64,000 bases of DNA from Closterium sp. NIES-65 (Eukaryota > Streptophyta > Zygnematophyceae > Desmidiales > Closteriaceae): the NCBI GenBank assembly GCA_948144175.1, contig CANXME010002160.1, positions 2,737,501-2,801,500 on the forward strand. The letters are read 5' to 3'. Of this stretch, positions 1-64,000 are shown one piece after another. The position numbers were made by a program, and so were the translations under genes. The stretch's first letter is position 1, and each line of letters begins with the position of its first letter. The notes below the pieces were generated by a model. The model was not told the DNA's origin, did no database searches, and saw nothing but the letters and a program-made list of their open reading frames with translations.

Positions 1-3000
1 TTCTACCGGCTCTTCCCCTACCGCACTCCGTCGCTCCCCCCCCCGCCCCTCTTCCTGGTCCCAGGTCCCCCCCCGGTAGACCCCCTCCCCCCTCAGGGTC
101 CTGCCCCTTCAGGTGTGTCTCAGGTAGACGCGGTCGAGCCTGTCGAGGTCACTGGTGACTCTGGTGCTGCTGCGGGTGCGGAGCCTCGGGGTGCTGAGAC
201 TGGGGGTGCGGAGACTGGGGGTGCTGAGCCTGGGGGTGCTGAGAATGGGGGTGCTGAGACTGGGGGTGCTGAGCCTGGGGGTACTGAGCCTGGGGGTGCT
301 GCGACTGGGGGTGCTGAGCCTAGGGGTGCTGAGCCTGGGGGTACTGAGCCTGGGGGTGCTGTGACTGGGGGTGCTGAGCCTGGGGGTGCTGAGCCTGGGG
401 GTGCTGTGCCTGGGTGTGCTGAGCCTGGGGGTTCTACGTCTGGGAGTGCTGCGCCTGCTGCTTCTGTTCCTGGTGGTTCTCCAGACCGTTCGTCGCGCCG
501 CGAGCCGCTCTCTCCTCTGGAGCTGCGTGAGTGGTTTGCCCGGCGCTGGAGGCGAGCTGCTGGAGCCGGGGGTACTGCGGGTGCTGGAGGTTCCGTTGCT
601 GCCGAGGGAGCTGGTACCACGGGTCCCGGAGGTGCTCGTACTGAGGGTACTGGAGCTGCCGGGCCCGGGGGTGCCTCTGGAGCTGGAGCTGCTGCGGGTG
701 CTGGCGCTGAGGCTACGACTGTCGGTCCTACTGCGGGTACTTCTGCAGCTGCTGGTGGTGCTGGAGTTGGAGCTGCTCCTGGTGCTGGTGCTGCCTCTGG
801 AGGTGTTGGTGCTGTCCCTGCTGTCTCTGGCGGTGCTGCGCGGCCTCGGCCGTACTTCGTTCCGCTCCTTCAGCAGGTTCTTGGTCTCCCGCCTTCCACT
901 GGTCCTTCTCCTCCCGTAGAGTGTCCGCAGCCTGTCCCGTCACGGTCACAGTTACAGCCCGCCTCTCCTCTGCCTTCTCCTTCTCCCTACGCTGGTCCTA
1001 CTGGAGGTCTTGCTGAGCGTCGTGAGCCTGCGTCCCGCCCTGTGTCGCCAGTCCGAGCTGCTCGCACTAGTGGTCGCCCTTTGCGTCAGCGTCCTCCTCC
1101 TGTCCCTGGCACGCACCAGATGTCTCTGCGTCTGTCCACTGCTCCTCTGCGTGCCCCTTTGCCTTCTCCTCCTCAGTCTTCTCTTCCTACTCTTGCCGAC
1201 CCGGAGTCGGACTCTCACCGTGCTGCCAGTCCTACTGTCACGCGTCTTCTTGCTACTCTTGTCACTGACCCTTCCTTTGAGTCCACTGCTGCGTCTGCCC
1301 TAGTTGCTGAGCTGGTCGACTTTGCTGCTGCGTGTCGTCTGGACTACGCTGCCAGTCTTGTTGCTGAGTCTGCTGAGTCTGCTGAGTCTGCGTCTGCTGC
1401 GTCTGCGTCTGCCTGTCCTCCGTCCGTCGGGGGTGGCTGTGCTCTTGGCACGGACGTCCTTGAGGACAGGCAGGAGGAGTTCCAGTGCTTTGCCGCCGCT
1501 TTGCCCCATCTCGTGTCCATGCTTGTTGCCCCTGAGGGAGACCCGGATGCTCTAGACATCCCGACCCCACGCTCTTACGCAGAGGCGATGGCCGGTCCCT
1601 ACTCCTCTCAGTGGCAGTCAGCCATGGACGCAGAGATGGCTTCCTAGAAGTCCACAGGCACCTACGTTGACGCTGTTCCCCCTCCTGGGGCGAACATTGT
1701 CAGTGGCATGTGGATCTTCAGGGTGAAGCGGCCGCCGGGTTCTCCGCCTGTCTTCAAGGCGCGCTACGTGGCTCGTGGCTTCAGTCAGCGACAGGGAGTT
1801 GACTTCTTTTAGACCTTCTCCCCGACCCCGAAGATGACCACTCTTCGGGTTCTACTGCACGTCGCTGCTCAGGGTGACTACGAGCTACACTCTCTTGACT
1901 TCAGCACTGCTTTCCTGCAGGGCCGCCTGCACGAGGAGATCTGGCTGCGCCGCCCTCCTGGCTTCACTGGGTCGTTCCCTCCTGGTACCCAGTGGAGCCT
2001 CCGGCGGCCAGTCTACGGTCTCCGCCAGGCGCCGCGTGAGTGGCACGACACACTGAGGACTACACTTGCGGCTCTTGGGTTTGCTCCTTCTACTGCTGAC
2101 CCGTCGCTGTTTCTGCGCACCGACACCTCGCTGCCGCCGTTCTACATCCTCGTGTACGTCGACGACTTGGTCTTTGCCACTGCGGACACTGCCGCACTCG
2201 CCCACGTGAAGTCCGAGCTGCAGAAGAGACACACGTGCACAGACCTGGGTGAACTGACAAGCTATCTTGGCTTGCGGATCACCCGGGACAGAGCACGGCG
2301 CACCATTACCCTGACTCAGTCACACATGGTGCAGCAGGTCCTTCAGCGCTTCGGCTTCACGTACTCCTCGCCTCAGTCCACTCCTCTGCCTACGGGACAC
2401 TCGCTCTCAGCTCTGCCTTCGGATGAGTCCGTAGAGTCGAGTGGTCCGTATCCAGAGCTTGTGGGCTGCCTCATGTACCTGATGACTTGCACTCGACCTG
2501 ACCTCGCATACCCTCTCAGCATCTTAGCACGCTATGTTGCTCCCGGCCGTCACCGGAAGGAGCACATGGATGCAGCTAAGAGGGTGTTGCGCTACTTGTG
2601 CAGTACGTCGGGCATGGGGCTAGTGCTTGGAGGGCGTGAGCGGCCTGTGCTCACTGGGCACTCAGACGCTTCTTGGGCTGACGACCAGGCTACTCAGAGG
2701 TCGTCTCAGGGTTACACCTTCAGTCTTGGCTCTGGCTCTGTCTCTTGGCGCTCTACTCGCTCTTCTTCGGTTCTCAGCTCCAGCTGTGAGGCTGAGATCT
2801 ACGCCACGGCCATGGCTGCCCAGGAGCTTCGCTGGCTCACCTACCTGCTGACTGACCTTGGAGAGCGGCCTCGTTCTCCTCCAGTGCTGTACGTCGACAA
2901 CAAGGCAACCATTGCCTTGTGTGAGGAGCACAGACTGGAGCACAGGACGAAGCACATTGCTCTGCGCTACTTCCTTGCTCGAGAGCTGCAGCAGCGTGGT

Positions 3001-3138
3001 CAGCTTCGCCTGCGTTTCGTGGCCACTGAGGCCAACACTGCTGATGTGTTCACCAAGGCACTTCCGCCTCGTGACCATCAGCGCTTTTGCACTCTGCTAG
3101 GCCTTGTGCCCACTGGGCCTCACTTGCTTACCTCTTGA
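1..3138 (+). pseudogene. pol: Copia polyprotein fragment (integrase C-terminus, linker, RT, RNase H) with two in-frame stops
   Basis: One reading frame runs from base 1 to the terminal LLTS-stop at 3138. It encodes the end of integrase, a Gly/Ala/Glu/Pro linker made of GGAEP units (about 175-435), an Ala/Gly/Thr-rich stretch, then RT with the FYILVYVDDL catalytic motif near 2140-2170 and RNase H with a VDNKA motif near 2890-2910. Comparison with the sister copies shows two nonsense changes: a TGG codon read as TAG at 1645-1647 and a CAG codon read as TAG at 1810-1812. Both lie between the linker and the RT core and would prevent full-length Pol. The alternating open frames over the linker, on both strands, are by-products of its 15-bp repeat. 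Confidence 0.88.
175..435 (+). repeat. 15-bp minisatellite encoding (GGAEP)n in the A1 linker
   Basis: Units of the form GGTGCTGAGCCTGGG recur with small substitutions and encode Gly-Gly-Ala-Glu-Pro. The tract separates integrase from RT in every family-A copy that keeps this region and differs in length between copies. Confidence 0.9.
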
Positions 3139-3358
3139 CCTTGCTTGTACTGCTGCATATATATATCCTTGCTCTTGCTTTTTTAGCACTGTTATATATA
3201 TATGCTCTGCTGCATGTGAACTGGCCTTGTGGCCTTGACCTTGTGCTCGGAATTTGTGTGGTATCCTTGAGATCCACCCTGAGCTTGCTTTGCTTTGCTT
3301 TGCTTTGCTTGACTGGTCTTGTGACCCCTTGCTCTCCCCCACTTTGCCTATGGGGGTG
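3139..3358 (+). other. A1 3' UTR and polypurine tract
   Basis: This 220-bp segment carries an AT-rich ATATATA patch, several CTTTG repeats and a conserved stretch ending in the G-rich tract next to the LTR. The same segment follows pol in A2 (8349-8556), A3 (22620-22833), A4 (40714-40926) and A5 (44311-44507), and its end is present in N1 and N2. The CTTTG repeat number varies. Confidence 0.8.
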
Positions 3359-3493
3359 TGTCAGATGATTATATTACTGATGCATATATTTAGGCTGTAG
3401 TGGGGTAGCCCATAGGGGGTACAACCCAATTAGGGTTGGTACTTGTACTTGTTTCATTTCATAGTGCACTCATTCCTCGCCTCTATCTCAACA
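3359..3493 (+). repeat. 3' LTR of A1 (135 bp)
   Basis: It begins TGTCAG directly after the polypurine tract and ends TCAACA at the junction with family-B coding sequence. The core GTAGTGGGGTAG and a GGGTAC block are shared with the LTRs of all other family-A copies. Confidence 0.85.
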
Positions 3494-4714
3494 GAAATCT
3501 TCGTCGAGCTCCCGCACGGCTCCCACGGCGAACCCAACCGAGTCTGTCAACTGCTTAAGTCGCTCTACGGGATCAAGCAGGCACCGCGACTGTGGCAGCA
3601 GTACCTACACGCCCGCCTCATCCGCATCGGTTTCAAACAACTCCCACATGACCAGGGCATGTATCGCCTCACAAAGGGAAGCGACTACGTTCTCCTAATC
3701 GTCTACGTGGATGATCTCCTCTACATTGGGTCAACCGACGGCATCGCCACGTGGTTCGAAGGGGAGCTTCAGAAAGACCTCACGATCACGGTTTCTTCTA
3801 CCGTTACGCAGTACCTCGGGCTCAACATCCGCGAAGAAGAAAACGCAATCTATCTAAGCGCCGAGAAATACGCCGACACGATCGCCAAGCGCTTCTCGCT
3901 CACACCTACCGCTATCGCCACGCCTTACCGCTACACGTCAGGAACCGAAAAGGGACGACCTACTCTACTCAAGCCCGCCGGCATACGCGATTATCAGAAG
4001 AAGCTCGGGTGTCTTCTCTTCGCAGCAGTCACATGCCGACCCGACTTATCCTACTCCGCGAGCCAGCTCGCCACCTATCTCAAGAAGCCTGAAGCAGAGC
4101 ATCTTGCGGAACTCGATCGCGCTCTCCACTACTTCGTCACCACCGCGACGATCGGATTAACTTATCACAAAAACGCAACTACACCGACCAAGCTAATCGG
4201 CTACGTCGACGCCGATCACGCCGGCGACTCCGATAACAGGCGCTCACGCACCGGCTATGTCTACCGCCTCGAGCCTATCGGTCCTATCTCCTGGCAGTCG
4301 AGTAAGCAGGAATTAATCGCACTGTCTTCAGCTGAAGCGGAATGTATCGCACTCTGCTCAGCCACCAAGGAGGGACTTTACCTTCGCAAACTGCTGGAAG
4401 AAGCGAAGTTAGCCGAGTTACCCAGCTTCACCGTGTTCTGCGACAACCAGTCAGCAATTCGCATCGCCAACAAGAACGGCTTCGCAAACAGGACGAAACA
4501 CATCGCCCTGCGCTATTTCTTCGTGAAGGACGAGATCGAGAAGGGGAAACTCGATCTGTCATACTGTCCCACGTCTGAGATGGCAGCCGATTACTTGACC
4601 AAGAAGCTCGGAAAGCAGAAGTTCGAATACTGCATGCTGCTGACTGGACAAGGCCACGTCACCAGCAGCGACACTCCAGAAGCGAAGGGGAGTGTTGGAA
4701 ACAATAAGTCTTAA
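3494..4714 (+). pseudogene. pol: Copia family-B RT/RNase H, 5'-truncated by insertion
   Basis: The frame is open for about 400 codons and stops only at TAA 4712-4714, which lies 20 bp inside the LTR. It carries the RT block LYGIKQAPRLW, the catalytic LLIVYVDDLLYIG near 3696-3733, the Copia signature RRSRTGYVYRLEPIGPISW and an RNase H region with ALSSAEAE and CDNQSA. No stop or frameshift is visible, so this part of the gene looks young, but it lacks Gag, protease, integrase and the RT N-terminus. The ATG at 3443 lies in the A1 LTR and is not the natural start. Confidence 0.85.
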
Positions 4715-5129
4715 AGGCGCTTCTGTCGTGTCAAAACCCAAGACACTAGCGAAGCAGTCCGAATCGAAACATCGAGTCAAACCTCGGAGGTTAGGGTAAC
4801 CGCCTGGAGGTTACGGGAAAGTCAAAGGTCAGCGACCTTTGACTCGACAATTACAGCGCGACAGTTAAGGACACACAACTGACTCGTTACAGAGCAGTTG
4901 CCCGAGTCGCACTGTATCGAATCGCAACAGCAATGCAGTTATCTATCTATTCGTATTCCCTGTACTCTTGTATAAAATCTTGTATTTGCTTGTTTAATTT
5001 AATCCACTTTGCTCTCACACACTAGTGCAAGGTCGGTTCACAAAACTTCATTAAACGCTTCCGCTATTACAAATATCCTACCCAGAGTTATCCTCTGCAA
5101 AGATCCTTAAGGGCTTTCTCAGCCCAACA
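4693..5129 (+). repeat. Family-B 3' LTR (437 bp)
   Basis: It starts TGTTGGAAAC and ends GCCCAACA. It matches the reverse complement of the 445-bp LTRs of B2. It contains a 10-bp stem hairpin at 4820-4844 (AGTCAAAGGT, 5-nt loop, ACCTTTGACT) that is conserved in the B2 LTRs. Confidence 0.85.
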
Positions 5130-6408
5130 GCCACATGCCATTTTCGTGGGGGCGATGAAGCTCGAGGCCGAAACTCACATTCGCGCCTCAGGCAGTGATG
5201 CTAAAACGACCAGCAAAACACCCACATTGACTAATTAAAAAAAAACACTAACACTAAAATATGACATATGTTAAGACCCGGGTATTATGTATTTTTTTCC
5301 TATGAGGAGACCCCCCCCATTTTTTCCCTGTATTTTTAGCTATACCCTAGGGTGTTATGTCCGGGAGAATACGGTATTGAAAGTCACGCACCTGCAATTT
5401 GGGACTTTCAAAGACAGATTCACTCACCAGGGGGAAAACCGAGGGTTGGTTGGGTCTCGCGAAAAAAACGAACCTAGACGAAATTGCGAACTCTCGCCAA
5501 AGCCTGCACCAGAAAAGCTCCCTCTGGTCAACTGAAATGGGGGAACGGGGTATGGGGGAACAGGGCATGGTGAAAGGGGAGCATGCGGTTGTGGGACTCG
5601 GGGATGGTGACGTCAATGTTGGGGATACCGTTCAGCTGAGCGAGGCGCAGCTATTCACGCGCCTGCTGCACATCGAACATTCCCTTATCGGCATTTCAGG
5701 CGCCCGCAGCCCGTAACACTGACGCCCTTAGGCCATTCGCGCGCGCGACTGTTGCCCATCAGACTGACGCGGTAGTGCATTCCCCTCAAATGCCACCCGG
5801 GAGTCTGACGGGCAGCACTTCGCGCGCCCGCTGAGCATTACGCGCGGAATGCTGCCCGTCAGACAGCCGCACTCCGCCCTGCGCGCGCATGCAGCACGTC
5901 ACTGTCTGACGGGCAGCATACCGCGCGCCCGCTGCGCATTTCAAGGAGGCTGCCCGTCAGACAGGCGCATTCCACCATGCGCGCGAAATGCTAACCGTCA
6001 GACAGAGACGGGCAGCATTTCGCTCGCCAGTTTGGTCGACCTTAACCCTATGCGTATGTGTCACTGTCACCCTATAGTATTCATGCAATGCGTACAATAG
6101 CTGAAGAGTTTGGGAATAGCGGAGGTATAGGCGATCCCGCGGCAGGCCCTCCGCGTCAGACCCCAAACTCGTTCGAATGCAGGGGACGACTACTTTTGCT
6201 GGACTAATTTACGTTATTAGCTGTGGACGGCTGCCTGCTCGGAAGGGATGCGGCTGGGTGTTGGCGATACGAGAGTGAGTCGTGTGCTTGGCGTGACGAG
6301 TTTGCGTAGTATTTTGGTAGGGCGTGTCCAGTGTGTGTTGTGTTGCTCTAGGAAGCGCTGAATGAGTGGTCAGTTTATTGATTGGGAGCGGCGGAACACC
6401 ATCACCCT
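5130..6408. other. Non-coding spacer between B1 and B2
   Basis: No convincing gene is visible. The segment holds a cluster of alternating inverted motifs (entry at 5748-6016), and its last five bases, ACCCT (6404-6408), are the left target-site copy of B2. The host sequence resumes at 23089, so this spacer and 23094 onward were contiguous before the insertion. Confidence 0.6.
5748..6016. repeat. Cluster of alternating inverted GTCTGACGGGCAGC motifs
   Basis: The 14-mer GTCTGACGGGCAGC occurs at 5803-5816 and 5904-5917. Its reverse complement occurs at 5851-5864 and 5949-5962. Degenerate copies lie near 5750-5763, 5990-6003 and 6004-6016. Neighbouring copies are opposite in orientation and 45-53 bp apart, with CGCGCG-rich spacers between them. 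Confidence 0.75.
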
Positions 6409-6853
6409 TGTTGGGCTGATGCCCCTTAGGATCTTTGGTAGGGTTAATCTCTGGGTAGAGTGATATAGTAGCGGAAGCGTTTTAATAAAGGGATTCTGAA
6501 CCACCTTGCGCTAGTATGTGAGGGCAAAGTAAGTTGATTGAAGCAAAGAGATACAAGAATATAAAAGAGTACAAGGAATGTGAAGAGATACGGTTGTAAC
6601 TACTTTTACTGTTGCTGTTGCGGTTCGATATAGTGACGACTCGGGCAACTGCTCTGCAGCGAGTCAGTTGTGTGTCCTTGCTGTCGCGCTGTACTTGTCA
6701 GGTCAAAGGTCGCTAACCTTTGACTTTCGAGTAACCTCCAGCGGTTACTTCAACCTCCGAGGGTTGACTCGCCGGTGCTTCGGTATGCTTCGCTTCGCTT
6801 GTGCCTTAGTGTTTCGACACGACAGAGGCGCTTAGGACCGATTGTTTCCAACA
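6409..6853 (-). repeat. B2 3' LTR (445 bp)
   Basis: In plus orientation it runs from TGTTGGGCTG to TTTCCAACA. The coding frame of B2 ends inside it (stop at 6832-6834), as in B1. The conserved hairpin GTCAAAGGT/ACCTTTGAC is present near 6703-6725. Confidence 0.88.
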
Positions 6854-8216
6854 CTCCCCTTCGCTTCTGGAGTGTCGCTGACGTGGCTCTGTCCAGTCAG
6901 CAGCATGCAATATTCGAATTTCTGCTTTCCGAGCTTCTTGGTCAGGTAGTCAGCTGCCATTTCGGACGTGGGGCAGTATGACAGCTCGAGCCTTCCCTTC
7001 TCGATCTCGTCCTTCACGGAGAAGTATCGCAGGGCGATGTGTTTCGTCCTGTTCGCAAAACCGTTCTTGTTGGCGGTGCGAATTGCCGACTGGTTGTCGC
7101 AGAACAGGGTAAAGTTGGGTAACTCGGCTAACTTCGCTTCTTCCAGCAGCTCGCGAAGATAGAGTCCTTCCTTGGTGGCTGAGCAGAGTGCAATATATTC
7201 TGCTTCAGCTGACGAGAGAGCAATTATTTCCTGCTTGCTCGATTGCCAGGAGATAGGCCCGATAGGCTAGAAGCGATAGATATAGCCGGTGCGTGATCGT
7301 CTGTTGTCGGAGTCGCCCGCGTGATCTGCGTCGACGTAACCAATTAGCTTAGGTGGCGTGGTCGCGTTCTTGTGATATGTTAAGCCGATCGTTGGCGTAC
7401 TGACGAGATAGTGTAGAGCACGGTCGAGTTCGGCCATGTGTTTTGCTTCAGGCCTCTTGAGATGAGTGGCGAGCTGGCTTGCGGAGTATGAGAGGTCGGG
7501 GCGGCAGGTAACAGCTGCGAAGAGAAGGCATCCTAGCTTTCTCTGGTAGTCGCGTATCCTGGCGGATTTGAGTAGAGTAGATCCTTCCTCGTGGTTTCCT
7601 GTCGCGTAGCGGTAGGGCGTAGAGATGGTGGTAGGCGTGAGCGCGAAGCGTTTGGCGATGGTGTCGGCGTACTTAGTGGCGTTGAGGTAGATCGCGTCTT
7701 CTTCCTCTCGAATGTTCAAGCCGAGGTACTGTGTGACGGTAGAGGAGACCGTGAGTGTGAGGTCCCTCTGTAACTCCCCTTCGAACCAAGTGGTGATGTC
7801 GTGAACGGAGCCGATGTAGAGTAGGTCGTCTACGTATACGATCAGCAGGATGTAGTTGGTACCCTTCGTGAGTCGGTACATTCCTTGGTCGTGAGGTAGT
7901 TGGCGGAATCCGATGCGAATGAGGCGAGCGTGTAGGAACTGTTGCCACAGCCGCGGGGCTTGTTTGATTCCGTAGAGCGATTTCAGTAGCTGGGAAACCT
8001 GGTTGGGCTCCCTGTTGGTACCGTGTGGGAGCTCGACGAAGATTTCTGCGTCGACGGGTGCGTAGAGGAACGCGTTGGCGACATCGATGTGCCGTAGCTT
8101 CCTTTTCTTCATGGCGGCGATCGCGAGGAGGATTCGAAGTGAGGTATGTCGGTTAACTGGGGCGAATGTCTCGGTGAAGTCCCGTCCGTGCTCCTGATCG
8201 AATCCACGCACAACCC
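6832..8216 (-). pseudogene. pol: B2 RT/RNase H fragment with one nonsense codon
   Basis: The minus-strand frame begins abruptly at the A2 LTR (8217) with RGFDQEHGRDF. It continues through TFAPVNRHTSLRILLAIAA, the RT catalytic ILLIVYVDDLLYIG (about 7830-7870), RRSRTGYIYR, and RNase H up to the stop inside the LTR. A single TAG at 7267-7269 replaces the Glu codon of the LEPIGPISW block; the frame is open again on both sides. It is the close relative of B1. The N-terminal part of RT and the integrase are absent at the junction. Confidence 0.87.
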
Positions 8217-8348
8217 TGTTGAAATGAACGGACAGGAATGATTGAAGTAACAGTGAAATCAGTACAAGTACCTAACCCTAGAATTGTGTACCCCCTATAG
8301 GCTAACCCACTGTAGCCTAAACAAGCACAACATATATAATGTTTGACA
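8217..8348 (-). repeat. A2 3' LTR (132 bp)
   Basis: In minus orientation it starts TGTCAAAC and ends TTTCAACA. It is next to the conserved polypurine tract (8349-8357 in reverse complement). Confidence 0.83.
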
Positions 8349-8556
8349 CACCCCCATAGGCGAAGTGGGGGAGAACTAGGGGTCACAAGACCAGTCAAGT
8401 AAAGCAAAGCAAAGCAAGCTCACGGTGGATCACAAAGTCACCACACATTCCGAGCACAAGTTCAAGGCCACAAGGCCAGTTCACATGCAGGAGTACATAT
8501 ATATATAAGGCTAGACAAGCAAGAGCAGGTATATATATGTAACAGTACAAGCAAGG

Positions 8557-11500
8557 TCAAGAGGTGAGCAAGTGAGGCAAGACAGGTACAAGACCCAGCT
8601 GGGTGCAGAAGCGCTGATGATCACAAGGCGCTAGTGCCTTGGTGAAGACATCAGCAGTGTTGGCCTCAGAGGCCACGTACGCAAGCCGCAACTGACCACG
8701 CTGCTGTAGCTCACGAGCAAGGAAGTAGCGGAGAGCAATGTGCTTTGTTCTGTGCTCCAGTCTCTGCTCTCGACACAAGGCCAGCATGGCCTTGTTGTCT
8801 ACGTACAGGACTGGAGGAGAACGAGGCGGCTCTCCAAGGTCGATCAGCAGATAGGTGAGCCAGCGAAGCTCCTGTGCAGCCATGGCCCCTGCGTAGATCT
8901 CAGCCTCACAACTGGAGCCGAGAACAGAAGACGAGCGAGTAGCCCGCCACGAAACAGAGCCGGAACCAAGGTTGAAGGTGTAACCCTGTGACGACCGCTG
9001 CGTAGCCTGGTCGTCAGCCCAAGAAGCGTCTGCGTGACCAGTGAGGACCACTGGACTCCGCCCTCCAAGCACTAGCCCCATGCCCGACGTACTGCACTAG
9101 TAGCGCAACACCCTCTTCGCTGCAACCATGTGCTCTGGTCGGTGTCTCCCAGGAGCAACATAGCGTGCGAGAATGCTAAGAGGGTATGCAAGGTCAGGTC
9201 GTGTGCAGGTCATCAGGTACATGAGGCAGCCAACAAGCTCTGGGTACGGGCCACTCGACTCTACGGACTCATCTGAAGGCAGAGCTGAGAGCGAGTGGCG
9301 AGTAGGTAGAGGAGTGGCCTGAGGCGAGGAGAACGTGAAGCCGAAGCGCTGAAGGACCTGCTGCACCATGTGTGACTGAGTCAGGGTGATGGTGCGGCGT
9401 GCTCTGTCCCGGGTGATCTGCAAGCCAAGGTAGCTGCGCAGTTCACCCAGGTCTGTGCACGTGTGTCTCTTCTGCAGCTCGGACTTCACGTAGGCGAGTC
9501 CAGCAGTGTCAGCTGTGGCAAAGACCAAGTCGTCGACGTACACGAGGATGTAGAACGGCAGCAGAGAAGTGTCGGTGCGTAGAAACAGCGACGGGTCGGC
9601 AGTAGAGGGAGCAAACCCAAGAGCCGCAAGCGTAGTCCTCAGTGTGTCGTGCCACTCACGCGGTGCCTGGCGGAGACCGTAGACTGGCCGCCGAAGGCTC
9701 CACTGGGTGCAAGGAGGAAAAGTCCCAGTGAAGCCAAGTGGGCGGCGCAGCCAGATCTCCTCGTGCAGGCTGCCCTGCAGGAAGGCAGTGCTGAAGTCAA
9801 GAGAGTGTAGCTCGTAGTCACGGTGAGCAGCTACGTGCAGTAGTACCCGAAGAGTGGTCATCTTTGGGGTGGGAGAGAAGGTCTGAAAGTAGTCAACTCC
9901 CTGCCGCTGACTGAAGCCACGAGCCACGTAACGCGCCTTGAAGACAGGCGGAGAACCCGGCGGCCGCTTCACCCTAGAAATCCACATGCCACTGACGATG
10001 TTCGCCCCAGGAGGGGGGACAGCGTCAACGTAGGTGCCTGTGGACTTCCAGGAAGCCATCTCTGCATCCATAGGTGCCTGCCACTGCGAAGAGTAGGGAC
10101 CCTCTATCGCTTCCGCGTAAGAGCGCGGAGTCGGGATGTCAAGTGCATCCGGGTCTCCCTCAAGGGTAAGCAGTACGGACACGAGATGAGGTGAAGCAGC
10201 GGCCAAGCACTGGAACTCCTCCTGCCTGTCCTCAAGGACGTCCGTGCCAAGGGCACACTCACCCTCGACGGACGGAGGACAGACAGACTCAGACTCAGCG
10301 ACAAGACTAGCAGCGTAGTCTAGACGACAGCGAGCAGCAAAGTCGACGAGCTCAGCAACTAGGGCAGACGCAGCAGTGGACTCAAAAGAAGGGTCAGTGA
10401 CGACAGTAGCAAGGAGACGCGTGACAGTAGGACTGGCAGCACGAAGAGAATCCGACTCCGGGTCGGCAAGAGCAGGAAGAGAGGATTCAGGAGGAGAAGG
10501 CAAAGCGGCACACAGAGGAGCAGTGGACGGACGTAGAGACATCCGGTGCGTGCCAGGGACAGGAGGAGGACGCTGACGCGAACCGCAACCACTAGTGCGA
10601 GCAGTACGAACAGGCGACGCAGGGCGAGACGCAGGCTCACGACGCTCAGCAAGACCTCCAGTAGGACCAGTGTAGGTAGAAGGAGCAGGCAGTGGGGAGG
10701 CGGGCTGTAACTATAACCGTGACTGGACAGGCTGTGGACACTCTAAGGGAGGAGGAGGACCGAGAGAAGGCGGGAGACCAAGAACCTGCTCAAGGAGCGG
10801 AACGAAGTACGGCCGCTGCCGTGCAGCGACTCCAGAACCAGCAGAGACACCAGCGCCAGGGTGCTCCGCACCAGCAGCAGCTCCAACGCCCGACTCCACA
10901 GCACCAGCAGCAGCACCAGCTCCAGGGTCCTTAGCACCAGCAGCAGCTCCAACGCCCGGGTCCTCAGTACCTGCAGCAGCTCCAACGCCCGGGTCCTCAG
11001 CACCAGCAGCAGCACCAGCGCCCGGGTCCACAGCACCAGCCGTAGCTCCAACGCCCGGATCCGCAACACCAGAAACAACTTCTACCTCTGGGGCCGCAGC
11101 ACCAGCAGAACCAGTAGAGTCTCCAGCACCACCAGCAGCAGCGGGGTCCGCGACACCAAGCGCGCCACTCCGAAGAGTGCAGCGCCGCTCGTACCACTCA
11201 CGGATCCGCTCACGGGAGGGGAGCTCCCGGCTAGGAGGAGAAGCACTAGCACCAGTCCCAGTAGTACGCCTGGCTCCAGAGGTACCTCTCCTGAGGCTGC
11301 AGTACTGGAAGTACCACTCACGCAGCTGCTCCGAGGAGAGGGCTCCGCCAGGTGTAGGACCCTCAGGCTTAGGACCTCCAGACTCAGAACCCCCAGACTC
11401 CGGACTCTGCGGCTCAGCACCCCCAGGCTCAGTACTCCCAGGCTCAGCACCCCCAGGCTCCACACCCCAAGGCTCAGCACCCCCAGGCTCCGCACCCCCA

Positions 11501-13737
11501 GGCTCCGCACCCCCAGGCTCCGCACCCCCAGGCTCCGCACCCCCAGGCTCCGCACCCCCAGGCTCCGCACCCCCAGGCTCCGCACCCCCAGGCTCAGCAC
11601 CCCCAGGCTCCGCACCCCCAGACTCAGCACCCCCAGGCTCCGCACCCACAGCAGGACGAGAGTCGACAGCTACCTCAACAGGCTCAACCGGGTCTACGTG
11701 AGACACACCTGAGGGAGCGGCACCCTGAGGGGGGAGGGGGTCTACGACAGCAGCACCTGGCGCGAGGAAGAGAGGCTGGGGGGGGAGCGGGGCAGTGCGG
11801 TAGGGGAAGAGGCGGTAGTAGGGGACGGACTCGTCAAAAGTGACGTCCTGAGAGGGCAAGACTCGGCGCGAGGTGGCGTGGTAAAACTGCCAACCAGGCG
11901 CGTCCGGGACAACGCCGAGGAAGACGCAGGGAACAGCACGGGAGGAGAGCTTGTCCGCAGACGTATCGCGGACAAAAGCTCGTGATCCCCAGACCCGGAA
12001 ACGCGACGCATCGCCAACCTCCCCCGTCCACAGCAGTGTGGGCGAGGTCTCCGGCAAGGAGACACGGGGCCAGAGGTTGAGCTGATACGGAGCGTACCGG
12101 ACCGCAAACGGCCACAGAAAGTGGGGGGCAGCCGCATGGATCAAGGAGGTACGGGCGACCTTCATGACCAGGCCAATGCGGCGCTCTGCAATCCCATTCC
12201 GCTGTGGAGAGGCCGGAAGCGTGAACGACTGCTCAATGCCGTGCTCAGCACAGTAGGCTGCCAAGAGGTCGGAGGAGAACTCACCACCTTTGTCAGAGTG
12301 CAAGCGCAGGACAGGAAAGTCCGAGTGGAAACGCTCGCTGAGCTGGAGACGGGCTCTGCGGATCCAAGGGATCAAGACATCAGGGACCTCACCCTTGGTG
12401 CGCAAGGGGAAGACCGTGGTGTAGCGCGAGTAGTCGTCAACAACTATCAGGAAGTACCTCTCCTGACCCTGACCACGGACGCGGGCTGGGCCCCACACGT
12501 CCATGTGGAGCGTCTGCAAGGGAGCAGTCGTCGGGGGAAACGAGGAGGAGTGAGGAGCGGCGCGCTGCCGCCCCTCGACGCAGGGAAGACAGGGAGGAGC
12601 AGGCAAGGGTGGGAGGGGAGGGAGGACTCTGGGAAGACCGGAGACAAGGTACTGGGAGTGCATGGCACGAAGGCGCTGCACAGACGGGTGGCCAAGTCGG
12701 TGGTGCCAGAGGACAGTCTCGTGCGCCAGAGAGCGACAAGAGCAGGGGGCAGACAGCTGACCTGACGCGGACGCAGACGCAGCGACCTGAGGGGACTCAG
12801 TGGTCAGTGTGTACAGGTCCGACCCCGGCTGCCGAGTGAAGGTAGCCAAGTGGCGGCCCGTACGAGCACACGTGCAGTGTGTCACGCGCTCGTAGGCAGG
12901 GGTGAACTGGTGAACACCCCCGTCCTGGAGTGCACTACCTGCCACCAAGTTCGTAGAGAACAAGGGGAGGTGGAGACCTGACAGTGTGCCCGACGGGACC
13001 GCAGGACAGGGAAGGACAGTGGAGGAGGTCGCAATGACCGGACCCCCAGAGGGGTCAGCGAGGGAGACAGCAACTGGCTGAGCAAGCGGCTCAAGGGCAG
13101 TGCGGTCACGAAAGAAGCAGCGAGAAGCACCTGAGTCCAGTGTGAAGGTGTGCAGTGCTGCCGTCGACTCAGTACCAGGGGGGGCAGACGCACAAGCACC
13201 TAGAGCAGCTGCCTCACCAGCACCTAGGGTAGCAGACACGTGAGTACCTGGAGCGGCAGACGCACTAGTCCTAATGCCCGGGTCGGGCGGCACACACAGG
13301 TACTCAGCACCCTCTCCACTAGTAGACATCACATACATAGCAGTGAGAATAGCATCAAAGTCTAGAGCATAGATATCAATCCCCTTCTTTAGGAGATCAA
13401 GCCAGCGGGGCAGCTCAGTGGCCTGAGGGAACTGAACACGCCAAGCGTCGTTGAGACGAGCGAAGCAGCGCTGTGTGGCGTGCGGTCCCCCACACGGCTG
13501 ACCACTGCAGTCACCAGTGCGAATGACGTACGTGCAGCTAAAGCCACCCCCCCCCCCCCCGTGCTGAGAGTACCACTCACGGACCTCCTGGGGCGACGGA
13601 GTGTGCTGCTAGCTCTGGCCACCGCCAGTGCCTCCACAACCACCACCGCCGCCGCCACCTCCTCGACCACCCCAACCCCTGCCGCCGCCGCGTCCACCGC
13701 CACCCCCACCACCGCCTCCGCCCCTGCCACCTCCCCC
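8557..13737 (-). pseudogene. pol: A2 Gag-Pol polyprotein, two stops and one homopolymer frameshift
   Basis: This is the best preserved family-A Pol here. Minus-strand order: Gly-rich Gag tail (13618-13737), zinc-binding module with spacing C-X13-C-X3-H-X4-C (about 13455-13535), protease with LDSGAS (about 13125-13140), integrase zinc region WHHRLGH, DDE core (LHMDVWGPARV, HSDKGGEF, NGIAERR), a GGAEP linker, two LREWY-type modules, RT with YILVYVDDLVFATADT (about 9520-9560), and RNase H ending LLTS-stop at 8557. Defects are a run of 14 C at 13547-13560 that puts the upstream Gag tail out of frame, TAG for CAG at 10711-10713 and TAG for TTG at 9097-9099. Confidence 0.88.
11389..11648 (-). repeat. 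(GGAEP)n minisatellite in A2
   Basis: About 17 units of 15 bp; in plus orientation GGCTCCGCACCCCCA and variants. It is the longest and most uniform linker array in the window, which suggests recent unit amplification. Confidence 0.9.
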
Positions 13738-15631
13738 GATGAAGGTCTGGAGGATGTGTCCAGTCGGTGAAGTTCACGATGGCGTCGCTGTCTGCGGTGC
13801 CCAGGTCTGGGACGAAGTCGAGGACGAAGACATCGTTCTTCAGAACCGCCTTTCCGATGTAGAGGCCGCCCTTCCCGTGGTACAGCTTGATTTCCTGGGT
13901 GGTACTGTCGGCTTCCAGGTGTATGCCTTTCATCATCAACTGACTGACGCTCAGTAAGTTGTAGCCGAGTCCCTCCGCGATTAGTACTTTTGACATCTGC
14001 AGTATAACATTTGTCTCTCGTGACTGAAGTTGCACTACTCCTTGTCGTCGTGTGCGCAGGTTCTGGTTGTTGGCGACTGTGATGACAACCTCTCGTTGAA
14101 GTCGGTGCTCGCGTTGGACGAAGCGTCCCGAGGAGCACATGTGCTGTCCGCAGCAACTGTCCAAGAACCATGTGTCTTTCCCGGACGGTTCGCTTTGAGC
14201 GATGGCAGCGTACGTCGGGCTCGGTTGAAGTGACTCGCGGCGAGGCGTGCAGTTGTCGAGTTGTTCTTTCGGTGAGTAATATGGTGGTGACTCAGTAACG
14301 CAGGAGTCGCTCAGCCTTGCCATGCAGCTGATGATGTTTCTTGTTTCTTTCGCAGGTTGTCCCGTCGATGTTGTTGAGACTTGTACCGAAGTTGTCAGAT
14401 TTGCTTGCGTTGAGGCGACTTGACTGCTTGAAGGGCGAAGTTGGCGTTGCGGCGTCGTTGAATGTTGTCGATTCGGGCAGTGCGTACGAGGATGCCCTGG
14501 AGTCTTGTAGAGGTGGCAGAACGGAGGTACGATTTTCGGTCGACTGTTGTTGTTGTTGTGGCGCCGTTGAGTGTGAAACGCGAATTCGGGTACTGATACC
14601 TTTCTCTTGTGTCGTTCTTCTTGCAGGTCCATGTCTTGCTGCTCAACATGGATTTCGGCGCAAAGTGCTGCTTCGGAGATTCTCCCGTGTGCTCGTAGTA
14701 TGGCGTGAGTGGAGCGCCAGTGAGGACCAAGACCGCCGATGACAACCGTGACGAAGGCGTCTTCTGAAATTGATCCTCCACATCGAAGAAGCTTGCCGCG
14801 CAGCTCGCGGCAGCGACTGATATACGCCATTCCCTTCTCGCCTGGTTTCATTTCGATTGTTGTCAGCTGCGCCATTAACCGACTTTGGTTTACGCTGTCT
14901 GTTGCTTGATACAGGTTCTTCAAGTGGTTGTACGCGAGCTCCGCGGAGTTGCCATAACCTCGGTAAGTCCTTATGTTCTGCTGTTGAGTCGGGGTGATGT
15001 TCCTCAGTAGTATCGTGTACGCCATCATCGATTGATAGGTGTACTGCTGCTTCTCATATTGTGTGCCGTTTGTTGGGTATGGCAGGGACCCGTCGAAGAA
15101 GCCAAGGATTTGCGCTCCTTCCATCATCAACTCGAATTCGAACGACCAGGTGAAGAAATCCTTCCCGTCGAAGGGTTTTGTCGTTTGTAGTTTTAGAACG
15201 TGCGCAAACTGCGACTGAACTTGTAGTGCGTCCAGTGTTCTCTCTTGTCCCGGTGCAGGTTGTGGTTGTGGCATGAAGCTGACGGAGCCGCGCTGGGGCT
15301 CGTACGGAGCGAAGGTAGGTTGTTGTTGTTGATTCCCGCGTGCGTAGGATGAGCCATCGAGACTCATGGGTGTCACGTTGTTGTTGTTGTTGCTGTTGTT
15401 TGATTGCGCAGGTACTCCTTGCTGATGCTGCTCGTAGAAGGACATGAAGGAGAAGAATTTCTCCATCATGCTTGGATCGAAGCCCGCGCCTTGGTTTGCG
15501 GGTGTTTCAGTAGACCCAGCGCCCGGTCTCGTTGTTGTGCCTTCCTCTGTCTGTAGGCCAGAGGTAGGAGGTGGAGTAGGAGTAGTACCAGGAGAGCCGT
15601 TGGAGGAGCTCCTCTCCTTTCCGGTAGACAT
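13738..15631 (-). pseudogene. gag: B2 Gag and protease, truncated at A2
   Basis: The frame starts at ATG 15629-15631 (MSTGKERSSS) and runs about 630 codons to the A2 junction. Visible parts are a disordered Gln/Asn-rich N-terminus, a retrotransposon-type Gag domain (FAHVLKLQTTKPFDG through RLMAQLTTIEMKPGEKG), a zinc-knuckle region, then the protease start TWFLDSCCGQHM. Two core motifs look damaged: the knuckle reads C-X2-Y-X4-H-X4-C instead of CCHC, and the protease reads DSCC where D-S/T-G is expected. After about 13740 the frame reads antisense family-A Gly-rich DNA as Arg/Trp-rich nonsense. Integrase, which should follow, is missing. Confidence 0.85.
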
Positions 15632-15675
15632 GTCTCTTGGTGTAATTTAAGGGGAAATAAAATCTTAACCCTAAC

Positions 15676-15689
15676 CTGCTCTCATACCA
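15676..15689 (-). promoter_or_regulatory. B2 primer binding site
   Basis: On the minus strand TGGTATGAGAGCAG follows the 5' LTR end (CCCAACA) directly. It differs at one base from the plant initiator-Met-tRNA PBS TGGTATCAGAGC. Confidence 0.8.
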
Positions 15690-16013
15690 TGTTGGGCTGA
15701 TGCCCCTTAGGATCTTTGGTAGGGTTAATCTCTGGGTAGAGTGATGTAGTAGCGGAAGCGTTTTAATAAAGGGATTCTGAACCACCTTGCGCTAGTATGT
15801 GAGGGCAAAGTAAGTTGATTGAAGCAAAGAGATACAAGAATATATAAGAGTACAAGGAATGTGAAGATATACAGTTGTAACTACTTTTACTGTTGCTGTT
15901 GCGGTTCGATACAGTGACGACTCGGGGAACTGCTCTTCAGCGAGTCAGTTGTGTGTCCTTGCTGTCGCGCTGTACTTGTCAGGTCAAAGGTCGCTGACCT
16001 TTGACTTTCGAGT
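15690..16013 (-). repeat. B2 5' LTR, first part (interrupted by A3)
   Basis: 324 bp matching 6409-6732. The remaining 121 bp lie at 22968-23088 beyond A3, giving the same 445-bp total as the other LTR. Confidence 0.9.
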
Positions 16014-16142
16014 TGTCAGAACATTATAGCTTATGCTTTTGTGTAGGATGTAGTGGGGTAGCCTATATGGGGTACAACCCAATAAGGGTTAGTACTTGTA
16101 CCCAACTCTTTCATAGTGGATTCATTCTCGTTCATTTTCACA
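16014..16142 (+). repeat. A3 5' LTR (129 bp)
   Basis: TGTCAGAACATT to TTTTCACA. It differs from the 3' LTR at four sites, including the last-but-one base (CA here, GA in the 3' copy). Confidence 0.9.
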
Positions 16143-16165
16143 TGGTTTCAGAGCACATATGCTCT
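16143..16165 (+). promoter_or_regulatory. A3 PBS followed by a tetraloop hairpin
   Basis: TGGTTTCAGAGC (16143-16154) differs at one base from the initiator-tRNA PBS. It overlaps a perfect 6-bp stem, AGAGCA-CATA-TGCTCT, at 16150-16165. Confidence 0.7.
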
Positions 16166-17138
16166 TGGCCTGTGGGCCCTACTACTGCTTCCGCTGCTAC
16201 TCGATCTGTCGCACGCCCCGTGACGTGCGACCTATTTTTCATCTTGCCGCGCGCTCTCTGGCGCGCGCCCCGAGGCGCGCGGCCCCGTTCCTTCTAGGCG
16301 TGCGACCCCTCGCTGCCCCGTCGCGGCCCCATCTCGTCGCATCGCCCTAGCGGCCGCGTCGCGCCGCCCTTCCCAACCCGGCCCCGCCTCTGCTGGCCCC
16401 GTCGCCTGCCCCTGCGGCCCCGGCTCTGCCCTTCCTGGCCCCGGTGCCACCTCGGCTGGCCCCGTCGCCTACCCCGGCGACCCCGACGCCGCCCTTCCCG
16501 ACCCGGCCCCGCCTCTGCAGGCCCCGTCGCCTGCCCCTGCGGCCCCGGCTCTACCCTTCCTGGCCCCGGCGCCACCTAGGCTGGCCCCGTCGCCTACGTC
16601 GGCGACCCCGACGCCGCCCTTACCGGCCCCGGCGCCGCCTCTACTGGCCCCGTCGCCTACCTCTGCGGCCCCGGCGCCGCCCTTCCCGGCCCCTGCGCCG
16701 CCTCTGCTGGCCCCGTCACCTACCCTGCAGCCCCGGCGCCACCTCTGCTGGCCCCGTTGCCGCTCCACCCGGCCCCGCTGCCGTCCCCAAGCGGCCCCGT
16801 CGTCACCACCAAGCCGCCGGCGCCGCCAACCTGCTACCGAGCCGCCCGAGCCACTCGAGCCGCCCGAGCCGCAGCGTCACCTGAGCCGCCCGAGCCGCCG
16901 GGTCGCCAAGCCGCCGAGCTGCAGTTGCTGCCGAGCCGCCGTACCGCCGAGCCGCCCGAGCCGCCCGAGCCGCCGACTCGCCGAGCCGCAGTTGCCGTCG
17001 AGCCGCCCGAGTCGCCCGAGCCGCCGAGCCGCAGTTGCTGCCGAGCCGCCGTGCCGCTGAGCCGCCCGAGGCGCCCGCACCGCCGAGTCGCCGAATCGCC
17101 GAGTCGCCGAGTCGCCGAGCCTGCTCTTCCCACCACTG
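16166..17138 (+). other. A3 GC-rich leader with tandem proline/alanine-type repeats
   Basis: No real gene. CGGCCCCG/CCGTCGCC-type repeats (16300-16800) are followed by GAGCCGCCCGAGCC-type repeats (16830-17110). Several frames stay open by composition on both strands. Leaders of similar texture occur in A4, A5, A6 and A7. Confidence 0.7.
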
Positions 17139-20100
17139 GTGAGCCCCTGCCCTGCTAGCGCGCTGCCCGCCGCCTGCTTGCCTGCCTGCCTGCCTTTCGA
17201 CCTGCATGGTTCCTTGCCTTACTGCTGCTACTCCTGCTCCTGCTTCTACTGGCGGAGCCGGATGCAGCCCCAGCGACGTCCGCGAGAGTCCCTCACGCTC
17301 CAGCAGCTGCGTGAGTGGTACGCTGGTTGGGGTTGTAGGGGTGGCCGCGCTGCTACTGCTACCACTACTGCTGCTACTACTACTGGCAGCGGCCAGATGC
17401 AGCTCCAGCGACGCCCACGCGCGTCTCTCACGCCCCAGCAGCTTCGTGAGTGGTACGCTCAGAGTAGAGGGTCTCTCAGTTCTGTTCGCTGCTCTTACGT
17501 GATACGCACTGGTGCTCGGACTGGTCAGCCTTGTGGGACACCTAGTCACACACAGTCCCGCTGCTTCACCCGTTTGAGCGATGCCTGGCGTACCGAGTTT
17601 GGCGACGAGGCTGAGCTCCCCGACTGGGTGGAGTTGCTTAGGTAGAGGGTAGATATATTTGCTCTTGACTATGATGCTATTCTCACTGCCATGTATGCAT
17701 TGCCTACTAGTGCTGACCGTGCCGGTCACCTGTGCGTACCGCCTGACCCGGGTATAGAGCCTAGTGCTCTAGCTGCTGGTGGGGCTGCTCCTCTAGGTGC
17801 TAGTGAGTCTCCTGCTCCAGGTACAGGTGCGGCTGCTGCTCTAGGTGCTAGTGCGTCTGCTTCCTCAGGTGCGGGTGAGTCTCCTCTCTCAGGTACCGCG
17901 TCGGCTTCGGCCTCTCACACCTTCACTCTTGACTCGGGGGCTTCCCGCTCCTTCTTTTGAGACCGCACCACACTCACGCCGCTTGGTCGGCCAGTTGCAG
18001 TCTCTCTGGCAGACCCCTCTGGGGGTCCTGTCCTTGCTCACTTCTCCACTGTCCTCCCGTGTCCGGCGGCCCCCACTGGCACCCTGTCTGGTCTTTACCT
18101 CCCCTCGTTCTCTACGAACTTGGTGAGTGGTGCCGACCTACAGGATGCGGGGGTTCACCAGTTCACTCCTGCGAGTCACCGGGTGACCCACTGCACGGAC
18201 GCTCGGACAGGGCGACACCTGACCACGTTTACATATCGGACGGGGTCGAGCCTGTACACGCTGACCACTGCGTCTCCTCCTGTCCCTGCGTCTGGTCAGG
18301 TAGCTGCGTCGGGTCAGGTGTTTGCTGCAGCGTCCAGGTCTGGTCCTGAGTCTGCCCCCTGCTCGTGTCGTCTCCTGTCTCACAAGACTCTCCTCTGGCA
18401 CCACCGCCTTGGTCGCCCCTCCCTGCTTCGTCTCCGAAGCATGGCCTCCCGTGTCCTTGTCTCTGGTCTTCCCTGGTCCCTCCCTCCCCTTCCTCCGGGG
18501 CCTGGCTCTAGCTACGTTCCTTGTGTCGAGGGGCGGCAGCGGGCTGCCCCTCACTCCTCTCAGTTTCCTCCGACAGAGGCCCCGCTGCAGACGCTTCACA
18601 TGGACGTGTGGGGCCCGGCCCGCGTCCGTGGACAGGATCACGAGCGCTACTTCCTGCTGGTGGTTGACGAATACTCGCGTTACACCACAGTCTTCCCCTT
18701 GCGCAGCAAGGGTGATGTCACTGAGGTGTTGATCGACTGGATCCGCGCAGCTCGTCTCCAGCTCAGGCAGAGCTTCGGCTCCGACTTTCCTGTTCTGCGC
18801 CTGCACTCTGACAGAGGAGGAGAGTTCTCCTCTGGCCTTCTGCGAGCCTACTGTCGTGCACGAGGCATCCGCCAGACCTTCACGCTTCCGGACTCTCCAC
18901 AGCAAAATGGGATTGCTGAGCGCCGTATTGGCATGGTCATGGACGTCGCTCGTACGTCCATGATACATGCGGCTGCCCCCCATTTTCTGTGGCCGTTTGC
19001 GGTCCGGTACGCGGCGCATCAGATCAACCTTCAGCCCAGGGTCTCCATGCCGGAGACCTCCCCAGCTTTGCTGTGGACGGGGAAGGTTGGCGATGCGTCT
19101 GCGTTCCGTGTCAAGGGATCTCGGGCGTTTGTCCGCGACTTGTCTTCGGACAAGCTGTCCCCTCGTGCTGCTCCCTGCGTCTTCCTGGGTTTCCCCCCTG
19201 ACGCGCCAGGGTGGCAGTTCTACCACCCCACCTCTCGCCGTATTCTGTCCTCCCAGGACGTCACGTTCGACGAGTCGGTCCCCTACTACTGTCTCTTCCC
19301 CTACCGCACTCAGTCCCTCCCCCCGCCACCGCTCTTCCTTGTGCTAGGTCCCCCCCCGGTAGACCCCCTCCCCCCTCAGGGTCCTGCCCCTTCAGGTGTG
19401 TCCCAGGTAGACGCTGTTGAGCCTGTCGAGGTCGCTGGTGACTCTGGTGCTGCTGAGGGTGCTGAGCCTGGGGGTGCTACGACTGGAGGTGCTGAGCCTG
19501 AGGGAGCTGGGCCTGCTCGTGTGGCGTCTGGCGGTGCTGTGCCTGGCGGTTCTCCGGGTGCCTCGTCTCGCCGGGAGCCACTCTCTCCACAGGAGCTGCG
19601 TGAGTGGTTTGCCCTGCGCTGGAGGCGAGCTGCTGGAGCTGGAGGTGCTGCGGGTACTGGAGGTTCTGCTGCTGTTGAGGGTGCTGGTGCCGCGGGTCCC
19701 TAAGGTGCTCGTACTGGGAGTAGTGGAGCTGCTGGGCCTGCGGGTACTTCTGGAGTTGGAGCTGCTGCGGGTGTTGGCGCGGAGGCTACTATTGTCGGTC
19801 CTGGAGGCGGTCCTGCTGGGGGTGCTACTGGTGCTGCTGGAGGTACTGGAGCTGGAGGTGCTGCTGGTACTGGTGCTGCCGCTGGGGGTACTTAGCCTGG
19901 GGGTGCTGAGCCTGGGGGTGCGGAGCCTGGTAGTGCTGAGCCTGGGGGTGCTGACTCTGGGGGTGCTTAGCCTGGCGGTTCTCCGGGTGCCTCGTCTCGC
20001 CGGGAGCCACTCTCTCCACAAGAGCTGCGTGAGTGGTTTGCCCGGCGCTGGAGGCGAGCTGCTGGAGTTGGAGGTGCTGCGTGTACTGGAGGTTCTGGTG

Positions 20101-22619
20101 CTGCTGAGGGTGCTGGTGCCGCGGGTCCCGGAGGTGCTCGTACTGGGAGTACTGGAGCTGTTGGGCCTGCGAGTACTTCTGGAGATGGAGCTGCTGCGGG
20201 TGTTGGCGCGGAGGCTACTGCTGTCGGTCCTGGAGGCGGTCTTGCTGGGGGTGCTACTGGTGCTGCTGGAGGTACTGGAGCTGGAGGTGCTGCTGGTGCT
20301 GGTGTTGCCGCTGGGGGTACTAGTGCTGTCCCTGCTGTGTCTGGAGTCGCCGCGCGGCCTCGGCCGTACTTCGTTCCGCTCCTTTAGCTGGTTCTTGGTC
20401 TCCCGCCTTCTACTGGTCCTCCTCCTCGCTTCGAGTGTCCACAGCATGTCCCGTCACAGTTACAGTTACAGCCGGCCTCCCCACTGCCTGCTCCGTCTCC
20501 CTAGACTGGTCCTACTAGAGGTCTTGCTGAGCGTCGTAAGCTTGCGTCTTGCCCTGCGTCGCCTGTACGTGCTGCTCGCACTAGTGGTCGCGGTTCGCGT
20601 CAGCGTCCTCCTCCTGTCCCTGGCACGCACCGGATGTCTCTGCGTCCGTCCACTGCTCCTTTGCGTGCCTCTTTACCTTCTCCTCTTGAGTCTTCTCTTC
20701 ATGCTCTTGCCGACCCGGAGTCGGACTCTCTTCGTGCCGCCAGTCCTACTGTCACGCGTCTCCTTGCTACTGTTGTCACTGACCCTTCCTTTGAGTCCAC
20801 TGCTGCGTCTACCCTAGTTGCTGAGCTCGTCGACTTTGCTGCTCGCTGTCGCCTAGACTACACCGCCAGTCTTGTTGCTGAGTCTAAGACTGTCTGTCCT
20901 CCGTTCGTCGGGGGTGAGTGTGCCCTTGGCACGGACGTCTTTGAGGACAGGCAGGAGGAGTTGCAGTGTCTGGCTGCTGCTTCACCTCATCTCCTTTCCG
21001 TACTGCTTACCCCTGGGGGAGACCCGGATGCACTTGACATCCCGACTCCGCGCTCTTACGCGGAGGCGATAGAGGGTCCCTACTCCTCTCAGTGGCAGGT
21101 AGCTATGGACGCAGAGATGGCTTCCTGGAAGTCCACAGGCACCTACGTTGACGAGGTTCCCCCACCTGGGGCGAATATCGTCAGTGGCATGTGGATTTTC
21201 AGGGTGAAGCGGCCGCCGGGTTCTCCGCCTGTCTTCAAGGCGCGTTACGTGGCTCGTGGCTTCAGTCAGCGGCAGGGGGTTGACTACTTTCAGACCTTCT
21301 CTCCCACCCCGAAGATGACCACTCTTCAGGTACTGCTGCACATAGGTGCTCACCGTGACTACGAGCTTCACTCTCTTGACTTCAGCACAACTTTCCTACG
21401 GGGCAGCCTGCACGAGGAGATCTGGCTGCGCCGCCCACCTGGCTTCACTGGGTCTTTTCCTCCTGGCACCCAGTGGAGCCTCCGGCGGCCAGTCTACGGT
21501 CTCCGCCAGGCACCGCGTTAGTGGCACGACACACTGAGGACTACACTTGCGGCTCTTGGGTTTGCTCCTTCTACTGCCGACCCGTCGTCGTTTCTGCGCA
21601 CCAACACTTCTTTGCCGCTATTCTACATCCTCGTGTACGTCGACGACTTGGTCTTTGCCACTGCTGACACTGCTGGACTCGTCCACGTGAAGTCCGAGCT
21701 GCAGAAGAGACACACGTGCACAGACCTGGGTGAACTGCGCAGCTACCTTGGCTTGCAGATCACCCGGGACAGAGCACGCCGCACCATTACCCTGACTCAG
21801 TCACACATGGTGCAGCAGGTCCTTCAGCGCTTCGGCTTCACGTACTCCTCGCCTCAGGCCACTCCTCTGCCTACTCGCCACTCGCTCTCAGCTCTGCCTT
21901 CGGATGAGTCCGTAGAGTCGAGTGGCCCGTACCCAGAGCTTGTTGGCTGCCTCATGTACCTGATGACCTGCACTCGACCTGACCTCGCATACCCTCTTAG
22001 CATTCTCGCACGCTATGTTGCTCCTGGGAGACACAGACCGGAGCACATGGCTGCAGCGAAGAGGGTGTTGCGCTACTTGTGCAGTACGTCAGGCATGGGG
22101 CTTGTGCTTGGAGGGCAGAGTCCAGTGGTCCTCACTGGGCACGCAGACGCTTCTTGGGCTGACGACCAGGCTACGCAGCGGTCGTCACAGGGTTACACCT
22201 TCAGCCTTGGTTCCGGCTCTGTTTCGTGGCGGGCTACCCGCTCGTCTTCTGTTCTCGGCTCCAGTTGTGAGGCTGAGATCTACGCCGGGGCCATGGCTGC
22301 TCAGGAGCTTCGCTGGCTCACCTACCTGCTGAGTGACCTCGGAGAGCCGCCTCGTTCTCCTCCAGTGCTGTACGTAGACAACAAGGCCATGCTGGCCTTG
22401 TGTCGAGAGCAGAGACTGGAGCACAGAACGAAGCACATTGCTCTCCGCTACTTCCTTGCTCTTGAGCTGCAGCAACGTGGTCAGCTGCGTCTTGAGTACG
22501 TGGCCTCTGAGGCCAACACTGCTGATATCTTCACCAAGGCGCTTGCGCCTTGTGATCATCAGCGCTTCTGTACTCAGCTGGGTCTTGTGCCTGCCTTGCC
22601 TCACTTGCTCACCTCTTGA
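17139..22619 (+). pseudogene. pol: A3 Pol polyprotein in one frame with eight premature stops
   Basis: The frame is constant from the LREWY modules (two copies, about 17270-17460) to LLTS-stop at 22619. It includes a zinc module C-X13-C-X4-H-X4-C (about 17490-17570), protease LDSGAS (about 17931-17948), integrase DDE motifs (about 18600-18940), the linker, RT with YILVYVDDLVFATADT (about 21624-21670) and RNase H. In-frame stops compared with the sisters are at 17643, 17958 (CGA to TGA), 19701, 19893, 19968, 20385 (CAG to TAG), 20502 and 21519 (GAG to TAG). No frameshift is seen, so decay has been by substitution. The frame opens at a GTG; the first in-frame ATG is near 17263, so the true start is unclear. 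Confidence 0.88.
19542..20399 (+). repeat. 429-bp in-frame tandem duplication in the A3 linker
   Basis: The segment beginning CCTGGCGGTTCTCCGG recurs with an offset of 429 bp (143 codons; 19542-19970 and 19971 onward). Each copy includes an ELREWFA module and the Ala/Gly-rich stretch. The sisters have one copy. Confidence 0.82.
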
Positions 22620-22833
22620 CCTTGCTTGTACTGTTACATATATATATACACCTGCTCTTGCTTGTCTAGCCTTTTATATGTATATGTACTCCTGCATGTG
22701 AACTGGCCTTGTGGCCTTGTCCTTGTGCTCGGAATGTGTGGTGACTTTGTGATCCACCCTGAGCTTGCTTTGCTTTGCTTTGCTTGACTGGTCTTGTGAC
22801 CCCTTGTACTCCCCTACTTTGCCTATGGGGGTG

Positions 22834-22962
22834 TGTCAGAACATTATAGCTTATGCTTTTGTGTAGGCTGTAGTGGGGTAGCCTATATGGGGTACAACCC
22901 AATTAGGGTTAGTACTTGTACCCAACTCTTTCATCGTGGATTCATTCTCGTTCATTTTCAGA
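22834..22962 (+). repeat. A3 3' LTR (129 bp)
   Basis: It follows the polypurine tract directly and is followed by the TSD CGAGT and the rest of the B2 LTR. Confidence 0.9.
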
Positions 22963-22967
22963 CGAGT

Positions 22968-23088
22968 AACCTCCAGCGGTTACTTCAACCTCCGAGGGTT
23001 GACTCGCCGGTGCTTCGGTATGCTTCGCTTCGCTTGTGCCTTAGTGTTTCGACACGACAGAGGCGCTCAGGACCGATTGTTTCCAACA
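22968..23088 (-). repeat. B2 5' LTR, second part
   Basis: It matches 6733-6853 and ends TTTCCAACA. It is followed by ACCCT, the right target-site copy of B2. Confidence 0.9.
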
Positions 23089-23242
23089 ACCCTACTGTGC
23101 GAAACCTTTTGGGCCCGTTTGTGTCTCTGCACATTGCGGCGATGCTCTTCATTGGTTGTATTTTCTGCATAGTCGTTTGGGTACACCAGCCCTGCTCGGT
23201 TGCTGTGCCCGCTCGATATATTTTTAACTTGTGCTTACCACC

Positions 23243-23292
23243 TGATTCAAGTTGGACCCAACTAGAAGGGGGGGGGTCACTATTTTGCCTGC
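23243..23292 (+). repeat. Dispersed repeat, copy 1 (GTTGGACCCAACT block)
   Basis: AAGTTGGACCCAACTAGAAG, a G run, then GGTCACTATTTTGCCTGC. An inverted copy lies downstream of the GRAS gene (about 32605-32662) and a direct copy at 52148-52195. Confidence 0.75.
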
Positions 23293-24448
23293 TGGCTTTA
23301 AAAGCATGAAAAGTTTGGGCCGCCAGCTTGAAGGCCGAACTTGTACATTCTAACTTCGGCGTGTTATTGTGACTGATTTGAAAAACAAGGTTACAGTATG
23401 GGCATCGATATGGTAATAATGTTGTTTCGACCTAAAATCAAAATCAAACTTAGAGCCTACATGCGAACTTATACAGATTTCAACATCACATGCGCCCTGA
23501 GGGAGATTCTTACCTTGCTGGATCAACTCCGTCGTTTTGAAGACTGGGCTCGGTATGACGACCTTGCCTCCCGAACGTCCTCCATGTCGCCTTCTAGTTT
23601 ACCAACCCCCAACCAGCACCCAACCTTCGCGATTCCACGGACCCCACCTAGCTAGCCCTTCTCTGTATCTATGCCATGCCATGCTCCATTATTCAGGCAA
23701 TAGTTGTTGTCACTTTTGTTTTATTGAATAATGAACACAATTCTCTTTCAAAACTATTACCAAGCCCAATCCATTTTTTCCCACTAACCGTATATCCTCC
23801 CATTTAGCAGCAAACTCCAACGCCCAATCGCGGAGATTGCTTGTTTGAATGCAACCACGAATGCAGGACGCAGCTTCCATAGCAGCTTCAGGAACATTCG
23901 TTCAGTCTTAAATCAGCTTCCTAGAACATTCGAGCAGTTGAGACCTTCACTGGCAACCACCCGTACATGACGTAAGCATCATCCGCATGACTGGCTGGCG
24001 GCGGGATGCGCTTTCCCCAGTAGGCTTGTCGCATTCTCAAATCAGATCCGAGCCCAGCCAGTGATATGGTTGCGTTTGTTTCACGCACCACGTTATCCGC
24101 CAGAAATTACGGAATGCATTGGCGCGCACAGCATTTGTGCTGTCAGTTTGACTGTGATTGGTCAGTTGATGGGGCGGTTGGTTCATGGTGGTTGATGCCT
24201 TGGCTGGAAGGACCAACCACCAACACTGGAGCGGGCAGAAAGTAAAACCTGGTTAGGAAAGTAATGGAATGAAACTTAGACCGGTTTGATATGTTTAAAA
24301 AAGATAAATGCATATACAGAGCGGTTTAGTAAGGATACGTACCTGACGAACAAGTGTAAGGACGTGGGCCCAATCGACTCTGATCGGCGCGATCAGAGGC
24401 GATGAAGAACTTCGAGGAGGGCGGGAAGCAGATTTCAGGCAATCAGGG

Positions 24449-24478
24449 GCGATCAGCTGATCGCGATCAGCTGATCGC
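24449..24478. repeat. 30-bp perfect palindrome
   Basis: Two overlapping GCGATCAGCTGATCGC units form a sequence equal to its own reverse complement over 30 bp. It lies in a GATC-rich stretch (24360-24560, with another at 24785-24870). Confidence 0.85.
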
Positions 24479-25474
24479 GCCAACTCAATCAACCGCCTCA
24501 AACAGCCCGATCAGACCCGATCAGACACAATCAGCCCCAATCACTTGATTGCATGTGATCGGCGACCTGGGCGATTTACACGAAATGTAACACAACTCGC
24601 CATGAAGTCTCGAAAATCCTTGCGAACACACACAGATCGGCGAGAACTGAGTGTTGGGACATGATGTTGGCGACATTACCACGATACTGAGATTCGTCCG
24701 CATCGCCAAAGTTGGGATGCAACTACCAGGTAATGGGCCGACAGTTTTCATGCAAGAGCAAGAAACATTCGAGGAAAATCATCTCTGATCGGGCGGCGCG
24801 AGAAAAACGATCACAAGCAATCCGATCCGATCCAAACCGATCTGATCAGAGCCGATCAAAGTCGATTGGGCCGACGTCCTAACGGTCACTGGATCGTTTA
24901 CTGCACACTACTGTTTTTGCCAAAAGCGGTGGACAATCTCTGATCCGAACTCCGCCGCAATCCAGTGCCTAGGCGGAAACAAGTCCACAGGCGGAACACT
25001 CAGCTTCCGCAAATTTCTGAGCTGCGCACTACCCCAATAGGGTTGTCGTGTCTGCCTTGTTGCGCATTCCCGTTGCGCTGGTCGGCTGGTTGGTTGTCTG
25101 TTCCGTGACTTGCTCCCCCCCGTACAATTGATGCCTGTTTGAGCCCCTCCCGGTTGCCTTGTGAAGGGGGTATATAAGCTGTAACGAGAATTTCGCATTA
25201 GTTTCGTCATTTCGCAGCTAGCTAAAAAGGATTCGCAGGTTATAAACAAGATCTGTTACCTTATTTGACTTCAGTCTCTTCTGCTTGACCTCGGTCTGTT
25301 CGTTACTATTGGTTGATAACCACGCGACGCGCTTATAACGTGGGAGCAACATGCTGGGGAAACAACCTCGGGTGCAGCGTTTCCATCCAGCGCAAGGCAA
25401 ACCCGCGTGCACTGGTTGGGCATCAATTGTACCGGAATCTCTCCGCCTTCGCCTCTCATAGTGTACTGTATGTC

Positions 25475-25565
25475 TCCGCCACTCCGTGCTTCTGTGTCCG
25501 CCACTCCGTGCTTCTGTGTCCGCCACTCCGTGCTTCTGTGTCCGCCACTCCGTGCTTCTGTGTCT
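25475..25565 (+). repeat. 22-bp minisatellite, four units
   Basis: The unit TCCGCCACTCCGTGCTTCTG (plus TG) repeats about four times with almost no divergence. Confidence 0.85.
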
Positions 25566-26223
25566 GCCACGCTGCCACTGTTAGCCATAAACAACCCCAT
25601 CAAGGAGTTGTCTCACCACACCACCCTCATGCCCACCTAAAACGTGGCACCACTTATCAACCACATTGATTGGGGGAAAGTGTAGTGCCTTCTGGTGCTG
25701 CTAATTAGGAAGGTGCCACTAACTGGGGATGCTTTTTTTTTAGAGAAAGTATCTAGGAGCTTGATTGACCAAGGACTCGTTGGTGTGGTGTGTTTTCTAC
25801 AAACGCTACTCAGTGCTTCTGCTGTTAGCTGTCGGCAATGATGGCTCCAGAGAGTCCGTCGCCATTATATCTCTTCTACAATACGCCTCTCGCCTCCGGG
25901 GGTCTTTCGCGCTCCTGTCGGAAGTACGTCAACACGTATGACTGCATAGTATCGTGTGATTTCAGTTTGGCTGCAAGTGTTGCAATCGTTATGCGTCCTT
26001 GCGGAGATGTTTGGTTTGGTGAGGGCTCGTTATTTTTTAGGGCTCGTTTTTTTGCGTGAATCTTAAACAAGAGTATCACGGTTCGCTGTTGCATGCGCAG
26101 CTTTTTCGTCAAGCCTTTTCCTCCGACACCCTTTCCTCGCTTTCTGTCCATACATTCCTTTGTAGTCGCCATTCACCTATCTCAAGGTCCCCTCCTATCC
26201 CCTAACTCAGGTAACGTCGTATC

Positions 26224-32299
<6,076 letters not shown>

Positions 32300-33057
32300 G
32301 GTACGCTGGTAACCAGTATGCAGTTGTCTGACCATACCTGTACCGTATGCTTTTTGTTTCGGTTGCTGTTTTTTCCATTTGACCATTGATTGTGGATATT
32401 GTGCTCTCAGTGACTGACCTAATCCAATTCTAAGACTGGACAGCTTTGCTTTGCTGCTGTGCTGTGTTCTTTGCACACTCCAATTTTCCGCTGGATGATA
32501 CTTGTACTACCGTCATCACCTGGATAGTAGACATATATGTCTGATCTCGTACACTAGAAAACATGCTTGGGTTATCTTGTATTTGGGATGGTTTATGGAT
32601 GGTTTAAAGCCAACAGCTAAAATAGTGACCCCCCCCTTCTAGTTGGGTCCACTTGAAAACAAAAGTTTTTTTGGGACGTCTCGGAAAGTTGGAAGTGCTG
32701 TACGTTTTTATTTTTTCACTCCAGACAAGTCTCGATATGAACGGGGAACATTTGGAACCTGTTAACATTTCTGATTAGCGGCGAAACACACACACATACA
32801 TGTGCGAATTTGGCGCAAGGTTGCAAGGCCTGTACTTACTCGAGCAGTCATCGTAACTTCACCAAAACTCACAACAATCAACAGCACAGGCACAACTCAG
32901 CGCACACACATATGCACGATCTGGGAGTGAATGTTGGCCGACGAATGGAAGAGCTGCAAGAAAAAGGGTTCCTTGGGCTTGAGGTTGAGAGAGGTAAAAA
33001 AATAGGGAGAGAGAGAGGGGAACAACGGGATGGGAGGGGAGACCGTCAAGAACTACG
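32300..33057. other. GRAS 3' flank, no gene recognised
   Basis: It holds the 3' UTR and a dispersed repeat (32497-32662); otherwise nothing recognised. Confidence 0.5.
32497..32662 (-). repeat. Dispersed repeat, copy 2 (two blocks)
   Basis: On the minus strand the first block is GTTGGGTCC-type sequence with GGGTCACTATTTT (about 32605-32662); the second is TGTCTACTATCCAGG with GATGACGGTAGTACAAGT (about 32500-32534). Copy 3 at 52148-52562 has both blocks in the same order. Confidence 0.7.
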
Positions 33058-33499
33058 GAAGGGAGGGAGAGAGGAGGCGAACGACGGGATGGGAGGGGAA
33101 AGGAAGCGAACGACGGGATGGGAGGGGAAGGAAGCGAACGACGGGATGGGAGAGGAGAGGAGGCGAATGACGGGATGGGAGGGGAGAGGAGGCGAACGAC
33201 GGGATGGGAGGGGAAAGGAAGCGAACGACGGAATGGGAGGGGAAAGGAAGCGAACGACGGGATGGGAGGGGAAAGGAGGCGAACGACGGGATGGGAGGGG
33301 AAAGGAAGCGAACGATGGGATGGGAGGGGAAAGGAAGCGAACGACGGGATGGGAGGGGAAAGGAAGCGAACGACGGGATGGGAGGGGAAAAGAAGCAAAC
33401 GACGGGATGGGAGGGGAGGACGTGAGCGATAGGAAATGAAGTGGACGGGATGGGAGGGGAGATTGCGCGAAGGCGATGGGAGAGAGAGCGTGAAGGCGA
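33058..33499 (+). repeat. 29-bp purine-rich minisatellite left of A4
   Basis: Units of the form GCGAACGACGGGATGGGAGG plus GGAAAGGAA repeat about 12 times to 33420. After that comes degenerate GGCGATGGGAGAGAGAGCG sequence that resumes on the other side of A4. Open frames here are compositional. Confidence 0.85.
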
Positions 33500-33620
33500 T
33501 GTCAAATTATAATATTGTGTAGGCTATAGTGGGGTAGCACATATGGGGTACACATTTCTAGGGTTGCATATTTGTATCACTTCCATTCCTTAGTCATTCA
33601 TTCTCGTTCTACTTTCCTCA
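33500..33620 (+). repeat. A4 5' LTR (121 bp)
   Basis: TGTCAAATTATA to TTTCCTCA; identical to 40927-41047. Confidence 0.95.
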
Positions 33621-33649
33621 TGGTATCGAGCAGGTTCCCCCTTGGGAAC
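33621..33649 (+). promoter_or_regulatory. A4 PBS and adjacent tetraloop hairpin
   Basis: TGGTATCGAGCAG directly follows the LTR. At 33634-33649 GTTCCC-CCTT-GGGAAC can form a perfect 6-bp stem with a 4-nt loop. Confidence 0.75.
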
Positions 33650-34838
33650 TGTGCCTAGGGCCCACCACATCGAGTTTCAATTTTTTTTTTTTTCCTCTCC
33701 TGCCCGAAGCGCGCTCCGCCCGAGTCGCGCTCCGGGCTCTCACCTCGCCGAGCCGCCCTAGCGGCCCCCTACGCCCTAGCGGCCCCGCCGCCCTTCGTTT
33801 CGGCCCCGCCGCCCTTTAGTGCGGCCCCGCCGCCCGTCACAGCGGCCCTGTCGCCCCGCATCGCGGCCCCGCCGCCCGTCTCCGCGGCCTCGCCGCCCGT
33901 TGCTGCGGCCCCGCCCCTACTCAGCGGCCCCGCCGCCCTTCTCCTCAGCGGCCCCGCCGCCCTGCTCAGCGGCCCCGCCGCCCTACTCAGCGGCCCCGCC
34001 GCCCTTCTCCTCAGCGGCCCCGCCGCCCTACTCAGCGGCCCCGCCGCCCTACTCAACGGCCCCGCCGCCCTTCTCCTCAGCGGCTCCGCCGCCCTACTCA
34101 GCGGCCCCGCCGCCCTACTCAGCGGCCCCGCCGCCCTACTCAGCGGCCCCGCTGCCCTTCTCCTCAGCGGCCCCGCCGCCCTACTCAGCGGCCCCGCCGC
34201 CCTTCTACTCAGCGGCCCCGCCGCCCTTCTCCTCAGCGGCCCCGCCGCCCTACTCAGCGGCCCTGCCGCCCTTCTCCTCAGCGGCCCCGCCGTCCTTCTC
34301 CTCAGCGGCCCCGCCGCCCTACTCAGCGGCCTCGCCGCCCTTCTCCTCAGCGGCCCCGCCGCCCTGCTCAGGGGCCCCGCCGCCCTACTCAGCGGCCCCG
34401 CCGCCCTTCCGCAGCGGCCTCGCCGCCCTTCTCAGCGGCCCAGCCGCCCCTTGCACCAGCGGCCCTGCCGCCCTACACCGCCCGCGCCGCCCGAGCCGCC
34501 CGAACCGCCCGAGCCTCTCGAGCCGCCCGACCTGCCCAAGCTGCCCGAGCCGCCCGAGCCGCCCGACTCACCTGAGCCGCCCGAGCCGCCCGACCAGCCC
34601 GAGCCGCCCGAACCGCCCGAGCCGCCCGAGCCACCCGAGCCGCCTGAGCCGCCCGAGCCGCCTGAGGAGCCGAGCCGCTGGTGCCACGGAGCCGCAATTG
34701 CTGCAGTGCCGTCCGAGCACCCGTGTTGCCGTGCTGCTGTACCGCTGAGCTGCCCGACCCGCCCTGCCTGGTGAGAGCAGCGCTTCTGTCACTGCACTGC
34801 CCCTGTCCTACAGTTGGTACTGCTAGTCCACTGTTGTC
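33650..34838 (+). other. A4 GC-rich leader with CAGCGGCCCCGCCGCCC repeats
   Basis: No gene. From 33770 to about 34470 CAGCGGCCCCGCCGCCCTA-type units repeat in tandem; from 34480 to 34680 GAGCCGCCC units follow. Apparent long proline/serine ORFs on both strands come from this composition. Confidence 0.75.
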
Positions 34839-35634
34839 ATGGCTACCCCCAGTGTTCTCGCTTTTGACGCTGAGGGTCGAGCCATTGACTTTGAGGTTTG
34901 GGTGGATGACCTGCAGCTTTTCCTACAGTGCGATAGGGCAGACGGTCTTTCCCTCTTTGACCTCACCTCTAGTGCTTCCCCTGCCCCTGCTGCCGATGCC
35001 GACGCCACTGGTCGCTCCCAGTGGGCCACTCGCGATGCTGCTGCACGTCTCGCTGTGCGTCGCCACCTGCCTACCACTGAGCGCGCGCACTTTAGCCAGT
35101 ACAAGAGTGCTCAGACCTTGTACGACGCTGTCGTTGCACGCTACTCCTCCCCTGCCACTGCTGCACTGAGCCGCCTCATGCTACCGTACCTCTTTCCTGA
35201 CCTTGCTGCCTTTCCCACAGTCGCTGACCTCATTACGCACCTCCGCACTAGTGACACTCGCTACCGCGCCGCGCTTCCTGCTGAGTTCTGCGCCAAGAAC
35301 CCCCCCCCCCATGTACATCACTCTCTATTATATAGTCACCCGCCTCCCTAACTCCCTTCGTGTAGTCAGGGACCACTTCCTCTCAGTCTGTCCCACCACT
35401 CTCACTGTTGACCTCCTAGAGAAGGCCCTCCTAGCGGCGGAGAAGAGCATAGTCGCTGTAGGAGCCTCTCGTGGTGACCCTCGCACCCCCATCTTTGAGG
35501 GGTGTTCCCCTTCCCCCCTGTTGCCCTCTGTCGCCTCTGCTGCTGCGGCCGACCTCGTTGGTCTTGAGTCGGTCGGTGCGGCGTCTGCCCCTAGCGGGAG
35601 ACGCCGCTCTGGCAAGGTCAAGGGGGGCAAGGGC

Positions 35635-35845
35635 GCGGGTGGGGCTAGCGGGGGTGGTGGAGGTGGCGGTGGGGGCGGCGGGGGGAGTGGGGGTGGCGGT
35701 GGGAGTGGTGGCGGGGGTGGAGGTGGCAGTGGCAGCGGCGGAGGCGGAGGCGGCGGTGGCGGTAGCGGTGGGAGCGGAGGCGGCGGTGGCGGCGGAGGTG
35801 GAGGCGGCGGTGGTGGAGGATGTGGAGCTGGTCGGGGTGGTTCTT
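35635..35845 (+). repeat. Gly-rich GGTGGAGGCGGC tract in A4 Gag
   Basis: It encodes about 65 residues that are nearly all Gly with a few Ser, between the Gag core and the zinc module. A6 has the same tract at 55695-55925 and A2 a remnant at 13618-13737. Confidence 0.85.
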
Positions 35846-37865
35846 CTCAGCGGAGCGGCTCCGGGAGTGGTCAGCGCCAGCAGCAGCAGCAGCAGCAGCG
35901 TTCTCGGGACATCCCCCCTCCTCAGCAGCTCCGTGAGTGGTACACGCAGCGTCAGCGTGGTGGGGGTTTTGGCCCGTGCACCTACGTCCTTCGCTCCGGC
36001 GACCACGCGGGTGAGCAGTGTGGGGGTGCTCACCCCACCCAGCGCTGCTTTGGCCGCTTGACGGACGCTTGGCGTCAGCAGTTCCCGGAGGCTAGTGAGA
36101 TCCCCCGCTGGGGAGAGCTGTCTAGGGCAGGCATAGCTATCTTTGATCTTGACTTTGATGCTATCCTTGCTGCCATGTATGCTGTGACTATTAGTGATGA
36201 GGGTGGCTGTTACCGGTGTTTCCCGCCCGACCCGGGCATTGGTACTGCTGCTCTAGGTGCCAGTGCGTCCGCGCCCTCAGGTGCTGGTGAGTTTGCGCTC
36301 TTAGGTACCACGTCGGCTTCGGCCTCCCTCACCTTCACACTTGACTCAGGGGCTTCTCGCTCCTTCTTTCGAGACCGCACCACACTCACGCCGCTTGGTC
36401 GGCCAGTTGCACTCTCCCTGGCAAACCCCTCTGGGGGTCCTATCCTCTCTCACTTCTCCACTGTCCTCTCGTGTCCGGCTGCCCCCTCTGGCACCTTGTC
36501 TGGTCTTTACCTCCCCTCGTTCTCTACAAACTTTGTGAGTGGTGCTGACCTGCAGGATACGGGGGTTCACCAGTTCACTCCTGCGAGTCAGCGGGTGACC
36601 CACTGCACGGACGCTCGGACAGGCCGACACCTGGCCACGTTTACACGTCGGCCGGGGTCGAGCCTGTACACACTGACCACTGCGTCTCCTCCAGTCACTG
36701 CGTTTGGTCAGGTAGCTGCGTCGGGTCAGGTGTTTGTTGCAGCGTCCGGGTCTGGTCCTGAGTCTGGCCCCTGCTCGTGTCGCCTCCTGTCTCACGAGAC
36801 TCTCCTCTGGCACCACCGTCTTGGTCACCCCTCCTTGCCTCGTCTCCGAGGCATGGCTTCCCGTGTCCTTGTCTCTAGTCTTCCCCGGTCCCTCCCTCCC
36901 CTTCCTCCGGGGCTTGGTCCTTCCTGTGTCCCCTGTGTCGAGGGGCGGCTCCGAGCTGCCCCTCACTCCTCTCAGTTTCCCCCGACAGTAGCCCCGCTGC
37001 AGATGCTTCACATGGACGTGTGGGGCCCGGCCCGCGTCCGTGGACAGGGTCACGAGCGCTACTTCCTGCTGGTGGTTGACGACTACTCGCGTTACACCAC
37101 AGTCTTCCCCTTGCGCAGCAAGGGTGATGTCGCTGAGGTGTTGATCGACTGGATCCGCGCAGCTCGTCTCCAGCTCAGGATGAGCTTCGGCTCGGACTTT
37201 CGTGTTCTGCGTCTGCACTCTGACCGAGGCGGAGAGTTCTCCTCTGGCCTTCTGCGAGCCTACTGTCGTGCGCGAGGCATCCGCCAGACCTTTACGCTTC
37301 CGGACTCTCCACAGCAAAATGGGATTGCTGAGCGCCGCATTGGCCTGGTCATGGACGTCGCTCGTACGTCCATGATGCATGCGGCTGCCCCCCATTTTCT
37401 GTGGCCGTTTGCGGTTCGCTACGCAGCGCATCAGATCAACCTTCACCCCAGGGTCTCCAGGGCGGAGACCTCCCCAGCCTTGCTGTGGACGGGGAAGGTT
37501 GGCGATGCGTCTGCGTTCCGTGTCTGGGGATCTCGGGCGTTTGTCTGCGACTTGTCTGCGGACAAACTGTCCCCTCGTGCTGCTCCCTGTGTCTTCCTTG
37601 GCTTCCCCCCTGACGCCCCTGGGTGGCAGTTCTACCACCCCACCTCTCGTCGTGTTCTGACCTCCCAGGACGTCACGTTTGACGAGTCAGTACCCTACTA
37701 CCGCCTCTTCCCCTACCTCACTCCTTCCCTCCCCCCGCCACCGCACTTCCTTGTGCTAGGTCCCCCCTGGTAGACCCCCTCCCCCCTCAGGGTCCTGCCC
37801 CTTCAGGTGTGTCCCAGGTAGATGCAGTCGAGCCGGTCGAGGTTGCTGGTGACTCTGGTACTGCT

Positions 37866-38130
37866 GCGGGTGCTGAGCCTGGGGGTGCTGACTCTGGGGG
37901 TGCTGCGCGCGTGGATGCTGAGCCTGGGGGTGCTGAGTCTGGGGGTGCTGCGACTGGGGGTGCTGAGCCTGGGGGTGCTGAGCCTGGGGGTGCTACGACT
38001 GGGGGTGCTGAGCCTGGGGGTGCTACAACTGGGGGTGCTGAGCCTGGGGGTCCTTCGCTTGGGGGTGCTGCGTCTGGAGGTGCTGAGCCTGGGGGTGCTG
38101 AGTCTGGAGCTACTGAGCCTGGGGGTGCGG
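37866..38130 (+). repeat. (GGAEP)n minisatellite in A4
   Basis: About 17 units of 15 bp between integrase and RT, with more variation than in A2. Confidence 0.88.
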
Positions 38131-40926
38131 AGCCCGCGGCCGCTGGACCTGCTCGTGTGGCGTCTGGCGGTGCTGGGCCTGGTGGTTCTCCGGGTGCTTC
38201 GTCTCGGCGGGAGCCACTCTCTCCACAGGAGCTGCGTGACTGCTTTGCCCGGCGCTGAGGGTGCTGGTGCCGCCGGTCTCGGAGGTGCTAGTCCTGCGAG
38301 TGCTACTGGAGTAGGAGCTGCTGAGGGTGTTGGCGCTGAGGCTACTGCTGTCAGTCCTGGCGGCGGTCCTGCTGCGGGTGCTGCTCGTGCTGCTGGAGGT
38401 ACTGGAGCTGGAGGTGCTGTTGACGCTGATGCTGCCGCTGGTGGTGCTGGTGCTGTTCCTGCTGTGTCTGGAGTCGCCGCGCGGCCTCGGCCGTACTTTG
38501 TTCCGCTCCTTCAGCAGGTTCTTGGTCTTCCTCCTCCCTTAGAGTGTCCACCGCCTGTCCAGTCGCAGTCACAGTTACCGCCGGCCTCCCCACTGCCTTC
38601 TCCTTCTCCGTACACTGGTCCTACTGGAGGTCTTGCTGAGCGTCGTGAGCCTGCGTCTCGTCCTGCGTCGCCTGTTCGTGCTGCTTGCACTAGTGGTCGC
38701 AGTTCGCGTCAGCGTCCTCCTCCTGTCCCTGGCACGCACCGGATGTCTCTGCGTCCGTCCACTGCTCCTCTGCGTGCCCCTTTGCCCTCTCCTCCTGAGT
38801 CCTCTCTTCCTGCACTTGCCGACCCTGAGTCGGACTCTCTTCGTGCTGCCCGTCCTACTGTCACGCGTCTCCTTGCTACTGTCGTCACTAACCCCTCCTT
38901 TGAGTCCAGTGCTGCGTCTGCTCTTGTTGCTGAGCTCGTCGACTTTGCTGCTCGCTGTCGTCTAGACTACGCTGCTAGTCTTGTTGCTGAGTCTGCGTCT
39001 GTCTGTCCTCCGTCCATCGAGGGTGAGTGTGCTCTTGGCACGGACGTCCTTGAGGACAGGCAGGAGGAGTTCCAGTGTCTCGCTGCTGCTTCACCTCATC
39101 TCGCGTCCGTACTGCTTACCCCTGAGGGAGACCCGGATGCACTAGACATCCCGACTCCGCGCTCTTACGCGGAGGCAGTAGAGGGTCCCTACTCCTCTCA
39201 GTGGCAGGCAGCTATGGATGCAGAGATGGCTTCCTGGAAGTCCACAGGCACCTACGTTGACGCGGTTCCCCCTCCTGGGGCGAACATCGTCAGTGGCATG
39301 TGGATCTTCAGGGTGAAGCGGCCGCCGGGCTCTCCATCTGTCTTCAAGGCGCGGTACGTGGCTCGTGGCTTCAGTCAGCGGCAGGGAGTTGACTACTTTC
39401 AGACCTTCTCTCCCACCCCGAAGATGACCACTCTTCGGGTGCTGCTACACGTAGCCGAGCTTCACTCCCTTGACTTCAGCACTTCTTTCCTGCAGGGTAG
39501 CCTGCACGAGGAGATCTGGTTGCGCCGTCCACCTGGCTTCACTGGGACTTTCCCTCTTGGCACCCAGTGGAGCCTTCGACGGCCAGTCTACGGTCTCCGC
39601 CAGGCACCGCGCGAGTGGCACGACACACTGAGGACTACACTTGCGGCTCTTGGGTTTGCTCCCTCTAATGCTGACCCGTCGCTGTTTCTACGCACCGACA
39701 CCTCTCTGCCGCCGTTCTACATCCTCGTGTACGTCGACGACTTGGACTTTGCCACAGCTGACACTGCTGGACTCGCCCACGTGAAGTCCGAGCTGCAGAA
39801 GAGACACACGTGCACAGACCTGGGTGAACTGCGCAGCTACCTTGGCTTGCAGATCACCCGGGACAGAGCACGCCGCACCATTACCCTGACTCAGTCACAC
39901 ATGGTGCAGCAGGTCCTTCAGCGCTTCGGCTTCACGTACTCCTCGCCTGAGGCCACTCCTCTGTCTACTCGCCACTCGCTCTCAGCTCTGCCTTCGGATG
40001 AGTCCGTAGAGTCGAGTGGCCCGTATGCAGAGCTTGTTGGCTACCTCATGTACCTGATGACCTGCACACGACCTGACCTTGCATACCCTCTTAGCATTCT
40101 TGCACGCTATGTTGCTCCTGGGAGACACAGACCGGAGCACATGGCTGCAGCGAAGAGGGTGTTGCGCTACTTGTGCAGTACGTCGGGCATGGGGCTAGTG
40201 CTTGGAGGGCGGAGTCCAGTGGTCCTCACTGGGCACGCGGACGCTTCTTGGGCAGACGACCAGGCTACGCAGCGGTCGTCACAGGGTTACACCTTCAGCC
40301 TTGGTTCCGGCTCTGTTTCGTGGCGGGCTACTCGCTCGTCTTCTGTTCTCGGCTCCAGTTGTGAGGCTGAGATCTACGCCGGGGCCATGGCTGCACAGGA
40401 GCTTCGCTGGCTTACCTACCTGCTGACTGACCTCGGAGAGCCGCCTCGTTTTCCTCCGGTGCTGTACGTAGACAACAAGGCCATGCTAGCCTTGTGTCGG
40501 GAGCAGCGCCTGGAGCACAGAACGAAGCACATTGCTCTTCGCTACTTTCTTGCTCGTGAGTTGCAGCAGCGCGGTTAGTTGCGACTTGCGTACGTGGCCT
40601 TTGAGGCCAACACTGCTGATGTTTTCACCAAGGCACTTCCGCCTTGTGATCATCAGCGCTTCTGCACTCAGCTGGGTCTTGTGCCTGTCTTGCCTCACTT
40701 GCTCACCCCTTGACCTTGCTTGTACTCTTACATATATATATATATATATACCTGCTCTTGCTTGTTTAGCCTTATATATATGTGTACTCCTGCATGTGAA
40801 CTGGCCTTGTGGCCTTGACCTTGTGCTCGGACTGTGTGGTGACGTTGTGATCCACCCTGAGCTTTGTCTGCTTTGCTTGACTGGTCTTGTGACCCCTTGT
40901 TCTCCCCCACTTTGCCTATGGGGGTT

Positions 40927-41047
40927 TGTCAAATTATAATATTGTGTAGGCTATAGTGGGGTAGCACATATGGGGTACACATTTCTAGGGTTGCATATTT
41001 GTATCACTTCCATTCCTTAGTCATTCATTCTCGTTCTACTTTCCTCA
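40927..41047 (+). repeat. A4 3' LTR (121 bp)
   Basis: Identical to the 5' LTR; followed by the TSD GGCGA. Confidence 0.95.
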
Positions 41048-41462
41048 GGCGATGGGAGAGAGAGCGCGAAGGCGACGGGAGAGAGAGCGCAAGGCGACGG
41101 GAGAGAGAGCTTGGAGGCGACGGGAGAGAGAGCGCGGAGGCGACGGGAGAGAGAGCGCGTTAGGCGACGGGAGAGAGAGCGCGAAGGCGACAGGAGAGTG
41201 ATAGGCGATGCGCGAGAGAGGAAGGCGACCGGAAAACGCAACGCGATGATTGCGCGAGGCTTGGAAACACAATGCGCTTATACATGATGTATTACGCAGA
41301 AGCGCGAAGTTCATGATTACGCGCCTAGTCGGAAATTGTCGAGGTCCTAAGCTACTCAATGTTAGGCAGAAAGCTGGAATGATTAGTTCTCACTCTGCTA
41401 TGTGAATAAACTAGTGACTAGAGGAAGTGGGTGATGAACCCAGGACCAGCTTGAAATTGGAG
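41048..41462 (+). repeat. 23-bp minisatellite right of A4, then unassigned DNA
   Basis: GGCGACGGGAGAGAGAGCGC plus GAA units repeat about 6-7 times up to about 41200. This continues the array in which A4 inserted. From 41220 to 41462 nothing is recognised. Confidence 0.75.
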
Positions 41463-41603
41463 TGTCAGAATCCCAACCACTAGACCATTGGGATAAAAGG
41501 GCTTGTTTCAGTAGCGGGTCAGTGCGCCCATAACCCCCCAGGCGAACGCGCCTGTAACCCTCTCCAGGATCAATCGGGCATCCACAGTGCAGATCTACTG
41601 ACA
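41463..41603 (-). repeat. C1 3' LTR (141 bp)
   Basis: Nearly identical to 41697-41837 and to the solo LTR at 52745-52885. Confidence 0.92.
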
Positions 41604-41659
41604 CCCCCCCACAATGGGAGGCCCAGGACTAAGCACAGCAGCAACGGCCTACATGTGCA

Positions 41660-41728
41660 TACACCAGGAATCGAACCCGAGACCGCTCTGATACCATGTC
41701 AGAATCCCAACCACTAGACCATTGGGAT
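41660..41728 (-). other. tRNA-like sequence spanning the C1 5' LTR/PBS junction
   Basis: On the minus strand: A-box-like TGGTCTAGTGG (41711-41721), then a perfect 5-bp arm TCTGA-CATGGTA-TCAGA with a 7-nt loop, then a perfect B box GGTTCGATTCC (41667-41677) in a T-arm-like context. The A-to-B spacing is 33 nt, as in a tRNA gene. The order resembles a proline-type tRNA, but no acceptor stem is visible. Instead ATCCCAA/TTGGGAT pairs around the A box. Confidence 0.65.
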
Positions 41729-41837
41729 AAAAGGGCTTGTTTCAGTAGCGGGTCAGTGCGCCCATAACCCCCCAGACGAACGCGCCTGTAACCCTCTCCA
41801 GGATCAATCTGGCATTCACAGTGCAGATCTACTGACA
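41697..41837 (-). repeat. C1 5' LTR (141 bp)
   Basis: TGTCAG to CTGACA; followed by the TSD TGGAG. Confidence 0.92.
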
Positions 41838-42314
41838 TGGAGTTGGGCATGGCGACGGAAAAGCATCGCCAGGGAACGGTCGTGCGGATGCAGCACGCAC
41901 ATATGCGACAGCTGATATGAACCTCGAAAATCGTTTTGGCGGGAGCCATTTTTTTTTTAGATTGGTGTGAGCCAATCAGATTACTTCAACCTGCCTAACT
42001 GTTTTGTTTGGAACAGTGTTGTATCAGCCGATCTCATCGCAGCGATTTCAAGGTGGGACGGCCTTCACTATTTTATATTTCGGTTCAAGTCTTATAAATG
42101 GAAATCGGGAGGAATCAAAGTCCTGTTGCAAAAAGATGGTCGAAACTACTTGTCCAATCCGATTGGCTCCCGCGAGATTTTCAGATCGCACAGCAGAAAA
42201 TCAGAGCGCCAAAGTTTCGTGCTTCTGAAAATTTCCACGTTTGATCACGCGACACCAACTGGTTGGGTTCCGGTTGGGTCCAACCGGAACTTCAAGTTGG
42301 ACTTGGGTTCATTT
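41838..42314. other. Spacer between C1 and N1, nothing recognised
   Basis: No supported gene; a 125-codon open frame at 41967-42344 has no recognisable features and runs into the N1 LTR. Near 42258-42300 there are TTGGGTCCAACC inverted motifs reminiscent of the dispersed repeat. Confidence 0.45.
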
Positions 42315-42443
42315 TGTCAAAGTTTGAAGAAGAAAGAGGGTTGAACTAGCAGAAATGGGGATACAAATAGCAAACCCTAGAAGGGTTGTACTCGCTATAG
42401 AGCACCCCACTACAGGCTAGAACATAAGAATAATATTCTGACA
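42315..42443 (-). repeat. N1 3' LTR (129 bp)
   Basis: One substitution from the other LTR (G/A at the eighth base). Confidence 0.92.
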
Positions 42444-43398
42444 CACCCCCATAGCCAAAGTGGGGTGTAATCAGCAGAGCAGGCAAAGCAAAACAAGCTC
42501 AGGGTGGATCACAATGTCACCACACATTCTGAGCACAAGTTCAAGAAGAAATAGTTTAGAGTTCACAATTATAAGCAAAGCTAGTGGTAGTCACAACGGG
42601 CAAGTGAGGAGGAAGAGGGAGAGTGAGGGGAGAGGAGACAGGAGGCGACGGCTGAAGCTGCAGACACACGGGCAACAGGAGGCAGACTGGCACAGCGGCT
42701 ACCGGACAGCGCCCGGAGTACAGGAGTAACAGGCCCCGCGGCTCAAATAGCGGCGGACGGGCAACGGACCCACGGGCGGCTGGCACAGCTGGCTACGACT
42801 GGGCTACCGGGACAGCGCCCCGGACTACAGGTGCTGCGGACGACAAACTGGCAACCTCCGCTCAACCTCCCACACACAGTCCCACCCCCCTCATACACAC
42901 CCACTGCTACACCGCTAGCTCCACTCCCACGCACCCCCCTTAAACCCTAAACCCAGCCTCCCACACAACCACCCCCCTCAGCGACAGCTGCAGCAGTGGG
43001 AGACGAAGGAGGAGGAGGAGAAAGGGAGGAAGGCACACCGGCCACCCCCATACCTGCCACCCCACAGCAAGCGGCCCCCTCAGGTCGCCTCGACGGACGA
43101 CGGGAAATGGGGGGGAGGGGAGAAAAGGGGGGGGGGGGCCGGTGCCGCGACGAGGGGCGGGGCCGCGACGGTCGGGGCGGGGCCGCGTCGTAGGGGAGAA
43201 GCCCGCCGCGCGCCCCGGGGCGCACAGCGGGCAATGAACCGCCGCGCGCCTCGGGGCGCACGGCGGGCAGAAAACCGCCGCGCGCCTCGGGGCGCACGGC
43301 GGGATGAAAAAAATGCCGCACGCCACGGGGCGTGCGGCTCAGAGAGTAGTAGCAGTAGTAGCAGCGGAAGCTAAGCGGTGGTAAGCCCACCCACAGGA

Positions 43399-43431
43399 TC
43401 GATCCAGGGGGATCGACCTGCTCTGATAGCA
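43399..43431 (-). promoter_or_regulatory. N1 PBS and hairpin
   Basis: On the minus strand TGCTATCAGAGCAGG follows the LTR, then TCGATCC-CCCT-GGATCGA (43399-43416) forms a perfect 7-bp stem with a 4-nt loop. Confidence 0.72.
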
Positions 43432-43560
43432 TGTCAAAATTTGAAGAAGAAAGAGGGTTGAACTAGCAGAAATGGGGATACAAATAGCAAACCCTAGAAG
43501 GGTTGTACTCGCTATAGAGCACCCCACTACAGGCTAGAACATAAGAATAATATTCTGACA
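43432..43560 (-). repeat. N1 5' LTR (129 bp)
   Basis: TGTCAAAATTTG to ATTCTGACA in plus orientation. Confidence 0.92.
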
Positions 43561-44185
43561 CATTTCACGCTCTGATTGATCGTTCCAACATTAGCCGATA
43601 TCCACAACTATCACGGTAGCTTGCGTAGTTACTTCACACGAATACTCCGGCACCACTCTCACAAGTCCATCTGCCCTCCGCTAACAAGCCTTCGCCACGT
43701 TCTCATTCCACCCTTTTCGTCGCCCTCGCTGTCGCGCTCAGCTGGCCCTTTGCCCTCGCTATCTCCCCCCTCTATTCGTCGCGCTCGCTATCTCCTCTCC
43801 TTCCCCGCCGCCCTTGCTATCTCCCCTCCCTCTCCGCCGCGCTCGCTATCTCCCCTCCCTCTCCGCCGCGCACGCTATCTCCCCTCCCCTTCCCGTCGTG
43901 CTCGCTATCTCCCTTCCCCTTCCCGTCGCGCTCGCTATTTCCCCTTCCCGCCGCGTCACGCTCTCGCTATTTCCCCTCCCCTTTCCGTCGTGCTCGCTAT
44001 TTCCCCTGCCCTTCTCGTCACGCTCGCTATTTTGCCTCCCCTTTGCGTCGTGCTCGCTATTTCCCCTCCCCTTCCCGTCGCACTCGCTATATCCCCTCCC
44101 CTTCCCGTCGCCTTCACTATCTCCCCTCCCCTTTCCGTCGCTCTCGCTATTTCCCCTCCCCATCCCGTCGTGCTCGCTATTTCAC
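43561..44185. repeat. Unassigned DNA then CCCTTCCCGTCGCGCTCGCT minisatellite left of A5
   Basis: 43561-43700 holds nothing recognised. From about 43720, units of 27-30 bp around CCCGTCGCGCTCGCTATTTC repeat up to the A5 boundary and resume at 51245. Confidence 0.75.
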
Positions 44186-44310
44186 TGTGAAGAAATGAGG
44201 AATGAATGAACTAGCACAAGGTTGGGTACAAGTAGGAAACCCTAGGAAACTGTACCCCATAGTGTCTACCCCACTATAGCCTAGACAAGCTATATTATAT
44301 AAGTTTGACA
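44186..44310 (-). repeat. A5 3' LTR (125 bp)
   Basis: It differs from the 5' LTR at two sites near the TATATT patch. Confidence 0.9.
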
Positions 44311-44507
44311 CACCCCCATAGGCAAAATGGGGGAGAACAAGAGGTCACAAGACCAGTCAAGCAAAGCAAAGCAAGCTCAGGGTGGATCACAACGTCACCA
44401 CACAATCCGAGCACAAGAGCAAGGCCAAAAGGCCAGTTCACATGCAGGATCATATATAAAGGTAAACAAGCAAGTGCAGGTATAGAAAGATCACAGTACA
44501 AGCAAGG

Positions 44508-47500
44508 TCAAGAAGTGAGCAAGTGAGGCCAAGTAGGCACAAGACCTAGCATCGTACAGAAGCGCTGATGATCACCAGGCGGAAGTGCCTTGGTAAAGAT
44601 ATAAGCAGTGTTGGCCTCAAAGGCCACGTAAGCAAGACGCAGCTGACCACGCTGCTGCAGCTCACGAGCAAGGAAGTAGCGGAGAGCAATGTGCTTCGTT
44701 CTGTGCTCCAGTCTGTGCTCCCGACACAAGGCCAGCATGGCCTTGTTGTCTACGTACAGAACTGGAGGAGAACGAGGCTGCTCTCCTAGGTCAGTCAGCA
44801 GGTAGGTGAGCCAGTGTAGCTCTTGTGCAGCCATGGCCCTCGCGTAGATCTCAGCCTCACAGCTGGAGCCGAGAACAGAAGACGAGCGCGTAGACCGCCA
44901 CGAAACAGAGCCGGAGCCAAGGCTGAAGGTGTAACCCTGCGACGACCGTTGCGTAGCCTGGTCGTCAGCCCAAGAAGCGTGTGCGTGACCTGTGAGGACC
45001 ACTCGACGTCGCCCTCCAAGCACTAGCCCCATGCCCGACGTACTGCACAAGTAGCGCATCACCCTCTTCGCTGCAGCCATGTGCTCTGGTCGGTGTCTCC
45101 CAGGAGCAACATAGCGGGCCAAGATGCTAAGAGGGTATGCAAGGTCAGGTCGTGTGCAGGTCATCAGGTACATGAGGTAGCCAACAAGCTCTGGGTACGG
45201 GCCACTCGACTCTACGGACTCATCCGAAGGCAGAGCTGAGAGCGAGTGGCAAGTAGACAGAGGAGTGGCCTGAGGCGAGGAGTACGTGAAGTCGAAGCGC
45301 TGAAGGACCTGCTGCACCATGTGTGACTGAGTCAGGGTAATGGTGCGCTGTGCTCTGTCCTAGGTGATCTGCAAGCCAAGGTAGCTGCGCAGTTCACCCA
45401 GGTCTGTGCACGTGTGTCTCTTCTGCAGCTCGGACTTCACGTGGGCGAGTCCAGCAGTGTCAGCAGTGGCAAAGACCAAGTCGTCGACGTACACGAGGAT
45501 GTAGAACGGTGACAAAGAGGTGTCGGTGCGCAGAAACACCGACGGGTCAGCTGTAGAGGGAGCAAACCCAAGAGCCGCAAGTGTAGTCCTCAGTGTGTCG
45601 TGCCACTCACGGGGCGCCTGGCGGAGACCGTAGACTGGCCGCCGGAGGTTCCACTGGGTACCAGGAGGAAACGACCCAGTGAAGCCAGGTGGGCGGCGCA
45701 GCCAGATCTCCTCGTGCAGGCTGCCCTGCAGGAAAGCTGTGCTGAAGTCAAGAGAGTGAAGCTCGTAGTCGCGCTGAGCGGCTATGTGCAGCAGCACCCA
45801 AAGAGTGGTCATCTTCGGGGTGGGAGAGAAGGTCTGAAAGTAGTCAACTCCCTACCGCTGACTGAAGCCTCGAGCCACGTAACGCGCCTTGAAGATAGGC
45901 GGAGAACCCGGCGGCCGCTTCACCCTGAAAATCCACATGCCATTGATGAAGTTCGCCCCAGGTGGGGGAACCTCGTCGACGTAGGTGCCTGTGGACTTCC
46001 AGGAAGCCATCTCTGCGTCCATGGCTGACTGCCACTGAGAGGAGTAGGGACCCTCGATCGCCTCAGCGTACGATCGAGGAGTCGGGATGTCTGGTGCATC
46101 CAAGTCTCCCTCAGGGGCAATCAGCGTGGACACGAGATGAGGCAAAGCAACAGCAAAGCACTGGAACTCCTCCTGCCTGTCCTCAAGGACGTCCGTGCTA
46201 AGAGCACACTCACCCCCGACGGACGGAGGACAGACAGACTCAGACTCAGCAACAAGACTAGCAGCGTAGTGTAGACGACATTGAGCAGCAAAGTCGACAA
46301 GCTCAGCAACTAGGGCCGACGAAGCAGTGGACTCAAAGGATGGGTCTGTGACAACAGTAGCCAGGAGACGCGTGACAGTAGGACTGGCAGTACGAAGAGA
46401 GTCAGACTCTGGGTCAGCAAGGACAGGAAGAGAGGACTTTGGAGGAGACGGCAACGGGACACGCAGAGGAGCAGTGGAAGGACGCAGTGCCATCTGGTGT
46501 GTGCCTGGGACCGCAGGAGGACGCGGACGTGGAGCACGAGGACTAGTGCGAGCAGCACGAACAAGCGACGCAGGACGAGACGCAGGCTCACGACGCTCAG
46601 CAAGACCTCAAGTAGGACCAGTGTAGGGAGAAGGAGTAGGTAGGGGGGAGGCGGGCTGTAACTGGGACTGCGACTGGACAGGCAATGGACACTCTAAGGG
46701 AGGAGCAGGACAAGTAGAGGGCGGGAGACCAAGAACCTGCTCAAGGAGCGGAACGAAGTACGGCTGCGGCTGCGCAGCGCCTCCAGAACCAGCAGGGACA
46801 GCACCAGTACCCCCAGCGGCAGCACCAGTACCAGTAGCACCTCCAGCTCCAACAGCGCCAGCTCCAGCACCCTCAGATGCACTAGCGCCAGCAGAACCAC
46901 CAGCGCCAACACCCCCAGCAGCTCCACCTCCAGCAGCTCCAGCTCCAGCAGCACCAACACGAGCAGGACCGGCAGCTCCAGCACCGCCAATAGCTCCAGC
47001 AATACCACCAGCAGGACTAACTCTAGCAGCCCCACCAGCACCCCCAGTCCCAGCACCTCCAGCACCAGTAGCTCCAGCAGCTCCAGCAGCACCAACTCGA
47101 GTAGGACAGGCAGCTCTTGTACCGCGAGCAGCTCCAGCAGGACCTCCAGCAGCACCCCCAGCCCCAGCAGCTCCAGTACCGCCAGTACGAGCACCTCCGG
47201 GACCAGCGGCAACAGTAGTACCTCCAGCTCAAGCAGCACTGCTCCAGCGTTGGGCAAACCACTCGCGCAGCTCCTGCGGAGGGAGTGGCTCCCGCCTCGA
47301 TGAAGCACCGCGAGAGGCCACACGAGCAGACCTAGCACCCCCACGCTCTGCACCCCCAGGCTAAGTACCCCCAGGCTCAGCACACCCAGACTCAGCACCC
47401 CCAGACTCAGCACCCCCAGGCTCATCACCCCCAGGCTCAGCACCCCCAGGCTCCGCACCCCTGGACTCAGCACCCCCAGACCCGGCACCCGCAGGCTCAG

Positions 47501-49549
47501 CACCTCTAGCAGCACCAGAGTCAACAGCTACCTCGACAGGCTCAATTGCGTCTACCTGAGACACACCTGACGGGGCAGGACCCTGAGGGGGGAGGGGGTC
47601 TACCGGGGGAGGACCTGGCGCAAGGAAGAGCGGCAGCGGGGGGAGGGGAGCAGTGCGGTAGGGGAAGATACGGTAGTAAGGCACCGACTCGTCAAAGGTG
47701 ACGTCCTGGGAGGACAGAACACGGCGCGAGGTGGGGTGGTAAAACTGCCACCTAGGCGCGTCAGGGGGGAAGCCAAGGAAGACGCAGGGAACAGCACGGG
47801 GGGACAGCTTGTCCGTAGACAAGTCGCGGACAAACGCCCGAGATCCCCAGACCCGAAACGCAGACGCATCGCCAACCTTCCCTGTCCACCGCAAGGTGGG
47901 GGAGGTCTCTGGCAAGGAGACCCTGGGCTGAAGGTTGAGCTGATGCGCTGCGTACTGAACCGCAAACGGCCACAGAAAATGGGGGGCAGCCGCATGGATC
48001 ATGGACGTACGAGCGACGTCCATGACCATGCCAATGCGGCACTCAGCAATCCCATTTTGCTGTGGAGAGGCCGGAAGCATGAAGGTCTGGCGGATGCCCT
48101 GTGCTCGACAGAAGGCTCCCAGACGGGCAGAGGAAAACTCCCCGCCTCTGTCAGAGTGCAGACGCGGAACAGGAAAGTCTGAGCCGAAACTCTCTCTGAG
48201 CTGGAGACGAGCTGCGCGGATCCAGTCGATCAACACCTCAGTGACGTCACCCTTGCTGCGCAAGGGAAGACTGTGGTGTAACGCAAGTAGTCGTCAACCA
48301 CCAACAGGAAGTAACGCTCGTGCCCCTGGCCACGGACGCGGGCGCGGCCCCACACGTCCATGTGGAGAGTCTGCAGAAGAGCCTCTGTCGGAGGAAACTC
48401 GGAGGAGTGAGGGGCGGCGCGCTGTCGCCCCTCGACGCAGGGGACGCAGGTAGGGGCACGCCCCGGAGGTAGGGGAGGGAGAGACCGGGGGAGACCAGAG
48501 ACAAGGACACGGGAGGCCATGCCTCGGAGACGAGGCAGGGAGGGGTGACCAAGGCGGTGGTGCCAAAGGAGAGTCTGGTGGGACAGAGGACGACACGAGC
48601 AGGGAGCAGACTCAGGACCAGACCTGGACGCTGCAGCAAACACCTGACTCGACGTAGCTACCTGACCAAACTCAGCAGCCGGAGGAGACTCAGTAGTAAG
48701 TGTGTATAGGCTCGACCCCGGCTGACGGGTGAACGTGGCCAAGTGTCGGCCTGTCCGAGCACACGTGCAGTGGGTCACCCGGTGACTCGCAGGAGTGAAC
48801 TGTTCAACCCCCCTATCCGGTAGGTCAGCTCCACTCACCAAGTTCGTAGAGAACGAGGGGAGGTAGAGATCGGACAGGGTGTCAGAGGGGGCTGCCGGGC
48901 ACGGTAAGACAGTGGAGAAGCTAGCAAGGACAGGACCCCCAGAGGGGTCCGCCAGGGAGACTGCAACCGGCCGACTAAGCGGCGTAAGTGTGGTGCGGTC
49001 TCGAAAGATGGAATGGGAAGCACCCGAGTCAAGGGTGAAGGTGTGTAAGGCCTGAGCCGACGTGGTACCTGAGAGAGCAGACTCAGCAGCACCTGGAGCA
49101 GCAGACGCACTAGCACCTAGAGCAGCAGCCTCACCAGCACCTAGAGCAGCAGCCTCAATGCCCGGGTCAGGCGGACCACACAGGTAACAATCACCCTCAT
49201 CACTAGTAGGCAATGCATACATGGCAGTGAGGATAGCATCATAGTCAAGAGTATAGATATCGACCCGCAGCCGAAGCAGCTCCACCGTGTCGGGGAGCTC
49301 AGCCGCGTCGCCAAACTCCGTACGCCAGGCGTCGCTCAGACGGGCGAAGCAGTGGGACGCTGCGTGACCGAACGTCCCGCAAGGCTGACCAGTCCGAGCA
49401 CCAGTGCGAATGACGTACGGACAGCGAGCAGTACCCCGTGACCCGTCACGCTGCGCGTACCACTCACGAAGCTGCTGGGGCGAGAGGACCATTCGCGGAC
49501 GACGCTGAGACTGCACGTGGCCACTACAAGTAGCTGCCAAACCACTCAC
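44508..49549 (-). pseudogene. pol: A5 Pol polyprotein with one frameshift and four stops
   Basis: Minus-strand order: LREWYAQR module, zinc module C-X13-C-X4-H-X4-C, protease LDSGAS (about 49000-49020), integrase HRLGHPS and DDE blocks, linker, RT (YILVYVDDLVFATADT, about 45470-45510), RNase H and LLTS-stop at 44508. Near 48262 a run of four C in the sisters is three here, shifting the frame inside the integrase core. In-frame stops: 47361-47363 (GAG to TAG), 46608-46610 (GGA to TGA), 45852-45854 (CAG to TAG) and 45360-45362 (CGG to TAG). The family Gag domain is not found upstream. Confidence 0.87.
47352..47515 (-). repeat. (GGAEP)n minisatellite in A5
   Basis: About 10 units, interrupted by the TAG at 47361. 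Confidence 0.85.
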
Positions 49550-49850
49550 TCCAGGGCGACTTCCACTACGGCCACCCCGTCAACCCCAACTAGCGTACCA
49601 CTCACGAAGCTGTTGGGGGGTGAGGGACTCACGCGGGCGACGCTGCAGCTGCACCTGGGCACTACAAGCAGCTGAGGAACGACTCACTCCAGGACGACTC
49701 CCACTACGGCCACCCCAACAACCCCAACTAGCGTACCACTCACGAAGATGTTGGGGGTGAGGGACTCACGCGGGCGACGCTGGAGCTGCATCTGGCCACG
49801 CCAGGAGCAGCAGTAGCAGTAGAAAGAGCAGCAGCAGTAAGAGCAGCAGT
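49452..49850 (-). repeat. 138-bp tandem repeat encoding QQLREWYA modules in A5
   Basis: The block containing TAGCGTACCACTCACGAAG recurs with a 138-bp (46-codon) offset at 49591 and 49729, with an earlier copy from about 49452. A3 has two copies of the corresponding module. Confidence 0.8.
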
Positions 49851-49939
49851 AACAACAGTACGGGCAGGGCAGTGCTCACCAGTGGCGAGAAGGGCAGGCG
49901 TACGACGGCGGCAACGGCGATGCCGTTACCACTGTAGAG

Positions 49940-51090
49940 CGAGAGCTCCGCGGCAGCTGCAGTGGCGGCTGCTCCAGGGGCGGCTGCTGCAGTGGCGGCT
50001 GCTCCAGAGGCGGCTGCTGCAGTGGCGGCTGCTCCAGGGGCGACGGTTGCAGTGGCGGCTGCTCCAGGGGCGGCTGCTGCAGTGGCGGCTGCTCCAGGGG
50101 CGGCTGCTGCGGTGGCTGCTCCAGGGGCGGCTGCTGCAGTGGCGGCTGCTCTAGGGGCGGCTGCTGTAGTGGCGGCTGCTCCAAGGGTGGCTGCTGCTGC
50201 TGGGCGGCTCGGCGGCTCGGCCGCCCGCTAGGGGCGGCGACGGGGCCGCTAGGGGCGGCGACGGGGCCGCGTAGGGGCGGCTACGAGGCCGCGTAGGGGT
50301 GGCGACGGGGCCGCGTAGGGAGGGGAGCGGCGACGGGGCCGCTAGGAGCGGCGACGGGGCCGCGTAGGGGCGGCGACGGGGCCGCGTAGGGGCGGCGACG
50401 GGGCGGCGTAGGGGCGGCGATGGGGCCGCGTAGGGAGGTCAGCGGCGACGGGGCCGCTAGGGGCGGCGACGGGGCCGCTAGGGGCGGCGACGGGGCCGCT
50501 AGGGGCGGCGACGGGGCCGCGTAGGCGCGGCGACGGGGCCGCGTAGGGGCGGCGACGGGGTTGCGTAGGGAGGTCAGCGGTGACGGGGCCGCTAGGGGCA
50601 GCGACGGGGCCGCTAGGGGCGGCGACGGGGCCGCGTAGGGGCGGCTACGGGGCCGCGTAGGGAGGGAAGCGGCTACGGGGCCGCTAGGGGCGGCGACGGG
50701 GCCGCGTAGGGGCGGCGACGGGGCCGCTAGGGGCGGCTACGGGGCCGCGTAGGGAGGGAAGCGGCTACGGGGCCGCTAGGGGCGGCGACGAGGCCGCGTA
50801 GGGGCGGCGACGGGGCCGCGTAGGGGCGGCGACGAGGCCGCTATTGGCGGCTACGGGGCCGCGTAGGGGCGGCAACGGGGCCGCGTAGGGAGAGAGGCGG
50901 CAACGGGGCCGCTAGGGGCGGCGACAGGGCCGCTAGGGGCGGCGACGGGGCCGCTGAGGGTGGCGCGAGGGGCCGTGAGAGGGGCCTCTAAGAGAGGTCG
51001 ACAGAAGGGCAGCCCAGAAGGCGCGCCTCGGGCAGGAGCGACTGTCGCTCCGGTCGGAAAAAAAAGTTTCAGTGGTGGGCCCAAGGAAGC
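49940..51090 (-). repeat. A5 GC-rich leader repeats
   Basis: GGCGGCTGCTCCAGGGGCGG units (27 bp, about 49960-50190) are followed by GGGGCGGCGACGGGGCCGC units (about 50220-50980). There is no gene; open frames are compositional. Confidence 0.8.
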
Positions 51091-51119
51091 GTTCCCACTA
51101 GGGAACCTGCTCTATATCA
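51091..51119 (-). promoter_or_regulatory. A5 PBS and hairpin
   Basis: Minus strand: TGATATAGAGCAGG (51106-51119) then GTTCCC-TAGT-GGGAAC (51091-51106), a perfect 6-bp stem with a 4-nt loop. Confidence 0.75.
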
Positions 51120-51244
51120 TGTGAAGAAATGAGGAATGAATGAACTAGCACAAGGTTGGGTACAAGTAGGAAACCCTAGGAAACTGTACCCCATAGTGTC
51201 TACCCCACTATAGCCTAGACAAGCTATATAATATGAGTTTGACA
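51120..51244 (-). repeat. A5 5' LTR (125 bp)
   Basis: TGTGAAGAAATG to GAGTTTGACA in plus orientation. Confidence 0.9.
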
Positions 51245-52147
51245 TTCGCCTCCCCTTCCCGTCGCGCTCACTATTTCCCCTCCCCTTACTGTCGCGCTAG
51301 CTATCTCCCCTCCCCTTCCCGTCGAGCTCTCTATTTCCCCTCCCCTTCCCGTCACTACTTGCCTTTTCATAGTCTCGATTATTGGAGGTTCTTATAAACG
51401 AATTAAATTTCTTACATGATGTCAGGAAACTTTACATAGGTTCAGGTACGATGACATTGCTGGTTCAAGGACAGCGCGTGAGCTGCGCTATAAGACGTGT
51501 GTGGACAGCAAATGCGCCGCGCTGGTGGCTCCGCTAACAGCGCGTGCGCTGCGCTAGTGGCTCCTCCCTTTCCGATCGCTTTCACTATCTCCTCCCTTCC
51601 TGTCGCCCTCAATTTCTCCTCTCCCATTCCCGTCGCACTCGCTATCTCCTTTCCTCTCCCTGTCCCTGTCGCTCCCGCTATCTCCCTTCCTGTCGCACTC
51701 GCTATCTTCGTTCTCTTCCCCATTTTCGCTGCCTCGTTGTCTCCGTTCCCCGTCATCGCCCTTACGCTCTCACATTGCGTCTCCCTGGACACACACTATT
51801 TCTCTATGCCATTCTCATCGCCGTATATGTCCCTATGGGTTTCTACCCCGCACCATCATTTTGTCACTTATTTTGTTTCCTACTCAAGTGCATCACCCGG
51901 TGTATCTAGTTAGCTCAACAACTGTGGGTATGCTGTGTGTGTGGTGCTAGGCGTGAAGTTATCAGTTTCTCACTAAGGTATCACTAACAAGCTCGATGGA
52001 AATTTGGATGGGCTGGAGAAGCAGAAATGCCAATGCATGCTTGCGACAATTTTGTGCATGTTGCGATGCGACACTTTTCTTGTCGTTGGGCTTTGCCTTT
52101 TACCGGAAAATAAAAACAAGCCAACTTCCAAAAAAAACAAATTTCTA
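51245..52147. other. Minisatellite remainder and unassigned DNA
   Basis: 51245-51360 continues the array interrupted by A5. 51560-51730 holds degenerate GTCGCACTCGCTATCTCC units. Nothing else is recognised. Confidence 0.55.
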
Positions 52148-52562
52148 GTTGGACCCAACTCGAATTCAGGGTCACTATTTTGCCTGCTTGCTTATAACTA
52201 AGTTTTTTTTCACACATCTTGAAAAGAGTTTCTTATAATGAGTGTGGATGTTGCGAAGGTGCCATGGCAACCATTGTTCGGGAAGCCACGTCATGGAAAA
52301 TACTTGTAGAGGCAAATTTGGTAGTACCTGACTCAGCACGTGGAAGAATTCGCGCATCGCTAAGGTAATAATGTACGCGGTATTTCAAGTTTCACTGCAA
52401 AAAATTGCAGTTTCAATTATAAGACACATATGTCTTATCTCGTAGACACAAATAGGTGTCTTATAATGAGGCTAGCCTGTTTATAAGAGACACCCGGATA
52501 ATAGACAATCCCTGTCTACTATTCAACACTGTCTACTATCCAGGCGATGACGGTACAAGTGT
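52148..52562 (+). repeat. Dispersed repeat, copy 3 (two blocks)
   Basis: It starts with AGTTGGACCCAACTCGAATT and GGGTCACTATTTTGCCTGC and ends with GTCTACTATCCAGGCGATGA near 52532. Inside is an 8-bp stem (ATAAGACA-CATA-TGTCTTAT, 52419-52438). It shares both end blocks with copy 2. Confidence 0.7.
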
Positions 52563-52580
52563 AGTATATTGTACTCCTGA

Positions 52581-53380
52581 TATTTCAAGAAATACATTGT
52601 ACCAATAATCAGTCTGAGGGCATTTCGAATCGGAGTAAGAGACCTGGAGATTGTCATTACCCGTCTGGCTGCGAGAAGGGCGGGGTTGTACATCACCGAG
52701 AGTAACATTCTTAAAAAGGACCTGATGGAGCGGGCGGCGAAGCTTGTCAGAATCCCAACCACTAGACCATTGGGATAAAAGGGCTTGTTTCAGTAGCGGG
52801 TCAGTGCGCCCATAACCCCCCAGGCGAACGCGCCTGTAACCCTCTCCAGGATCAATCGGGCATCCACAGTGCAGATCTTCTGACAAAGCTTCCTCTGGGA
52901 ACTGATTCCTTCGGAGCCCATGAAAAGCTGTTTAAATACTGGGAAGGTGGCAGCATCCGGTGGAAACAGACGTGTGAGAGCCTCTCTGGCTCGCCGCTGT
53001 GTCTGCGTGCCCCGGTTACGTCACGGGTGGAGATTCTGCAGGAAAGGATCGCTTTTAACAAAAACATTTTGCTGCGCGGCACCACACCGATTGGGGGGCA
53101 AAAGGACGCCAGGAAGCTGTGGGACCTGCGCCTATGTGACTTGTTCACACAGAACGAGGCTGGGGAGCTGTCCCAAAAATATGCGGCGGAGCTAACGGAT
53201 CATTTGGGCAGCAGCGGCCCTGCGAGGTTAGCACTGAAGGCGGTGAGAACTCACCCTGCAAAGTGGTGCAAGGAGCTGGGGTTCCTGACTGTGCTTCCTC
53301 GCTCGGCTAACTCTCCTCAACAGCTGCAAATTTTGGTGGATGGGCGCATCGTCCCTGTTACAATCCCAAATGGGACTTAG
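52581..53380 (+). pseudogene. Probable LINE (non-LTR retrotransposon) ORF2 C-terminal fragment, split by solo LTR C2
   Basis: If the solo LTR and one TSD copy (52745-52889, or the equivalent 52746-52890) are removed, one frame of 217 codons runs to TAG 53378-53380. Visible segments include SLRAFRIGVRDLEIVITRL, TSRVEILQERIAFNKNILL and GGQKDARKLWDLRLCDLF. The order of a PTSR-type segment, an FN-x-N-I segment and a W-x-L-x-L-x-DL segment is what I associate with the region after the RT of LINE ORF2. That assignment is by pattern only. No RT catalytic motif is present in the fragment. Confidence 0.5.
52745..52885 (-). mobile_element. Solo LTR C2 of the miniature family
   Basis: A 141-bp copy of the C1 LTR with a perfect TSD AAGCT (52740-52744 and 52886-52890). 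No second LTR or interior is present, so the element was reduced by LTR-LTR recombination. It lies inside the LINE-like frame. Confidence 0.92.
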
Positions 53381-53760
53381 CGAAGGATTGGGTTGATCGA
53401 AGAGCAGTTTTGTAGCGGAAGATTGAATCTCAGGTCAGAGTGAATGTAAATGACTGAGTTGATAAAAGCATGCATACATCGGGTTTATAGAAGAATACAA
53501 AGGAATACGAAAAGTCCTAGGCTAGCCATGTACTCTAAGGGGTATATTCCCTTATTACAGCAATTTCAAACAGTGCGGCGCGGAAACCCGTTCAAAACGT
53601 GTTCCCGCTCTTTTCATTTCAAATGTTTCTGCCTGCATCGGTCTTTGGTCAGACGGTTGCTGCGTCGCTTCGACTCTTTTGACTCCTCGACTTCGTACTC
53701 GGTAGAGTCGGCTCCTGCAGCTTACAGGAATGCCTTCTCATGTAATTTCATATCGTAACA
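53381..53760 (-). repeat. B3 3' LTR (about 370-380 bp; left edge approximate)
   Basis: It ends at 53760 with ATCGTAACA, giving a minus-strand LTR start TGTTACGATATG right after the coding end and a GGGGAGTG tract, the same arrangement as B1 and B2. The left border near 53381-53391 is not resolved. Confidence 0.65.
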
Positions 53761-53767
53761 CTCCCCT

Positions 53768-53892
53768 TCATTCCTGGGCGCAGGAGGAGCTGACTCGCTT
53801 GACTACTCCGGTCAGGTTAGAGTAATGCTTGTACTGCTGACGTAGCAGACGCTTGGTGAGGAAGTCTGCTGCCATCTCAGTAGTCGGGCAGT
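53768..53892 (-). pseudogene. pol: B3 RNase H C-terminus
   Basis: The minus-strand frame reads CPTTEMAADFLTKRLLRQQY and ends at TGA 53768-53770. It corresponds to CPTSEMAADYLTKKLGKQKF of B1. It is cut at 53892 by the A6 LTR. The rest of B3 resumes at 61453, with about 110 residues of RNase H missing between. Confidence 0.78.
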
Positions 53893-54016
53893 TGTCAAAC
53901 TCATATCAAATAGCTTGTCTAGGCTATAGTGGGGTAGACACTATGGGGTACAGTTTCCTAGGGTTTCCTACTTGTACCCAACCTTGTGCTAGTTCATTCA
54001 TTCCTCATTCTTCACA
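53893..54016 (+). repeat. A6 5' LTR (124 bp)
   Basis: TGTCAAACTCAT to CATTCTTCACA; closest to the A5 LTRs. Confidence 0.87.
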
Positions 54017-54045
54017 TGGTATAGAGCAGGTTCCCTCGTGGGAAC
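54017..54045 (+). promoter_or_regulatory. A6 PBS and hairpin
   Basis: TGGTATAGAGCAGG, then GTTCCC-TCGT-GGGAAC (54030-54045), a perfect 6-bp stem with a 4-nt loop. Confidence 0.75.
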
Positions 54046-54902
54046 GCTTCTCAGGGCCCACCACCTAACTCGACCTTTTTTTTTTCCTGCTCGAGGCGTG
54101 CCCCGTAGGTCGCCCTCACGTTGCGCCCTCCTAGAGGCCCCTCGCGCCACCCTTAGCGGCCCCCGTCGCCGTCCTCAGCGACCCCGTCGCCGCCCCTCTA
54201 GGCCCCTCGCGGCCCCTTCACGGCCCCGTCGCCGCCGCTCTAGGCCCCGTCGCCGCCGCTCTAGGCCCCATCGCGGCCCCTTCACGGCCCCGTCGCCGCC
54301 GCTCTAGGCCCCGTCGCCGTCCCTAAAGGCCCCTCGCGACCCCTTCACGGCCCCGTCGCCGCCCCTAGCGGCCCCGTCGCCGCCCCTCTAGGCCCCTCGC
54401 GGCCCCTTCGCGGCCCCGTCGCCGCCACTTGCGGCCCCGTCGCCGCCCCCTCTAGGCCTCTTACGGCCCCTTCGCGGCCTCGTCACCGCCCCAGTAGGCC
54501 CCGTCGCCGCCCCTAGCGGCCCCGTCGCCGCCCCCCTTTGCGGCCACCTCGCCGCCCTTAGCGACCCAGCCGCCGCCCCTAGCGGCCCCATCGCCGCCTC
54601 TACCGGCACCGTCGCCGCCTCTACCGGCCCCTTCACCGCTGAGCCGCCCAGCAGCTGAGCAGCCGAACCACCCAGCAGCTGAGTCGCCCAGCAGCCGAGC
54701 CGCCAAACAGCCGAGCCGTTGAGCCGCCCAACAGCCGAGCCGCCGAGCCGCCCGGCAGCCGAGCCGCCGAGCCGCCGAGCCGCACAGCAGCCGAGCGGCC
54801 GAGCCGCCCAGCAACCGAGCCGCCGAGCCGCCCAACAACCGGCGCGCCCCGGCCCTACTTACTCGGACTGGTGAGATCACTCCCTGCTAGGCCACTGCAC
54901 TC
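54046..54902 (+). other. A6 GC-rich leader
   Basis: CGGCCCCGTCGCCGCC repeats (54150-54630) and GAGCCGCCCAGCAGCC repeats (54640-54840). No gene. Confidence 0.72.
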
Positions 54903-57900
54903 ATGGCTACCCCCAGTGTCCTTACCTTTGATGCTGAGGGTCGTGCTGTTGACTTTGAGGTCTGCGTCGATGACCTCCAGCTGTTCCTACAGTGCGATAG
55001 GGCAGACGGACTCTCCCTGTTCGATCTCACCTCTGGTGCCTCTCCTGCCCCGCCTTCTACTGCTGACAACATTGTTCGCTCACAGTGGGCCACACGCGAT
55101 GCTGCTGCCCGCCTTGCTGTGCGTCGCCACTTACCGACCACTGAGCGTGCGCACTTTAGCCAGTACAAGAGTGCTAAGACCTTGTACGACGCTGTAGTTG
55201 CACGCTACTCCTCCCCTGCCAGTGCTGCGCTTAGCCGCCTCATGTTGCCGTACCTGTTCCCTGACCTTGCTGCCTTTAGCACAATCGCTGACCTCATTAC
55301 GCACCTTCGCATTAGTGACAGTCGCTACCGCGCTGCGCTTCCTGCTGAGTTCTGTGCCAAGACCCCCCCCCCCCCCATGTACATCACCCTCTACTACATA
55401 GTCACCCAGCTTCCTGACTCCCTTCGCTTACTCAGGGACCATTTCCTCTCAGTTTGCCCCACCGCACTCAACGTTGACCTCCTCGAGGAGCGGCTCCTAG
55501 CAGCAGAGAAGAGCATAGTCGCTGTAGGAGCCTCTCGTGGTGACCCTCGCACCCCCGTCTTTGAGGGGTGTCCCCCCTCCCCCCTCTTGCCCTCTGTTGC
55601 TTCTGCTGCTGCGGCCGACCTCGTTGGTTTCGAGTCGGTTGGCGCTGCGTCTGCCCCTAGCGGGGGACGCCGCACCGGCAAGGGCAAGGGGGGCAAGGGC
55701 GTTGGAGGGGCTGGCGGGGGCGGTGGAGGTGGTGGTGGAGGCAATGGAGGGGGTGGGGGTGGTGGTGGGAGTGGTGGCGGGGGTGGAGGTGTCGGTGGCA
55801 GCAGTGGAGGCGGAGGAGGCGGCGGCGGTGGCGAAGGGAGCGGAGGCGGCGGAGGTGGCGGAGGCGGCGGAGGTGGCGGAGGCGGCGGAGGTGGCGGAGG
55901 CGGCGGCGGCAGCGGTGGAGTTGGTTGCGGCTCTACGCAGAGGAGTGGGTCCGGTGGTGGTCCGCGCCAACAGCAGCAGCGCAGTCGTGAGACCCTGTCC
56001 CCTCAGTAGCTTCGTGAGTGGTACACTGCGCGTCAGCGCTGTGGGGGTACTGGTCCCTGCACCTACGTCCTCTGTACCGGCGACCGCGCTGGTGAGCAGT
56101 GCTGGGGCCCGCACTCCACCCAGCGCTACTTCGCCCGCCTGACGTACGCGTGGCGTCACCAGTTCCCTGAGGCCTCTGAGATCCCTCGCTTGGGAGAGCT
56201 GTCTAGGGCGGGGGCATTGAGGCTGCTGCTCTAGGTGCTGGTGAGGCTGCTGCTCTAGGTGCTAGTGCGTCTGCTGCTCCAGGTGCTGCTGAGTCTGCTC
56301 TCTCAGGTACTACGTCGGCTCAGGCCTTACACACCTTCACCCTTGACTCGGGTGCTTCCCGCTCCTTCTTTCGAGACTGCACCACACATACGTCGCTTAG
56401 TCGGCCGGTTGCAGTCTCCCTGGCGGACCCCTCTGGGGGTCCTGTCCTTGCTAGCTTCTCCACTGTCTTACCGTGCCCGGCAGCCCCCTCTGGCACCCTG
56501 TCAGGTCTCTACCTCCCCTCGTTCTCTACGAACTTGGTGAGTGGAGCTGATCTGCAGGATAGGGGGGTTGACCAGTTCACTCCTGCGAGTCAGCGGGTGA
56601 CCCATTGCACGTGTGCTCGGACAGGCCGACACTTGGCCACGTTCACCCGTCGGCCAGGGTCGAGCCCGTACACACTTACTACTGAGTCTCCTCCGACTGC
56701 TGAGTCTGGTCAGGTAGCAACGTTGAGTCAGGTGTTTGCTGCAGCGTCCAGGTCTGGTCCTGAGTCTGCTCCTTGCTCGTGCCATCTCCTGTCCCACCAG
56801 ACTCTCCTTTGGCACCACCGCCTTGGTCACCCCTCCCTGCCTTGTCTCCGAGGCATGGCCTCCCGTGTCCTTGTCTCTGGTCTCCCCCGGTCTCTCCCTC
56901 CCCTACCTCCGGGGCCTGCCCCTACCTGCGTCCTCTGCGTCGAGGGGCGACAGCGCGCCGCCCCTCACTCCTCCAAGTTTCCTCCGACAGAGGCTCCGCT
57001 GCAGACTCTTCACATGGACGTGTGGGGCCCCGCCCGCGTCCGTGGCCAGGGGCACGAGCGTTACTTCCTGTTGGTGGATGACGACTACTCGCGTTACACC
57101 ACAGTCTTCCCCTTGCGCAGCAAGGGTGACGTCACTGAGGTGTTGATCGACTGGATCCGCGCAGCTCGTCTCCAACTCAGAGAGAGTTTCGGCTCAGACT
57201 TTCCTGTTCTGCGTCTGCACTCTGACAGAGGCGGGGAGTTTTCCTCTGCCCGTCTGGGAGCCCTCTGTCGAGCACAGGGCATCCACCAGACCTTCACGCT
57301 TCCGGCCTCTCCACAGCAAAATGGGATTGCTGAGCGCCGCATTGGCATGGTCATGGACGTCGCTCGTACGTCCATGATCCATGCGGCTGCCCCCCATTTT
57401 CTGTGGCCGTTTGCGGTTCAATACGCAGTGCATCAGCTCAACCTTCAGCCCCGGGTCTCCTTACCAGAGCCTGGGGGTGCTGGGTCTACTCGTGTGGCCT
57501 CTCGTGGTGCTTCGTTGAGGCGGGAGCCACTTTCTCCGCAGGAGGTGCGTAAGTGGTTTGCTCGGCGCTGGAGCCGTGCTGCTGGAGCTGGAGGTACTAC
57601 TGTTGCTGGTGGTCCCGGAGGTACTCGTACTGGCAGTGCTAGAGCTGCTGGGACTGGGGGTGCTACTGGGGCTTCTGGAGTTGGTCCTGCTGGAGGTACT
57701 GCTGGAGCTGCTGGCGGTACTGGAGCTGCCGGTCCTGCTGGAGCTGGAGCTACTGGAGCTGGAGCTGTTGGGGGTGTTGGCGCTGGTGGTTCTGCTGGCG
57801 CTGGTGCGTCTGAGGGTGCTGGAGTTGGCGCTGCTGGCGCTGGTGCTGCCGCTGGGAGTACTGGTGCTGTCCCTGCCGGGTCTGGAGGCGCTGCGCGGCC

Positions 57901-60159
57901 GCGGCTGTACTTCGTTCCGCTCCTTGAGCAGGTTCTTGGTCTCCCGCCTTCTACTGGTCCTGCTCCTCCCTTCGAGTGCCACAGCCTGTCCAGTCGCGGT
58001 CACAGTTACAGCCCACCTCCCCCCTACCTGCTCCTTCTCCCTACACTGGTCCTACTGGAGGTCTTGCTGAGCGTCGTGAGCCTGCGTCTCGTCCTGCGTC
58101 GCCTGTTTGTGCGGCTCGCACTAGTAGTCGTGCTCCGCGTCCGCGTCCTCTTGCGGTCCTGGGCACGCACCACATGGCACTGCGTCCTTCCACTGCTCCT
58201 CTGCGTGTCCCGTTGCCGTCTCCTCCAGAGTCCTCTCTTCCTGTTCTTGCTGACCTGGAGTCTGACTCTCTTCGTGCTGCCAGTCCTACTGTCACGCGTC
58301 TTCTGGCTACTGTTGTCACTGACCCTTCCTTTGAGTCCACTGCTGCGTCGGCCCTAGTTTCTAAGCTTGTCGACTTTGCTGCTCGCTGTCGTCTGGACTT
58401 CGCTACTAGTCTTGTTGCTGAGTCTGAGTCTGTCTGTCCTCCGTCCGTCGGGGGTGAGTGTGCTCTTAGCACGGACGTCCTTGAGGACAGGCAGGAGGAG
58501 TTCCAGTTTTTTGCTGCTGCTTTGCCTCATCTCGTGTCCACGCTGATTTCCCCTGAGGGAGACCCGGATGCACCAGACATCCCGACTCCTCGATCGTACG
58601 CTGAGGCGATCGAGGGTCCCTACTCCTCTCAGTGGCAGTCAGCCATGGACGCAGAGATGGCTTTGTGGAACTCCAGAGGCACCTACATCGACGAGGTTCC
58701 CCCACCTGGGGCGAACATCGTCAGTGGCATGTCGATTTTCAAGGTGAAGCGGCCGCCGGGTTCTCCGCCTGTCTTCAAGGCGCGTTACGTGGCTCGAGGC
58801 TTCAGTCAGCAGCAGGGAGTTGACTACTTTCAGACCTTCTCTCCCACCCCGAAGATGACCACTCTTTGGGTGCTAATCCACATAGCCGCTCAGCGCGACT
58901 ACGAGCTTCACTCTCTTGACTTCAGCACAGCTTTCCTGCAGGGCAGCTTGCACGAGGAGATCTGGCTGCGCCGCCCACCTGGCTTCACTGGGTCGTTTCC
59001 CCCTGGTACCTAGTGGAGCCTCCGGCGGCCAGTCTACGGTCTCCGCCAGGCGCCCCGTGAGTGGCACGACACACTGAGGACTACACTTGCGGCTCTTGGG
59101 TTTGCTCCTTCCACAGCCGACGCGTCGCTGTTTCTGCGCACCGACACCTCTTTGCCACCGTTCTACATCCTCGTGTACGTCGACGACTTGGTCTTTGCCA
59201 CTGCTGACACTGTTGGACTCGCCCACGTGAAGTCCGAGCTGCAGAAGAGACACACGTGCACAGACCTGGGTGAACTGCGCAGCTACCTTGGCTTGCAGAT
59301 CACCCGGGACAGAGCACAGCGCACCATTACCCTGACTCAGTCACACATGGTGCAGCAGGTCCTTCAGCGCTTCGACTTCACGTACTCCTCGCCTCAGGCC
59401 ACTCCTCTGTCTACTCGCCACTCGCTCTCAGCTCTGCCTTCGGATGAGTCCGTTGAGCCAAGTGGCCCGTACCCAGAGCTTGTTGGCTGCCTCATGTACG
59501 TGATGACCTGCACACGACCTGACCTTGCATACCCTCTTAGCATCTTGGCACGCTATGTTGCTCCTGGGAGACACCAACCAGAGCACATGGCTGCAGCGAA
59601 GAGGGTGTTGCGCTACTTGTGCAGTACGTCGGGCATGGGGCTAGTGCTTGGAGGGCGACGTCCAGTGGTCCTCACAGGTCACGCAGACGCTTCTTGGGCT
59701 GACGACCAGGCTACGCAGCGGTCGTCACAGGGTTACACCTTCAGCCTTGGTTCCGGCTCTGTTTCGTGGCGGTCTACCCGCTCGTCTTCTGTTCTTGGCT
59801 CCAGCTGTGAGGCGGAGATCTACGCGGGAGCCATGGCTGCACAGGAGCTACGCTGGCTCACCTACCTGCTTGCTGACCTAGGAGAGCCGCCTCGTTCTCC
59901 TCCAGTTCTGTACGTAGACAACAAGGCCATGCTGGCCTTGTGTCGGGAGCACAGACTGGAGCACAGAACGAAGCACATTGCTCTTCGCTACTTCCTTGCT
60001 CGTGAGCCGCAGCAGCGTGGTCAGCTGCGCCTTGCTTACGTGGCCTCTGAGGCCAACACTGCTGATATCTTTACCAAGGCACTTCCGCCTGGTGATCATT
60101 AGCGCTTCTGTACGATGCTAGGTCTTGTGCCTACTTGGCCTCACTTGCTCACTTCTTGA
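54903..60159 (+). pseudogene. gag-pol: A6 Gag-Pol polyprotein with stops, a frameshift and large deletions
   Basis: Gag opens at ATG 54903 and reads through a run of 14 C (55363-55376) in frame, then the Gly tract, to TAG 56007-56009 (CAG in A4). A deletion near 56210 removes the segment between the zinc module and the protease region and shifts frame. Integrase keeps its DDE blocks (57010-57350), but its C-terminal part is deleted: at about 57468 RVSLPE joins the linker directly, in frame. One base is missing near 57974. RT and RNase H follow, with TAG for CAG at 59011-59013 and 60100-60102. The natural end is TGA 60157-60159. Confidence 0.87.
55695..55925 (+). repeat. Gly-rich tract in A6 Gag
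   Basis: GGCGGAGGTGGC-type repeats encoding poly-Gly with a few Ser, Asn and Val; homologous to 35635-35845. Confidence 0.83.
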
Positions 60160-60208
60160 CCTTGCTTGTAATGTGATCTTTCTATACCTGCACTTGCCTG
60201 TTTACCTT

Positions 60209-60309
60209 ATAGCGAGTACAACCCAATTAGGGTTTCTTATATGTATGCCAATTGCTGCTAGTGCAACCCCCCCTTTCTGCTTCTAACTTTCTACTTCTTC
60301 TTTCTGCCA
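60209..60309 (+). repeat. N2 5' LTR remnant
   Basis: It matches the last 100 bp or so of 61310-61452, starting at TAGCGAGTACAACCC. Confidence 0.83.
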
Positions 60310-61309
60310 TGCTATGAGAGCCTGTCCTTCCTTGGCCTGTGGGCCCACCAACCTGCTTCCGCTGCTACTCGATCTGTCGCACGCTCCGTGGCGTGCGACG
60401 TCGGCGCGCGGCGGTTTACTCTCTGGCGCACGCCCCGAGGCGCGCGGCCCCTTTTCTTCCTGGCGCGCCGGCCCCGCTGGACCTGCGCGCCGCACCCTGT
60501 CGACCCTCGTGTCGCCTCAGGGGACCCGCGCGCCACCCCCGTTGACCCTCGCGTCGCCCCCGGGGACCCACGCGCCACCCCTGGAGCCGTGCGCGACCCC
60601 CCCGCTGCCTCGTCGCGGCGCCCTGGGGAGCCGCGCGCGGCCCCTCGCTGCCCCGTGGTGGCGCCGTGGGGGCCGCACGCCGTCCCCCTCGCCGTCCCCC
60701 GCGCTCCTACCCCGTGCCACCCGTTTTAGGGTTTGGGGGTGGGGAGTGTGGGGGTGGCGGTTGTGGGGGTGCCGGTTGTGTGCGCTGTCCCCTACTCCTC
60801 CTCCTCCTCCTCCTCCGTCTCCCGCTGCTGCAGCTGCCGCTTAGGGGGGTGGGTATGTGGGAGCCGAAGGAGTGGTGCTAGGGGGGTGATGTGGGAGTGG
60901 AGCTAGGGGTACAGCAAGGAGTGTGTGAAAGGGGGGTGGGACAATTGGGGGAGGTTGAGCGGAGGCTGTCGTCTTGTCGTCCGCAGCACCTGTAGTTCGG
61001 GGCGCTGTCCTGGTAGCCCAGAGAGCCTGCTGTGCCTGTCGCCCGTGGGTCCGTTGCTCTTGCTGCTCCTCGTAGCCGCCGAGCCAATTACTCCAGTAGT
61101 CCGGGGCGCTGTCCCGGTAGCCACTGTGTGCACGTTCCTGTTGCCCGTGTGTCTGCAGCTTCAGCCGTCGTCTCCAATCTTCCCTCCCCTCACAGTCCCT
61201 CCTCCTCCTCACTTGCCCTCTGTGAATACCTCTAGCTCAGCTTATAATTGTGAACTATTGCTATGCCTGCTCATTGTGCTGATTACACCCCACTTTGGCT
61301 ATGGGGGTG

Positions 61310-61452
61310 TGTCAGAATGTTATTATTGTCTAGCTTGCAGTGGGGTACTCTATAGCGAGTACAACCCAATTAGAGTTTCCTATATGTATGCCAACTGCTG
61401 CTAGTGCAACCCCTCCTTTCTGCTTCTAACTTTCAACTTCTTGTTTCTGACA
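61310..61452 (+). repeat. N2 3' LTR (143 bp)
   Basis: TGTCAGAATGTT to TTTCTGACA, after the tract ATGGGGGTG. Confidence 0.87.
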
Positions 61453-62739
61453 GATTGGTCCTGTTGGTTCCAGGCGGAAGACGAAGCCAGTTCGGGACCG
61501 TCGATTTGCAGGGTCAGCGGCATGATCTGCGTCCACGTAGCCGTTAAGATTGAAGGAGGTCATCGTCAGCATGGAATAGGAGAGGCCGATGCCAGGTGTG
61601 GAAATGAAATACTGCAGGGCGCGCTCCAAGTCCAGCTGGTTCTCAGCTACTGCCTTGCGGGAGTACTGTGCTAGTTGGCTAGCGATGTACGAAAGGTCGG
61701 GTCGGCAGGTGACGGAGGCAAATAGCAGGCACCCCAATTTCTGCTGGTACATTTGAAGTCCTGCTGGTGACAGATGTTTGTTGTCCGGTTTGTAGTTGGT
61801 GTTGGGGTTACGGTAGGGAGTTGAAAATGGTGCGGGCAAGTTGTTGAAGCATTCCCCCAGCTGCTCTATGTACTTGGAGGGTGACAGGTGAATTGCTTCT
61901 GGCGCGTAGGTAATGTTCAGGCCCAAAAACTGCTTCACACTGTAGTTGATGGTGATATCAACGCGCTGCGCCAGGTTCTCCTCATACTGATTAAGGAGTT
62001 TGTTGCAGATGCCCGTGTACAGCAGGTCGTCGACGTAAACTGTCAGGAGGATGTAGTCGCCACCGAAGTGAAGACAATACATTCCCGGGTCGTGCGGCAA
62101 CTGCTTGAAACCGATTTTGAGAAGAATTTTGTGTTGATGCTGCTGCCAAAGGCGAGGCGCCTGCTTGATCCCGTAGAGAGATTTCTTGAGCAGACAGACT
62201 CTGGGGTCTCCTTCTCTGTAGGTGTGTGGCTGCTCCACGAAGATGGTTGCATCCACTAGCACATATAAGAACGTGTTCTTCACATCGATCTGTCGCAATG
62301 GTAGGTGCTTAGCGACGGCTATGGCGAGTAGGATTCTGACGGAGGTGTGGCGGCTGACGGGAGCGAAGGTTTGGTCGAAGTCGATGCTGTGGCGCTGATC
62401 GTACCCACATACTACCCAGCGTGCCTTGAATCGCTCGATGGTGCCGTCAGCATTAGTCTTCAAGCGAGAAACCCATTTTCCACTGAGTACCCTCCTCCCC
62501 TTCACTGCTGCACGATCGACCAGGACCCATGTTTCTCGAGACTCCAGCGCTTGTAGCTCCGCATCCATCGCGGCTAGCCACTCCTTGGCGTGAGGGCCGG
62601 TTAGGGCCTGGCGAGGATTCTTGGGTTCCACGGCGCGCGCGAGAGTAGTGACTGACGTGTGCAGGCCGAGAAGGTGTAGGCCGAACACATTGGTGGTGAC
62701 TGTGGTGGTGAAGGGCCCACCTACCGTTGCGGTTACTGA
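61453..62739 (-). pseudogene. pol: B3 reverse transcriptase, interrupted after the RT/RNase H connection
   Basis: On the minus strand the frame is open from about 62739 to 61453. It covers the Copia RT start (KEWLAAMDAELQALESRETW), WVSRLKTNADGTIERFKARW, TFAPVSRHTSVRILLAIA, LYGIKQAPRLWQQ, catalytic LLTVYVDDLLYTG (about 62010-62050) and RRSRTGFVFRLEPTGPI, where N2 begins. No stop is present in this part. It is a third family-B-like lineage, clearly diverged from B1 and B2. The upstream part (Gag to integrase) is absent at the junction with A7. Confidence 0.85.
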
Positions 62740-63302
62740 GCTGCCCCACGTCGTGCCTGCGCTGCGCTGCCCGCGCGCGCCCTGCCTTGCCTACTCTGCG
62801 CTGCCCGCGCGCGCGCTGCGCTGCCTGCGCGCGCTGCCCTAGTCCCGAGCGCGCCGCCTGGTCCTGCCCCGAGCGTCGCCTTAGGAGCCCGCGCGCGGCT
62901 CGCTGCTCCCCCGCGCGCCACGTCCACCGCCTGTGCAGCCCGCTGCTGCCCCGCGCGCTGCGTCCGCCGCCCGTGCAGCCCGCTGCTGCCCCGCGCGCTG
63001 CGTTCGCCGACCGTGCAGCCCGCTGCTGCCCCGCGCGCCGCGTCCGCCACCCGTGCAGCCCACTGCTGCCCAGCGCGCCGCGTCCGCCGCCCCAGCGCGG
63101 CCCGCTCCTGCCTCACGCGCTGCCTTACCCGCGCGCGCCGCTTCAGCAGCCTGCGCACGCCTCGCCGCTGCCCTGCGCGCCGCCCTAGACACGTGCATGC
63201 CGCCTCAGCAGCTTGTGCGCCGCCACTGCCGCCCTGTGCGCAGCTTCTCCTGTCTGTGCTCTGCCTTGCTGCCTACGCACTACTCTCACCTGCGCTACAC
63301 TT
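62740..63302 (+). other. A7 GC-rich leader
   Basis: GCGCTGCCCGCGCGCGCC and CCGTGCAGCCCGCTGCTGCC units repeat to about 63200. No LTR or PBS is visible at the left edge, so the element is truncated or rearranged there. Confidence 0.65.
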
Positions 63303-64000
63303 ATGGCGACTCTCAATGTCCTAGCTTTCGATTCTGACGGTCGGCCGATAGAGTTTGCCACTTGGCTCGACGACCTGCAACTGTTCCTTCTGACTGATGC
63401 CAAAGACGGAGTTTCAATGTTCGATTATGTGACTGGCGCTTCCGTTGCTCCTGCAGACACTGCTACTGCTCTTGACCGCTCACAGTGGCAGACTCGCGAT
63501 GCTGCTGCGCGCCTCGCTATTCGCAACCATCTGCCGATCACTAAGCGCGCGCACTTTAGTCAGCACAAGACTGCTAAGGAACTGTATGAGGCTGTAGTTG
63601 CCCGCTACTCTTCCCCAGCCACTGCAGCCGTAGGCCGTCTCATGCTACCCTGCCTATTCCCCGACCTGTCCTCGTTTACCACCGCTGAGGACCTCATCTC
63701 TCACCTCCGCGCTAGAGACGCTCGCTTTCGTGCCGCCCTTTCAGACGAGTTCCTTGCCGAGAATCACCCCCCGATGTACTTTACTCTCTACTTCCTCATC
63801 ACCCGCCTCCCTGGCACTCTTCGATCAGTCAGGGACCACTTTCTCGCCCTAGACCCACCACTCTCACTGTCGCGGACTTTGAGACGCACCTCCTAGCAGC
63901 TGAAAAGAACATTCTCGCTGTAGGTGCTGCTCATGGTACTCCTCGCACTCCCCTCTTTGAGGGGTGCTCCCCCTCCCCTCTTGCCCCCTCCTACGCCTCT
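63303..64000 (+). pseudogene. gag: A7 Gag N-terminal part, frameshifted and cut by the window end
   Basis: ATG 63303 opens MATLNVLAFDSDGRPIEFAT, the family-A Gag domain, clearly diverged from A4 and A6. It lacks the long C run: the corresponding site has only CACCCCCCG. Near 63850 a one-base insertion or two-base deletion (ACCCACCACTCTCACTG) breaks the frame, which then stops at 63894-63896. The homologous continuation (LLAAEKNILAVGAA) is readable in another frame to the window end. Confidence 0.82.

Follow-up and report, generated by a model that had tools for sequence, protein, structure and literature searches.

A high-copy TRIM of Closterium sp. NIES-65 with a putative tRNA-type promoter across the junction of its LTR and PBS

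Introduction

A contig of Closterium sp. NIES-65 carries a 375-bp LTR element, in which letters resembling the A and B boxes of a tRNA gene are located on the two sides of the junction between the LTR and the PBS. The question raised by this locus is whether these letters represent a promoter for Pol III, from where they were derived, and by what proteins an element of this size could be mobilised. Judged from the sequence comparisons described below, it is fairly probable (roughly 0.6) that the element is a high-copy, non-autonomous TRIM, which carries a tRNA-type promoter spanning the LTR/PBS seam, is transcribed by Pol III, and is mobilised by Copia elements. The window, that is the whole stretch of 64,000 nucleotides analysed here, has a GC content of 59.7% and belongs to a genome of 874 Mb.

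Results and Discussion

Structure of the element

The complete element is located at positions 41463-41837, with its sense orientation on the minus strand (Table 1). Two LTRs of 141 bp each, 98% identical to each other and with the ends TGTCAG...CTGACA, enclose an internal region of 93 bp, and the whole is flanked by a TSD of 5 bp. All the parts of a complete LTR element claimed in the first-pass annotation, including PBS, G7 tract and TSD TGGAG, were located. No ORF of at least 130 aa is present inside the 375-bp element in the ORF list. The element is a TRIM by its length of less than 1,000 bp, two LTRs, noncoding nature, internal region bounded by PBS and PPT, large number of copies, and TSD of fixed length, which was 5 bp in 22 of the 28 whole-element copies described below.

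Table 1. Positions of the TRIM features and of a related solo LTR in the window
Feature	Position	Strand	Basis or remark
5' LTR, TGTCAG...CTGACA	41697..41837	-	sequence, LTR alignment
Internal region, 93 bp	41604..41696	-	sequence
3' LTR	41463..41603	-	sequence, LTR alignment
TSD TGGAG, left	41458..41462	.	sequence
TSD TGGAG, right	41838..41842	.	sequence
A box TGGTCTAGTGG, U5 end of 5' LTR	41711..41721	-	pattern search; 3'-LTR copy at 41477-41487
PBS TGGTATCAGAGC	41685..41696	-	complements 3' end of host tRNA-iMet plus CCA
B box GGTTCGATTCC, outside LTR	41667..41677	-	pattern search
Anticodon-like arm TCTGA-CATGGTA-TCAGA, spanning LTR/PBS seam	41687..41703	-	read from sequence
Predicted R region AAGCCCTTTT in 5' LTR, CAA-type start plus T4	41729..41738	-	inferred
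T4 in 3' LTR, predicted Pol III terminator	41495..41498	-	inferred
G7 tract (PPT) adjoining 3' LTR	41604..41610	-	sequence
Solo LTR of the same family, TSD AAGCT of 5 bp; A box present, B box absent	52745..52885	-	

The A box (TGGTCTAGTGG) lies within the LTR, 14 bp from its end, and the B box (GGTTCGATTCC) within the internal region, the gap between the two boxes being 33 nt, as had been claimed for the minus strand. When both strands of the 64 kb were scanned, this was the only strict A-B pair at a distance of 28-45 nt; 200 dinucleotide shuffles of the window contained 0.005 such pairs on average. The window copy is atypical in its T-arm, having CCTGG for CCCGG, while 22 of the 28 whole-element copies read CGGGTTCGA(A/T)TCCCGG.

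Copies in the genome and conservation of the boxes

Search of the 874-Mb genome with the whole element gave 661 candidate places, of which 40 were scored, with 42 matches listed. Short patterns at up to three mismatches gave 4,594 matches for the LTR-end/PBS junction, 7,508 for the middle of the LTR, and 5,045 for the T-arm (B-box) block, the reversed control of each pattern giving none. An exact match to the LTR end was absent from the viral_contigs and genome_contigs sets. With a loose pattern of PBS plus B box, one match was found in each, on a viral contig (L001) and in Kistimonas (L002).

A total of 28 whole-element copies, the best BLAST hits with L006b, L013b and L030b left out, were compared. 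The exact A box was found in all 28 copies, T4 in 27, the strict B box in 26, the exact PBS in 25, and both the exact anticodon-like arm TCTGACATGGTATCAGA and the exact sequence CAAGCCCTTTT in 24 each, and the gap between A and B boxes was 33 nt in every one of the 26 copies having both. Many different TSDs were observed among the element copies read. The 28 copies are partly dependent on each other, as flanking letters are common to L011, L012 and L017, to L014 and L016, and to L023 and L026, and thus duplicated or allelic contigs may contribute to the genome-wide numbers.

The first 30 places found with the LTR-end/PBS pattern at zero mismatches (L061-L090) include 35 junctions. The strict B box was present in 26 of these; with one mismatch allowed, a B box was found in 32, the other three being two chimeras and one mutated copy. 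The gap between A and B boxes was 33 nt in 19 junctions and 36 nt in 13. The longer gap belongs mostly to a second type of element, S2, with an internal region of 64-71 bp and a GAA/AAA insert behind the PBS, and both internal types are mixed in a few loci (L076, L088 and L090). Tandem runs in the order LTR-internal-LTR-internal-LTR were also found, for instance at L006, L013, L014, L016, L066, L089 and L090. In the S2 copies L120, L127, L129 and L030, the LTR ends with CTGAGA instead of CTGACA, and the copy L030b has a TSD.

Among 20 LTRs (L111-L130) taken from the 100 places listed for the LTR-mid pattern, the A box and T4 are each present in 18. A PBS with up to two mismatches follows five of these LTRs, all five with the B box, and no B box was detected within the next approximately 55 bases of the 15 LTRs without PBS, two of which (L114 and L121) carry TGGTATAGAGC with a different leader. 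Among eight elements (L157-L164) taken from the 100 places listed for the T-arm block, the A box is exact in three, agrees with the consensus in four and is absent as a consensus box from the other four, and T4 is present in five. The conservation of boxes and arm across copies holds for most of the 28 whole-element copies and fails for the A box in half of the T-arm-sampled elements. The A and B boxes are common yet not universal among the copies read. In L129, L162 and L164, the A box is replaced by TGGTCTAGTGACTGG, perhaps representing a sublineage.

The difference in variability between U3 and U5 within the family was estimated for 37 S1 and 11 S2 elements within the size limits, but set aside as evidence, because many loci had been chosen on U5 letters. 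A test of divergence in R-U5 against U3, in which one entry of 43/43 was set by hand to 42/43 for the CTGAGA ending of L120, L127 and L129, gave p 0.02, the sample being in part a selected one.

Relationship of the junction to tRNA

By pattern search, host nuclear tRNA-like places were found in numbers of 81 for Glu and 43 for Pro (up to three mismatches), 32 for iMet (up to two mismatches), and 40 for Gly. A total of 11 host tRNA genes, of Glu, Pro and iMet only, were compared with the element, each being called by ARAGORN as the expected tRNA. In L004, an intact copy, the junction aligned best, and colinearly, with positions 8-64 of a host tRNA-Pro(CGG), with a score of 55, above the maximum of 42 in 2,000 shuffles. 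The scores by gene were 43-55 for five Pro, 42 for Glu, and 16-18 for iMet. With the junction divided at the PBS, the scores were 26 for the LTR half and 27 for the post-PBS half, host Pro being the best match of both. The 99% marks of the half-junction shuffles were 23 and 24, respectively, and the maxima were 27 and 27. Since each half exceeds the 99% mark without exceeding the maximum, the significance of each half alone is only moderate. The alignment shows that a tRNA-Pro-like segment (positions 8-64), the isotype being selected from host Glu, Pro and iMet only, crosses the LTR/PBS seam, with the D-arm and A box in the LTR and the T-arm and B box in the internal region.

In a panel of 27 human and plant tRNAs, human Glu was the best match to the LTR half (score 37, shuffle maximum 27) and also to the post-PBS half (score 29, shuffle mean 16 and maximum 33 of 1,000). 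The score of 29 was reached by one of 2,000 random window segments, overlap with the element being allowed. As human Glu is the best in this panel and few host isotypes were compared, the assignment of the parent to Pro is provisional. A human-type tRNA-Glu was rejected as the parent: 36 host pattern places resemble the TRIM LTR end, and all three places read were LTR copies. Host tRNA-Glu was also rejected, as it differs in the D-arm and scores below the best Pro genes.

The junction is not a functional tRNA gene. Its scoring as a tRNA, proposed as a check of the initial description, gave no support: ARAGORN at default settings called no tRNA at the element, and with intron options all the candidates it gave had introns of 27-302 nt. 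Likewise, cmscan listed no tRNA family at the element, one lower-scoring overlapping match of the same clan, possibly tRNA, being omitted from its output, and detected a weak beta_tmRNA match of 6.1 bits (clan CL00001) over the B box. An acceptor stem is absent from the element sequence, and the RNA fold of lowest energy differs from the cloverleaf (-22.9 versus -11.2 kcal/mol). Search of the genome with RF00005 gave 63 matches, and the surroundings of L031 and L047 were examined. L047 encodes ChlI beside other plastid-like ORFs, and was assigned to the plastid from the presence of chlI. A tRNA-Lys called by ARAGORN at 3617-3714 of the window lies inside a Copia RT ORF and is probably false.

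The anticodon-like arm between the two boxes, which had been emphasised in the first-pass annotation, is present with the stem TCTGA/TCAGA and a loop of 7 nt. It is, however, weak and non-independent evidence for tRNA origin, because the LTR terminus, found also in LTRs without A box, forms the 5' half of the arm, and the PBS forms the 3' half. The idea of a Cassandra-like miniature element with a tRNA-type promoter is supported at the sequence level on other grounds, namely, the tRNA-Pro similarity flanking the PBS, the thousands of matches in the genome and the boxes kept in most copies read.

Relationship to Copia elements

The sequence GATTCTGACA followed by TGGTATAGAGC was found, at up to three mismatches, at 2,034 places, some of which are TRIM LTRs. 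When 12 of these places were read, eight carried a different LTR, which by eye resembles that of Copia; all eight have the terminus GATTCTGACA in common with the TRIM, and none has the A box. The other four carry the TRIM LTR on leaders of the kind found at these eight places, without B box, and with the exact A box in three. Chimeras are found in both directions: TRIM LTRs are joined in L071 and L086 to internal regions resembling those of the elements at 42315-43562 and 60208-61452 of the window, and L158 appears by eye to be a reverse chimera, its LTR end being different and Copia-like. In L154, the Copia pol letters of the window are matched with 87-94% identity by a stretch 1.1-3.6 kb behind a TRIM-LTR junction (L156). 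This stretch ends in Copia-LTR-like letters, and thus L154 may be a recombinant. Both the terminus common to the A-box-less LTRs of Copia look and the TRIM/Copia chimeras indicate that Copia is the likely mobiliser of the TRIM. The leaders of L144-L153 begin directly behind the PBS with a GGTCC/GGACC hairpin plus a run of T, at which Pol III transcription starting in the LTR would be terminated.

Proposed promoter, transcription and origin

If the boxes are used, TFIIIC would bind the A and B boxes together only at the seam of the 5' LTR. Transcription by Pol III would then start at the CAA of CAAGCCC, 9-11 nt before the tRNA-like start; a CAA triplet located within the 10 nt upstream of an Arabidopsis tRNA gene generally serves as a start site (PMC11700998). 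Transcription as far as the 3'-LTR T4 would yield an RNA of about 244 nt with an R region of about 10 nt (AAGCCCTTTT). No other T4 is present inside this predicted unit in any of the 28 whole-element copies; as 3,873 of 5,000 shuffles also lack T4, this scarcity is not significant and was not taken as evidence. The RNA would be packaged by Copia proteins, primed with tRNA-iMet, and integrated, template switching being included in this putative cycle. Since both boxes are downstream of the predicted start, A within U5 and B beyond the PBS, full-length copies would regenerate the promoter. As only the A box is within the LTR, the promoter would be complete only at the 5' LTR-PBS seam, and 3' LTRs and solo LTRs, retaining the A box only, would be deprived of it.

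With respect to the origin, we tentatively suggest that an LTR-end/PBS module of Copia replaced the anticodon arm in a tRNA-Pro-like sequence. The suggestion is based on the colinear alignment with tRNA-Pro and on the letters GATTCT and AGAG, which, by eye, are common to tRNA-Pro, TRIM and Copia-type sequences at the two joints. Such a birth, by which a single segment would serve as a promoter for Pol III, as attachment end and as primer site, and solo LTRs would be promoterless by design, is conceivable, with the odds somewhat against it.

The element could instead be an ordinary TRIM of Copia descent transcribed by Pol II, its tRNA-like letters being a relic or unused. We regard this as rather unlikely, even though it agrees with the LTRs of Copia look that share the TRIM terminus and lack the A box (8/8 read), with the absence of the consensus A box from four of the eight T-arm-sampled elements, and with the TRIM LTRs found on leaders without B box. 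What it leaves unaccounted for is that the distance between A and B boxes is tRNA-like (33 or 36 nt) in both internal types, whereas U3 and the central part of the internal region are divergent, for U3 against R-U5 according to the above test on the partly selected sample.

The B box might also be an extended PBS, i.e. complementary to the T-arm of tRNA-iMet, and resemble a B box because T-arms are near-palindromic. The PBS and the letters next to it do align with the iMet complement (score 27, with one gap of 4 nt), and a neighbouring element has AGGTCGATCC behind its PBS-like site; the post-PBS half alone, however, scores only 15 with the iMet complement against 27 with sense tRNA-Pro, making this the weaker account, and the A box at tRNA spacing is left unexplained. 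We consider it improbable. That an LTR element was inserted by chance across a tRNA gene at one place is hardly credible: nothing beyond the single window copy speaks for such a local artefact, and it is refuted by the same junction in thousands of places across the genome and by the many different TSDs of the copies that were read.

Comparison with known elements

By description, Helenus, which had not been mentioned in the first-pass annotation, is the nearest relative of the present element. Helenus comprises TRIMs with tRNA-derived sequence in the LTR, and the name TRIMp3 was proposed for TRIMs with a Pol III promoter (Kojima 2024; PMC10886601). Both are TRIMs with PBS and PPT, Helenus ranging from 311 to 1,263 bp, and share tRNA-like A and B boxes, solo LTRs, a TSD of 5 bp, as in plants and fungi, the link to Copia, as in fungi, and tandem arrays, as reported for the zebrafish family LTR-11_DR (PMC10886601). 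The similarity to a tRNA gene over the boxes also agrees, given the alignment with tRNA-Pro. The difference is in the layout: in Helenus, both boxes are inside the LTR, and hence both LTRs and solo LTRs carry them (PMC10886601), while in the present element the B box is internal and occurs once per element. The sole plant listed for Helenus is Selaginella moellendorffii, with an LTR of 120 bp and an internal region of 85 bp (PMC10886601); this member was compared by description only. Table 1 of Kojima (PMC10886601) contains no entry for the algal lineage of the present element. If transcribed by Pol III, the element would work like Helenus, yet without its defining layout.

Cassandra is also a TRIM with Pol III signals and a short R, 18 bp in its case (PMC10886601), and shares the PBS TGGTATCAGAGC and tandem arrays (PMC7215508). 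It differs in having a 5S rRNA promoter in the LTR, in contrast to the tRNA-type letters across the seam; no Rfam family reached the gathering score in the window, and no 5S rRNA was included among the weak matches. Ajax, a TRIM with a promoter from a small-RNA gene, differs likewise in that the promoter is 5S-derived and inside the LTR, and in its occurrence in nemerteans (PMC10886601). tRNA-derived SINEs have an A/B-box head, and the RNA predicted for the present element is also short, but SINEs have no LTRs and rely on non-LTR elements (PMC10886601), whereas the present element has LTRs, PBS and 5-bp TSDs.

In a limited literature search, no published report of a seam-spanning promoter was found. 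If the proposed reading is true, LTR elements with a tRNA promoter have a second layout, in which the promoter straddles the LTR border. Such elements are predicted to be silenced at once by LTR-LTR recombination, and their families would be missed by A/B-box searches restricted to LTRs. Their birth would also become accessible to testing, template switching of Copia RNA with tRNA-like RNA being proposed instead of insertion of a SINE into an LTR.

Surroundings of the element

Six ORFs of the window were tested for domains; four are of Copia type (RVT_2 or gag/Pol_BBD) and one is GRAS. The GRAS gene, taken together with ChlI on L047, points to a streptophyte alga, possibly of the zygnematophytes. 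The elements at 42315-43562 and 60208-61452 are related LTR elements of about 1.25 kb, with LTRs of 131 bp (99% identical) and 102 bp (93% identical), PBS-like sequences (TGCTATCAGAGC/TGCTATGAGAGC), and ORFs of up to 176 aa. The stretch 33500-41047 contains Copia and has terminal repeats of 121 bp; as these are 100% identical, it is probably a recent insertion. Near the GRAS domain at 31580-32299, a CTG tract of 111 units with 96% matches is located at 30227-30559.
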